Source: Enterobacter kobei (GTDB taxonomy: Bacteria > Pseudomonadota > Gammaproteobacteria > Enterobacterales > Enterobacteriaceae). Taken from it: 64,000 nt of DNA. The notes under the pieces were generated by a model, which was given only the letters and a program-made list of their open reading frames with translations, did no database searches and was not told where the DNA came from. A program made the translations under genes and the position numbers. Below, piece by piece: positions 1 to 64,000 of this stretch. Within the stretch, counting starts at the first letter, position 1. Each line of letters opens with the position of its first letter. The DNA lies in the NCBI RefSeq assembly GCF_001729765.1, contig NZ_CP017181.1, forward strand, positions 1,860,001 to 1,924,000. Reading direction: 5' to 3'.

Positions 1-1
1 T

Positions 2-58
2 CATGCTGAACGTATTGATGATATTGCGAACTTCCTTAATCAGTGGGGAAATGAATAG
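2..58 (+). CDS. 3' end of an unidentified gene (partial)
   Basis: An open frame enters from the left edge and stops with TAG at 56-58, giving a tail that ends FLNQWGNE. It finishes one base before the stop of the convergent EAL remnant, as a real convergent gene end would. Only 18 residues are visible, so no family can be assigned. It could be a chance open frame. Confidence 0.35.
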   Translation, partial: HAERIDDIANFLNQWGNE

Positions 59-59
59 C

Positions 60-604
60 CTACCGCGCCAGACCCAGGAGCCGCTTCGCAAGCTCACGGC
101 GGGAAACAGATTTTGAAAAATACCATCCCTGAACCAGAGCCTCAGGATATCGTTCAGCAATAAAGCGGAATTGTATTTCGTTCTCAACGCCTTCGAAAAC
201 CAGCGTTTTATTCAGTTTTGCGAGGGCGTCGCTAAAGATAACAAAAATGTTCTGTTTATAATGCTCACTGATGCCATCGACCAGCGACTTGTCGATTTTG
301 ATCTCATCATATTCAAGAAGCGAAAGCCTGGCCAGGTTGGAGTTTTGCACACCGAAGTCATCAATGGATATTCTGACACCAAGGGATTTTAACTTCTGAC
401 AGAAGCCCTCCAGAATATTCGCGGTGGAAACGGCTTTTTCAGAGAGCTCGACTTTTACCAGAGACAGCGGAATGTTGTTGGCTAAACATCCACGGCGCAA
501 AATGCTGATAAATTGTCCATCTTCAATTTCCGTTCGACCAAAATTGAGCGAAACGACCAGCTGATGCTTAAGCACCAGCGGTGCGATGTCCTTAAGGGCT
601 TTCT
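60..604 (-). pseudogene. EAL-domain (c-di-GMP phosphodiesterase-like) gene remnant truncated by IS1
   Basis: The frame reads without a stop from the IS1 left end to TAG at 60-62 and encodes the second half of an EAL domain. Visible signatures are VSLNF, the metal-binding region IDDFG followed by the D-IKID pattern, the FEGVEN segment and the final QGWYFS motif. The first half of the domain, including the EAL motif itself, is missing, so the product cannot be an active phosphodiesterase. A GTG at 573-575 can be read as a start, but the homologous reading continues upstream (KALKDIAPLV) up to the insertion element. It is therefore an interrupted gene, not a short one. EAL genes of this type degrade cyclic di-GMP or act as degenerate regulators. 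Which member this was cannot be told from the remnant. Confidence 0.85.
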
Positions 605-659
605 GGTGATGCTGCCAACTTACTGATTTAGTGTATGATGGTGTTTTTGAGGTGCTCCA

Positions 660-935
660 GTGGCTTCTGTTTCTATCAGCTGTCCCTCCTGTTCAGCTAC
701 TGACGGGGTGGTGCGTAACGGCAAAAGCACTGCCGGACATCAGCGCTATCTCTGCTCTCACTGCCGTAAAACATGGCAACTGCAGTTCACTTACACCGCT
801 TCTCAACCCGGTACGCACCAGAAAATCATTGATATGGCCATGAATGGCGTTGGATGCCGGGCAACCGCCCGCATTATGGGCGTTGGCCTCAACACGATTT
901 TCCGCCATTTAAAAAACTCAGGCCGCAGTCGGTAA
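660..935 (+). CDS. insA: IS1 protein InsA
   Basis: This 91-residue protein starts at GTG 660. It has an N-terminal zinc-finger pattern (CPSCSATDG then CSHCRK) and a helix-turn-helix near residues 55-85. InsA alone binds the IS1 ends and represses the element's promoter. Fused by a -1 ribosomal frameshift to the insB frame, it becomes the InsAB' transposase. Length and sequence match standard IS1 copies. Confidence 0.95.
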
Positions 936-1357
936 CCTCGCGCATACAGCCGGGCAGTGACGTCATCGTCTGCGCGGAAATGGACGAACAGTGGGGATAC
1001 GTCGGGGCTAAATCGCGCCAGCGCTGGCTGTTTTACGCGTATGACAGGCTCCGGAAGACGGTTGTTGCGCACGTATTCGGTGAACGCACTATGGCGACGC
1101 TGGGGCGTCTTATGAGCCTGCTGTCACCCTTTGACGTGGTGATATGGATGACGGATGGCTGGCCGCTGTATGAATCCCGCCTGAAGGGAAAGCTGCACGT
1201 AATCAGCAAGCGATATACGCAGCGAATTGAGCGGCATAACCTGAATCTGAGGCAGCACCTGGCACGGCTGGGACGGAAGTCGCTGTCGTTCTCAAAATCG
1301 GTGGAGCTGCATGACAAAGTCATCGGGCATTATCTGAACATAAAACACTATCAATAA
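854..1357 (+). CDS. insB: IS1 transposase catalytic frame InsB
   Basis: This frame encodes the catalytic part of IS1 transposase. Candidate DDE residues lie in [18 protein letters not shown] and the [10 protein letters not shown] segment. In the living element it is expressed mainly as an InsAB' fusion through -1 slippage at 911-917, not from its own ATG at 854. It overlaps insA and is in the -1 frame relative to it, as expected. No internal stops are present, so the transposase appears intact. Confidence 0.95.
911..917 (+). other. IS1 programmed -1 frameshift site (A6C)
   Basis: The run AAAAAAC sits in the insA-insB overlap just before the insA stop. It is the known slippery sequence that lets ribosomes shift back one base and make InsAB'. 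Frame arithmetic agrees: insA is in the 660 frame and insB is one base behind. Confidence 0.9.
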
Positions 1358-1391
1358 GTTGGAGTCATTACCCGCCGTAGAGTGTACGGGG

Positions 1392-2411
1392 TTAATCCAT
1401 CGCGAGAAAGCGTGTTTTGCTTTTTCCTTTCTTATCCTGATACATCGCCACATCAGCAGCACGTAATGCGCTGTCCGGATCGGTTACGTCTGGGTCCACT
1501 TCGATGACGCCGAGGCTGGCTCCCGGATAAATAAGATTAATGTTACCCAGCCAGTATTCCCCTGCAATGCGGGCGTTGAAGCGCGCTTTAAGCTGATTCA
1601 TGTGCTCCTCATTGTCGACATGACTCAGAGAGGCCACCAGAAACTCATCGCCGCCCAGCCGACCAATGATATCGTCCTGCTGTTTTTCTGCGGTCAAACG
1701 CTTGCCCACTTCAATCAGGAACTGGTCGCCTGCTTCATGCCCATACCGATCGTTAATCAATTTAAAATCGTCCAGGTCGATAAACGCAATGATGGCGTTA
1801 CGTTTCAGGTGTCGAGCCAGGGAAAACAGAGTAGTCAGATCCTCAAAGATGGCGCGACGGTTGGGCAGGCCGGTAAGGGCATCGGTATAAGAGTGTGCGA
1901 TGAGCGCCGCGTTGGCTTCCCGAAGCTGGTTCACCAGAGATTCTTTCTGAATGTACTGACCAATCAACCCGGCGAATAATTTTAACATCTGTTCACCGCG
2001 CTCGCTGAGCGGCTTTTTAGCCGTGCTTGTGGCGCAAAGCGTACCGTAAAGCGAGCCATCGGCGAGATGAACCGGAATGCTCATGTAAGTGGTAATACCG
2101 AGAGCTTTCGCCGCTTCGCACTCCGGCCAGCGCTCGGGGACATCGTTACTGAAGATGGTGTCGCTATCCAGCGCGCGCTTACACAGCGTCTCATCCCAGG
2201 GCACGCTCAGCCCCTCCGGGATCGTCATCTGCTTACTGTTTCGGGCATAAAGGATATGCTGCAGCCGCGCCTGGATATCCACCTTCGTCAGGTAAGTCGA
2301 CTCCATATCGGTGACGATTTCCAGCATCTCCAGCAGCTGACGAACGAGACTTTCAAGGGATTGCTCAGTAACGAGGGTTTCTGAAACACGGGCAAGGATA
2401 ATATCCGACAT
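1392..2411 (-). CDS. dgcP: Diguanylate cyclase DgcP (GAF-GGDEF)
   Basis: The product makes cyclic di-GMP from two GTP. From the chosen start (MSDIILARVS, 339 residues) there is a GAF sensor domain at about residues 20-155, a linker helix, and a GGDEF domain from about 177 (DALTGLPNRR). The intact active-site GGDEF is at 253-257. The inhibitory RxxD site upstream is not conserved (QQDD), so product inhibition through that site is unlikely. The ATG at 2411 matches the known YeaP/DgcP N-terminus. An in-frame ATG at 2453 would add 14 residues but lacks a good ribosome site. Its stop lies only 19 bp from IS1, so the gene escaped the rearrangement intact. In E. coli DgcP is a polar, flagellum-linked cyclase. 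That role here is inferred. Confidence 0.93.
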   Translation of the reverse strand: MSDIILARVSETLVTEQSLESLVRQLLEMLEIVTDMESTYLTKVDIQARLQHILYARNSKQMTIPEGLSVPWDETLCKRALDSDTIFSNDVPERWPECEAAKALGITTYMSIPVHLADGSLYGTLCATSTAKKPLSERGEQMLKLFAGLIGQYIQKESLVNQLREANAALIAHSYTDALTGLPNRRAIFEDLTTLFSLARHLKRNAIIAFIDLDDFKLINDRYGHEAGDQFLIEVGKRLTAEKQQDDIIGRLGGDEFLVASLSHVDNEEHMNQLKARFNARIAGEYWLGNINLIYPGASLGVIEVDPDVTDPDSALRAADVAMYQDKKGKSKTRFLAMD

Positions 2412-2574
2412 GACGTAGAAAGACTCCCAGGCAGAAGACGTCTGCATCTGCATGTTATGCTGAATTCTTAGGCTTCAGGCATAGTAAAACATGAATGCGG
2501 AAAATTTTATATATGGAGAAAGCGGCGCTGAGCCGTTACCCTTAGGCAAAGATGATGTCAAAAGGATCGATGCG

Positions 2575-2829
2575 ATGAGATTTCTGCTTCTGGCGCTGAC
2601 GCTTCCCCTGGCCGCCTGTACCGCAAAAACAACCCCACCCGATGCGCCCAAACCGCCTCAGGCCGTAGGTATGGCGAACCCGGCTTCCGTTTACTGTCTG
2701 GAAAAGGGCGGGGAACAGATCCCGATTCAAAGCCCGCAGGGTGTTCGTACCGAGTGCAAGCTGCCGGGTGGTGAAGTGATCGACGAATGGACGCTCTATC
2801 GTCGCGATCATCCGCAACCCACCAGGTGA
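2575..2829 (+). CDS. yoaF: Conserved lipoprotein YoaF (DUF333)
   Basis: This 84-residue protein begins MRFLLLALTLPLAACTAK, a signal peptide with lipobox LAAC and lipidated Cys15. A proline-rich linker follows, then a DUF333-type domain (PASVYCLEKGG ... GEVIDEWTLYRRDH). An upstream in-frame ATG at 2491 would hide the lipobox, so 2575 is preferred; AAGGA lies shortly before it. It is predicted to be an outer-membrane lipoprotein of unknown role. It is divergent from dgcP, as in E. coli. Confidence 0.88.
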   Translation: MRFLLLALTLPLAACTAKTTPPDAPKPPQAVGMANPASVYCLEKGGEQIPIQSPQGVRTECKLPGGEVIDEWTLYRRDHPQPTR

Positions 2830-2909
2830 CAGAAGGGCTGGAGCTGCGATACACTTCTCTTTAGGATTATTCTTAGCTAGTATCTGGCTACTGTTACCGC
2901 GAGAGAAGT

Positions 2910-3215
2910 ATGTTTCAGCTTAAACCGGGCAGCATGGCGATGATCATCGGTGCCCGCACGGCGTCTGGCCGTCGCAATATTGGTAAATCTGTTGAGTTGT
3001 TTGGTCTTTGCCAGCCTGGCCTGCGTTTTGTAAACCCGGTTAACGGCGTGATGACGCAATTACCCGCAAGTGCGGACCGCGCGCTTTGGCTGGTCACCGG
3101 AGACGTCTACGCCTTTGACAATCAGCACGGCTTTGCGTTTGTTCGCGCCGAACATCTGATGCCGCTCACCCCTGATCAAGCCCCGCAAATGCGGGATGAG
3201 CTGACAATCAGCTGA
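2910..3215 (+). CDS. Hypothetical protein, 101 aa
   Basis: I do not recognise a characterised family. The protein has no signal peptide or membrane segment. It looks like a compact soluble beta-rich domain (IIGARTASGRRNIGKSVEL ... ALWLVTGDV). GAGAAG precedes the ATG at a plausible distance, and codon use resembles the neighbours. It sits between yoaF and yeaO, where E. coli K-12 has no gene, and its stop touches the convergent yeaO stop. The opening motif reminds me of small phage-associated hypothetical proteins, but nothing else phage-like is nearby. Confidence 0.7.
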   Translation: MFQLKPGSMAMIIGARTASGRRNIGKSVELFGLCQPGLRFVNPVNGVMTQLPASADRALWLVTGDVYAFDNQHGFAFVRAEHLMPLTPDQAPQMRDELTIS

Positions 3216-3560
3216 TCACAAATGGCGTAGCCAGTCGGCTAAAACCAGGGCGTGATTCTGTTCCGTGTTTTTCGCGCCATAGAGGAGGGTGAGAGTCTGC
3301 TTGTGTGCCAGCGCCGCAAGACGCCTTCCCTCGCCCTTATGCTGCGCCAGTTCTTCCTGATAGGCTTTACTGAAAGTCGCAAAATCAATAGCTTCGCTAT
3401 GATACTCCTGACGTAATGCGTTCGATGGCGTGAGTGTTTTACACCATTCGTCATGGGCGAGGTCCGTTTTTTTAACCCCGCGCGGCCAGAGTCTGTCCAC
3501 CAGCACCCGATAGCCATCGTCCGGGCTTGCCTGCTCATAGACGCGTTTGCACTGAATCAT
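3216..3560 (-). CDS. yeaO: DUF488 family protein YeaO
   Basis: A 114-residue soluble protein with the DUF488 signatures YRVLVDRLWPRGVKK near the N-terminus and EWCKTLTPS in the middle. The family is widespread and its biochemical function is not established. It is a single gene, convergent with the preceding hypothetical and divergent from the amidotransferase-like gene at 3662. Length matches the E. coli protein. Confidence 0.9.
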   Translation of the reverse strand: MIQCKRVYEQASPDDGYRVLVDRLWPRGVKKTDLAHDEWCKTLTPSNALRQEYHSEAIDFATFSKAYQEELAQHKGEGRRLAALAHKQTLTLLYGAKNTEQNHALVLADWLRHL

Positions 3561-3661
3561 AATTCCACCCTCCCAATTTAAGGTATTGTGATAATTGCAG
3601 AAGATCGGTAGTCTGAGGTTCCTTATGTTATCTGATAATACTCTGGCATAAGGAACCTTTC

Positions 3662-4369
3662 ATGGAACACCTCCCGGTTAAAACGACGCTCCGCATTGCG
3701 CTGGTTGGCGATTACAATCCTGATGTTATTGCACACAAGGCGATCCCGTTGGCCATTGACGATGCTGCGGCCGTTCTTGACCTCACCGCCGATTACGACT
3801 GGCTTGCTACCCCGGAATTAACCAGTTCTGAGGATCTGGTGGGCTACGATGCCATCTGGCTGGTTCCTGCGAGCCCCTATAAAAACACAGAGGCCGCCTT
3901 TATCGCCGCACGCTACGCCCGTGAAAACAGTATTCCGTTCCTGGGGACTTGCGGTGGGTTCCAGCATGCGCTGATTGAGTATGCCCGTAACGTGCTGGGC
4001 TGGCACGATGCGGCACATGCTGAGACGGATACCGAAGGCACTATGGTGATCGCGCCGCTGACCTGCTCGCTGGTGGAAATATCCGATGCCATTGAACTGC
4101 GCAGCAATACGCTGATCGCCAAAGCCTACGGCAAACCCGAAATTGAAGAGGGATATCACTGCAACTATGGTGTGTCGCCGGAATTTGCTCAGGCGCTGGA
4201 GAGCGGTGATATGCGCGTGACGGGCTGGGACGAACAGGGGGAAATCCGTGCGGCGGAGCTGATAACCCACCCGTTCTTTGTGATCACTTTGTTCCAGCAC
4301 GAGCGTGCTGCGCTGGAAGGACGTCCGGTGGTTCTCGTACAGGCAATACTTCGCGCGGCGCGGGGCTAA
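3662..4369 (+). CDS. Class I glutamine amidotransferase-like protein (CTP synthase C-terminal-related)
   Basis: The 235-residue protein resembles the glutaminase half of CTP synthase without the synthetase half. The nucleophile elbow GTCGGFQHAL is present, with Cys97. The position where CTP synthase has the FHPE-type His-Glu reads FQHE (211-214), so the catalytic His may be displaced or lost. Relatives are annotated as CTP synthase C-terminal region-related (seleno)proteins and have no proven reaction. It stands alone between yeaO and nimT with its own leader (3561-3661), where K-12 has no equivalent. Activity is uncertain: it may be a glutaminase on an unknown partner or a binding protein. 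Confidence 0.8.
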   Translation: MEHLPVKTTLRIALVGDYNPDVIAHKAIPLAIDDAAAVLDLTADYDWLATPELTSSEDLVGYDAIWLVPASPYKNTEAAFIAARYARENSIPFLGTCGGFQHALIEYARNVLGWHDAAHAETDTEGTMVIAPLTCSLVEISDAIELRSNTLIAKAYGKPEIEEGYHCNYGVSPEFAQALESGDMRVTGWDEQGEIRAAELITHPFFVITLFQHERAALEGRPVVLVQAILRAARG

Positions 4370-4401
4370 AACAGGGCAGACCCGATGGTCTGCCTTCGTG
4401 T

Positions 4402-5589
4402 TTAGCGGGGCGCGATTTCCCGGTCGCGCCCGGCAAGTATCCCGCAGACGGCCATGACAATCGCGGCCAGCGCGCAGGCGAGAAGGGGGATGCGCCAGTC
4501 TCCTACCGAATCGTGGATTTTACCCATCAGCGGCGGTCCGCAGGCAGCGAGCAGGTAGCCGATAGACTGTGCCATACCGGACAATGCTGCCGCCTGATGC
4601 GCAGAGCTCGCGCGCAGACCGATGAACGTCAGGCCGAGGATCATCGTTGCCCCGGAGCCAAAGCCAAACACCAGCGTCCACATCACCGCCATATCCGGCA
4701 TAAACCACAATCCCGCTGCGCTTACCGCGCACATCAACGCCACTGCACCGGCGATCGTCCGCTGATCTTTCAGCCGATGGAGGATCAGCGGAACGGCAAG
4801 TCCCGGCACGGCTGTCGCCAGCTGTAAAAGACCATGCACCGAACCAGCCTGCGCCTCGCTGTAGCCGTGGCTAAGCAGTATCGCCGGCAGCCAGCCGATG
4901 ATGACGTAATAGATAAGGGAGTTAATCCCCAGAAAGAGCGTCACCTGCCAGGCGAGAGCAGAACGCCAGATTGCGCGGTTATGTAACGCGCCTGCGCCTG
5001 TTACCGTCGCAACATGTTTCTGACGCCACTGCGGCAGCCAGAGCAGCAAGGCGAGCAGCGGAAACACCATCAGCATCAGCAGCGCGCCCTGCCAGCCCGC
5101 ATGACCCTGGGCCAGCGGCACGATTAGCGCCGAGCCTAACGCGGCGGCTGCCCCCATCGTCAGGGAATAGGCACCCGTGAGTTTCGCCACCTGGCCCGGA
5201 AAGTCACGTTTAATTAAACCCGGTAACAGCACGTTCCCAAGCGCGATCCCGCAGCCAATCACTGCCGTGCCGATGAAAAGCAGGGCAGCGGAAGGCAGGG
5301 AGCGAATGGCTATCCCGGCGCAAATCAGCAACAGGGCGATAAACAGGCTACGCTCCATGCCAATACGTCGGGCCAGACCTGCGGCGAGCGGGGAGATCAG
5401 GGCAAAAGCCAACAGGGGCAGGGTGGTCAGCAGACCGGTTTGCGCCGTGCTTAAGCCATAATCAAGGCGAAGGGTATCCAGCAGCGGGGCTGCGCCGGTA
5501 AAGGTGACGCGAAGCGTGGTGGCGATCATCAGGATGCCTGCAATCAACAGCGCGCCGTGTTTTCCTGAGGTGCGAATAGCAGTAGTCAT
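4402..5589 (-). CDS. nimT: MFS efflux transporter NimT (CynX/NimT family)
   Basis: This 395-residue protein has about twelve hydrophobic segments and MFS features, including the loop LARRIGMERS after the second helix. Its E. coli counterpart YeaN exports 2-nitroimidazole and belongs to the cyanate-transporter-like group. It is transcribed divergently from the AraC-type regulator at 5686. The shared 96-bp spacer contains a direct repeat that may be the operator. Function is assigned from this conserved pairing. Confidence 0.88.
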   Translation of the reverse strand: MTTAIRTSGKHGALLIAGILMIATTLRVTFTGAAPLLDTLRLDYGLSTAQTGLLTTLPLLAFALISPLAAGLARRIGMERSLFIALLLICAGIAIRSLPSAALLFIGTAVIGCGIALGNVLLPGLIKRDFPGQVAKLTGAYSLTMGAAAALGSALIVPLAQGHAGWQGALLMLMVFPLLALLLWLPQWRQKHVATVTGAGALHNRAIWRSALAWQVTLFLGINSLIYYVIIGWLPAILLSHGYSEAQAGSVHGLLQLATAVPGLAVPLILHRLKDQRTIAGAVALMCAVSAAGLWFMPDMAVMWTLVFGFGSGATMILGLTFIGLRASSAHQAAALSGMAQSIGYLLAACGPPLMGKIHDSVGDWRIPLLACALAAIVMAVCGILAGRDREIAPR

Positions 5590-5650
5590 TATGTTCTCAT
5601 ACGTTCAAGCGAGCGCACACAATACCGATTTTCCCGTCGGTTGAAATCAG

Positions 5651-5677
5651 GCTAAAATGACAGTTTATCGCTAAAAT
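5651..5677. promoter_or_regulatory. Direct repeat in the nimT-nimR spacer, candidate NimR operator
   Basis: The octamer GCTAAAAT occurs at 5651-5658 and again at 5670-5677, 19 bp apart and just upstream of nimR. AraC-family proteins often bind two direct half-sites roughly two helical turns apart. The E. coli homologue controls this divergent spacer. Binding is inferred. Confidence 0.45.
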
Positions 5678-5685
5678 CGGACAAC

Positions 5686-6480
5686 ATGATGATTGGACTG
5701 GGACTGGACGGCTACGATCCTGATAGCCAGCATGATGCGGCCGTCGCCTTTCGCATCCGTGTGGTGGCGGAGGAACAATATATACCCCTGCATCATCACC
5801 GCAAGGGACAGCTGATTCTGGCGCTTGGCGGCGCGATTACCTGTGAAGTGGAAAATGCCATGTTGATGGTACCGCCCCAGTACGCGGTCTGGATCCCCGG
5901 GCAGATGCCGCACAGTAACAGGGCCACGCCGGGGGCGCAGCTCTGCTTTTTGTTCATTGAGCCCGGCGCCGCCAGTCTGCCCGACCGCTGTTGTACGCTG
6001 AAAATGTCCCCTCTGGTGCGGGAGCTCATTTTATCTCTGGCAGAAAAATCGCAGGCACAGCTTCAGCTTGCGGCCACATCCCGACTGGTCGATGTCCTGT
6101 TTGATGAACTGCCGCTCCAGCGTCAGGAGCATTTACAGTTACCCGTCTCGCCCCATCCAAAAATCCGGCTGATGAGCGAGAAGATGGCTGAAGAGCCCGC
6201 GGCCTGGCAGACGCTGGCACAATGGGCAAGCCACTTCGCCATGAGCGAACGCAACCTGGCGCGACTGGTGGTAAAAGAGACCGGTTTAAGCTTTCGTCGC
6301 TGGCGTCACCAGCTGCAGCTTATTGTGGCGTTACAGCATTTGATCGGCGGGAAATCGGTACAGCAGGTGGCGCAGTCACTGGGTTATGACTCGACCACCG
6401 CGTTTATTACCATGTTTAAGAAGGGGCTGGGTCAAACGCCAGCGCGTTACATGGCCAGCCTGACTACGACTTCCCGATAA
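5686..6480 (+). CDS. nimR: AraC-family regulator NimR
   Basis: A 264-residue regulator with an N-terminal cupin-like half ([14 protein letters not shown], then [14 protein letters not shown]). The C-terminal AraC helix-turn-helix domain covers about residues 165-262 ([14 protein letters not shown] and [19 protein letters not shown]). The E. coli homologue YeaM represses nimT and itself. The start ATG has no obvious ribosome site, so translation may be weak. Its last 17 bases overlap the convergent yeaL stop. Confidence 0.9.
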
Positions 6481-6910
6481 ACAGGGAGACCAGCCCGGCT
6501 GCAATCAGCGGGCCCACCGGCACGCCGCGAAAGAGCGCTACGCCCAGCACAGTGCCCACCAGCAGACCCGCAACCAGCGAAGGCTGGCTGCTCATCAGCG
6601 TAACGCCGCGCCCCCCGAGCCATGAGACAAAAACACCTACCGCGATAGCCACCAGCGATTTCCAGTTGACAAACGAGTGCAGCAGCGTTGAGGCGGGAAG
6701 CGTACCGCTGGCGATGGGCGCCATCACCCCGATGGTTAAAATGATTATCCCGATGGTGAGGCCTTGCTTTTCTATCCACGGGAAAAAGGTATTTAACGGC
6801 GTGACGCGCACGATAATCAGCACCAGAATCGAGATGGCGACGGTGGTGTTATGACTGATAAAACCCAGCGCGGCGAGTGCCAGGAGAATGAGCAGAGTAG
6901 GGTCAAACAT
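6464..6910 (-). CDS. yeaL: DUF441 inner membrane protein YeaL
   Basis: A 148-residue, very hydrophobic protein with four to five predicted membrane helices. It starts [17 protein letters not shown] and contains the conserved GPLIAAG near the end. This is the UPF0756/DUF441 family, found across bacteria with no known activity. Length equals the E. coli protein. It is convergent with nimR, overlapping by 17 bp. Confidence 0.92.
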
Positions 6911-7054
6911 AGGGAATCCTTGCCAAAATAATCGTCCTGCTTACTGTACGCGGAAAAAGGGCGGAGAACAGTTTTAAAAAGATTTTACCGCTGTCATAAC
7001 CTTGTCATTTACGCGGTTTAAAACGAAGGCAGATATCGCAAAGGGGTCGCTATC

Positions 7055-7159
7055 ATGAACGATCACATGTTTGTTGAAACGCTGATTATCTCCTCATCGT
7101 TTTTCGCCATTGCCGCGATTCTCGTCGCTTCCGTATTGTTGCTGGAGAGAAAAGGCTGA
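7055..7159 (+). CDS. yoaI: Small membrane protein YoaI (34 aa)
   Basis: The frame encodes [20 protein letters not shown] followed by a second hydrophobic stretch and ends LLLERKG. It is a single membrane helix, nearly identical in pattern to E. coli YoaI, which is also 34 residues. AAGGGG lies upstream of the ATG. It lies convergent with yeaK, as in E. coli. Its role is unknown. In E. coli it is under PhoB/PhoP-type stress control, which I cannot see here. Confidence 0.88.
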
Positions 7160-7175
7160 CAGTCAGCCTTCACGG

Positions 7176-7676
7176 TTAGACTTTATGGAAAGTCACAAGC
7201 TCAGGACGGGCGATGCGCAGGTAATCCTGGGTATCCATGATCACGGATTTTTCCAGCAGGCCGGCGTTAAACGCGATCTCGTCGAAACGCTCGAACAGCA
7301 GCGGGTCGGCGACCAGCGTCAGATCGGGGTGGAAACTAAAAGGCGGAATAGCGCCGAATACGCAGGCGGTAAGGGTACTTACCTCGGCCGGGCTGGCGAG
7401 GGAGGCTTTAAGCCCGCCGAAATGGCTGGCAAGCCGGCTCAGGTCGGCCTGCAGATCGGCGGCCAGGATCGCCAGAACATGCTTTTTAACACCGTTTCCC
7501 TTCACTTTGCAGACCAGGGCTTTTGCGCCCTGACGCAGATCGGTCCCGCGTATTTCACTTACCGCTTCACATTTCCCGACCGCCTCGTGCTCCAGAACCC
7601 GAAAACGTGCGCCTTGCCCGGTGAGTAAGGTTATCAGTTGCTGGTGGGTTCCTGTCCCCATAACGTCGTCAGTCAT
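7176..7676 (-). CDS. yeaK: YbaK/ProX-type aminoacyl-tRNA deacylase YeaK
   Basis: The 166-residue protein is a stand-alone editing domain that hydrolyses mischarged aminoacyl-tRNA; E. coli YeaK acts on Ser-, Thr- and Met-type mischarged species. Conserved features are HEAVGKCEAVSEIRG, the KALVCKVKG lysine segment and the GAIPPFSFHP loop near the C-terminus. GGGA precedes the ATG. In E. coli the next genes are dgcJ and cdgI. Here yeaK is followed directly by yeaH. Confidence 0.92.
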   Translation of the reverse strand: MTDDVMGTGTHQQLITLLTGQGARFRVLEHEAVGKCEAVSEIRGTDLRQGAKALVCKVKGNGVKKHVLAILAADLQADLSRLASHFGGLKASLASPAEVSTLTACVFGAIPPFSFHPDLTLVADPLLFERFDEIAFNAGLLEKSVIMDTQDYLRIARPELVTFHKV

Positions 7677-7775
7677 CGTGATTTTCCCGGTGATAATCCA
7701 GTATGCAGATGGCTACATTAGCACGAGAAGAACGGCGTCGAAAGAAAACAGCCAGCGCGTTCGCTGGCTGTGAGA

Positions 7776-11068
<3,293 letters not shown>

Positions 11069-11167
11069 GGCATGCCGTCCTTTCGTTTTTTAGCACAGGA
11101 TAAGAGCCGTTCGTATGAGTAGTGGAGGCTCCCGGAAGAGAATCTCTCGCACCTCACTGCCAGAGCA

Positions 11168-11182
11168 GCAACCTGTGTGCCA
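11168..11182 (-). promoter_or_regulatory. Sigma-54 promoter of yeaGH
   Basis: On the minus strand the sequence reads TGGCACACAGGTTGC, a perfect match to the -24/-12 consensus TGGCAC-N5-TTGC. Transcription would start near 11156 and give an 87-nt leader. No clear NtrC dimer site was found upstream. Confidence 0.88.
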
Positions 11183-11499
11183 GGTCAGAGGCTAAGAACC
11201 GCAGGGCGTTCAGGAAAACTCTTCTTAAAATTAAGCGTAGATGGCATTTGCCAAACTTGCATGCTGAGAAAATCTAATTTCAATGACATATCAATAACTC
11301 ATCCAAAAATTTCCACCTGGGTTATAAGACTTAAGCACGTTTTTCATTCAGTGGTCATATAAATGAAAGCGTGCTGTCATCTGAAAAGTGAAAAATAACG
11401 GGTTAATCAGACTGATTAGCAGGCAAAAAATTTTGGGTTGTACGGGAATGGCGGTTACACTTCTCCCGCTGATTATTTGACTACAGGAAAGAATGGATT
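11183..11499. other. yeaG-mipA divergent intergenic region
   Basis: About 320 bp with no gene. It should hold the enhancer for the yeaG sigma-54 promoter and the mipA promoter. I could not assign either with confidence. A 61-codon plus-strand frame at 11177-11362 lacks any family resemblance and is not called. Confidence 0.6.
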
Positions 11500-12246
11500 G
11501 TGACCAAACTCAAACTTCTGGCATTGGGCATCCTTGCCGCGACCGCAGTTAGCACCGCTCAGGCGGAAAGTCAGTGGACGGTTGGCGCGGGTGTTGGCGT
11601 CATTAACAGCCCATACAAACAGTATGATCGTGACGTATATCCTGTTCCCGTTATCACCTATGAAGGCGAGAACGTCTGGTTCCGCGGTCTCGGCGGCGGC
11701 TACTATCTCTGGAACGACACGGCCGACAAGCTCTCGATCATGGCCTACTACGATCCAACGCACTTCAAGCCGGGAGACAGCGACAGCCACGCGCTTCGCC
11801 AGCTCGATAAGCGCAAAAGTAGCATGATGGCCGGGCTTTCATACGTGCATAACACCGAGTATGGCTTCCTGCGTACTGCTCTGGCAGGTGATACGCTGGA
11901 CAACAGCAACGGCTTTATCTGGGACCTGGCGTGGCTGTACCGCTATACCAACGGCGGGTTTACCCTGACGCCGGGCATCGGTGTGCAGTACAACAGTGAA
12001 AACTACAACGACTACTATTACGGCGTCTCTAAAAACGAGTCTCGCCGCAGTGGTCTGAAAAGCTACAGCGCAGATGATGGCTGGGATCCCTACCTGGAGC
12101 TGACCGCGAGCTATAACTTCCTTGGCGACTGGAGCGTCTACGGTACTGGCCGTTATGAGCGTCTGAGCGATGAAGTGAAAGATAGCCCGATGGTCGATAA
12201 GTCATGGGCGGGTATCTTCTCTGTGGGTGTGACCTACAAGTTCTGA
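11500..12246 (+). CDS. mipA: MltA-interacting outer membrane protein MipA
   Basis: This 248-residue protein has a signal peptide of about 22 residues (ending AQA) and a beta-barrel-like mature part ending VGVTYKF with the C-terminal Phe typical of outer membrane proteins. MipA scaffolds the lytic transglycosylase MltA with PBP1b. The start is GTG at 11500, which restores the conserved MTKLKLLALG beginning. An ATG at 11493 is in another frame. A strong terminator follows at 12278. Confidence 0.94.
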   Translation: MTKLKLLALGILAATAVSTAQAESQWTVGAGVGVINSPYKQYDRDVYPVPVITYEGENVWFRGLGGGYYLWNDTADKLSIMAYYDPTHFKPGDSDSHALRQLDKRKSSMMAGLSYVHNTEYGFLRTALAGDTLDNSNGFIWDLAWLYRYTNGGFTLTPGIGVQYNSENYNDYYYGVSKNESRRSGLKSYSADDGWDPYLELTASYNFLGDWSVYGTGRYERLSDEVKDSPMVDKSWAGIFSVGVTYKF

Positions 12247-12277
12247 TTGTGCATTAATTCAGTGCAATTATTGCATC

Positions 12278-12310
12278 AAAACGGGGCGCTTGCGCCCCGT
12301 TTGCTTTTTT
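12278..12310 (+). terminator. Rho-independent terminator after mipA
   Basis: An 11-bp GC-rich stem (ACGGGGCGC paired with GCGCCCCGT) is followed by TTTGCTTTTTT. It lies 32 bp after the mipA stop and just before the convergent yeaD stop. Confidence 0.9.
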
Positions 12311-12324
12311 GTGGTGCAGGGCGA

Positions 12325-13209
12325 TTATCGCTTAACAATACGGATCGTCTGCCCTAAACGAGACGGTTTTTCTTCGCTCGCTTTCTGCGGCGTGGTCACG
12401 CAGGCTGTTTCTACACAAACGAATGTTTTGTAACCGTCATCAGGAATATCGGCCATGCTGACAGACAATGCCGGACCTGGGTTCCAGCCCACCACATTGC
12501 TGTGATGATGATGAACGACCTCAATGCCGCGGTTCAGGGCACCATCGTGGATCACGCTGCAGGCTTCCGGGTGGAGATAGACGCGGTCGGTACGATCGGG
12601 GAAAGCCTGAACGCCGTCGCTCAGCTTGCCCTCTTTCGCATTATCAACTTTGTCGATAAAGGTATCGCCGAGGCCGCTCACCTTCACTGCGTTGATGTCA
12701 CCCACGTTGAAGTAGGTGTGCAGGGCAGACGTGGTTTCGAACTCGCCATGCGCTTCCAGCTCAATTTCGCAGGTTTTACCCAGCTTGAAACGGGCGTACA
12801 GGGTGAAATCATGCGGCCACAGGGCGCGGGTTTCATCATTCGCCTGCAGCTCAAAGGTCAGCACGGCACCGTTGTCATCTTCATTGTGCGCTTTCAGCGT
12901 CCACTGCTGGTTACGGGCAAAACCGTGAGACGGCAAACCCTGCTGTGTGGACGGGCCGAACCATGGCCAGCAGATGGGGACGCCGCCACGGATAGCAGCC
13001 CCTTTTTTGAACGAGGTGGCCTCGCTCAGCCACAGTCCTTCCTCTTCGCCCTCAGGCTTCCAGGAGAGCAGGTGGGCGCCATTCAGCGCCACGGAGGCTT
13101 TCACGCGCGGGTGGTCAACGACGATAACATCAGCGCCGTCAATCTGGCGGCGGGAGAGCACAGGGGTAAGTTGTTCGACTACCGGAAGTGCAAATATTTT
13201 ATTAATCAT
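12325..13209 (-). CDS. yeaD: D-hexose-6-phosphate mutarotase YeaD
   Basis: A 294-residue aldose-1-epimerase-type enzyme that interconverts anomers of glucose-6-phosphate. The signature RGGVPICWPWFGP and the conserved SHGFAR (His95) are present. It sits directly after gapA on the same strand, a conserved neighbourhood that fits a glycolytic support role. The gapA terminator lies between the two, so it probably has its own promoter or depends on read-through. Confidence 0.93.
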   Translation of the reverse strand: MINKIFALPVVEQLTPVLSRRQIDGADVIVVDHPRVKASVALNGAHLLSWKPEGEEEGLWLSEATSFKKGAAIRGGVPICWPWFGPSTQQGLPSHGFARNQQWTLKAHNEDDNGAVLTFELQANDETRALWPHDFTLYARFKLGKTCEIELEAHGEFETTSALHTYFNVGDINAVKVSGLGDTFIDKVDNAKEGKLSDGVQAFPDRTDRVYLHPEACSVIHDGALNRGIEVVHHHHSNVVGWNPGPALSVSMADIPDDGYKTFVCVETACVTTPQKASEEKPSRLGQTIRIVKR

Positions 13210-13226
13210 TAAGCAATCCTCTGTCT

Positions 13227-13260
13227 AAAAAACAATAAAAAAGGCGACCGAAGTCGCCTT
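13227..13260 (-). terminator. Rho-independent terminator after gapA
   Basis: The stem AAGGCGAC/GTCGCCTT with loop CGAA is followed on the minus strand by a T-rich run. It is placed 25 bp after the gapA stop and before yeaD. Confidence 0.88.
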
Positions 13261-13284
13261 TTTGGATCAAACACTCATCTCAAC

Positions 13285-14292
<1,008 letters not shown>

Positions 14293-14487
14293 CTATTTGT
14301 TAGTGAATAAAAGGTTGCCTGTAAAATTACAAAAACCTTACGCAGCGTCAAGCGGAATCGTGTCAATCATTGCGACAAATCAATCCTGTGACTAACGTTT
14401 GTGCGACTGACTCGCCTCACTTTCCCTTTGAGCTTGCAACCACATGGGGGCTGCGCCCGGAATTTTAAAGTCCTCGCAGGATAAAAA

Positions 14488-14503
14488 TGTGAACATGATC
14501 ACA
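14488..14503. promoter_or_regulatory. CRP site in the gapA-msrB spacer
   Basis: TGTGAACATGATCACA fits the CRP consensus TGTGA-N6-TCACA in both half sites. It lies 208 bp upstream of gapA and 119 bp before msrB, in a 341-bp divergent spacer that otherwise holds promoters. E. coli gapA has several promoters, one controlled by CRP. Confidence 0.75.
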
Positions 14504-14621
14504 ATTGCCTGACCGCCTTTTCGCGACACATAAGTTTAGAACAAAAGTGCACGCAAGGGTGTTAATGTTTTGTTAGAATCCGGGTTAAAAGATGTCTGTT
14601 TCTACAGCGAGATGTAAGCAT

Positions 14622-15035
14622 ATGTCGAACCAACGTAACCCTGACGATTTGAAAAAAAACCTCACAGAAATGCAGTTTTACGTGACGCAGAACCACGGCA
14701 CGGAACCGCCATTCACCGGGCGTTTACTGCACAACAAGCGAGACGGCGTCTATCACTGTCTGGTCTGTGATGCCCCGCTGTTTAACTCACAAACGAAATT
14801 CGATTCCGGCTGCGGCTGGCCGAGCTTTTACGAGCCGGTGAGCGATGAGGCAATCCGCTATCTGACTGACACCTCGCACGGCATGGTGCGCACGGAAATC
14901 CGTTGCGGGACCTGCGACGCACACCTGGGGCACGTCTTCCCGGATGGTCCACAGCCAACGGGGGAGCGTTTCTGCGTCAATTCGGCCTCCATGAGCTTCA
15001 CGGATGATGAAAACGGCGACCAGATCAAGGGTTGA
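14622..15035 (+). CDS. msrB: Methionine-R-sulfoxide reductase MsrB
   Basis: The enzyme reduces methionine-R-sulfoxide in oxidised proteins, with thioredoxin as donor. From [10 protein letters not shown] it is 137 residues, as in E. coli; the upstream ATG at 14592 is rejected. Zinc ligands are Cys46, Cys49, Cys95 and Cys98. Catalytic Cys118 is in RFCVNSASM, and Cys64 in SGCGWPSF is the likely resolving residue. It is divergent from gapA and followed by yeaC. Confidence 0.97.
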
Positions 15036-15076
15036 AAAAACGATTCAGCAAATTATTCCTTTGAAAGGGAGAGATC

Positions 15077-15355
15077 GTGAATATTGATGACATGATTAAC
15101 GGGATGACCCAGGATGTTTATCAGCGTCTGGTCACCGCCGTTGAACTGGGAAAATGGCCGGATGGCGTGGCGCTTACCCCTGAGCAAAAAGAGAACAGTT
15201 TGCAGCTGGTGATGCTGTGGCAGGCGCGCAACAATACTGACGCGCAGCACATGACGATCGATACCAACGGCCAGATGGTGATGAAAAGCAAGCGAGAGCT
15301 GAAAGAAGATTTTGGCATCACGCCGAAGCCAATTGCGACGCTGAAAATGCAATAA
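15077..15355 (+). CDS. yeaC: DUF1315 protein YeaC
   Basis: A 92-residue soluble acidic protein, MNIDDMINGMTQDVYQRL at the N-terminus, with the conserved WPDGVALTPEQKE segment. Function is unknown. It starts 41 bp after msrB with GGGAGA before the ATG, so the two are probably one transcription unit, the arrangement seen in E. coli. Confidence 0.93.
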   Translation: MNIDDMINGMTQDVYQRLVTAVELGKWPDGVALTPEQKENSLQLVMLWQARNNTDAQHMTIDTNGQMVMKSKRELKEDFGITPKPIATLKMQ

Positions 15356-15379
15356 ACGTGCGGGCTGATGCCTTCATCC

Positions 15380-15404
15380 AACCCTCTCCCACGGGGAGAG
15401 GGTT
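15380..15404. repeat. Inverted repeat between yeaC and the chitinase
   Basis: AACCCTCTCCC and its complement surround ACG, forming a stable hairpin between two convergent genes. A near copy lies at 43080-43102. It belongs to a dispersed intergenic repeat class and probably helps end both transcripts. Confidence 0.7.
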
Positions 15405-15415
15405 TGAATGCGTCG

Positions 15416-16672
15416 CTACTTTTGCGGGATCCCTAATGACTCTGCCAGCTGCTTCGCTAACTGGTTGTTATCGTCCGCGCCATACTCCCAGAACATCGCC
15501 CCGGCGAGACCTTTCTGTTTAATGTAGTCCGCTTTGATCGCCACGGAACGTGGGTTCTCATACGAAATCGCAAAGAGCGCCTTGCCGTCGGCTGCCTCCA
15601 CGGAGAGCCACGGCACTTTCGCCTGGTCGTCCCAGTGCTCGGTAAAACGCTTCTGCGGATCGTTCAGCAGCTTTTTCACGATATCGTTGTACTTCACGTA
15701 GGTATCTTTGGACAGGTCATAGCCGAGCGACCTGAACAAGCCGAGCTCCTGCGGTCCAAAGTAGGGCTGGGTGACCGGATTTTTTTGTGCGTCCGGCTTG
15801 CTCCAGTCGATACCCGGCTCAACGGCGCGTTTCGGTACGCGACCGTAAAACCCGATCCCGAGGTTCATCTGCTGTGGTTTCAGTCCCGCGGCCAGATAGT
15901 TATTTACCACAAAGTCCACGCTGTATTTATCGGCAGCAGCCACCGTCGGCCAGGCGCTGGAATCATAGAGGTTGGCGTTAAAATACTGGGTACCATACGC
16001 CATGTCGTAGGTCATCAGGTTGATGTAGTCGAGCAGGGGAGCGATGGCTTTGACATCCACCCAGCTTTTCGGACTTTCCGCATTGGCGCCTACCGCAATG
16101 GTCACCAGCTTTTTCTGCCCGAATGCGTCGCGCATCTCTTTCAGCAGCGCGGTGAAGTTGTCCCTGTCGGCTGGCGTGCTGGCAACCAGTCCCCACGCGC
16201 CGTTGACCGGGTACTCCCAGTCGAGATCAATCCCGTCCAGACCGTATTTGTCGACAACCTCCTGGGCGGATCGGATAAACACCGCACGACTCTCTTTGGT
16301 GGCCGCTGCGCCAGAGAAACCACGCGCACCCCAGCCGCCAACAGAGAGCAGCACTTTAAGGTGCGGGTTTTGTTTACGCAGAGTGGGGATTAAGGCCAGA
16401 TCGGATGCCACTTTTGGCGAAAGCCAGATCTGATGCAGTTTCGTCGGATCTTTCAGCGCGGCGTTGGTTTCGTCTTTCTCGTTGTTGTAGACCAGACCAA
16501 ACGAATAGTTCAGGTGGGTGATCTGGCGGACATCCAGTTTATTAATGTCGCCACCCGGTCCGGCGGTGACATCGCCACCCCCGTTGAAATAGCCGACGGA
16601 CATCAGGGGCGCAGCGGAAGCCAGTGACGCGCAAAGCAAGGGTAATGCTGCCAGCAAGGGCAAACGTTTCAT
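15416..16672 (-). CDS. Secreted GH18 chitinase
   Basis: The 418-residue protein hydrolyses chitin or chitin oligosaccharides. It starts MKRLPLLAALPLLCASLASA, a Sec signal peptide cleaved near residue 21. The mature part is one glycoside hydrolase 18 barrel. LLSVGGWG matches the third barrel strand, and DGIDLDWE (146-153) gives the DxxDxDxE motif with acid Glu153. LMTYDMAY and the late MFWEYGADD are also conserved. No separate chitin-binding module is seen. The further upstream in-frame ATG at 16783 is rejected because it buries the signal peptide. K-12 has no gene here. The leader carries a ChiX-like pairing site over the ribosome binding site. It probably feeds chitobiose to the chb operon at 44826. 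Confidence 0.93.
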   Translation of the reverse strand: MKRLPLLAALPLLCASLASAAPLMSVGYFNGGGDVTAGPGGDINKLDVRQITHLNYSFGLVYNNEKDETNAALKDPTKLHQIWLSPKVASDLALIPTLRKQNPHLKVLLSVGGWGARGFSGAAATKESRAVFIRSAQEVVDKYGLDGIDLDWEYPVNGAWGLVASTPADRDNFTALLKEMRDAFGQKKLVTIAVGANAESPKSWVDVKAIAPLLDYINLMTYDMAYGTQYFNANLYDSSAWPTVAAADKYSVDFVVNNYLAAGLKPQQMNLGIGFYGRVPKRAVEPGIDWSKPDAQKNPVTQPYFGPQELGLFRSLGYDLSKDTYVKYNDIVKKLLNDPQKRFTEHWDDQAKVPWLSVEAADGKALFAISYENPRSVAIKADYIKQKGLAGAMFWEYGADDNNQLAKQLAESLGIPQK

Positions 16673-16677
16673 ATAAT

Positions 16678-16689
16678 TTCCTCTTTGAC
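16678..16689 (-). promoter_or_regulatory. Predicted ChiX small-RNA pairing site over the chitinase ribosome binding site
   Basis: The leader reads GTCAAAGAGGAA, 12 nt that are perfectly complementary to the ChiX seed UUCCUCUUUGAC as I recall it. The stretch includes the AGAGGA ribosome site six to eleven bases before the ATG. ChiX represses chiP by the same kind of pairing. Extension to this chitinase is inference. Confidence 0.6.
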
Positions 16690-16701
16690 TTAATAAAATA
16701 A

Positions 16702-16723
16702 CCACGCCACAGAAAAGGCGTGG
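16702..16723 (-). promoter_or_regulatory. Hairpin in the chitinase leader
   Basis: CCACGCC and GGCGTGG pair around an eight-base loop. On the minus strand the hairpin is followed by TTATTTTATTAAG, which leads straight into the ChiX-like site. It may be a 5' stabiliser or an early terminator. Confidence 0.5.
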
Positions 16724-16803
16724 CGAAAAAACAACCTGACGAGAATAGCATTGCCGCTTCGCTGAGGATGCGAGGGAGTTCACTTTATGGGGATTGGAGA
16801 AGA

Positions 16804-16867
16804 AATGCCGGGTGGCGCTGCGCTCCAGAGAAAGTAGGCCGGGTAAGGCGAAGCCGCCACCCGGCTT
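16804..16867. repeat. REP-type palindromic repeats between pncA and the chitinase
   Basis: A short half element (ATGCCGGGTGGCGCTGCGCT region) is followed by a full palindrome starting TAGGCCGGGTAAGGCG. The same family recurs at 24262, 43023 and 50055. It probably protects or ends the pncA message. Confidence 0.8.
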
Positions 16868-16873
16868 AAAAAA

Positions 16874-17515
16874 CTACGCCTGCGTTTCCAGCCAGTCTGC
16901 CAGGGTATACAGCGTCGCGCCTTCGGCAGCCATCTCCATAAACGCCTGAGCACTGTCCTGAGGGTGAATGTTCACGCCGCGGCAGCCGTCGGTGATCACG
17001 CTGACGGTGTAGCCTGACTGGAGCGCGTCCAGTACGGTAAACTTCACGCAGTAATCTGTCGCCAGCCCCAGCACAATCAGCTCCGTGATTTCATGGTGGC
17101 GTAACCACGCGTCCAGCGCGGTCTTCTGACGATGACCGTTATCAAAAAACGCGCTGTAGCTGTCTATTGTCGGGTTTTCACCCTTATGGAACACCGCGTC
17201 GATGGCTTTCTGATTCAGGAGCGGATGCAGCGCCGCGCCTTCCGTTTGCTGCACGCAATGATCCGGCCAGAAGGTTTGCGCCAGCCCGTCGAGTTCACCC
17301 TGAGTGAACGGTTCGACGTTGTGCTGGCTGGCAAAACTGCCGTGGTTAGCCGGGTGCCAGTCCTGGCTGGCGACCACCGCTTCACCGCGAGCTTTACACC
17401 AGTCAATCAGCGTATTCGCCACGTCAACGGTGCTGTCACCTTCGGCGACGGCCAGCGCGCCGCCTGCGCAGAAATCATTTTGCAAATCGACCAGTAGCAG
17501 GGCGCGTTGCGTCAT
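16874..17515 (-). CDS. pncA: Nicotinamidase PncA
   Basis: The enzyme deamidates nicotinamide to nicotinate for NAD salvage. The catalytic triad is Asp10 (VDLQNDF), Lys111 (HKGENP) and Cys156 (ATDYCVKF). Metal ligands are Asp52, His54 and His86. Length is 213 residues as in E. coli. It starts nine bases after the ansA stop on the same strand, so ansA-pncA is an operon. Confidence 0.97.
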   Translation of the reverse strand: MTQRALLLVDLQNDFCAGGALAVAEGDSTVDVANTLIDWCKARGEAVVASQDWHPANHGSFASQHNVEPFTQGELDGLAQTFWPDHCVQQTEGAALHPLLNQKAIDAVFHKGENPTIDSYSAFFDNGHRQKTALDAWLRHHEITELIVLGLATDYCVKFTVLDALQSGYTVSVITDGCRGVNIHPQDSAQAFMEMAAEGATLYTLADWLETQA

Positions 17516-17524
17516 GAGGCCTCC

Positions 17525-18541
17525 TTATTCGTCAGGGGTCAGTTCACCGCGCAGATTTTGCATCATGGCGTTGCGAATGGACTGAATGTCCAGATCCTGA
17601 CTCAGTAAATAGTGAAGTTTAGTCAGCGTCGCCTCAACGGTCATATCGAAACCGCTGATGACACCCGCATGTGCCAGCGCGTTGCCGGTGGCATAGCCAC
17701 CCATATTCACTTTGCCGGACATACACTGGGTCAGGTTCACCACCACAATTCCGCGTTCGCTGGCTTCCTGAAGCTCTTTCAGAAACTCACCGTTCTGCGG
17801 GGCGTTGCCCACGCCGTAGGAGCGCAGGATCAGCGCTTTCACTGGCTGGCGCAGGAAGTTGCGGACCACGTCGGCGGAAATACCCGGGTAAATGGTAACC
17901 ACGCCGATGGGCTGCGGGGTAATCGGATGCACAATCAGCTCGCCAGCGGTATTCGGTGCAGGCGGCGTGCCCAGACGACGGATATGAATCCCCGCTTCCA
18001 GCAGCGGCTGCAGGTTCGGTGAGGCGAAGGCGTCAAAACCATCGGCATGGGCTTTCGTCGTGCGGTTGCCGCGATACAGACGGTTGTTGAAGAACAGCGA
18101 GACTTCGTTAATCGGGTAATTTGCCGCCACGTACAGGGAGTTCAGCAGGTTGATCTGCCCGTCGGAGCGTAACTCCGCCAGAGGAATTTGCGACCCGGTG
18201 ACGATAACCGGCTTGCTCAGGTTCTCCAGCATGAAGGAGAGCGCCGAGGCCGTGAACGCCATGGTGTCGGTACCGTGCAGGATCACGAAGCCGTCGTACT
18301 GGTCGTAATGCGCTTTAATGTCATCCGCGATGTGCTGCCAGTCTTCTGGCGTCATGTCGGAGGAGTCCATCAGCGGCTCGTATTCATGGATGGTAAAGTC
18401 AGGCATTTCCGGACGGTGGAACTCAGGCATCAATGCAAGCTGACGCTGAAGGTGGCCGGAGACAGGAATATAGCCATTTTCAGAGCGCTGCATACCGATG
18501 GTACCGCCAGTGTAGGCTACATAAATCGATTTCTTCTGCAT
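17525..18541 (-). CDS. ansA: Cytoplasmic L-asparaginase I
   Basis: A 338-residue type I asparaginase that converts asparagine to aspartate and ammonia. The first catalytic threonine is in TGGTIGM (Thr14) and the second in LHGTDTMA. No signal peptide is present, which separates it from periplasmic AnsB. It is the first gene of ansA-pncA and follows the sppA terminator. Confidence 0.96.
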   Translation of the reverse strand: MQKKSIYVAYTGGTIGMQRSENGYIPVSGHLQRQLALMPEFHRPEMPDFTIHEYEPLMDSSDMTPEDWQHIADDIKAHYDQYDGFVILHGTDTMAFTASALSFMLENLSKPVIVTGSQIPLAELRSDGQINLLNSLYVAANYPINEVSLFFNNRLYRGNRTTKAHADGFDAFASPNLQPLLEAGIHIRRLGTPPAPNTAGELIVHPITPQPIGVVTIYPGISADVVRNFLRQPVKALILRSYGVGNAPQNGEFLKELQEASERGIVVVNLTQCMSGKVNMGGYATGNALAHAGVISGFDMTVEATLTKLHYLLSQDLDIQSIRNAMMQNLRGELTPDE

Positions 18542-18565
18542 GGTAGTGAGTTCTTGTTCTTCAAA

Positions 18566-18598
18566 AGAAAAAAATCCCCTCTTCGCGGGAAGAGGGGA
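18566..18598 (-). terminator. Rho-independent terminator after sppA
   Basis: The stem TCCCCTCTT/AAGAGGGGA with a short GC loop is followed on the minus strand by eight or more T residues. It separates sppA from ansA. Confidence 0.9.
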
Positions 18599-18604
18599 CG
18601 GTTT

Positions 18605-20461
18605 TTAACGGACGTTCGCGCAGGTCAGGCAAAACGCGTAACGACTTTGTGGATCGTTAAAGGCCGCGAGCTTATCGCTTTCCGTCTTCATCGCTTTCGC
18701 TGCCGTGGCAACCGGCGCAGGCAGGTAAGCCTGCAGCGCCTCCGGCAGCATGGCGCGAACGGAGACAGACATGCTGTCCATCACCATATCGAAGAATGAC
18801 GGCTCATCCTGATAATACTCAATGTGCCATTGCTTGAGCTTCGCCAGGTCGGCCGCTTTCTTCACGGCGTCGTCAAAGTCACCCAGACTGTCCACCAGTC
18901 CGTTGTTCTTCGCGTCCTGACCGGTCCAGACGTGGCCCTGAGCAATCTGGTCAATCTGTTCTGGCGTCTTTTTACGCGAGTCAGCCACCAGCGTAATAAA
19001 GCGCTTATACCCGTTCTCAATGCTCAGCTGCATCATCTCCGAGACTTCCGGCGGCAGGGATTTCGTTATCGACACATCTGCCAGCGGCGACGTAGAAACA
19101 CCGTCGGTGTGCACGCCCAGATAATCCAGACTGTTTTCCACAGTGTTAATTACCCCGAAGATGCCGATAGAACCGGTCAGCGTACTTGGGTTAGCCACAA
19201 TGTAGTTGGCTGGCGTGGAGATCCAGTACCCACCTGATGCCGCCATTCCGCCCATGGAGACGACGACCGGTTTGCCCGCAGCGCGGGCCGCGGCCAGCTC
19301 AGCGCGGATCACTTCGGAGGCGCTCACGCTGCCGCCCGGGCTGTTTACGCGCAGAACAATGGCTTTCACTTTCGGGTCAAGGCGCGCGTCACGGATTTGC
19401 GACGCGGTGGTGTCACCGCCGACATTACCCGGGGTTTCCTGACCGTCCATGATGGCGCCGTTGGCAAACACCACGGCTACGCTGTCACCGCTCTCGTCCG
19501 GTTTTTTCGCAGCGTAGTCATACATACTGATGGCGCTGTAGTTTTTGTCCTCTTTGCTCCAGCCAAACTGTTTGGTCAGGGCTTTTTCGATATCCGCACT
19601 GGTACCCAGCGCATCAACGAGTTTATTGTCGAGGGCATATTTCGCGGTATCGCCGTCAACCTTACGCAGACCCTCCAGCACGCCACGTGCGCCCGGGAAG
19701 ACCTGCTCAGCGGTAATTTGACGGTTAGCGGCCACGGTGCCCAGATAGTTCTGCCACAGCTCGCCAATCCAGCGGCTGTCCGCTTCACGGGCAGCAGGGG
19801 ACATATCGTCGCGAATAAACGGCTCCACGGCTGATTTATAGGTGCCGACGCGGAAGACGTGGGTCGTCACTTTCAGCTTGTCGAGCAGCGATTTGTAGTA
19901 CAGGCCGTTGGTGGCAAAGCCGTGCAGATCGACCGTCCCCTGCGGAGAGAGCCAGATCTTGTTGGCGAAGCTTGCCAGATAATATTGCCCCTGGCTGTAG
20001 CTGTCGCCCACGGCGATCACTGGCTTACCGCTGTCGCGGAATTCACGCAGCGCTTTACCGATGTACTGCATTGAAGGCTGGTCGCCTCCGGCAAAATCTT
20101 TCAGATCCAGTACGATCCCGGTGATATTTCGGTCGTCTTTGGCCTGACGGATAGTATCGACAATATCGAACAGGGAGTTTTCCTGCAGGCGGTCGGACGT
20201 CGCGCCAAACAGCTGACGGCCAATGACCCCCAGACGGTTGCTGGTGGACGGTTTATCCACGATGACGCCGGTGATATCGAGTAACAGCGCACCGCGAGTT
20301 GAATGCTGCGCCTGATTCGCATTGCTGATATGCATCCAGATGCCTGCGCAAACCAGAACCAGCAGGATGAAGAAGATGTTCATCACCAGGTTGCGGACGA
20401 AGTTGAGCAGTCGCCACGTCCATTTAAAGAAACCGGCAAAGATTCGCCAAAGGGTTCGCAT
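18605..20461 (-). CDS. sppA: Signal peptide peptidase A (protease IV)
   Basis: A 618-residue inner-membrane serine protease that degrades cleaved signal peptides. One N-terminal membrane helix lies at about residues 25-45, followed by two tandem SppA domains. The general base Lys209 is in [10 protein letters not shown], and the nucleophile serine is in [10 protein letters not shown] of the second domain. This is the Ser-Lys dyad split between domains typical of the enterobacterial enzyme. Length matches E. coli. Confidence 0.97.
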
Positions 20462-20628
20462 GTATTCTCCCTAACCAGAAAATGACTGTTTCCGTCGCCA
20501 CTGGACGGTAATGTTGGGTTATCGTAATGACCCAACCGCCACTTGTCAGCAGGAATCGCCTGCCAGGCTGTAACAAAATCTGCGGCCGTGTTAATTTTGT
20601 GAGTAAATTTCAATAAAGGAGTTAACCA

Positions 20629-21180
20629 ATGGACGCACTTGAACTGCTTGTTAACCGCCGCAGCGCGTCACGTCTGGCCGAACCTGCCCCGGCGGGCGAG
20701 CAGCTGGAAAACATTCTGCGTGCCGGGATGCGTGCCCCCGATCACGGCACGCTGCAGCCGTGGCACTTCTTTGTGATTGAAGGTGAAGGCCGCGATCGTT
20801 TCAGCCAGCTGCTGGAGCAGGGCGCGGTTGCCGTCGGGCAGGATGAGAAGGGTATCGATAAAGCGCGCAATGCGCCGTTCCGTGCGCCGATGATCATCGC
20901 CGTCGTGGCGAAATGTCAGGCTGGCCACAAAGTCCCGGTCTGGGAGCAGGAAATGTCTGCTGGCTGCGCGGTAATGGCGATGCAAATGGCCGCTGTCGCA
21001 CAGGGGTTTAACGGTATCTGGCGTACCGGTCCGCTGACCGGGAGCCCGGTAGTCCGTGACGGTTTTGGCTGCGGTGAGCACGATAAAATTGTCGGTTTCC
21101 TCTACCTCGGTACGCCGCAGCTTAAAGCCTCCAGCACCATCAGCGTGCCGGACACTTCGCCTTTCGTCAGCCGTTTCTGA
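20629..21180 (+). CDS. ydjA: Nitroreductase family protein YdjA
   Basis: A 183-residue minimal FMN-dependent nitroreductase-type oxidoreductase. Family marks are the N-terminal [12 protein letters not shown], then [18 protein letters not shown], and the FMN contact region near GIWRTGP. AAAGGAG precedes the ATG. It is divergent from sppA and sits upstream of selD, as in E. coli. The natural substrate is unknown. Confidence 0.94.
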
Positions 21181-21296
21181 TAACCCACGCTAAACTGTCT
21201 GGATTCTGAGCATCTGCCGCAGAATTCAGACAGTCATACTTACCTCTTTATGGAATGAGCGCTACCATAGCGCGATTGAGATGGCAGGAGACGTCC

Positions 21297-22340
21297 ATGA
21301 GCGAGCAAACCATTCGTTTAACGCAGTACAGCCACGGAGCCGGTTGCGGTTGTAAAATTTCCCCGAAAGTGCTGGAGACCATTCTGCACAGTGAACAGGC
21401 GAAGTTTGTCGACCCGAACCTGCTTGTCGGCAATGAAACGCGTGACGATGCTGCAGTTTATGACTTAGGTAACGGCACCAGCATTATCAGCACCACTGAC
21501 TTCTTTATGCCGATTGTCGATAACCCCTTCGATTTCGGGCGCATTGCGGCCACCAACGCCATCAGTGATATCTTCGCGATGGGCGGTAAGCCGATTATGG
21601 CCATCGCCATTCTGGGCTGGCCAATTAATACCCTCGCGCCGGAAATTGCCCGCGACGTCATTGATGGCGGCCGTTTCGCCTGTCAGCAGGCGGGAATTGC
21701 GCTGGCCGGTGGTCACTCGATTGACGCGCCTGAACCTATTTTTGGCCTGGCCGTCACGGGCGTGGTGCCGACCGAGCGCGTGAAGCGCAACAGCACCGCG
21801 CAGGCGGGCTGCAAGCTGTTCCTCACCAAGCCGCTTGGCATTGGCGTACTCACGACCGCCGAGAAAAAATCCCTGCTGAAGCCGGAACACAAAGGTCTGG
21901 CAACGGAAGTGATGTGCCAGATGAACCTTGCGGGCGCGGCATTCGCCAATATCGACGGCGTGAAGGCGATGACCGATGTGACCGGTTTTGGTCTGCTGGG
22001 ACACCTCTCCGAAGTGTGTCAGGGCGCGGGCGTGCAGGCACAGGTGTGGTATCAGGACGTGCCGAAACTGCCGGGCGTGGAAGAGTATATTGCGCAGGGC
22101 GCGGTGCCGGGCGGTACTCAGCGCAACTTTGCCAGCTACGGTCACCTGATGGGCGAGATGCCTGAAGAATGGCGCAACCTGCTGTGCGATCCACAAACTT
22201 CCGGCGGCCTGCTGCTGGCGGTCACACCGGAAGCCGAAGCTGACGTTCAGGCAACGGCCGCCGAGTTTGGCATTACCCTGACGGCGATCGGCGAGCTGGT
22301 GACCGCACGCGGTGGCCGACCGATGATTGAGATCCGTTAA
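21297..22340 (+). CDS. selD: Selenophosphate synthetase SelD
   Basis: The enzyme makes selenophosphate from selenide and ATP for selenocysteine and selenouridine synthesis. From [10 protein letters not shown] it is 347 residues, the E. coli length. The glycine-rich N-terminal loop GAGCGCK has catalytic Cys17 and Lys20. Here Cys, not selenocysteine, is encoded at the active site. The stop at 22340 is followed four bases later by topB, so the two are coupled. An upstream in-frame ATG at 21255 is rejected. Confidence 0.97.
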
Positions 22341-22344
22341 TTCG

Positions 22345-24258
22345 ATGCGGTTGTTTATTGCCGAAAAGCCGAGCCTGGCGCGCGCCATCGCCGACGTGTT
22401 GCCGAAGCCGCACCGCAAGGGCGACGGCTTTATCGAATGCGGTAACGGGCAGGTGGTGACCTGGTGTATTGGTCACCTGCTTGAGCAGGCGCAGCCGGAC
22501 GTCTACGACAGCCGCTACGCCCGCTGGAACCTCAACGATCTGCCCATCGTGCCGGAAAAATGGCGCCTGCAGCCCCGGCCTTCGGTGACCAAACAGCTGA
22601 ACGTGATCAAGCGTTTCCTGCACGAAGCCTCTGAAGTGGTTCACGCAGGTGACCCGGACAGGGAAGGGCAACTGCTGGTAGATGAAGTGCTGGACTACCT
22701 CGAGCTGGCGCCGGAAAAACGCCAGCAGGTACAGCGCTGCCTGATAAACGACCTCAACCCGCAGGCGGTAGAGCGTGCGATCTCGCGTCTGCGTGCCAAC
22801 AGCGAGTTTATCCCGCTGTGCGTCTCGGCGCTTGCGCGCGCGCGCGCTGACTGGCTGTACGGGATCAACATGACCCGCGCCTACACCATCCTCGGGCGTA
22901 ATGCGGGCTATCAGGGGGTACTCTCCGTGGGCCGCGTGCAGACGCCGGTGCTGGGGCTGGTGGTGCGTCGTGATGAAGAGATTGAGAACTTCGTCGCCAA
23001 AGATTTCTTTGAAGTGAAAGCGCATATCGTTACGCCTAAGGACGAACGCTTTACCGCCGTCTGGCAGCCGAGCGATGCCTGTGAATCGTACCAGGATGAA
23101 GAGGGGCGCTTGCTGCACCGTCCGCTGGCGGAGCATGTGGTTAACCGTATTACCGGTCAGCCTGCCATCGTCACCAGCTATAACGATAAACGGGAATCAG
23201 AACCCGCACCGCTGCCATTTTCGCTCTCGGCCTTGCAGATTGAGGCGGCGAAGCGCTTTGGCCTCAGCGCGCAAAACGTGCTGGATATCTGCCAGAAGCT
23301 CTATGAAACCCACAAGCTGATCACCTATCCGCGTTCGGATAGCCGTTATCTGCCGGAAGAACATTTTGCCGGTCGCCACGCGGTACTGAACGCGATAAGC
23401 GTACACGCCGCCGATCTCCTGCCGCAGCGGGTGGTGAACCCGGACACCCGTAACCGCTGCTGGGATGATAAAAAGGTGGACGCCCACCATGCAATTATCC
23501 CGACGGCACGCGCCAGCCACGTTAACCTGACGGATAACGAAGCGAAGGTCTATAACCTCATCGCCCGTCAGTATCTGATGCAGTTCTGCCCGGACGCGGT
23601 GTTCCGCAAATGCGTCATTGAGCTTGAGATTGCCAAAGGTAAGTTTATCGCCAAAGCGCGTTTCCTCGCGGAAGCGGGCTGGCGCACGCTGCTCGGCAAC
23701 AAAGAGCGTGACGAGGAGAACGACGGTACGCCGCTACCGGTAGTCGCCAAAGATGACGAGTTATTGTGCGAGAAAGGTGAAGTGGTTGAACGTCAGACCC
23801 AGCCGCCACGCCATTTCACCGATGCGACGCTGCTGTCGGCCATGACCGGGATTGCCCGATTCGTGCAGGATAAAGATCTGAAGAAAATCCTGCGCGCCAC
23901 CGACGGTCTGGGTACGGAAGCGACGCGAGCGGGGATCATCGAACTGTTGTTCAAGCGCGGTTTCCTGGAGAAAAAAGGACGCTATATCCACTCCACGGAG
24001 CCGGGCCGGGCGCTCATCCACTCCCTTCCGGAGCTGGCCGCGAGGCCGGACATGACCGCGCACTGGGAATCTGTGCTGACGCAAATCAGTGAAAAGCAGT
24101 GCCGCTACCAGGACTTTATGCAGCCGCTGGTGGGGACGCTGTATCAGTTGATCGATCAGGCACGCAGTACGCCGGTGAAGCGGTTCAGAGGGATGGTTGC
24201 GCCGGGTAGCGGTGCGAAGAAGCCCTTTAAAAAGAAAAAGAGCGCGGCAGCTTCTTAA
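22345..24258 (+). CDS. topB: DNA topoisomerase III
   Basis: A type IA topoisomerase that decatenates DNA. The Toprim motif [11 protein letters not shown] is at the N-terminus and the DPDREGQ acidic motif follows. The catalytic tyrosine is in [14 protein letters not shown]. It is 637 residues, somewhat shorter than the 653 of E. coli, with the difference at the basic C-terminal tail ([13 protein letters not shown]). The ATG at 22345 follows selD by four bases. The in-frame start at 22327 lies inside selD and adds non-conserved residues. Confidence 0.96.
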
Positions 24259-24261
24259 ACC

Positions 24262-24297
24262 GTAGGCCGGGTGGCGGCTTCGCCTTACCCGGCCTAC
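24262..24297. repeat. REP palindrome between topB and gdhA
   Basis: GTAGGCCGGGTGGCGG pairs with the complementary right half ending GGCCTAC. It lies between convergent gene ends and is the best preserved copy of the REP family in this window. Confidence 0.85.
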
Positions 24298-24319
24298 AGG
24301 GCGAGAACACAGTGAAAGC

Positions 24320-25663
24320 TTAAATCACACCCTGCCCAATCATCGCATCCGCCACCTTCACGAATCCGGCGATATTCGCTCCGCGCACGTAGTTAGTTTG
24401 CGACGCTTCACCGCCGTACTCCACGCAGGCGTGGTGAATATCCAGCATGATATGGTGCAAACGGGCATCCACTTTCTCCGCCTTCCAGCCAAGACGCGCG
24501 GCGTTTTGCGCCATCTCAAGGCCGGAGGTTGCCACGCCGCCCGCATTGGCGGCCTTGCCTGGGGCAAACAGCACGCCCGCTTCGAGGAACAGATCTGTCG
24601 CATCGATGGTGGTCGGCATATTCGCCCCTTCGGCCACCGCCTTCACGCCGTTGCCGATCAGCGTGCGCGCGGCGTCCACGTCCAGTTCGTTTTGCGTGGC
24701 GCACGGCAGGGCAATATCCACCGGAACACCCCACGGCTGCTTGCCTTCCAGATACGTCAACCCAAATTCCTGGGCATAGTCTGCGAGCCGCCCGTCGCGG
24801 CTGGCTTTAATTTCGCACAGGCGCGCCAGTTTTTCTGCCGTAAAGCCCGCTTCATCCACCACCGTGCCACGGGAGTCCGAGGCCGTCACCACGCGGGCGC
24901 CAAACTGCATCGCTTTTTCGATAGCGTATTGCGCCACGTTACCGGAGCCGGACACCGCCACGCGCATCCCTTCAAACCCTAACCCGTGACGTTTGAGCAT
25001 CGCCTCGGTGAAATAGACCAGACCATATCCGGTCGCCTCCGGGCGAATCAAACTCCCGCCAAACGACAATCCTTTGCCGGTAAAGACGCAGGCGCTGTTG
25101 TTGGAAAGCTTTTTCATCATCCCGGCCATAAAGCCCACTTCGCGGGCCCCCACGCCGATATCCCCCGCCGGTACGTCGGTGTCCGGACCAAGGTGGCGCC
25201 AGAGCTCGGTCATCAGCGCCTGACAGAAACGCATCACTTCACCTTCGCTTTTCCCTTTAGGATCGAAGTCACTCCCGCCTTTCCCGCCGCCCATCGGCAG
25301 GGTGGTGAGCGCGTTTTTAAACGTCTGCTCAAAGCCGAGGAATTTCAGGATCGACAGGTTCACGGAAGGGTGGAAACGCATGCCGCCCTTAAACGGGCCG
25401 ATGGCGGAGTTAAACTGCACGCGCCAGGCGCGGTTGACCTGGACCTGATTGCGGTCATCCACCCAGGTCACGCGGAACTGGATCACCCGTTCTGGCTCAA
25501 CCAGACGTTCCAGCAGCGACAGTTGACGATAACGCGGGTTTTCTTCAAGGAAAGGCCACAGGGTGGTCATCACTTCACGAACGGCCTGAGCGAACTCGCT
25601 CTGATGCGGGTCGCGCTGCTGAACATGGGCAAGAAAGCTTTCCAGAGAGCGTGTCTGATCCAT
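24320..25663 (-). CDS. gdhA: NADP-specific glutamate dehydrogenase
   Basis: A 447-residue enzyme that makes glutamate from 2-oxoglutarate and ammonia. The active-site segment PMGGGKGGSDFDPKGKS contains the catalytic lysine, and the Rossmann motif SGSGNVAQYA binds NADPH. Length is standard for the hexameric NADP form. It is a single gene, convergent with topB, with a 200-bp leader shared with ynjH. Confidence 0.98.
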   Translation of the reverse strand: MDQTRSLESFLAHVQQRDPHQSEFAQAVREVMTTLWPFLEENPRYRQLSLLERLVEPERVIQFRVTWVDDRNQVQVNRAWRVQFNSAIGPFKGGMRFHPSVNLSILKFLGFEQTFKNALTTLPMGGGKGGSDFDPKGKSEGEVMRFCQALMTELWRHLGPDTDVPAGDIGVGAREVGFMAGMMKKLSNNSACVFTGKGLSFGGSLIRPEATGYGLVYFTEAMLKRHGLGFEGMRVAVSGSGNVAQYAIEKAMQFGARVVTASDSRGTVVDEAGFTAEKLARLCEIKASRDGRLADYAQEFGLTYLEGKQPWGVPVDIALPCATQNELDVDAARTLIGNGVKAVAEGANMPTTIDATDLFLEAGVLFAPGKAANAGGVATSGLEMAQNAARLGWKAEKVDARLHHIMLDIHHACVEYGGEASQTNYVRGANIAGFVKVADAMIGQGVI

Positions 25664-25890
25664 AGATATAAGAACCCCTTATAGTCATTTATGTATATTG
25701 CTTATGCGATTTGTGTTGTTTTTTTGACTATACCACCCGTACTGCTTTGTGAAGCAAGCAGAAATGTAGGGTGAAAGGGAAATTAATGACCCGCGCTGCG
25801 TCATAACAAAAAGCGATGATGTGTGAAATTAAAGATTCTGCCCGATTAACCGTTATAGTCATTATCAGGACATAACAGGAAGACAAGTCT

Positions 25891-26163
25891 ATGAATCGTT
25901 ACGTGATGGCTGCATTTTCGTTGATGTTGACCGCTGGCGCGCAGGCTGACCGCATTCGCCCGGACGTGGAGGTGAATGTCCCGCCGGAGGTCTTTAGCTC
26001 CGGCGGCCAGCGTGCGCAACCCTGTAACCAGTGCTGTATCTATCAGGATCAAAATTATTCTGAAGGAGCAGTGGTAAAAGCGGACGGGGTTTTGCTGCAA
26101 TGCCAGCGTGATGAACGCGCGATCAGCACTAACCCGCTGGTCTGGCGGCGCGTAAAAGAATAA
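25891..26163 (+). CDS. ynjH: DUF1496 protein YnjH
   Basis: A 90-residue protein with a probable signal peptide (MNRYVMAAFSLMLTAGAQA). The mature part has a cysteine cluster PCNQCCIYQDQNYSEGAVV, the mark of DUF1496. It is predicted to be periplasmic with disulfides. Function is unknown. Its last 35 bases overlap the convergent nudG 3' end. Confidence 0.9.
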   Translation: MNRYVMAAFSLMLTAGAQADRIRPDVEVNVPPEVFSSGGQRAQPCNQCCIYQDQNYSEGAVVKADGVLLQCQRDERAISTNPLVWRRVKE

Positions 26164-26539
26164 ACGCCTCCAGCAGCGGAATATCCGCCGGGGCCAGGTC
26201 GTAGCTCAACGCCTCTTCCGGCGTGCACCACGCCAGCGCGCTGTGGTAGTGTGCGGTTAACGCTCCGCTAAAGGCAGGAACATGCCAGGCGTGCAGGTTG
26301 ATTAATCGCTGCGACACTTCGCGCTGGTGGCTTGCCACATACTGCACGGGCTGCGCCTCAATACCCAACTCTTCACGCAGCTCGCGGATTAGCGCCTGAG
26401 GCTGGGTTTCACCGGCCTCGACTTTTCCGCCAGCGAATTCCCACATTCCCGGTTGATCGGCGTGAGCAGGGCGCTGCGCCAGTAAAATTTTGTCGTCTTT
26501 TTCTATGATGGCCGCAACGACATCGACTGTTTTTAGCAT
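26129..26539 (-). CDS. nudG: Nudix CTP pyrophosphohydrolase NudG
   Basis: A 136-residue Nudix hydrolase with preference for pyrimidine and oxidised nucleotides in E. coli. The Nudix box GGKVEAGET...RELREELGI fits GX5EX7REUXEEXGU. The ATG at 26539 is chosen because it aligns with relatives; a TTG at 26548 would add three residues. It overlaps ynjH by 35 bp and is divergent from ynjA. Confidence 0.92.
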   Translation of the reverse strand: MLKTVDVVAAIIEKDDKILLAQRPAHADQPGMWEFAGGKVEAGETQPQALIRELREELGIEAQPVQYVASHQREVSQRLINLHAWHVPAFSGALTAHYHSALAWCTPEEALSYDLAPADIPLLEAFILLRAARPAG

Positions 26540-26614
26540 GGTCGTCAATACTTGATAGCGAAAAACGACATATTATCGTGCCCTTTCAAAGAGTCCAGTC
26601 ATCAGGAGAAACAG

Positions 26615-27184
26615 GTGAAAGAGTCGTCCACCTGGGTAGAACCCATCCCAACCCTTCCGGCGAGCGTAAAACCGATTGCCGCCATGCAGCGAAAACACTT
26701 TGGTGCAGTCCTGAATCCCACGCGCTGGTGGGGGCGCATGCCGCGTCTGTTCTGGCTGGTTGCATTGTTTGTCGGTTTTCTGGAGCGAAGAAACGCGCGC
26801 CTGACGCCGCAACTCCGCTCGCTGCTGATGACGCGGGTATCGCAGCTGTGCCACTGTGCTTTTTGCATTGATGCTAACAGCCTGCGTCTGGCCGAGCGCA
26901 GCGGGGCGCTGGATAAAGTCCAGGCCGTGAGCGACTGGCCAGACTCTGACCTGTTCAGTGAACAAGAGCGCGCGGCGCTGGCCTATGCTGAGGCGGTCAC
27001 CTCCACGCCGCCCAGGGTGGATGAAGCAATCAAAACGGCGCTGAAACGCCACTTTACCGATGAGGTTATTACTGAAATGACGGCGCTCATCGCCTTTCAG
27101 AATCTCTCCGCCCGCTTTAACGCCGCGCTGGATATCCCGGCGCAGGGGCTGTGCGCCACGTTTAAAGGGAAGCCTGATGCTTGA
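26615..27184 (+). CDS. ynjA: AhpD-like carboxymuconolactone decarboxylase family protein YnjA
   Basis: A 189-residue protein of the CMD/AhpD fold with a CxxC redox pair in CHCAFCIDANS. A membrane-like or amphipathic helix, FWLVALFVGFLERR, precedes it. The GTG at 26615 is preferred because AGGAGA lies just upstream; the longer frame from 26552 has no ribosome site. It overlaps ynjF by eight bases. It probably has thiol peroxidase or disulfide activity, but none is proven. Confidence 0.87.
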   Translation: MKESSTWVEPIPTLPASVKPIAAMQRKHFGAVLNPTRWWGRMPRLFWLVALFVGFLERRNARLTPQLRSLLMTRVSQLCHCAFCIDANSLRLAERSGALDKVQAVSDWPDSDLFSEQERAALAYAEAVTSTPPRVDEAIKTALKRHFTDEVITEMTALIAFQNLSARFNAALDIPAQGLCATFKGKPDA

Positions 27185-27794
27185 CCGTCACCTGCATCCA
27201 CGGATAAAACCCGCGCTGAATCGTCTGGTCTCTGCGCTGGATAAGCCGGGCATTACGCCCGACGGACTTACCCTGGCGGGGTTTGCCATCGGCCTGCTGA
27301 CGTTGCCATTTCTGGCCCTCGGCTGGTACCCGGCAGCACTGGTCGCCATCGTCCTGAACCGCCTGCTGGATGGTCTGGACGGTGCGCTGGCGCGCCGGAG
27401 AGGGCTCACGGATGCGGGAGGGTTTCTGGATATCGCGCTCGATTTCCTGTTCTATGCGCTGGTGCCGTTTGGCTTTGCGCTGGCGGCACCTGTGCAGAAT
27501 ACGCTGGCTTCCGCCTGGCTGCTGTTCGCATTTAATGGCACCGGGAGCAGCTTTCTGGCCTTTGCGGCACTGGCGGCGAAGCACAATATCGACAACCCCG
27601 GCTATGCGCACAAGTCGTTTTACTACATCGGCGGGTTAACGGAGGGGACGGAGACCATCGTGCTGTTCGTGCTCTGCTGCCTGTTTCCGGCCCATTTTGC
27701 CGTGTTCGCGTGGATATTTGGCGCGTTGTGCTGGCTGACCACCACAACGCGCATCTGGAGCGGTTATGTGACGCTAAAGTCACTCAAACCTTAA
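27177..27794 (+). CDS. ynjF: CDP-alcohol phosphatidyltransferase YnjF
   Basis: A 205-residue integral membrane enzyme. The CDP-alcohol motif DGLDGALARRRGLTDAGGF, with two further aspartates in LDIALD, fits DGX2ARX8GX3DX3D. It transfers a phospholipid head group or related alcohol; the substrate is unknown. It is translationally coupled to ynjA, and its end overlaps the convergent ynjE by four bases. Confidence 0.92.
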   Translation: MLDRHLHPRIKPALNRLVSALDKPGITPDGLTLAGFAIGLLTLPFLALGWYPAALVAIVLNRLLDGLDGALARRRGLTDAGGFLDIALDFLFYALVPFGFALAAPVQNTLASAWLLFAFNGTGSSFLAFAALAAKHNIDNPGYAHKSFYYIGGLTEGTETIVLFVLCCLFPAHFAVFAWIFGALCWLTTTTRIWSGYVTLKSLKP

Positions 27795-29098
27795 CGCGTA
27801 CTCTCGGGCCCGCGCTCACCGCGGGAGACCGGGTTCTGCGGGTGACTGCTCCACTCATACCAGCCGCCGTCATAGACGGCGACGTTCTTCCAGCCCATCG
27901 CCCGGGCGTACATAAAGGTTTCAGCCGCTCGCCAGCCGGTGCCGCAGTAAAAGGCGACGTGCTGCTCCGGCAGGATATCCCACGTTTTCCACATGGCGGT
28001 GATGTCGTCGGCGCTGCGCATGGTGCCGTCCGGGTTGTGGAAATCTTCCATGTGGGTGGCATCGCTTCCCGCGTGGCCCCAGCGGGCGCCGGCAATGTCA
28101 CCTTTTGGCTTGATGTAGCTGTAGCCGCTGGTTTCGCCGATAAATTCCGGCCACGAACGAATACTGACGAGAGAGGCATCCTGGCGGTGCAGCATACCGC
28201 GCGCCTGTTCCATATCCACCATCAGTTGCGGCTGACCGGGGATCGGTGCGCCAAAATCAGGGGCGGGTTTCACTTTCCCTGGCGTACCGCGTTCAACCGG
28301 CAGACCCGCATCTGACCACGCCTTCCAGCCGCCATCGAGTATGCGCACATCCTTCACGCCTGCATACAGCATAATCTGCGCCACGCGCGCGGCGGCGTAA
28401 ACGTCACGACCATACAAAATGACGGTGGTATCGTGACGGATCCCGTGCTTCGCCAGCATCGCTTTCAGCTTGTCGTCGGAGACTTTATTCCACAGCGGCT
28501 CGCTTTCCACTTCGTTGGTGTCGATGTATCCCGCGCCGGGAATATGGTTCAGCAGATAAAACTTCGGCGCGCCCCAGGCCGCTTCTATGACTTTCCATTC
28601 ACCCGCGGGCGCGGCTGTCACCGGTTTACCCTGCTGGAGCTGGTGGATCCACTGCGGATAGACCAGCTGTTCAAAGTGCGGCAGACGCTGCAGGCGGTCC
28701 GGGGTTTGCAGGGCATCGCTGAGCAGCGAGATAGCGTGATATCCGGCTTTCTCCAGGCGCGCTTTCACCGCCTGGTTGGCGCTATCGTCGCCGTACAGCG
28801 CGACAGGCGTCGCAGGCGAAAGCTGATGCTGTTTAGCCCAGCGCGCCAGTTGTTCGTCGCTCATTGCGTCAAGCCAGCTGGCCGCAAGGTTGAGCGCTGC
28901 GGGTTCATGCCCGGAAGGACCGCTGAGGGTCTGCGGCCAGCCGTTGTAGAACGCGCTGGCGCGGGTGTCGACAGGCGTACCGTGCTGCGCCTGAAGCTGG
29001 GACAGCGTGAGTGAATTGGCCATTTCAGCCGCCTGAGAGGAAAACGAAGCGAGGCCGCAGAGCAGGGCCAGCGCGGTCAGTTGAGAAACACGTTTCAT
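27791..29098 (-). CDS. ynjE: Thiosulfate sulfurtransferase YnjE (three rhodanese domains)
   Basis: An exported sulfurtransferase of 435 residues, the E. coli length. The signal peptide is MKRVSQLTALALLCGLASFS-SQA. Three rhodanese modules follow, and the last carries the catalytic cysteine in FYCGTGWRA. E. coli YnjE supports molybdopterin synthesis as a sulfur carrier partner. The start at 29194 is rejected because it places 32 residues ahead of the signal peptide. It is downstream of ynjBCD. Confidence 0.94.
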   Translation of the reverse strand: MKRVSQLTALALLCGLASFSSQAAEMANSLTLSQLQAQHGTPVDTRASAFYNGWPQTLSGPSGHEPAALNLAASWLDAMSDEQLARWAKQHQLSPATPVALYGDDSANQAVKARLEKAGYHAISLLSDALQTPDRLQRLPHFEQLVYPQWIHQLQQGKPVTAAPAGEWKVIEAAWGAPKFYLLNHIPGAGYIDTNEVESEPLWNKVSDDKLKAMLAKHGIRHDTTVILYGRDVYAAARVAQIMLYAGVKDVRILDGGWKAWSDAGLPVERGTPGKVKPAPDFGAPIPGQPQLMVDMEQARGMLHRQDASLVSIRSWPEFIGETSGYSYIKPKGDIAGARWGHAGSDATHMEDFHNPDGTMRSADDITAMWKTWDILPEQHVAFYCGTGWRAAETFMYARAMGWKNVAVYDGGWYEWSSHPQNPVSRGERGPESTR

Positions 29099-29171
29099 CG
29101 AATAACCTGACGTCAGTAAAAGAGGGGGGCATTGTCGTCTCTCCCGAAACGGAAAACATTGCGTTAGCACA

Positions 29172-29792
29172 TTATTGCCAGCGAGAAATCTCAATCACCT
29201 CGCCGGCGGGCGGAATATCGTCCTCATCATGGGTGACCAGCACCACCGGAATATTGCGCGCCCGGACGGTGTCAAACACCCAGGCCCGAAACGTCGTGCG
29301 TAACGCTTTATCGAGGCGGCTGAAGGGCTCATCCAGCAGCAGTGCCTGCGGTTCAGCGAGCAGGGCGCGCAGCAGACTGACCCGGGCGCGCTCACCGCCG
29401 GAAAGGGTTGCCGGGTCGCTGGCGTAACGGTCGCCAAGCCCGGCGGAATTCAGCGCCAGCTCGACGGCTTCCCGACGTGCGCGTCCGGCGATCCGCTCAG
29501 GCAACGCCAGCAGCAAATTTTGTCCGACGCTGAACGCGTCAAACAGCAGCGCGTCCTGAAAGAGAATGCCCAGCCCGCGAGATTCGACGGGAAGGCCGTC
29601 GCAGCGACGCTCATCGAGCCACAGCTCGCCCCGTGCCTGAAAATCATCTGACAGCGCGCCGACCATCCAGGAAAAAAGGGTCGATTTTCCGCTGCCGGAG
29701 GGGCCCATCAGGGTGACGATCTCCCCGCGGGGAACGCAAAAATTGACCTCGCGGAAAAGCGGTTCGATGGTGAGATCCTTTACCTTCAACAT
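29172..29792 (-). CDS. ynjD: ABC transporter ATPase YnjD
   Basis: A 206-residue ABC ATPase. Walker A is GPSGSGKST, the signature is LSGGERARVS and Walker B is ALLLDEP, followed by the H-loop THDEDD. It couples to permease YnjC and binding protein YnjB. Its ATG shares a base with the ynjC stop, so translation is coupled. The substrate is unknown. Confidence 0.94.
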   Translation of the reverse strand: MLKVKDLTIEPLFREVNFCVPRGEIVTLMGPSGSGKSTLFSWMVGALSDDFQARGELWLDERRCDGLPVESRGLGILFQDALLFDAFSVGQNLLLALPERIAGRARREAVELALNSAGLGDRYASDPATLSGGERARVSLLRALLAEPQALLLDEPFSRLDKALRTTFRAWVFDTVRARNIPVVLVTHDEDDIPPAGEVIEISRWQ

Positions 29793-31321
29793 TAACGTAA
29801 TCCCTGACGATAGCGGCCCGCAAGGCGGGAGAAGAGTGAGGCCAGACCGAACACCGTGCCCGTGACCAGCAGTAAACCCAGCGCCCGGTTAGCGAGAACC
29901 GGGATGCTGCCCCCGCTGCTGAGCGCGACGGTCTCGGTGGTCAGCGTGGCGAAACGACCTGCGCCCAGCCACAGCGTCGGCATATATTGCGCCATGCTGA
30001 CTGAAAAACCGGTGGCAAAGGCCAGCAGCGCAGGGCGCACCAGCAGAGGGCATTTCAGCAGGCAGAAGATTTTTGCCCGCCGCCAGCCGAGCGTCCTGGC
30101 GGTAAGAATAAGCCGGGGATCGAGCCTTTGCCAGGCCGGTTGCAGCACCAGCAGCATCCAGGGGAGTACCCAGAGCAGATGGCTCCAGAGCACGGCGGCA
30201 TAGTGCCCGTCGAGGCCCAGATGTAACGCAATGGCATATTGCCCCGTGACCAGCGGTAGCGCCGTGAGCGCGAGCGGTAACCACACCCACGGAGCGCCTC
30301 GCTGCGGCCCCCATTCCAGCCAGAGAAAAATGACGATCAGGGCGACAAGGCTCGACAGCAGACCGAAAGAAAGGCTGGTACTCACCGGGCCAACATCGTC
30401 CCGTTGGGCCAGCATCAACAGCACCGCGGCGCAAAGTATCCCGCACGCGGGCAGAAATCCGCTGAATACACGCTCTGGCAGGGCGAGATGTGACCTGTGG
30501 CGTGCGCCCGTCGGATGTGCAAACGTGCGACGCCACACCTTCCGCAGCCCGTAGCCCAGCGCAGCAAGCGCGGCCAGCAGCAGAAGGAGAAGCAGGCACA
30601 GCAGCGTCCCTTTTGCCTGCTGCTGTACGTCTCCCTGGCTCAGCCACTGCCAGGCCAGCACGGCCAGCGTCGGCGGGTTACCGGGCCCGAGAACGATCGC
30701 CACGTCCACGACGGACAGCGACCACGCCAGCACCGCCAGCATCACCGCGCCGAGTACCGGCGCGATCGCCGGAAGGAGCAGCCAGTTAAGCGTCTGAAAA
30801 CGCCCGTAGCCGAAGGTCTGCAGGACAATCTTCTGCGGTGCGAGCCGTTTTTCCGGCAGCACGGCGTAAATCGCCCACAGTACAAACGCGCTCTCTTTGA
30901 CCGCGAGCGTCAGACCCAGCCCGATGCCGTAGCGGTCATACGGAGGTGAACAGACGGTGCAGACCTGATAAAACAGACCGCCTTCGGCAAACAGCAGCAA
31001 CGCGCTGGAGGCGAAAGCCACATGGGGCACGGCCAGCAGCCACGGCAGGCGCGTACTGAGACGCCGCCAGCGTTTGCCGGGCCAGAAAAGGGCCACGAGA
31101 GAAAGGGCGATAAACAACGCCCCCAGCGTGGCGATAAGCGTTGAAACCAGGGTGGCGATGGCTGCCTGAGGCAATTGTGGGTCGTTCAGCAGCCGCTGCC
31201 AGTTAACGACAGAAAATGCCGGAGCAAGCAGCATGGCACCGGCGGGCAGGAGCGGCAGATAAATAATCGCCATCGCCAGCCAGACAAGCCAGCTTAACGG
31301 GTGCCGTAACGACGCAGCCAT
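29792..31321 (-). CDS. ynjC: ABC transporter permease YnjC (fused double permease)
   Basis: A 509-residue permease with about twelve membrane helices. It looks like two BPD-type permease units in one chain, so one copy could form the full channel. The EAA-like loops are recognisable near FGYGRFQTLNWLLLPAIAP and LGWRRAKIFCLLKCPLL. It overlaps ynjB by 28 bp and ynjD by one base. Confidence 0.93.
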   Translation of the reverse strand: MAASLRHPLSWLVWLAMAIIYLPLLPAGAMLLAPAFSVVNWQRLLNDPQLPQAAIATLVSTLIATLGALFIALSLVALFWPGKRWRRLSTRLPWLLAVPHVAFASSALLLFAEGGLFYQVCTVCSPPYDRYGIGLGLTLAVKESAFVLWAIYAVLPEKRLAPQKIVLQTFGYGRFQTLNWLLLPAIAPVLGAVMLAVLAWSLSVVDVAIVLGPGNPPTLAVLAWQWLSQGDVQQQAKGTLLCLLLLLLLAALAALGYGLRKVWRRTFAHPTGARHRSHLALPERVFSGFLPACGILCAAVLLMLAQRDDVGPVSTSLSFGLLSSLVALIVIFLWLEWGPQRGAPWVWLPLALTALPLVTGQYAIALHLGLDGHYAAVLWSHLLWVLPWMLLVLQPAWQRLDPRLILTARTLGWRRAKIFCLLKCPLLVRPALLAFATGFSVSMAQYMPTLWLGAGRFATLTTETVALSSGGSIPVLANRALGLLLVTGTVFGLASLFSRLAGRYRQGLR

Positions 31322-32463
31322 TCCTGCTCCAGCGCGTTAACCCAGGCGGACTGCGGCTCTGCCAGAACCTTCGGCAGCCCCTGCGGCGTATGAGCCAGCA
31401 GCTGTTTTGCTTCATCTTCGGGCAACGTTTTCACATCCAGCACGCTCGGGTCACCCCAGATGGCCGGGTCGGCCTTGCGGATTTGCGCCCGCGGTGACAG
31501 CAGGAAGTTGGCGACGACTTTTGCGCCAGCGCTTGCGCTGGCATTGGCCGGAATCGCCACAAAATGGACGTTGCCGAGCATCCCGTTGCGAAAACCAAAG
31601 CTGTAGCTGTCGGCAGGCAGTTCGCCGCTCGCCACTTTCTGCTGCCCATGCGCCGGGTTAAAGGTCAGCGACAGATTCAGGCTCCCGCTGGCAAGCAGGG
31701 TATCCATCCGGGCGGGCGAGGGAGGGAAGTCTTTCCCTTCACGCCACAGCAGCGGGTGCAATTTATCGAGATACGCCCAGAGCGGGGCGGTCACCTGAGC
31801 AAAGGTGTCATCGGGTGCTTTTTGCAACGCATCCGGATGAGCCGTGAGCGTCATCAGCAGCTGCTCAAGGAACGCGGTACCGGTAAAATCGGGCGGGCGG
31901 GGATAGCTGAGCTTGCCGGGGTTCTGCCTTGCGTAATCCAGCAACGCCTGCGGATCTTCTGGCGGCGTCGGCATGCTGGTTTTGCGGGCGATAAAGGTTA
32001 GCTGCGCGCCGCCCCACGGCGATTCCGCGCCGTCTGTGGGAATGGCGAAATCTTCGGTGACAGGTTTGCGGGTATCGACATAGCGCCAGTTGGGCAACCT
32101 CTGCGCCCACCCGGTTTGCAGGAGATTAGCCTCTTTTAGCGTGCGGAAGTTTTCGCCGTTGACCCACAGCAGGTCGACCGAGCCATTCGTTTTGCGCCCC
32201 GCGGCGGCTTCGGTCTGGATCCGTTTTACCGCATCGGCAGCGTCGGCCAGCGGGACGATTTTAAGGGTAATGGCGTAGTGCGTTTGCATCTCGCCGCTCA
32301 CCCACTCAAGGTAGCGGTTGACCGCCGGATCGCCTCCCCAGGCGTTAAACCAGACAGTCTGCCCGTTGGCTTGTTGCTGGATACTTTGCCAGCTGTCGGC
32401 GGCATACAGGGGGGCGGCCAGCAGCAGGCCTGTCAGAAACGTGCAAAAACGCACACGGCGCAT
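31294..32463 (-). CDS. ynjB: ABC transporter periplasmic binding protein YnjB
   Basis: A 389-residue exported solute-binding protein with signal peptide MRRVRFCTFLTGLLLAAPLYA. The mature protein begins ADSWQSIQQQANGQTV and resembles iron, thiamine or putrescine class binding proteins (VWFNAWGGDPAVNRYLEW). The ligand is unknown. It is the first gene of ynjBCD and follows the membrane protein at 32470 by six bases. Confidence 0.92.
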   Translation of the reverse strand: MRRVRFCTFLTGLLLAAPLYAADSWQSIQQQANGQTVWFNAWGGDPAVNRYLEWVSGEMQTHYAITLKIVPLADAADAVKRIQTEAAAGRKTNGSVDLLWVNGENFRTLKEANLLQTGWAQRLPNWRYVDTRKPVTEDFAIPTDGAESPWGGAQLTFIARKTSMPTPPEDPQALLDYARQNPGKLSYPRPPDFTGTAFLEQLLMTLTAHPDALQKAPDDTFAQVTAPLWAYLDKLHPLLWREGKDFPPSPARMDTLLASGSLNLSLTFNPAHGQQKVASGELPADSYSFGFRNGMLGNVHFVAIPANASASAGAKVVANFLLSPRAQIRKADPAIWGDPSVLDVKTLPEDEAKQLLAHTPQGLPKVLAEPQSAWVNALEQEWLRRYGTR

Positions 32464-32469
32464 AATGCC

Positions 32470-33153
32470 TCACTTTTTGAACGAAGAGGTGTAACGGGAA
32501 TACAGCCAGCGGGTAGCCAGCGGCAATAACCCCAATAGTGTAAAGGCGAAGACCATACCCGGCGACACAATATCGTGCAGCGATGTCACTTTTCCCAGCT
32601 CGCGCCCGGCGTTGAGGAAGACAACCGTGGCGGGCAGCATGGCGACCTGGCTAACCCACCAGTAGCGCCTCACCGTGATGCGGGTCACCCCCATCAGCAA
32701 ATTCACCACAAAAAACGGGAACAGCGGCATCAGGCGCAGGGCAAAAAGATAGGCCGTACCCTCGCGCGCCATACCGGTATTCACCGTATTCATCTGTCGG
32801 GCAAAGCGCTGCTGAACCCAGTCGCGAAGGAGATAACGGCTGGCAAGCATGGCCAGCGTAGCCCCGAGCGTAGAGGCAAACGAGACCAGCACGGTGCCTT
32901 CCCACAGGGAAAACAGTGTCCCGCCCAGCAGGGTCAGGATCGCCGCGCCGGGAAGCGACAGGGCGGAGAGCGCTACGTAGAGTGCAAAAAAGATCGTTGC
33001 GCTCTGCAGCGGCGCGCGGTCGACATAGGAGAGTAACGTCTGCTGGTGAGTTTTAACCCCTTCCAGAGAGAGCGTGCCCGGTGGCAGCATGACAAACGTC
33101 AGAATAAATGCGCCCAGAAGGGCGCACAGGAAGAGTAATTTTCGACTGTTCAC
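32470..33153 (-). CDS. TVP38/TMEM64 (DedA-like) membrane protein, YdjX/YdjZ group
   Basis: A 227-residue inner membrane protein with about six hydrophobic segments. The family core LPGAAILTLLGGTLFSLWEGTVLVSFAS, the RxLRD helix and LRLMPLFPFFVVNLLMG are conserved. It lies between xthA and ynjB where K-12 has ydjX-ydjY-ydjZ, so it is one retained member of that set. I cannot tell ydjX from ydjZ with confidence, so no symbol is given. Confidence 0.86.
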   Translation of the reverse strand: MNSRKLLFLCALLGAFILTFVMLPPGTLSLEGVKTHQQTLLSYVDRAPLQSATIFFALYVALSALSLPGAAILTLLGGTLFSLWEGTVLVSFASTLGATLAMLASRYLLRDWVQQRFARQMNTVNTGMAREGTAYLFALRLMPLFPFFVVNLLMGVTRITVRRYWWVSQVAMLPATVVFLNAGRELGKVTSLHDIVSPGMVFAFTLLGLLPLATRWLYSRYTSSFKK

Positions 33154-33159
33154 GCGCGA

Positions 33160-33966
33160 TCAGAGCTTGAATTTAGCCCACACCGGCGCATGGTCCGATG
33201 GCTTTTCCATGCTGCGGATATCGTAGTCGATCCCGGTTTCGATGCAGCGCTCAGCCAGCGGCAAGCTGGCCAGCAGCAGGTCGATACGCAGGCCACGGTT
33301 GTCGTCAAAGCCTTTTGAGCGGTAGTCAAACCACGAGAAGCGATCCTGGGTTTCAGGGTTCGCATGGCGGAAGGTATCCACCAGGCCCCAGCCCAGCAGG
33401 CGTTCCATCCACTCGCGCTCTTCCGGCAGGAAGGAACATTTGCCGGTACGTAGCCAGCGCTTGCGGTTCTCTTCGCCTATGCCGATATCCCGATCCGTCG
33501 GGCTGATATTCATGTCGCCCATGATCAGCACCGGATTCTCTTTTTTCAGTTCGGTTGTCAGGTAGTTCTGCAGATCCTGATAAAACTTCGCTTTGGCGGG
33601 GAATTTTGTCTCGTGGTCACGGCTCTCACCCTGTGGGAAATAGCCGTTAATGACCGTGATATTGCCAAGTGCAGAGGGCACTTCCGCCATGATGATACGG
33701 CGCTGCGCTTCTTCATTGTCCCCGGGGAAGCCGCGACGCACGGAAACCGGGGTTTCTTTAGTGAGCAGCGCGACGCCATAGTGACCTTTCTGACCGTGGT
33801 AGAAGACGTTGTAACCCAGTTTCGCGACTTCTTCGAGGGGGAACATGTCGTCGTGAACCTTGGTCTCCTGCAGGCCGATAACATCGGGCTGATGTTGCTC
33901 AACAATGGCTTCCAGTTGATGAGGACGGGCGCGCAGGCCGTTGATATTAAAAGAGACAAATTTCAT
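33160..33966 (-). CDS. xthA: Exonuclease III
   Basis: A 268-residue DNA repair nuclease with AP endonuclease activity. The start [20 protein letters not shown] and LQETKVHDD carry the metal ligand Glu. GDMNISPTD and the final SDHAPVWA contain the catalytic Asp/Asn and His. It is the first gene in the minus-strand row xthA-TVP38-ynjBCD-ynjE, with only six bases to the next gene. Confidence 0.98.
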
Positions 33967-34064
33967 AGTCGCTGCCAGTGCAAGGTGAATAGTGCATGGA
34001 TGGTAGCAGAATTTGCATCAACTGTTACCGGGTTCGACCAATAACTGCGACAGATAATGCCGGT

Positions 34065-34081
34065 GGTGCAATATTTGCACC
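34065..34081. promoter_or_regulatory. Perfect-arm dyad upstream of astC
   Basis: GGTGCAATATTTGCACC has arms of GGTGCAA-type symmetry and lies 230 bp before the astC sigma-54 promoter, an enhancer-like distance. The half sites are in the opposite order to the NtrC consensus, so the binder is unassigned. The whole xthA-astC spacer (33967-34399) has no gene. Confidence 0.5.
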
Positions 34082-34261
34082 ATCCTGACGCGTTTTGCCC
34101 CCGGACAGGGCGTAAACGGCCGGGAAATTTCGCGAGCGATCACAATTCCAGAATTATATTTGGCCTTTGCATACTCTTTCTTATTTTCATGCGGCAAAGC
34201 GCCGCTTATCGTAAAAATATTCACTTTTTATGCAGTAACAGTGAATAACTCCATATCATAA

Positions 34262-39447
<5,186 letters not shown>

Positions 39448-39457
39448 AGGAGTGGGT

Positions 39458-40423
39458 ATGGAAAATTTACTGGCGCTGACCCTGGCCGATAAAATGCCGG
39501 AACAGAAAGAGGGGGATGGCCCCTCATTCCGCTGGCGATGGCTGGGGCGCGGGGTGCTTGAGCTGACGCCGACTACCGACAGCGAGCTATCGCTGCTGCT
39601 CTCAACGGGCATTCACGGCAATGAAACGGCGCCCGTTGAGATTGTCGATTTGCTACTGCGTGCGTTATATCGCGGAGATATCACCCTTACGTGTCGCGTA
39701 CTGGTGGTGCTGGGCAATCCGCCTGCGCTGGCGCAAAACAAACGTTACCTGGTGAGTGACATTAACCGCATGTTTGGCGGTCGCTGGTCGCAGTTTCCGC
39801 AAAGTGAAGAAACGGCAAGGGCCGCGTGGCTTGAGAATGTCGTGACCGCGTTTTTCTCCACGGCGGGGCCAGTGCGCTGGCATCTTGATCTCCATACCGC
39901 GATCCGCGCGTCTTACCATGTGCGCTTTGGCGTGTTACCGCAGCGGAATCAGCCCTGGGATGAAGCTTTTCTGCGCTGGCTGGGGGACGCCGGGCTGGAG
40001 GCGCTGGTCTTTCATCAGTCGCCGGGCGGAACGTTTACCCATTTTACCTGCGAACATTTTGCTGCCCTGGCCTGTACGCTGGAACTGGGAAAAGCGCTTC
40101 CTTTCGGTGAGAACGATCTGACGCGTTTTGCTCCCACGCATCTCGCGCTGCGGGCTCTGCTCGGGGGAGAGGCTCCCGACCATGAGCATCCGCCCGTTGA
40201 GCGGTATCGCGTCGTACAGCAGATCACCCGCCGCAGCGATGCTTTCCAGCTTCATATGGCCGCGCACACCCTGAACTTCACGCCGTTTCGCAAAGGAGTG
40301 CTGCTGGCGGAAGATGGGGAAGAACGTTACGAAGTGCAGAAAACAACGGAATATGTGTTGTTCCCTAACCCTACCGTCGCGTTTGGCCTGCGAGCGGGTC
40401 TGATGCTGGAAAAAATATCATGA
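39458..40423 (+). CDS. astE: Succinylglutamate desuccinylase AstE
   Basis: A 321-residue zinc carboxypeptidase-like enzyme (M14 fold) that releases glutamate and succinate. The zinc motif [11 protein letters not shown] and the His in [10 protein letters not shown] are visible. The ATG at 39458 is chosen because AAAGGA sits six bases before it; the GTG at 39452 overlaps that ribosome site. It ends the operon. A weak hairpin with no T run follows. Confidence 0.95.
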
Positions 40424-40760
40424 ACCTTTCCCCTCTCATCATCCGGGAGGGGAAAATAAAAACGTTTCTTAACGTTTAAAGTGCTGGTCCTTGTTTTGCG
40501 GAATATTCCTGGTGAATTGCTTTATTATTCATCTTCACTTCGCTATACTTTTTCGAAATCGCTTTAAATTCATCGTTTTGAATATTTTTTGTTGCAACTC
40601 TCCACGCTTTATCCTTATTTCCTCCACATTTGGCGAAAAATTGTTTTGTACACTTTCATTGTTTTACTGTTGCTCTGACTAATTGACGATAAACCCCGTA
40701 AAGTTAATCTCGTCAACACGGCATAGCGCCGAAGAATAACTGAAAGAAAGGAAATAAATT
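40424..40760. other. astE-spy intergenic region
   Basis: An AT-rich 337-bp spacer. A hairpin at 40427-40455 follows astE. The rest should hold the spy promoter. A GTAAA half site is at 40695, but I see no convincing CpxR or BaeR pair. A 63-codon frame inside (40491-40682) is hydrophobic, lacks a ribosome site and is not called. Confidence 0.6.
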
Positions 40761-41252
40761 ATGCGTAAGTTTACTGCACTGTTTGTTGCTTCTACCCTGG
40801 CTCTGGGCGCTACCAGCATGGCGTTCGCCGCAGATACCGCAACCACGACTGCCGCACCGGCCGAAGGCAAAATGATGATGCATCATAAAGGCCCGGGTAT
40901 GCACAACGAGATGATGATGTTTAAGGGGCTCAACCTGACGGATGCGCAGAAGCAGCAGATCCGCGACATCATGAAAAGCCAGCGCGACCAGATGAAGCGT
41001 CCTCCGCTGGAAGAGCGCCGCGCAATGCATGACATCATTGCCAGCGACACCTTCGATAAGGCGAAAGCCGAAGCGCAGATCGACAAAATGGCCGAGCAGC
41101 ATAAAGCCCGCATGCTGGCCCACATGGAAACGCAGAACAAGATCTACAACATTCTGACCCCGGAACAGAAAAAACAGTTTAATGCCAATTTTGAGAAGCG
41201 TCTGACAGAACGTCCGGCGATGGAAGGTAAAATGCCAGCACCGACCGAATAA
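40761..41252 (+). CDS. spy: Periplasmic chaperone Spy
   Basis: A 163-residue ATP-independent chaperone. The signal peptide of 23 residues ends MAFA. The mature part is Met- and His-rich at its start (KMMMHHKGPGMH) and contains LNLTDAQKQQIRDIM and ILTPEQKKQF, the two LTxxQ motifs of the Spy/CpxP family. GAAAGGA precedes the ATG. E. coli spy is induced by Cpx and Bae envelope stress systems. Confidence 0.95.
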   Translation: MRKFTALFVASTLALGATSMAFAADTATTTAAPAEGKMMMHHKGPGMHNEMMMFKGLNLTDAQKQQIRDIMKSQRDQMKRPPLEERRAMHDIIASDTFDKAKAEAQIDKMAEQHKARMLAHMETQNKIYNILTPEQKKQFNANFEKRLTERPAMEGKMPAPTE

Positions 41253-41270
41253 TCGGTTCAACATCTTAAG

Positions 41271-41327
41271 ACCGCCGGGATCCTGTCCACAAAAGCGCAA
41301 CCGCTGTGGACAGGACCGGCGGTTTTT
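41271..41327 (+). terminator. Rho-independent terminator after spy
   Basis: ACCGCCGG pairs with CCGGCGGT and an inner stem CTGTCCACA pairs with TGTGGACAG. A TTTTTCTTT tail follows, forming a long strong terminator. Confidence 0.9.
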
Positions 41328-41549
41328 CTTTCCTGCCCTCTTGTCTGCCGCTGCCAGCGCGGTATTCTCCTGTAGTCGCTTCAGAGAATGTTTGTAGAGT
41401 CATGGCGTTAGCAATTTTTTTGACGTTCCGCTAAGGCCTGCCCGCTTTGCTGCCGATACTGTGTCTGTGAATACCTAATGATAACAAACAAGACTGCAAG
41501 GGTAGCGATATCCTTGCCCTGGCACGGGTTGTGCCATTCAGGAGTGGTG

Positions 41550-42107
41550 ATGGAGTTCTTTGATATCCGTAAAATGCCGGTCAGCCTCTGGCGTAATGGT
41601 GCTGGCGAAACGCGAGAAATTTGTTGTATCCCTCCCGCAACGCGCGATTTTTGCTGGCGAGCCAGTATTGCGACGATCGCCAGCAACGGCGAATTCTCCG
41701 CTTTTCCCGGAGTTGACCGGGTCATTACCTTGCTGGAGGGCGGGGAGGTGACGCTGGATGCCGGACAGGCGTTCCGCCATACTCTTAAACCGCATCAACC
41801 TTACCATTTTGCCGGCGATTTGCCGGTAAAGGCATTGCTTTCCGATGGCAGGATGGCGATGGACTTCAACATCATGACCCGGCGTGACTGCTGCAAGGCG
41901 AAAGTGCGCGTTGCCGACCGTACCTTTACGACGTTTGGCTCGCGTGGCGGCGTGGTGTTTGTGCTAAGCGGGGCGTGGCAGCTGGGTGATAAACTGCTGA
42001 CGGCCGATCAGGGCGCCAGCTGGGAGGAGGGGACCCATACTCTGCGTTTGCTGGAGTCTCAGGGTACCCTGCTGTTCAGTGAAATTAACTGGCTGCCGGG
42101 TCACTGA
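41550..42107 (+). CDS. ves: HutD/Ves family protein
   Basis: A 185-residue cupin-fold protein, [20 protein letters not shown] at the N-terminus, with the family sequences [20 protein letters not shown] and DFNIMTRR. The ATG at 41550 has CAGGAG upstream and matches relatives; the open frame back to 41478 does not. In E. coli Ves is linked to cold response, but its biochemistry is unsettled. Its end overlaps the convergent cho gene by 23 bases. Confidence 0.92.
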
Positions 42108-42963
42108 GCATAATGACCTCAAACTTGCCGGTTAAAACGGGCTTGCAGAGGATTTTATAGCCATCCTGATCGAACCCGGCGGGGGTGCGTAACAGGGTTG
42201 CCGCGTCGCTTAAATCATCGACAGCCCCCAGCCAGAGCCAGTTATTGACGATGTGATACTGCGTCATCGTTTCACCCACTTCTTTTAGCGCCACGGCGCC
42301 CTCCCACGGCCAGCAGTTGATGCTGATGGCCGCAAGACCGCTCAGGAGGCGGGCGTGATGCGCCTCAACGCTCTCTTTGCCGCAGCAGGCGCCTGCGCAG
42401 CGCTTCAGCGCGGAGCGAAAACAGGCGCGGCCACGCGTGGTGCCTTCTAAACCTAAAAGGCTGTAGCAAAGCTGTAGCTCGTCGGCCAGTGTTTGCAGAG
42501 CCTGAAGGGCCGCGCGTTTGTTGGCAAATAATCCAAAAAGGTTTGGCGCATGAGAAAAATCGACGTCGCGGGCGTAAACCACCTGCGGCTTACCGTCGCT
42601 GATCTGCAGGGAACAAAGCTGACGGTTACGGCGCAGGCGCTTATTAAAGAGCGGTTGTTGCTCTTTTATCAGCCGGGCCTCCAGCAACAGCGCACCCATT
42701 TCTCCCGCCGTCTGAAACCAGGTGATGCGCCGCGACTGGCGCAGCATGGCGGCCTCATCCGGGGTACGCAGGTGGGATAACACCCGGCTGCGAATATTGA
42801 CGCTTTTGCCGATATAAAGCGGCAAGGTGTCGCTTTCACCGTGAAAAATGTACACGCCAGGCTGTTTTGGCAGCGCCTCAAGCCAGGGGCGAAGGTGCTC
42901 GGGATATTCGTAGATAGCCGCCGCTTCAAACTCAAGACGCGGGGCGGATTGACGCCTGCTCAC
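42085..42963 (-). CDS. cho: Excinuclease Cho (UvrC homologue)
   Basis: A 292-residue SOS-induced endonuclease that makes the 3' incision in nucleotide excision repair with UvrAB. The N-terminal GIY-YIG domain ([11 protein letters not shown]...[14 protein letters not shown]) covers about residues 30-110. It lacks the UvrC C-terminal half, as expected. A strong LexA box lies 14 bp upstream. Confidence 0.95.
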
Positions 42964-42976
42964 ATATTACTCCGTA

Positions 42977-42996
42977 TACTGTTCAGGTATACAGTG
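42977..42996 (-). promoter_or_regulatory. LexA (SOS) box upstream of cho
   Basis: TACTGTTCAGGTATACAGTG keeps the CTG-N10-CAG core and close flanks. It lies directly before the cho start, matching the known SOS control of the family. Confidence 0.9.
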
Positions 42997-43022
42997 TAGC
43001 AGGTGCGCTGTGGTTAAAAAAG

Positions 43023-43104
43023 AGCCGGGTGGCGGCTACGCCTTACCCGGCCACATTGTGCGGTCTGTTGCCCTCACCCCAACCCTCTCCCACGGGAGAG
43101 GGCG
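43023..43104. repeat. REP palindrome and CCCTCTCCC inverted repeat between cho and nadE
   Basis: A REP unit (AGCCGGGTGGCGGC to CCCGGCC) is followed by CCCTCACCCCAACCCTCTCCC with a GGGAGAGGG arm. The second part matches the repeat at 15380. No gene is present. Confidence 0.8.
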
Positions 43105-43112
43105 CAAACACT

Positions 43113-43138
43113 AAAAACGGCAACGGGGTTGCCGTTTT
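43113..43138 (-). terminator. Rho-independent terminator after nadE
   Basis: CGGCAAC/GTTGCCG with a three-base loop is followed on the minus strand by TTTTTAG. It starts five bases beyond the nadE stop. Confidence 0.85.
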
Positions 43139-43142
43139 GCTT

Positions 43143-43967
43143 TTATTTCCAGAAGTCGTCAAACACCGTAATCGGCGTGTGGCGCTTGTGTTCGGTTTTC
43201 AGATACCAGCTTTCAATGATCTTCGCGGTACCTTCATCCAGCTGTTTGCCTTCCAGATAATCATCAATATTGTCATAGGTGACGCCAAGGGCCGCTTCAT
43301 CCGGCAGGGAAGGGCGATCGTCTTCCAGATCCGCCGTCGGTGCCTTTTTATACAAGTGCTCAGGACAGCCCAGCGCGGCAAGCAGCTGTTTACCCTGACG
43401 CTTGTTCAGACGGAAAATCGGGTTAATGTCGGTGCCGCCATCGCCATATTTGGTGAAGAAACCGGTGATGGCTTCTGCCGCATGGTCGGTGCCGACAACC
43501 ACGCCTTTGGTCATTCCGGCGATGCTGTACTGGGCTTTCATACGCTCGCGAGCTTTCTCGTTGCCGCGAACAAAATCGCTCAGCTCAATGCCCGCTTCGC
43601 GCAGTGCCTGCTCGCTTGCCAGCACCGCCCCTTTAATATTGACGGTGAGTACGCGATCGGGCTGGATGAACGCGATGGCATCCTGGCAATCCTGTTCATC
43701 GGCCTGCACGCCATAGGGAAGACGCACGGCGATAAACTGCAATTTCTCATCGCCCGTTTCTTCGCGAAGCTCTGAAATCGCCATCTGACAGAGTTTACCG
43801 GTCAGGGTGGAGTCCTGCCCGCCGCTGATGCCCAGCACCAGGGATTTCAGGAAAGCGTTCTTTCTTAAGTACGATTTTAAAAAATCCACGCTACGGCGGA
43901 TCTCTTCATGTGCATCTACCGCGGGCTTCGCGCCCAGTGCCTGAATAATCTCGTGTTGCAGAGCCAT
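43143..43967 (-). CDS. nadE: NH3-dependent NAD synthetase
   Basis: A 274-residue enzyme that amidates nicotinate adenine dinucleotide to NAD. The ATP pyrophosphatase loop [14 protein letters not shown] is present. There is no glutaminase domain, so ammonia is the nitrogen donor. The start [11 protein letters not shown] matches relatives; the in-frame ATG at 43979 adds four residues. It is divergent from osmE. Confidence 0.97.
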
Positions 43968-44199
43968 CACGCCCTCCATATGCAGAACATAAACAGAATG
44001 TGTTAACTGTTAAAACTAACCCTTTGGACGAGAAACGACAAGGATCGCAGTTTCGAGTGCGCTAATTTGCGCCGATTTAGCAGGTTATCGTTGTTTTATT
44101 AGAATTTTCCGAAATTCGTCTGGCGTAATTCACAAAGTTGAACAATAGTACTTTTTATTCCATGCTTAGATAACACGCTGATAAACAAGAGGACGGAAT

Positions 44200-44544
44200 A
44201 TGAACAAGAACGTAGCAGGAATTCTTAGCGCAGCGGCAGTACTGACGATGCTGGCAGGGTGTACGGCTTACGATCGCACCAAGGATCAGTTTACACAGCC
44301 CGTGGTTAAAGACGTTAAAAAAGGGATGACCCGTTCGCAGGTCGCTGCGATCGCCGGTAAACCTTCTTCTGAAGTGACAATGATTCATGCGAAAGGGACC
44401 TGCCAGACCTATATCCTGGGTCAACGTGATGGTAAGGCAGAGACCTACTTTGTCGCCCTGGATGACACTGGTCATGTTATTAACTCCGGTTATCAGACCT
44501 GTGCTGAATACGACACCGATCCCCAGGCTCCAAAGGCTCAGTAA
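44200..44544 (+). CDS. osmE: Osmotically inducible lipoprotein OsmE
   Basis: A 114-residue SmpA/OmlA-type lipoprotein with lipobox LAGC at residues 18-21. The mature domain contains [23 protein letters not shown], a conserved feature of the family. The gene is preceded by GAGGACGG and followed by a perfect terminator. In E. coli it is sigma-S and osmotic-stress dependent. Promoter sites could not be fixed here. Confidence 0.95.
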
Positions 44545-44569
44545 CCCAGCTTGTCTGAAGATGTTAACG

Positions 44570-44594
44570 AACCGGCCCATGGGCCGGTTTTTTT
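44570..44594 (+). terminator. Rho-independent terminator after osmE
   Basis: AACCGGCCC and GGGCCGGTT pair tightly around AT, followed by a run of T. Confidence 0.95.
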
Positions 44595-44608
44595 GTGTAT
44601 ACGTAAAT

Positions 44609-44725
44609 CTTATTTCTTTGCGCGAATTATTTGCCCGAAATGTGAAGGTAGTCAACAAGCCAGGTCAATGAGAGACAATTTCAACCTGTTCAGAATTATC
44701 CCCTGTCTGTACCATTGCGTATACT
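44609..44725 (+). promoter_or_regulatory. chb operon promoter region
   Basis: TGTGAAGGTAGTCAAC at 44641-44656 is a near-consensus CRP site. TTATTT...AATTAT at 44609-44631 is a partial NagC-like box. A -10 TATACT is at 44720-44725 with no good -35 at 17 bp, which fits an activator-dependent promoter. In E. coli CRP, NagC and ChbR act here. Confidence 0.5.
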
Positions 44726-44825
44726 CACTCCAACAACAAACAACAGTATGCAAACTACCTGTCTGCCGGGACAGCAAGTCGAGTGATAGCGCGATGGCAG
44801 GTAGACCTACAAGAGGGAAATTACG

Positions 44826-45143
44826 ATGGAAAAGAAACATATCTACCTGTTCTGCTCAGCGGGCATGTCAACCTCACTGCTGGTGTCAAAGATGCGTGCG
44901 CAGGCTGAAAAGTATGAAGTCCCTGTGGTGATTGAAGCGTTTCCAGAAACGCTGGCGGGCGAGAAAGGCCAGAAAGCCGATGTTGTTTTACTGGGGCCAC
45001 AAATCGCCTATATGTTGCCCGAAATACAACGACTGCTACCCAACAAACCGGTCGAAGTGATCGACTCGGGGCTGTATGGCAAGATTGATGGTTTAGGTGT
45101 TCTGAAAGCTGCTGTGGCAGCCATTAAAAAAGCTGCTAATTAA
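44826..45143 (+). CDS. chbB: Chitobiose PTS enzyme IIB ChbB
   Basis: A 105-residue IIB domain of the lactose/chitobiose PTS. The phosphorylated Cys10 lies in [19 protein letters not shown]. It passes phosphate from ChbA to the sugar carried by ChbC. First gene of chbBCARFG. Confidence 0.97.
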
Positions 45144-45154
45144 TTTTTATTTTT

Positions 45155-45166
45155 CCCGTCAAAGAG
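45155..45166 (+). promoter_or_regulatory. ChiX pairing site in the chbB-chbC spacer
   Basis: CCCGTCAAAGAG is complementary to the recalled ChiX sequence CUCUUUGACGGG over 12 nt. In E. coli and Salmonella this spacer is the decoy that removes ChiX when the operon is transcribed. Confidence 0.75.
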
Positions 45167-45184
45167 TTATTTCACACACAATAC

Positions 45185-45204
45185 GCCGTAACACGAGTTA
45201 CGGC
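45185..45204 (+). repeat. Hairpin in the chbB-chbC spacer
   Basis: GCCGTAAC and GTTACGGC pair perfectly around ACGA, 18 bases before chbC. No T run follows, so it is not a terminator. It could help trap ChiX or stabilise the message. Confidence 0.75.
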
Positions 45205-45222
45205 ATTTAAGGGTATTTACCT

Positions 45223-46581
45223 ATGAGTAAAGTCATCGCTTCACTTGAAAAGGTACTCCTTCCTTTTGCTGTTAAAATAGGAAAGCAGCCTCACGTTAAT
45301 GCCATTAAAAACGGCTTTATTAAATTAATGCCGTTGACGCTGGCCGGGGCCATGTTCGTTTTAATTAACAACGTTTTTCTGAGCTTTGGTGAAGGTTCCT
45401 TCTTTTATTCATTAGGCATTCGGTTAGACGCTTCCACAATTGAAACCCTTAATGGTTTTAAAGCCATCGGCGGCAACGTATATAACGGTACGTTAGGTAT
45501 TATGTCGCTGATGGCGCCTTTCTTTATTGGCATGGCACTGGCAGAAGAGCGAAAAGTGGATCCGCTGGCTGCCGGGTTATTATCCGTTGCTGCATTTATG
45601 ACCGTCACGCCTTACAGCGTAGGGGAGGCGTATGCCGTCGGCGCCAACTGGTTGGGTGGGGCGAACATCATCTCCGGTATTGTTATCGGTCTGGTGGTGG
45701 CGGAAATGTTCACCTTTATTATTCGTCGCAACTGGGTTATCCGCTTGCCGGATAGCGTACCGACGTCCGTTTCTCGTTCATTTTCCGCGTTGATTCCGGG
45801 CTTTATTATTCTCTCCATTATGGGGATTATTGCCTGGGCGCTCTCTCACTGGGGCACGAACTTCCACCAGATCATCATGGATTCTATCTCCACGCCGCTG
45901 GCGTCGATGGGTGGTGTGGTCGGTTGGGCGTATGTGATTTTCACCTCTCTGCTGTGGTTCTTCGGCGTACATGGTTCACTGGCACTGGCTGCGCTGGATA
46001 GCGGAATTATGACCCCGTGGGCACTGGAAAACGTGGCACTTTACCAGCAGTACGGCTCCGTTGACGCGGCGCTGGCAGCAGGTAAAACCTTCCATGTGTG
46101 GGCGAAGCCGATGCTTGACTCCTATATCTTCCTGGGTGGTACCGGGGCGACCTTGGGTCTGATCATCGCGGTCTTTATTGTCTCTCGTCGTGCTGACTAT
46201 CGTCAGGTAGCTAAACTGGCGCTGCCATCAGGTATCTTCCAGATTAACGAACCGATTCTGTTTGGCCTGCCAATCATCATGAACCCGGTCATGTTCATTC
46301 CGTTCATCCTGGTTCAACCACTGCTGGCAGCCATCACCCTGACGGCTTACTACATGGGCATTATTCCGCCGGTGACCAACATTGCACCGTGGACCATGCC
46401 AGCGGGGCTGGGCGCGTTCTTCAATACCAACGGTAGCGTCGCGGCCTTCCTGCTGGCGATATTCAACCTCGGGATTGCGACCCTGCTCTACATGCCATTC
46501 GTGGCAATTGCGAACAAAGCTGCCACCATCATTGATGAAGAAGAGAGCGAAGAGGACATTGCCCTCTCACTGAAATTCTAA
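45223..46581 (+). CDS. chbC: Chitobiose PTS enzyme IIC ChbC
   Basis: A 452-residue membrane transporter with about ten helices, [20 protein letters not shown] at the N-terminus. It takes up N,N'-diacetylchitobiose as the 6-phosphate. The sugar-site region [15 protein letters not shown] is conserved. It follows chbB by 79 bp and has a 47-bp gap to chbA. Confidence 0.97.
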
Positions 46582-46628
46582 GATTGACCGACGCGGGGAA
46601 ACCCGCGTCAGCCACAAGGAGCTTAAAC

Positions 46629-46976
46629 ATGTTAGATTTGGATAGTATCGTCGCAGACGACGCCGCAGAGAACGATCTTGAAGAAGTGGTGATGGGGCTT
46701 ATCATCAACTCCGGGCAGGCCCGCAGCCTGGCGTATGCCGCACTGAAGCAGGCCAAGCAGGGTGATTTTGCCGCCGCGAAAACCATGATGGAACAGTCCC
46801 GTACCGCGCTGAACGAAGCGCACCTGGTGCAGACAAAGCTTATTGAAAGCGATCAGGGTGAAGGGAAGATGAAGGTCAGCCTGGTGCTGGTACACGCGCA
46901 GGATCACCTGATGACCTCCATGCTGGCGCGCGAGCTGGTGGCGGAGTTGATTGAGCTTCACGAGAAAATGCACTAA
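46629..46976 (+). CDS. chbA: Chitobiose PTS enzyme IIA ChbA
   Basis: A 115-residue IIA protein of the lactose class, helical, with phosphorylated His89 in [11 protein letters not shown]. The ATG at 46629 has AAGGAG upstream and matches E. coli; the frame back to 46584 is spacer. It transfers phosphate from HPr to ChbB. Confidence 0.96.
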
Positions 46977-46981
46977 GTCGG

Positions 46982-47824
46982 ATGTTGCAGCAGGAGGTCA
47001 GCACGATGGAAATTAAAACCGCACTTGAACAGCAGCTGTTTAATGGCAAAAATTTTCACGTGGTTATCTACAACAAGACGGAGAGCGCCAGTGGTCTGCA
47101 CCAGCATGACTACTACGAGTTCACGATTGTTCTGACCGGCCGCTACTACCAGGAGATCAACGGTAAGCGCGTCCTGCTTGAGCGAGGGGATTTTGTCTTC
47201 CTGCCGATGGGGTCCTATCACCAGAGCTTTTACGAATTCGGTGCAACCCGCATTCTGAATGTCGGCGTCAGCAGGCGCTTCTTTGAAAAGCACTATCTGC
47301 CGCTGGTACCGTTCTGCTTTGTGGCGTCTCAGGTTTATCGCGTGAAAAACGAGTTCATGACCTGGATTGAAACGGTTATTGCCTCGCTTAACTTCCGTGA
47401 AAATGAATTTGACGAGTTTATTGAAACGGTGACTTTCTATGTGATGAACCGGCTGCGTCATCATCGTGAAGAGCAGCAGGTGACGGATGATATTCCACAG
47501 TGGCTGCGCAGCACTGTTGAACTGATGCACGATAAAGCCCAGTTCAGTGACAATGCGCTGGAGAATATGGTTTCCCTGTCGGGAAAATCCCAGGAATATC
47601 TGACCCGCGCGACGCAGCGGTATTATCGTAAAACACCTGTGCAAATTATTAATGACATTCGCATTAACTTTGCCAAAAAACAGCTGGAAATTACTAACTA
47701 CTCGGTCACCGATATTGCTTACGAATCGGGATACAGTAGCCCCAGCCTGTTTATTAAAACGTTTAAGAAATTAACGTCATTCACCCCGAACAGTTACCGC
47801 AAAAGTTTGACGGTAATGAATTAA
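46982..47824 (+). CDS. chbR: AraC-family regulator ChbR
   Basis: A 280-residue dual regulator of chb. The N-terminal cupin half has [18 protein letters not shown]. The C-terminal AraC domain is at about 180-275 ([24 protein letters not shown]). The start at 46982 keeps the same length as E. coli. An alternative ATG at 47006 has the better ribosome site (CAGGAGG) and would give 272 residues. Confidence 0.94.
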
Positions 47825-47934
47825 CTTTCGGCGGTTTTATCCGCCACGAATATTGCTTTAATGGCTTGCCCAAATAGCGGGAAGAGTACGCTATACCTTG
47901 CAGGCGATTAACCTGATACGCAAAGGGAGATATT

Positions 47935-49290
47935 ATGCAAAAGAAATTAAAAGTCGTAACCATTGGTGGCGGCAGCAGCTATACCCCGGAATTACTTGAA
48001 GGTTTTCTGAAACGTTATCATGAATTACCGGTCAGCGAATTATGGCTGGTGGACGTGGAGGAAGGTCAGGAGAAGCTGAATATTATTTTCGACCTGTGCC
48101 AACGCATGGTTGAGAAAGCGGGCGTACCTCTGACCGTGCATAAAACGCTGGATCGTCGACTGGCGCTGAAAGATGCAGATTTCGTAACCACCCAGCTGCG
48201 CGTTGGGCAGTTGAAAGCGCGTGAACTGGACGAGCGTATTCCGTTGAGCCACGGTTATCTCGGTCAGGAAACTAACGGTGCCGGTGGCCTGTTCAAAGGC
48301 CTGCGTACCATTCCGGTTATTTTCGACATCGTTAAAGACGTGGAGGAAATCTGTCCAGACGCGTGGGTGATTAACTTCACTAACCCGGCAGGGATGGTGA
48401 CCGAAGCGGTCTATCGTCATACCGGTTTCAAGCGCTTTATTGGCGTCTGTAATATTCCAGTCGGCATGAAAATGTTTATCCGTGACGTGCTGGAACTGAC
48501 CGATAATGACGATCTCTCTATCGATCTGTTCGGTTTGAACCATATGGTGTTCATTAAAGATGTCATCGTGAACGGAACATCGCGTTTTGCTGAACTGCTG
48601 GACGGGGTCGCCTCGGGTCGTCTGACCGCTGCGTCTGTGAAAAACATCTTTGACCTGCCGTTCAGCGAAGGGCTGATCCGCTCGTTGAATCTGCTGCCGT
48701 GCTCCTACCTGCTTTATTACTTCAAGCAGAAAGAGATGCTGGCCATCGAAATGGGCGAGTATTACAAGGGGGGCGCGCGGGCGCAAATCGTTCAGAAAGT
48801 TGAGAAGCAGCTGTTCGACTTGTATAAAGATCCGAACCTGAACGTCAAGCCGAAAGAGCTTGAGCAGCGCGGCGGGGCCTATTATTCCGATGCGGCGTGT
48901 GAAGTGATCAACGCCATCTACAACGACAAGCAGGCGGAGCACTATGTTAACGTGCCGCACCACGGCCACATCGACAATATCCCGGCTGACTGGGCCGTTG
49001 AGATGACCTGCATTCTGGGACGCGATGGCGCTAAACCGCATCCGCGCATTACTCATTTTGATGACAAAGTTATGGGTCTGATCCACACCATTAAAGGCTT
49101 TGAAGTGGCGGCAAGTCAGGCGGCGCTGAGCGGCGAGCTGAATGACGTGCTTCTGGCACTGAACCTCAGCCCGCTGGTGCATTCCGACCGCGATGCGGAG
49201 CAGCTTGCAGCAGAGATGATCCTGGCGCATGAAAAATGGTTGCCGAACTTCGCCGCCACGATCGAGAAGCTGAAGTTCAAACACCACTGA
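47935..49290 (+). CDS. chbF: 6-phospho-beta-glucosidase ChbF (GH4)
   Basis: A 451-residue glycoside hydrolase family 4 enzyme. It uses NAD and a metal to split mono-deacetylated chitobiose-6-phosphate. The Rossmann start [15 protein letters not shown] and the metal ligands Cys in GVCNIPVGM and His in GLNHMVF are conserved. GGGAGA precedes the ATG. Confidence 0.97.
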
Positions 49291-49301
49291 GAGGACGCAC
49301 A

Positions 49302-50051
49302 ATGGAAAACCTGCTGATCGTTAATGCTGATGATTTTGGCCTCTCGAAAGGTCAGAACTACGGCATTATTGAAGCCTGTCGCCGGGGGGTTGTGACATCC
49401 ACTACGGCACTGGTTAATGGTGAAGCGGTTGAACATGCGGCGCAGCTAAGCCGCGACGTGCCTGAGCTGGGCGTCGGGATGCATTTTGTGCTGACGCTCG
49501 GTATGCCGCTTACGCCAATGCCGGGCCTGACCCGTGACGGACAGTTAGGTAAATGGATTTGGGAACAGGCGGAGCAGGACGCTCTGCCGCTGGAAGAGAT
49601 TGCCCGCGAGCTGGACTGTCAGTTCAACCGCTTTGCTGATCTGTTTGGTGATCTGCCAACACACATCGACAGCCATCACCACGTGCATATGATCCCGGCA
49701 ATTTTCCCGATCGTTGCGGCGTTTGCTCAACGCAAAGGCGTAGCGATGCGCGTGGATCGTGAGGTGCAAGGGTTGCCGGACAGTGCGGTGACAACCACCG
49801 CAGGGTTCAGCAGCGCGTTTTACGGCGAGGCGATCGACGAAGCGCTGTTCCTGAAGGTGCTGGATGATTCTGCAGCCCGGGGAGAAAAGTCACTGGAGGT
49901 CATGGCGCACCCCGCATTTGTCGATAATATCGTGCGCAAGAGCGCGTACTGCTGGCCGCGCCTGGCGGAGCTGGATGTGCTGACGTCGCCGTCGCTGAAA
50001 TACGCGATTGCCGAACGTGGGTATCGGTTGGGGACATTCCGGGATCTGTGA
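49302..50051 (+). CDS. chbG: Chitooligosaccharide deacetylase ChbG
   Basis: A 249-residue YdjC-type carbohydrate deacetylase. NADDFG (8-13) supplies metal ligands and [10 protein letters not shown] the histidines. It removes one acetyl group from chitobiose-6-phosphate so ChbR can be activated and ChbF can act. The ATG at 49302 is used; the longer frame from 49236 lies inside chbF. Last gene of the operon. Confidence 0.96.
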
Positions 50052-50054
50052 GAA

Positions 50055-50142
50055 GTGCCGGGGGGCGGCTTCGCCTTACCCGGCCTACGAACGACCTGCA
50101 AACTGTTGTAGGCCGGGTAAGCGCAAGCGCCACCCGGCTTTT
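50055..50142. repeat. BIME: two REP units between chbG and katE
   Basis: The first unit spans 50055-50088 and the second 50108-50142 in opposite orientation, separated by 19 bp. The second ends in seven T residues after chbG and probably works as its terminator. Confidence 0.87.
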
Positions 50143-50143
50143 T

Positions 50144-52393
50144 TTACGCCGGGATCTGGTCAATCTTGCTGCTGCGTGACCAGACACGGTGCGCGGCGAG
50201 CAGGTCAAACAGCTTCGTCATAAAGGCGTCGTCCACGTTATCGCCCTCGACAATGCCGTCCTCACCTTGCTCGGCAACCTTCAGCTGGGATTTAAACTGA
50301 CGCGCATCGCCGGACAACGCGATCGGTTTCAGGTGCTTATAAGCTTCCAGCAGGTAATAGACGGCGTCACCGTTGTTCAACAAGCTGGCAATATCCCCGC
50401 ACGGAACAATCACCGCATCGACGGTCAGCGAGGGTGCCCCGGCAAAGGTCGCAGCCACCGGCAGCACGGAACCGTCATCAGCCGTCACTTCACCCATTCG
50501 GGAATAAAGCAGTTTGGCGTGTACGCCCTGGGTTTTCAGCGCCTGCATAATGCCCAGTACGTCACTGGCCCGGGTTTTATCGTTCAGCAGGATGGCGACC
50601 ACGCGGCCTTTAATTGAGCCACCTGGCACCGCATACAGACTCAGCGACGGATCTTTCTTCACGCCGTTGACCTCTTTTGGCGGAGCAAGGTTGCGCTGCT
50701 CGTCGGTGAGGGTAATACCCAGGTTATCCGCCACGCTCTGGGCGAGCTGAATATCAATGTGCGCAAGCTGATCGACCACGCGCTCGCGGATGTAGGTGCG
50801 CACCACCTTACTTAACTCGAAGCTAAAGCCGCCGATGATGTGCTGCTGCTCAATCGGCGTCTGGCTGTTCCAGAACAGGCGAGGATGGGCGTAATACTCG
50901 CCGAAGGAAGGGCTGCGCTCGCGAATTTTGTTGCCATCGATACGCTCCTGGTACGACTCAAAACCTCCGCGTTTCGGGCCTGGCGGTGTTTCGCGCGGCC
51001 AGTTATCGTTGATCGAGTTAGGCTCGTAGTTAGCCGGATTGGTATCAATGTCCTGACGATGCATCCCGTCGCGCTGGAAATTGTGGTACGGGCAGGTCGG
51101 ACGGTTAATTGGAATTTCGTGGAAGTTCGGCCCGCCAAGGCGGCTGATCTGCGTATCGGTGTACGAGAACAAACGTCCCTGTAAGAGCGGATCGTTGGTG
51201 AAATCCAGTCCCGGCACGATATGCCCCGGGTGGAACGCGGCCTGCTCGTTCTCGGCAAAGAAATTATCCGGGTTGCGGTTGAGCACCATTTTCCCCACCA
51301 GTTGAACCGGCACCAGCTCCTCGGGGATCAGTTTGGTCGGGTCAAGAAGGTCGAAATCAAACTTAAATTCATCCTCTTCCGGAATGAGCTGCAGGCCCAG
51401 TTCATATTCAGGGAAATCGCCGGCTTCAATGGACTCCCACAGCTCACGACGATGGAAGTCAGGATCGCGCCCGGTCAGCTTCTGCGCCTCATCCCACACC
51501 AGCGAGGCTTTGCCCGCCACCGGCTTCCAGTGGAACCGGACGAACGTGGCTTTTCCTTCCGCGTTAATCATACGGAAGGTGTGAATACCAAACCCCTCCA
51601 TCGTGCGATAGCTGCGCGGAATACCCCGGTCAGACATCGCCCACATCACGTTGTGTAACGTTTCAGGTTGCAGAGAGATATAGTCCCAGAAGGTGTCGTG
51701 CGCACTTTGTCCCTGCGGTATGGCCCAGTGGGGCTCCGGTTTTACCGCATGGACAAAGTCAGGAAATTTATGCGCATCCTGAATGAAAAACACCGGGGTG
51801 TTATTGCCCACCAGATCAAAAATACCCTCTTCGGTATAAAACTTGGTGGCGAAACCGCGAATATCACGCACCGTGTCTGCCGAACCCGCGCCACCCTGTA
51901 CGGTGGAGAATCGGACAAACACCGGGGTAATTTTATCCGGGTCGGAGAGGAAATCTGCTTTGGTGATCGCTTTCAGGCTCTTGTACGGCTGGAAGTAGCC
52001 ATGCGCAGCCGAGCCGCGCGCGTGAACGATACGTTCCGGAATTCGCTCGTGGTCGAAATGGGTAATTTTTTCCCGCAGGATAAAGTCTTCCAGCAGTGTG
52101 GGGCCGCGCGAGCCGGCGCAAAGAGAGTTTTGATCGTCAGCAATGCGCACGCCCTGATTGGTCGTGAGTGCAAAACCTTCACCACCTTTACGGTGTGGCT
52201 CAAGCGATTTCAGCTTCTCGTTCCCGGTGTCCGGCGATTTCATGCTTCCCGGTGCGGTAGGCTGTTCGCCGGGGGCGGAAGGGCCTGGCGAGGGGCGGTG
52301 AGAGCCGTCAGCAGGGGCGAGAGAGTCCATACCCGGTTGAGATTCTTCAGTGCCATGAATCGGTGATTGATGTGTATTATCTTTGTTCGACAT
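50144..52393 (-). CDS. katE: Catalase HPII
   Basis: A 749-residue large-subunit haem catalase that destroys hydrogen peroxide. The extended N-terminal arm is rich in Pro and Ser. The distal His124 is in [10 protein letters not shown], and [12 protein letters not shown] carries the haem-ligand tyrosine. The C-terminal flavodoxin-like domain covers about 595-749. In E. coli it is sigma-S dependent. It converges with chbG across a BIME. Confidence 0.97.
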
Positions 52394-52596
52394 TGCACGC
52401 TTCTCCTTTATCCATTGCTAAAAACCCTATTAAGGATAGAACAATGTCGTGAGATAGCTCGCGAACTAAGAGTTTTCACATGCCGCCATTAACGAAAGGA
52501 GCCCTCTCAGCCATTAGGAGCGCGACGGAAGGGAGCAGAATCGGCTATCATAGAATTTTCCTGCTTCAAGAATTTGCTTTAGTGAACCCGTCGCTT

Positions 52597-52836
52597 ATGA
52601 AACCTCTTCGTCAACAAAACCGCCAGGTTATTAGCTATGTGCCCCGCGTGGAACCCGCGCCGCCTGACCATGCCCTGAAAGTGGAGGGTTTTCGTGATGT
52701 CTGGCAGCTTCGTGGTAAATATGTGGCGTTTGTCCTGATGGGGGAGCATTTCCGTCGATCGCCGACGTTTTCCGTGCCGGAGTCTGCCCAGCGATGGGCG
52801 GTGCAAATCCGCCAGGATGAAGAGGTTGAAGAATAA
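52597..52836 (+). CDS. cedA: Cell division activator CedA
   Basis: A 79-residue protein. The start MKPLRQQNRQVISYVPR is conserved and the longer frame from 52480 is not. It has a basic N-terminus and a small beta-sheet DNA- or RNA-polymerase-binding fold (VWQLRGKYVAFVLMGEHFRRSP). In E. coli it is linked to division after over-replication and binds RNA polymerase. Confidence 0.92.
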   Translation: MKPLRQQNRQVISYVPRVEPAPPDHALKVEGFRDVWQLRGKYVAFVLMGEHFRRSPTFSVPESAQRWAVQIRQDEEVEE

Positions 52837-52842
52837 CAGCCA

Positions 52843-52871
52843 TAAAAAAACCGCCATCAGGCGGTTTTTTT
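52843..52871. terminator. Bidirectional terminator between cedA and tcyP
   Basis: AAAAAAACCGCC-ATCA-GGCGGTTTTTTT is symmetric, giving a T run on both strands. It serves both convergent genes. Confidence 0.95.
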
Positions 52872-52883
52872 ATTTCCCGGCGA

Positions 52884-54275
52884 TTACCGGTGCGCCAGTT
52901 CGGCGTCGTCTTCACTTTCCAGAATGGCTTTGTCGGTCTGCTTCAGCCACTGGCTGGTCAGCGTACCGGCGGTCATGGAGCCGCTCACGTTCAGCGCGGT
53001 ACGACCCATGTCGATCAGCGGTTCAACGGAGATCAGCAGCGCGACCAGCGTCACTGGCAGACCCAGTGCAGGCAGCACAATCAGCGCAGCGAAGGTTGCG
53101 CCGCCACCAACACCGGCAACACCGGCGGAACTGATGGTCACAATGCCGACCAGCGTGGCGATCCAGACCGGATCCAGCGGGTTGATACCCACGGTCGGGG
53201 CAACCATCACCGCCAGCATCGCCGGGTAGAGACCCGCACAGCCGTTCTGACCGATGGTGGCACCAAAGGACGCAGAGAAGCTGGCGATAGATTCTGGCAC
53301 GCCCAGGCGACGGGTCTGCGCTTCAACGTTCAGAGGAATAGACGCGGCGCTGGAGCGGCTGGTGAAGGCAAAGGTCAGTACCGGCCAGACTTTGCGGAAG
53401 TATTTCAGCGGGCTGACGCCGTTCACGCCCAGCAGGATACCGTGGACCACGAACATGATGCCCAGGCCCAGATAAGAGGCGACGACAAAACTGCCCAGCT
53501 TAATGATGTCCTGCAGGTTAGAGCCCGCAACCACTTTGGTCATAAGCGCCAGCACGCCGTATGGCGTCAGCTGCATGACCAGACGCACCAGCTTCATCAC
53601 CCAGCTTTGCAGGGTATCAATCGCCGTCAGCACACGCTCGCCTTTCGGCGCATCGTCTTTCAGCAGCTTCAGTGCGGCCACACCGAGGAATGCCGCGAAG
53701 ATCACCACGCTGATGATGGACGTTGGGCTGGCGCCGGTCAGGTCAGCAAACGGGTTCTTCGGAATGAAGGAGAGCACCATCTGCGGAACCGTCAGATCGG
53801 CCACTTTACCCACGTAGTTGGTTTGAATCGCGGTCAGGCGTGCTGTTTCAGCCGTGCCCTGCACCAGACCTTCGGCCGTCAGGCCAAACAGGTTGGTTAC
53901 CAGCACACCCACCAGCGCGGCGATCAGCGTGGTAAACAGCAGGGTACCAATGGTCAGAAAACTGATTTTACCCAGTTGAGTGGCGTTATGCAGGCGGGCA
54001 ACGGCACTCAGAATAGAGGCGAACACCAGCGGCATCACGATCATCTGCAGCAGCTGGACATAGCCGTTGCCGACAATGTTGAACCACTGAATAGAGTCTT
54101 TCAGAACTGGATTATCGGAGCCATAAATCGCCTGCAACGCCAGACCAAATACGACACCCATGGCCAGACCAACCAGCACTTTTTTCGCCAGGCTCCACTG
54201 TTTGTGGCGCGTCTGCGCGAGAAGCAATAGCAATACAACGAACACAACAACGTTCGCGATGAGTGGAAAATTCAT
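52884..54275 (-). CDS. tcyP: L-cystine symporter TcyP
   Basis: A 463-residue dicarboxylate/amino acid:cation symporter family protein with about eight helices and two re-entrant loops. The serine-rich loop [17 protein letters not shown] and the later [17 protein letters not shown] are the transport core. The E. coli homologue YdjN imports cystine under CysB control. Confidence 0.95.
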
Positions 54276-54402
54276 CCCCGTTCTCCTGATTTATTATGGG
54301 ATCGGTTTTTGCCGATCCTGTTGGCGGAAGGTTAGCAGAAGTGTGATGTCGCGCTTATATCCAAATGGAATGGTTTATGACAAACGGAATGATTTTGTTG
54401 GT

Positions 54403-54993
54403 TTACTGTTCAATCTGGTGATGAATAAAGCGATTGAACTGAAATTGCAGCGAATTGATCATCTGCGAAGACCAGCGCACTGCACTGTTTTCGGGCAATG
54501 TCTGTGGCATCCAGACGGCGTAAGCGAAGAGCGCCATGCACAATACGCGCTCAAGCTGGTTCCCTTTCTGTGGCGCAAGGATGGGAAAACGAAAGCGCCA
54601 GCGACACGGCCAGAGAAGTGGAACGCCAGCGGGCGTCAGCATATCTGCAAGAATATGGCTTAAGTAGCCGAGCACCATCCCCTGAATGGCATCAGCAGGG
54701 ACGATCCAGCTTTCGGGCACTTTTAAATAAAAAAGGGTAAGCAGCCCAAAAACGGCCAGCAGGCTGTGCGTAAACCCCCGGTGGCCGAACGCGCGGGCGA
54801 TGGGTTTCGATACCCACTTCAGGCGTTGTCCAAGAAATGATTTGGGATGATCAATATCGGGCAGCAGACAGGTCAATACGGCGGAAGGGACAATATGCCA
54901 CCAGTCCCCCTGTGCGAGCACGGGAGTGAGTTCAGCGTTTTTGGCAAATACTGCGCACGCTATGGAAAAAAGGAGGTGGCCTTCCGCCGTCAT
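54403..54993 (-). CDS. ydjM: SOS-regulated membrane metal-dependent hydrolase YdjM
   Basis: A 196-residue inner membrane protein of the YdjM/LexA-regulated DUF457 group, with DIDHPKSFLGQR and HRGFTHSLLAV as its conserved metal-type motifs. The ATG at 54993 matches E. coli; one at 55005 would add four residues. Two LexA boxes lie directly upstream, so SOS control is conserved. Its activity is unknown. Confidence 0.93.
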   Translation of the reverse strand: MTAEGHLLFSIACAVFAKNAELTPVLAQGDWWHIVPSAVLTCLLPDIDHPKSFLGQRLKWVSKPIARAFGHRGFTHSLLAVFGLLTLFYLKVPESWIVPADAIQGMVLGYLSHILADMLTPAGVPLLWPCRWRFRFPILAPQKGNQLERVLCMALFAYAVWMPQTLPENSAVRWSSQMINSLQFQFNRFIHHQIEQ

Positions 54994-55007
54994 GATAAAA
55001 CCCACGA

Positions 55008-55045
55008 AACTGTCAATTCATACAGTATAGGGTTTTTATACAGTA
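55008..55045 (-). promoter_or_regulatory. Two LexA boxes upstream of ydjM
   Basis: The proximal box (55008-55027) reads TACTGTATGAATTGACAGTT on the minus strand, a full CTG-N10-CAG. The distal one (55026-55045) is TACTGTATAAAAACCCTATA, strong in its left half only. They touch end to end. Confidence 0.85.
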
Positions 55046-55093
55046 GGCGGAAGAGGTGACGGTGTAACTGTTTGTCACAAATGGAGCATGTTG

Positions 55094-55765
55094 TTAGCCG
55101 CCCTTAAGGTGATGCGCCGTGAGTTCTGTCAGCGAATTAAGCTTCACATCGGCAAGGGCAAAACGGGGATCGTGGCGGCCTTCCTCTGCCGGAACCACAA
55201 TGGAGCGCATACGTGCGGCTTTGGACGCGATCATGCCGTTAACGGAATCTTCCAGCGCGACACAGGTAAGCGGATCAAGACCCAGCTTAGCGGCACAGTC
55301 CATATAGACCTGCGGGTGCGGTTTGCTGTAGGGCAATTTTTCAGCTGACGCCAGGGCGTCAAAACTGTCGCGCAGCTCAAACATAATGAGCACTTTTTCC
55401 AGCATATGCAGCGGTGAAGCGGAGGCCAGGCCCACCTTCAGCCCCTGAGCCTTACACAACGCGACCGCTTCACGCACGCCAGGCAATAGCGGCTTGTTCT
55501 CCTCCACCAGCGCGATGGCGCGGCTGATAATGCGCGCGGTGACTTCGTCGCGATCTGGGCCACTCCACGGCTGGTGGGCGTACCAGAGGTCTACGACCAT
55601 ATCAATGCGCAGGCCCAGCGTGTCGGGAAGTTCATTACGGCGGCTGATATCAACGCCCAGGCTGGCCATCACGTCCAGCTCGGCGCGATCCCACAACGGC
55701 TCGGAATCAATCAGTAATCCATCCATGTCAAAAATAGCGGCAAGTATCTGGCGCGGTGTCGACAT
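55094..55765 (-). CDS. hxpB: HAD-family hexitol phosphatase HxpB (YniC)
   Basis: A 223-residue HAD phosphatase. Motif I is FDMDGLLIDSEP, motif II is in LASAS, the lysine in PYSKPHPQVY, and motif IV in ALEDSVNG. It removes phosphate from 2-deoxyglucose-6-phosphate and hexitol phosphates in E. coli. The ATG at 55765 has AAGGAG at the right distance, so the preceding GTG is not used. Confidence 0.94.
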   Translation of the reverse strand: MSTPRQILAAIFDMDGLLIDSEPLWDRAELDVMASLGVDISRRNELPDTLGLRIDMVVDLWYAHQPWSGPDRDEVTARIISRAIALVEENKPLLPGVREAVALCKAQGLKVGLASASPLHMLEKVLIMFELRDSFDALASAEKLPYSKPHPQVYMDCAAKLGLDPLTCVALEDSVNGMIASKAARMRSIVVPAEEGRHDPRFALADVKLNSLTELTAHHLKGG

Positions 55766-55913
55766 CACAACGTCTCCTTATCCAGGGTGTTCGACAGACG
55801 ATAAGTGCTAAGCACACTTAGCAATTTAGCATATTGCTTTCAAAGATCGGGCGAAAATGCTGTCCAGCAGGTAGACTTAGCCACAAATAACGCGTCTTTA
55901 TGAAGAGGAACTG

Positions 55914-56450
55914 ATGACGTATCAACAAGCTGGACGCATTGCTGTCTTAAAACGTATTGCTGGCTGGGTGATTTTTATTCCCGCCGTCATCTCTACGCTG
56001 ATTTCTGTGCTCAAATTTATGTACGATCACAGCGAAAAACAGCCAGGCATTAATGCCGTCATGCTTGATTTTGCGCATGTCATGATTGAGATGATGCGGT
56101 TCAACACCCCGTTCCTGAATGTCTTCTGGTTCAACTCGCCAACGCCGGATTTTCACCAGCAGCTTAATATTGGGTTCTGGGTCATCTATGCGTTGATTTT
56201 TATTGCCATGGCGTTACAGGCATCCGGTGCGCGAATGAGTCGCCAGACCCGTTTTCTGCGCGAAGGCGTTGAGGATCAGTTAATTCTGGAACAGGCGAAA
56301 GGCCCGGAAGGAATGAGCCGGGAGCAGATTGAATCCCGCATTGTGGTACCGCGTCACACCATTTTCCTGCAAATTTTCCCGCTCTATATTTTCCCCATTA
56401 TCATCATTGTGGCGGGATACTTCTTCTTCTCTCTGCTGGGTTTTCTCTGA
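55914..56450 (+). CDS. yniB: Inner membrane protein YniB
   Basis: A 178-residue protein with three to four hydrophobic segments (near 17-35, 88-105 and 152-176). A charged cytoplasmic stretch ILEQAKGPEGMSREQIESRI lies between. Sequence and neighbours match E. coli YniB. Function is unknown. Confidence 0.92.
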   Translation: MTYQQAGRIAVLKRIAGWVIFIPAVISTLISVLKFMYDHSEKQPGINAVMLDFAHVMIEMMRFNTPFLNVFWFNSPTPDFHQQLNIGFWVIYALIFIAMALQASGARMSRQTRFLREGVEDQLILEQAKGPEGMSREQIESRIVVPRHTIFLQIFPLYIFPIIIIVAGYFFFSLLGFL

Positions 56451-56486
56451 CAGATGAGGGTGGCGGCACGGCCACCCGATTTGTCC

Positions 56487-57347
56487 CTATGCCGCAAGTA
56501 CGCGTTCAAGCGCACGCTGGGCGTTGACCAGATGCTGCCCGCCAAAAAGGATAGCGCGGTTCATCAGCGTATAAAGCTGATACACCGGTTGGCGCTCGAG
56601 AAAATCGGACGGCAGAGGGGAGACTGACTGATAGCCATCATATATTTGCGGGGGCTGCTCTGGATGCAGGGGCAGCATGGCCAGATCGCACTCTCTGTCA
56701 CCCCAGTAGCAGGCCGGGTCGAAGATATAGGGGCCGTTGGGACCCAGCGCGCAGTTGTCGGACCATAAATCGCCGTGCAGTAGAGATGCCTGCGGCTGAT
56801 GGGAGGCCAGGCGCTGTTGTACATGCTCAACGATGGCATCAATATTGCCAAATTCCAGCCCTTTTTCGGCGGCCAGTTCAAGCTGCCATCCGATGCGCTG
56901 TTCGGCAAAAAACGTCGACCACCGACGCTGCCAGGCGTTGGGCTGTGGGGTAGTGGAAAGGTCGTTGTCAAAATCGAGCCCAAACTGGGGCTGGTCGCTC
57001 CACTGGTGCAGGCGCGCGAGCTGTTGTCCAAGAATGAAGGCGTTATGGGCATCCAGCGGGCGGGGAGGGAGATAGTCCATGACCAGGAAACTGTAGTCCC
57101 GGTCGCTGCCCAGAGCCAGCACCTGCGGTACTGTCACCGTTTTACTGCGAGACAACAGTTCCAGCTGGTCGGCTTCAGCGGTGAATATCGGGAGCAGTTC
57201 TCGCTCATCACACTTCACGAAAAGATCGCGTCCTGCGTAGCGTAAATGCCACGCGGCGTGGATCTCTCCGCCTGGCAGTTCGTTACGCAGTTCAATTTCA
57301 CCTTCACCCAGTTGCTCACTTAAAAGATGACTGATAGCCTGCCACAT
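56487..57347 (-). CDS. yniA: Fructosamine kinase family protein YniA
   Basis: A 286-residue aminoglycoside-kinase-fold protein. The catalytic loop LLHGDLWSDNCA and metal motif FDPACYWGDRECD are intact. The family phosphorylates fructosamines or ribulosamines to begin protein deglycation. The precise substrate here is unknown. Confidence 0.93.
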   Translation of the reverse strand: MWQAISHLLSEQLGEGEIELRNELPGGEIHAAWHLRYAGRDLFVKCDERELLPIFTAEADQLELLSRSKTVTVPQVLALGSDRDYSFLVMDYLPPRPLDAHNAFILGQQLARLHQWSDQPQFGLDFDNDLSTTPQPNAWQRRWSTFFAEQRIGWQLELAAEKGLEFGNIDAIVEHVQQRLASHQPQASLLHGDLWSDNCALGPNGPYIFDPACYWGDRECDLAMLPLHPEQPPQIYDGYQSVSPLPSDFLERQPVYQLYTLMNRAILFGGQHLVNAQRALERVLAA

Positions 57348-57452
57348 GTTGACTCTCCCATGTTGTCTGCCAGATCATAAAGTTAGCGCATAATTGCGGT
57401 AAAAAAATACGAACTAACGCACACCTGAGCGGTTTAAATTCATGCAGCGCAC

Positions 57453-57743
57453 TTATTGTTCTTTTTTGTGCCAGCTTTCCCACGTTTCCACGGTGATGTC
57501 GGCGGGCTTGTCGGTCACACTTTCCACCAGGCTGGCGGCCAGGGCGTGAACGTCTTCTTCACTCAGGGCCGCGATCAAACCAAATGTCAGCGTGCCTAAA
57601 TCATGAATATGGCCGTCATCGTCCGTCAGCGTGAGCAGAAAATTCGCGCGAGTAAAGGCGTTATTGAGCTCGTTCAGCTCGGTCAGTGACGCTTCACGAA
57701 GATTGATGGTTGCGACATAGCGGGTGATATCACCACTGCTCAT
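57453..57743 (-). CDS. ydiZ: Conserved protein YdiZ
   Basis: A 96-residue soluble acidic protein, MSSGDITRYVATINLREASL at the N-terminus. It matches E. coli YdiZ in length and most residues (NNAFTRANFLLTLTDDDG). Function is unknown. It lies between yniA and pfkB in the conserved order. Confidence 0.92.
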   Translation of the reverse strand: MSSGDITRYVATINLREASLTELNELNNAFTRANFLLTLTDDDGHIHDLGTLTFGLIAALSEEDVHALAASLVESVTDKPADITVETWESWHKKEQ

Positions 57744-57846
57744 AATTCACCTCGTTGTTATTCTGAAAGTTTTTTTAGCATAGTCGATATGCCATATTTG
57801 GCGACTTTAAGGTAAATTCCCCTTCGATTGGGAAGGGGAATAGAGG

Positions 57847-58779
57847 TCAGTCTTTTGAAAGGTAATCGACGATTTTCTGCGTATCGGCAAGCGAACACAG
57901 CCGCGTCCCCTGATTAATGGTGGCGGCACTCCCCGCCGCGACGCCATAACGCGTCATTTCCAGAAGAGAAGCACCCTGCGCCAGTTTTAGCGCCATCGCG
58001 CCGACCATGCTGTCGCCCGCACCCACGGTACTCTGGCTTTTCATGGGCGGCGGCACAACCTGCACAAAGCCCGTCTTGTCGACAGCCAGTGCCCCCTGAG
58101 GACCGAGAGAGACGACCACGCGGTGCGCTTTGCCGCTGCGAACCAGTTCTTCTGCGGCGGTACGCACGTCATCAGGCTGGTTAAGTTCGCGATTCACAAG
58201 CGCGCTAAGCTCTTTCTGGTTAGGTTTAACGAGTTCAAGATGCCCGGGGACTAACGCTGCCTGCAGGGCTTCACCTGAGCTGTCGACGATGCAGCGGATA
58301 CCACGCTGAAGCACTGCCTTAACCAGCGCCGTCAGCTTTTCCGTTTTGACGCCTGGCGGTAGACTACCGCTGATAACCAGCAGTGAGCCGCTTTCAATGG
58401 TCAGTACCTTCTCTTCAAGTTGACGAAACTCATCATCGCTCAGTCTGGCGCCCGGCATCACGAAACGATACTGCTCCCCGCTGGATTCGACGTGGACATG
58501 CAGATTCTGCCGGGTCCAGTCCTGAGCCGCTACGGTGTCTACGGCAACCTGTTCATCCGCCAGCAAAGAGACCAGATGTTCCCCCGTGGCACCCCCGGCA
58601 GGGAATATGGCGGTGGCTTTACCGCCAAGATGGGTAATTGCGCGCGCCACGTTAATGCCGCCGCCGCCCGGCTCAAACACAGGGGCGCTACAGCGTAGTT
58701 TACCTTCAGGGTAAATGTGCGGGGTGATAGTCGCGGAGTCGAGGGAAGGGGAGAGTGTCAGCGTATAAATAGAAGCCAT
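57847..58779 (-). CDS. pfkB: 6-phosphofructokinase II
   Basis: A ribokinase-family phosphofructokinase of 310 residues. GGGGINVARAI is the N-terminal signature, and the catalytic Asp is in GAGDSMVGAMALK near the end. It is the minor PFK isozyme in E. coli. AGGAGG lies five bases before the second ATG (58779), so the first (58782) is not used. Confidence 0.96.
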   Translation of the reverse strand: MASIYTLTLSPSLDSATITPHIYPEGKLRCSAPVFEPGGGGINVARAITHLGGKATAIFPAGGATGEHLVSLLADEQVAVDTVAAQDWTRQNLHVHVESSGEQYRFVMPGARLSDDEFRQLEEKVLTIESGSLLVISGSLPPGVKTEKLTALVKAVLQRGIRCIVDSSGEALQAALVPGHLELVKPNQKELSALVNRELNQPDDVRTAAEELVRSGKAHRVVVSLGPQGALAVDKTGFVQVVPPPMKSQSTVGAGDSMVGAMALKLAQGASLLEMTRYGVAAGSAATINQGTRLCSLADTQKIVDYLSKD

Positions 58780-58950
58780 CATAACCTCCTTTTAGTATGG
58801 GTTCTTTTAAGCCTGGCACCGATCGACAGGAAGGCAATGTAAATAACAGTATGATTTTAAAAATGAATGCTTAAACAAGCGTGATAAAAGATATATAAAA
58901 TAAAACGCGCTTTGGGATCGTTCTTATTCAAAAAATGAAATAAGAAAATA

Positions 58951-58979
58951 TTGCTATGTTATTTGCGCCTTTTTATAAT
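58951..58979 (+). promoter_or_regulatory. Promoter upstream of ydiY
   Basis: TTGCTA and TATAAT are separated by exactly 17 bp, a strong sigma-70 arrangement. Transcription would start near 58985. This is the only clear signal in the 296-bp pfkB-ydiY spacer besides the hairpin at 59029. Confidence 0.75.
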
Positions 58980-59028
58980 TTGTTACCTTTCTCTGGACGC
59001 CTTGTCATTGATCCTCAAGAAAGTTTCC

Positions 59029-59052
59029 GAGACCGTGGTGGTCTCTTTTTTT
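59029..59052 (+). terminator. Intrinsic terminator in the ydiY leader
   Basis: GAGACC and GGTCTC pair around a five-base loop and are followed by seven T residues, 23 bases before the ydiY start. It would end a transcript of about 68 nt from the promoter at 58951. Confidence 0.75.
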
Positions 59053-59075
59053 GTTGTACGGACTCCTTAAATAAA

Positions 59076-59834
59076 ATGAAGCTTTTGAAGACAGTACCCG
59101 CAGCACTGATGCTGGCGGGTGGCGTATTTGCATCACTGAATGCAACCGCCGATGACACCGTTTTTACTGTCATGGACGATCCCTCCACTGCCAAAAAACC
59201 CTTCGAAGGTAATCTGAATGCCGGGTATCTCGCGCAATCAGGTAACACAAAAAGCTCTTCTCTGACGGCGGACAGCACCCTGACCTGGTACGGTAATACC
59301 ACAGCATGGTCGCTGTGGGGGAATGCCAGCAACACGTCCGCTAACGATGAACGCTCTTCCGAGAAATATGCGGTAGGTGGACGTAGCCGTTACAACATGA
59401 CCGACTATGACTACATATTCGGTCAGGCAAGCTGGTTAACCGACCGTTATAATGGCTATCGCCAGCGTGATGTATTCACGACGGGTTATGGTCGTCAGTT
59501 CCTGAATGGGCCTGTACACAGCTTCCGTTTTGAATTCGGTCCTGGTGTTCGCTACGACGAGTACACCAACGGCGAAGATGAAACCCAGCCGCTGGGTTAT
59601 GCGTCAGGTACCTACGCATGGCAGATGACCGATAACACCAAATTCACTCAGGGTGTGTCTGTGTTTGGTGCCGAGGATACGACGCTGAACTCTGAAAGTG
59701 CCCTAAACGTGGCTATCAATGAACACTTCGGTTTGAAAGTGGCCTACAACGTGACCTGGAACTCTTCACCACCAGCAAGCGCGCCTGAACATACCGATCG
59801 CAGAACCACCGTTTCACTGGGTTATAGAATGTAA
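59076..59834 (+). CDS. ydiY: DUF481 outer membrane protein YdiY
   Basis: A 252-residue exported protein. The signal peptide is MKLLKTVPAALMLAGGVFAS-LNATA, and the mature DUF481 beta-barrel ends VSLGYRM. GNLNAGYLAQSGNTKSSSLT is the DUF481 start. The ATG at 59076 is chosen because the frame back to 58956 would run through the leader terminator. YdiY is acid-induced in E. coli. Function is unknown. Confidence 0.93.
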   Translation: MKLLKTVPAALMLAGGVFASLNATADDTVFTVMDDPSTAKKPFEGNLNAGYLAQSGNTKSSSLTADSTLTWYGNTTAWSLWGNASNTSANDERSSEKYAVGGRSRYNMTDYDYIFGQASWLTDRYNGYRQRDVFTTGYGRQFLNGPVHSFRFEFGPGVRYDEYTNGEDETQPLGYASGTYAWQMTDNTKFTQGVSVFGAEDTTLNSESALNVAINEHFGLKVAYNVTWNSSPPASAPEHTDRRTTVSLGYRM

Positions 59835-59840
59835 TCATGG

Positions 59841-59864
59841 CGGGCCGAAAATATCGGCCCGTTT
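59841..59864 (+). terminator. Terminator-like hairpin after ydiY
   Basis: CGGGCCGA and TCGGCCCG pair around AAATA and are followed by TTT. It has a strong stem but a short T run. Confidence 0.75.
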
Positions 59865-59895
59865 CTCATCTCTGCCAGACGTCCCTTCTGATTCT

Positions 59896-60003
59896 CTAAC
59901 CCCAAATCATTGCCGCCCAACGAAGTAGCAGCATCGCGCCGCAGATGGCAATCAGCACCAGCACCATTTTCCAGTGTTTTACGGCAAATCGTTTTGTTGG
60001 CAT
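59896..60003 (-). CDS. yniD: Small membrane protein YniD (35 aa)
   Basis: The frame reads MPTKRFAVKHWKMVLVLIAI followed by CGAMLLLRWAAMIWG, 35 residues. A basic N-terminus and one membrane helix match E. coli YniD nearly residue for residue. It is too short for ordinary gene callers. It was linked to envelope stress in E. coli; its mechanism is unknown. Confidence 0.88.
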   Translation of the reverse strand: MPTKRFAVKHWKMVLVLIAICGAMLLLRWAAMIWG

Positions 60004-60101
60004 AACCTAATCCTTGTCCGTTGATACGCATAGTCTATCAAACGGGGCCGAAATATGCCCCTTCCCGGAAGCAATCGGGTTATGCCGGTATGGGGTTCAG
60101 C

Positions 60102-60194
60102 TCAGAACCAGTGGAATCGATCGGCGAGAATCAACAATAAACCGGTTGCTGACAGGATATTTAATATCACTACCGTTCTACTGGATACGTTCAT
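60102..60194 (-). CDS. YncL-like small membrane protein (30 aa)
   Basis: MNVSSRTVVILNILSATGLL continues LILADRFHWF. The first nine residues equal those I recall for E. coli YncL, a 31-residue stress-induced inner membrane protein. AGGTG precedes the ATG. It lies 98 bp upstream of yniD on the same strand, so the two may be co-transcribed. E. coli yncL is elsewhere, so this is a relocated homologue or paralogue. Confidence 0.65.
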   Translation of the reverse strand: MNVSSRTVVILNILSATGLLLILADRFHWF

Positions 60195-60473
60195 GGTAAG
60201 CACCTGTGGATTTTAAAGGCCTGTTCAAAGTTAGCTCAGCATCGGCGAAATGCGAGGGCCAGAGAGACGCAATCTGCAAATATCTGCAACATGCCAGTCC
60301 TTCATTGTGGCAGCAGAGGGTGCAATCCCCTTGCTGTTAGTGTTAACATTAAGTCCCTTGCCGTAAACCCGCATTTATCTGAATTCGGCAGGTGCAGGAT
60401 AACGAACCAATTTGACGATTGTTGGTCAGATGTTTCGTAATCTACTGTTTAATCACGATTATTTTCTTTGTAT

Positions 60474-60494
60474 ATGCTCTTATGTGTGGGGCAT
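60474..60494 (+). promoter_or_regulatory. thrS operator stem-loop (tRNA-Thr anticodon mimic)
   Basis: ATGCTC pairs with GGGCAT around loop TTATGTGTG, directly before the ribosome site AAGGAT. The E. coli thrS operator has the same shape with CGU in the loop, bound by threonyl-tRNA synthetase to block translation. Here the aligned triplet is UGU, also a threonine anticodon. The rest of the spacer 60195-60473 should hold the promoter; nothing else is assigned. Confidence 0.6.
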
Positions 60495-60515
60495 CACTGC
60501 AAATAAGGATATAAA

Positions 60516-62444
60516 ATGCCTGTAATTACTCTTCCTGATGGCAGCCAACGCCATTTCGACCGCGCTGTTAGCCCAATGGATGTTGCCCTGGATATCGGTC
60601 CTGGCCTCGCGAAAGCGACCATCGCCGGCCGTGTGAACGGTGAGCTGGTTGATGCGTCCGATCTGATTGAAAACGATGCGACGCTTGCAATCATCACCGC
60701 GAAAGACGAAGAAGGTCTGGAGATCATTCGTCACTCCTGTGCGCACCTGTTAGGTCATGCTATCAAGCAGCTGTGGCCAAACACCAAAATGGCGATTGGT
60801 CCGGTTATCGACAACGGTTTCTACTATGACGTTGACCTTGACCACACCCTGACCCAGGAAGATATCGACGCGCTCGAAAAACGTATGCACGAGCTCGCCG
60901 AAACGAACTATGACGTCATCAAGAAGAAAGTCAGCTGGCACGAAGCGCGTGAAACCTTCGTCAAGCGTGGCGAGAGCTATAAAGTCTCTATTCTTGACGA
61001 GAACATCTCTCATGATGACAAGCCAGGCTTGTACCATCACGAAGAATACATCGACATGTGCCGTGGACCGCACGTGCCGAATATGCGTTTCTGTCATCAC
61101 TTTAAACTGATGAAGATCGCAGGCGCCTACTGGCGTGGCGACAGCAACAACAAAATGTTGCAGCGTATTTATGGTACCGCATGGGCCGATAAAAAAGCCC
61201 TGAACGCCTATCTGCAGCGCCTGGAAGAAGCGGCGAAGCGTGACCACCGTAAAATCGGTAAACAGCTTGACCTGTATCACATGCAGGAAGAAGCGCCGGG
61301 TATGGTATTCTGGCATAACGACGGCTGGACCATCTTCCGTGAACTGGAAACGTTCGTACGCTCCAAGCTGAAAGAGTACCAGTACCAGGAAGTAAAAGGC
61401 CCGTTCATGATGGACCGTGTGCTGTGGGAAAAAACCGGCCACTGGGACAACTACAAAGATGCGATGTTCACCACCTCGTCCGAGAACCGTGAATACTGCA
61501 TTAAGCCAATGAACTGCCCGGGCCACGTTCAGATCTTCAACCAGGGTCTGAAATCCTACCGTGACCTGCCGCTGCGTATGGCGGAGTTCGGTAGCTGCCA
61601 CCGTAACGAGCCATCAGGTGCGCTTCACGGTCTGATGCGTGTTCGTGGCTTTACTCAGGATGATGCGCATATCTTCTGTACTGAAGATCAGGTTCGTGAT
61701 GAAGTTAACGCCTGTATTCGTATGGTCTACGATATGTACAGCACCTTTGGCTTTGAGAAGATCGTGGTCAAACTCTCAACGCGTCCGGAAAAACGTATCG
61801 GTAGCGATGAGACATGGGATCGCGCAGAAGCGGATCTCGCCGTGGCGCTGGAAGAGAACGGTATTCCGTTCGAATACCAGCTGGGCGAGGGCGCATTCTA
61901 CGGTCCGAAAATTGAATTTACCCTGTATGACTGTCTCGACAGAGCTTGGCAGTGCGGTACTGTACAGCTGGACTTCTCCCTGCCGCAGCGTTTAAGCGCC
62001 TCTTATGTTGGCGAAGACAACGAACGTCAGGTACCGGTTATGATTCACCGTGCAATCCTCGGTTCACTGGAGCGCTTCATCGGCATCCTGACCGAAGAGT
62101 TCGCGGGCTTCTTCCCAACCTGGCTTGCGCCAGTGCAGGTAGTGGTGATGAACATTACCGATTCTCAGGCAGATTACGTTAAAGAATTGACGCAGAAACT
62201 ACAAAATGCGGGCATTCGCGTAAAAGCAGACTTGAGAAATGAGAAGATTGGCTTTAAAATCCGCGAGCACACTTTACGTCGTGTCCCGTATATGTTGGTC
62301 TGTGGTGATAAAGAGGTGGAAGCAGGCAAAGTTGCCGTTCGCACCCGCCGTGGTAAAGACCTGGGCAGCCTGGACGTAAGTGAAGTGATTGAGAAGCTGC
62401 AACAAGAGATTCGCAGCCGCAGTCTTCAACAACTGGAGGAATAA
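60516..62444 (+). CDS. thrS: Threonyl-tRNA synthetase
   Basis: A 642-residue class II synthetase. The TGS domain spans about 1-62. The editing domain has His73 and His77 (HSCAHLLGH). The catalytic core includes the zinc ligand in MNCPGHV and the later class II motifs. A C-terminal anticodon-binding domain covers about 540-642. It represses its own translation through the leader operator. It is followed three bases later by infC. Confidence 0.98.
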
Positions 62445-62990
<546 letters not shown>

Positions 62991-63063
62991 GGCCTTCAAG
63001 CAGCAAAATCTGTGGAGCCTTCGGGTTTCATAGGTTTTGTTCGCCTATGTTTCGTTTATTTAA

Positions 63064-63285
<222 letters not shown>

Positions 63286-63314
63286 GTCGTTAACGTTTAA
63301 CTTTTTTAACTTAG

Positions 63315-63692
<378 letters not shown>

Positions 63693-63701
63693 GCCAGTTG
63701 A

Positions 63702-63726
63702 GAGAGGGGGCTTTGCCTCCTCTTTT
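63702..63726 (+). terminator. Terminator after rplT
   Basis: GAGGGGGC and GCCTCCTC pair around TTT and lead into TTTT. It separates rplT from the pheM promoter. Confidence 0.8.
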
Positions 63727-63746
63727 CATTTAACACCATCAGAAGA

Positions 63747-63775
63747 TTGACATTTATCCGTGCAGGCTTTTCAAT
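63747..63775 (+). promoter_or_regulatory. pheM-pheST promoter
   Basis: A perfect -35 TTGACA is followed at 17 bp by TTCAAT. Transcription would start near 63782 and include pheM and its attenuator. Confidence 0.7.
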
Positions 63776-63814
63776 AAGTTCTCAACGGTTTTTACCCAAC
63801 AAGGTAACGCAAGC

Positions 63815-63859
63815 ATGAATGCTGCTATTTTCCGCTTCTTCTTTTACTTTAGCACCTGA
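63815..63859 (+). CDS. pheM: Phenylalanyl-tRNA synthetase leader peptide PheM
   Basis: The 14-residue peptide [14 protein letters not shown] has five phenylalanines, the sensing element for attenuation. AAGGTAA lies upstream. Slow reading of the Phe codons lets RNA polymerase pass the terminator at 63909. Confidence 0.97.
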
Positions 63860-63908
63860 CTCCAGGAGGCTAGCGCGTGAAAGATGAAACGAAAAACAGC
63901 GCCAGATA

Positions 63909-63932
63909 AGCCTCCCGATGGAGGCTTTTTTT
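63909..63932 (+). terminator. pheST attenuator terminator
   Basis: AGCCTCC and GGAGGCT pair around CGAT and are followed by seven T residues, 50 bases after the pheM stop and 65 bases before pheS. Confidence 0.92.
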
Positions 63933-63996
63933 GTATCTGAATTTGAGAGAATAACTCCACCAAATCGGTGTCTGCACCGACATAATGAGGAAAATC

Positions 63997-64000
63997 ATGT
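63997..64000 (+). CDS. pheS: Phenylalanyl-tRNA synthetase alpha subunit, start only
   Basis: The ATG at 63997-63999 follows TGAGGAAAATC and the pheM attenuator. Only the start codon is inside the window. Identity rests on the invariable gene order. Confidence 0.85.

Follow-up and report, generated by a model that had tools for sequence, protein, structure and literature searches.

ChiX is described as a repressor of the chitoporin gene chiP (PMC4098024), for which a Rho-dependent step is also reported (PMC7815308), and its hold on chiP is lifted when the small RNA is trapped by the spacer between chbB and chbC (chbBC; PMC4098024). The complement in chbBC extends to the ChiX terminator stem (PMC4104026), and the ChiX-chbBC pair has been seen in an in vivo interactome (PMC10703908). 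In class II pairs, among which ChiX-chiP is counted, the mRNA contacts the rim of Hfq, a surface that binds UA-rich RNA (PMC12262471). Regarding chitinases, the accessible text of a Salmonella study describes control of ChiA by ChiR and makes no mention of sRNA or small RNA (PMC10109510), and a Klebsiella interactome names ChiX, with no chitinase in its main text as available (PMC10907235). Among the open-licence papers surveyed by title and opening of the abstract, none reports a chitinase leader as a pairing partner of the small RNA ChiX, so the claim of novelty is limited to that scope; in some papers the name ChiX is given to a Serratia peptidoglycan hydrolase.

We analysed a 64,000-nt stretch of the Enterobacter kobei genome (the window), which contains a chitinase gene with a putative ChiX site in its leader. 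The chitinase mRNA is very probably a direct target of ChiX, silenced like chiP and released via the chb decoy. The presence of a ChiX pairing site in the leader is strongly supported by sequence comparison, and where the site lies, how rare the word is and how well it is conserved all speak clearly for the direct-target reading of this exact observation; repression, Hfq dependence and decoy relief of the chitinase would follow from the known biology of ChiX.

The chitinase gene and the ChiX site in its leader

Table 1 Coordinates of the features discussed, with the evidence on which each is named.
Feature	Position	Strand	Evidence
ChiD-type GH18 chitinase, 418 aa	15416..16672	minus	Pfam PF00704, 219 bits; NCBIfam NF052619, 885.8 bits
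ChiX pairing site GTCAAAGAGGAA over ribosome site	16678..16689	minus	12-nt seed complement and conservation
UA-rich stretch TTATTTTATTAA directly upstream of site	16690..16701	minus	AT content
Terminator-like hairpin	16701..16725	minus	leader alignment, weak covariation
Possible -10 element TATTCT of chitinase promoter	16742..16747	minus	by eye
CRP-like site AGTGAACTCCCTCGCA	16769..16784	minus	8/10 consensus positions
chbB, PTS EIIB of chitobiose operon	44826..45143	plus	ORF; named by place before chbC and E. coli order
ChiX decoy CCCGTCAAAGAGTTA in chbB-chbC spacer	45155..45169	plus	same 15 bases as E. coli
chbC, PTS EIIC	45223..46581	plus	ORF; 90% identical to E. coli ChbC
Rest of chb operon, presumably chbA, chbR, chbF, chbG (four ORFs)	46584..50051	plus	E. 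coli gene order
Second exact ChiX-type site, at GH1 ribosome site	G000:C1:51216-51227 (L175:5217-5228)	minus	exact 12-mer

The chitinase matched the NCBIfam model ChiD_Serratia well above the cut-off of 750 bits, and its N terminus looked signal-peptide-like when judged by eye. The closest chitinases among the matches listed came from Enterobacter, Lelliottia and Silvania records (91-95% identity). The gene is flanked by pncA on one side and by yeaC-msrB-gapA on the other (names read from open reading frames, in agreement with the E. coli order and, for pncA, with an isochorismatase domain), and in E. coli K-12 the interval between pncA and yeaC is occupied by ydjE-ydjL, without a chitinase. 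A second GH18 gene, whose start codon is uncertain, had no comparable ChiX site when the plus strand was scanned over the first 1.6 kb of the locus; the top partial match on that strand covered 9 of 12 letters about 1 kb upstream of the open frame.

On the minus strand the chitinase leader reads ...GGTTATTTTATTAA GTCAAAGAGGAA ATTAT ATG, with the start codon at 16672-16670. The earlier note had described a 12-nt perfect complement of the ChiX seed over the chitinase ribosome site, and this proved exact (16678-16689): it is the only exact copy of the word in the window, it encloses the ribosome site GAGGA (16679-16683), and its 3' end lies 5 nt from the ATG, as in chiP. The complement is perfect because the genome's own chiX contains TTCCTCTTTGAC, the exact complement of the leader 12-mer, and the ChiX seed AAATTCCTCTTTGACGGGCC and the leader form a 12-nt perfect duplex. 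As in a chiP-type target, we thus found chiX in the genome, a contiguous seed complement, coverage of the ribosome site and conservation.

Presence of chiX had been set beforehand as a check on the prediction. The genome carries a single match to the Rfam family sroB (RF00368) at G000:C1:1110066-1110145, scoring 82.4 bits for a gathering score of 44, and the neighbouring frames were read as ybaK and ybaP, in line with the E. coli order. RF01395, considered as the chiX family, was ruled out because it is isrL; RF00368 is the correct one. Consistently with the partners named in the earlier note, the genome also encodes ChiP (NCBIfam, 855.4 bits, cut-off 750), whose leader has a 14-nt match to ChiX vs 12 nt for the chitinase, and the chbBC decoy is found elsewhere in the window. 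In E. coli, the chiP ribosome site is covered by the element seen in the chitinase leader.

The predicted openness of the site was lower in the chitinase leader (mean 0.32 unpaired) than in the own chiP leader (0.47) or that of E. coli chiP (0.52); the site would be mostly paired in this fold, which would speak against easy ChiX pairing. Over 65 chitinase leaders the predicted mean was 0.42, with values above 0.5 in 18.

Rarity and conservation of the site

Four exact copies of the 12-mer were found in the 4.93-Mb genome, in chiX (antisense to itself), the chiP leader, the chitinase leader and the spacer between an EIIC gene and a GH1 gene; three of them occupy ribosome sites of sugar genes. 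Simple arithmetic gives a chance expectation of 0.6 copies on both strands, and the reversed control pattern had one exact copy genome-wide. When up to two mismatches were allowed, the window held 8 copies vs a mean of 3.95, a number reached by 1 of 100 shuffles. With one mismatch the word was hardly commoner genome-wide than its reversed control (29 sites vs 23, exact copies counted in), and among 25 one-mismatch genomic sites a contiguous match of at least 10 nt at an ORF start was seen only in L104.

Raw duplex energy over the whole window was rejected as a discriminator: the chitinase site scored -22.9, and 24 places in the sliding scan scored better, the chbBC decoy among them. Targets were separated when start codons were scored against the 29-nt middle part of ChiX, which is unpaired except for its last two bases. 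Among 63 ORF starts in the window the chitinase ranked first with 12 nt, ahead of a start with 11 nt but poor energy. For the window and 32 genome stretches combined, 188 starts were scored (the GH1 start counted twice, since two stretches overlap), and at least 12 nt were reached only by chiP (14 nt), GH1 (12 nt) and the chitinase (12 nt); 27 of the 32 stretches had been chosen for exact or near matches, and therefore the bias works against this result. Support for the site comes from conservation and from the uninterrupted seed complement at the start codon.

Orthologous loci were taken as the best 80 of 124 chitinase matches, 13 from Serratia and 67 from elsewhere (57 distinct 40-nt leaders). 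Conservation of the motif beyond AGGA was another check set beforehand, and it extended well past these bases: among the 67 non-Serratia leaders, GTCAAAGAGG was kept in 65, GTCAAAGAGGA in 63 and all 12 bases in 47. With leaders anchored on GAGG, each of the 11 motif columns changed 0-2 times on a 68-leaf tree of the chitinases (GAGG 0; GTCAA, outside the ribosome-pairing part, 0-2 per column). The twelfth base changed 7 times, the three columns beyond it 12-20 times and the 18 columns upstream of the motif 8-23 times each, flank counts that are somewhat inflated by indels because the anchoring is ungapped; third codon positions of the chitinase averaged 14.7 changes on the same tree. The motif was found in 0 of 205 leaders of neighbouring genes from the same loci, Serratia included (PncA 40, AnsA 65, YeaC 69, MsrB 31), a count of which 174 are sound, the MsrB set being a weak control owing to its doubtful start. 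Cedecea and Buttiauxella leaders were very unlike those of Enterobacter outside the ChiX word.

Every one of the 80 genomes that supplied a chitinase locus had chiX over the cut-off (50/50 and 30/30). In 61 chiX loci read (the own locus and those of 60 of the 80 genomes), the seed, sought on either strand, was unchanged in 60, among them L140, a locus cut by a contig end. In L172 (Cedecea colo) one C is missing from the seed (TTCTCTTTGAC), either a real change or a sequencing error, and the chitinase leader of this genome retains the full word. An enterobacterial chitinase and chiX were present in L047, a record titled Chryseobacterium, and this assembly is probably mislabelled or mixed.

The match was broken in two of the 67 non-Serratia leaders, L023 (Leclercia) and L052 (Trabulsiella), and the eleventh base was lost in L057 and L065. 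Because the genome of L052 has an intact chiX seed (L137), the ChiX-chitinase link may be lost there. None of the 13 Serratia leaders contained the motif, despite chiX with an intact seed. The link is therefore not universal. Two further leader variants were observed. In six of the 80 leaders (L044, L045, L048, L051, L053, L067) the match is extended to CCCGTCAAAGAGG, giving 16-17 nt in total; this is how the chbBC decoy begins, and in the ChiX fold drawn here the match extends to the opening bases of the terminator stem. In L015, L019, L024, L032, L033 and L038 a partial second copy of GTCA lies just upstream of the site, as would follow from duplication or displacement of the motif.

We also searched 30 genomes (the own genome, 17 others of the genus and 12 from different families within the order) for GTCAAAGAGGA followed by 4-9 bases and ATG. 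There were 2-4 hits in each of the 18 own-genus genomes and none for the reversed control in these; among the 12 genomes of other families, the pattern matched in one and the control in one. Of 56 pattern places, 30 were classified by comparison with the proteins of the own genome (own chiP and GH1 sites included), as 7 ChiP, 7 ChiD, 11 GH1 and 5 other. The 21-mer GTCAAAGAGGAGTTTCACATG was observed upstream of a 247-aa protein of no recognised kind (L189, L193) and also in G091 and G097, that is, in four genomes of the genus.

A second phosphotransferase operon with the same site was an unexpected extra, the site being present in all 22 own-genus genomes in which the operon was found. Its order is EIIB-EIIC-GH1-LamB-type porin, with a LacI-type regulator, and the transporter is of the lactose/cellobiose type. 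Of 40 genomes, 22 had the EIIC protein at an E value of 1e-150 or better, and these were 22 of the 24 own-genus genomes; the spacer word was present in 22 of 22 orthologues, all of the own genus, and absent from two more distant EIIC spacer copies (71-72% identical). The own GH1 gene is seemingly shortened by an insertion-sequence-like frame pair (L175:3357-4054), which we take to be IS1-like from a reading of its proteins; in related genomes GH1 measures 457-462 aa.

Decoy, leader elements and alternative readings

In the chb operon, CCCGTCAAAGAGTTA complements the ChiX seed and the first bases of the terminator stem. This match ends 53 nt short of the chbC start codon and leaves the ribosome site of chbC uncovered, as expected of a decoy and not of a silenced gene. 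The picture of ChiX as a master switch that includes uptake is accordingly too strong for the inner membrane, where the chbBC match does not lie over the chbC ribosome site.

An alternative is that the leader site acts mainly as a sponge, the chitinase mRNA titrating ChiX and thereby freeing chiP rather than being silenced. ChiX sponges are known in the chbBC spacer and in the chiP leader fragment ChiZ, as reported (PMC7815308), and the six extended leaders resemble the start of the chbBC decoy and run into the terminator stem. The own leader, however, has the 12-nt core only, a dedicated decoy is present in the same genome, and the site covers the ribosome site, so that pairing must compete with ribosomes; we consider a main role as sponge improbable.

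Several other elements surround the site. The 12 nt upstream of the motif were rich in A+T (mean 76% over 65 leaders vs 47% for the loci), and TTATTTTATTAA is a possible contact for the Hfq rim face. Further upstream, a hairpin was aligned in a selection of 37 out of 68 leaders, from which near-duplicates and the types found in Cedecea and Buttiauxella had been excluded. Its 7 pairs were formed in 95.7% of cells, two of them with double changes (a count reached by 68 of 500 shuffles), and its covariation score was reached by 6 of 500 shuffles, which ignore relatedness. These values are only suggestive of a covarying RNA element, which may serve as a 5' stabiliser, an Hfq contact or an attenuator. 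A promoter scan found no chitinase promoter on the minus strand. The CRP-like site is weak, because 16 positions in the window reach 8/10; it would fit carbon control of the chitinase, as a weak indication.

The hairpin and the UA-rich stretch are also kept in many orthologues, and conservation by itself does not name the reader of a word, which could have been kept for recognition by an RNA-binding protein or by an RNA other than ChiX. The 11-nt block, however, exactly matches the ChiX seed and equals the E. coli chiP site, and chiX was present in every one of the 80 genomes, which makes another reader very improbable. That the leader merely has a good Shine-Dalgarno sequence, with the ChiX match arising by chance, is scarcely credible: AGAGGA is itself a ribosome site, the duplex energy is ordinary and the one-mismatch word exceeds its control by little, but GTCAA changes nearly as little as GAGG, the word is absent from neighbouring genes, 25 of the 30 classified motif places are chiP, ChiD or GH1, and conservation is strong evidence to the contrary, short of some other reason for 65 leaders to have the word in common.

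The proposal of the earlier note that the chitinase is a direct ChiX target is thus supported by the presence of chiX, the seed match at the start codon and conservation past AGGA.

Proposed circuit and known systems

In the circuit that we propose, without chitosugars the abundant, Hfq-dependent ChiX would use its seed UUCCUCUUUGAC to bind GUCAAAGAGGAA, the stretch that covers the chitinase ribosome site; this would block translation and lead to decay of the mRNA, as for chiP. Chitobiose would induce the chb operon, and its chbB-chbC spacer would trap and destroy ChiX. With ChiX trapped by the chb mRNA, the chitinase and the outer-membrane chitoporin would be released together. If this is true, the outer part of chitin use, enzyme as well as pore, is set by one small RNA, and the two are freed together by a decoy that the uptake operon carries.

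We advance more tentatively the possibility that ChiX is a wider sugar hub in Enterobacter and its relatives than in E. coli, silencing ChiD, the chitoporin and GH1, with the GH1-operon transcript as a second sponge and some Cedecea and Buttiauxella leaders as target and trap. If the GH1-operon transcript also sponges ChiX, another sugar would release the chitinase; if the extended matches of Cedecea and Buttiauxella enter the terminator stem, the chitinase mRNA would be both target and trap in some genomes.

Judged from these comparisons of sequence, the chitinase would be a new addition to the targets of a regulator already known, and ChiX probably also shuts off chitinase production in many E. 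coli relatives with the gene. Much of the work on ChiX has been done in E. coli K-12, where the link may have been missed because the locus holds other genes in place of this chitinase and the annotated chiA leader lacks the site; that leader, tried as a ChiX target and rejected, has GTCACAAGGGATT and -13.3 kcal/mol. In Serratia marcescens 2170, ChiX reportedly regulates the chitin degradation and utilisation system, going by the title of Suzuki et al. 2016. Since the Serratia ChiD leaders examined are without the site, any control of this chitinase there must take another route; a route of chitinase control in Serratia runs through the regulator ChiR. Serratia, in which chitinase and ChiX seed are both shared and the site is missing, would represent a rewiring of the link.

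LhrA of Listeria monocytogenes is an RNA unrelated to ChiX, from a Gram-positive bacterium, and we know of no decoy that LhrA-chiA has in common with the ChiX system. As reported, LhrA likewise exerts small-RNA control on the mRNA of a chitinase, chiA (PMC3078929; mentioned in PMC4098024). The chbBC decoy has GTCAAAGAG in common with the chitinase site; unlike that site, it begins with CCC, does not lie over a ribosome site and has a complement that reaches the ChiX terminator stem. ChiX-chiP of E. coli and Salmonella shares with the chitinase site the same seed, GTCAAAGAGGA over the ribosome site and a distance to the ATG that agrees within 1-2 bases; its target is a porin, whereas the target predicted here is a chitinase.
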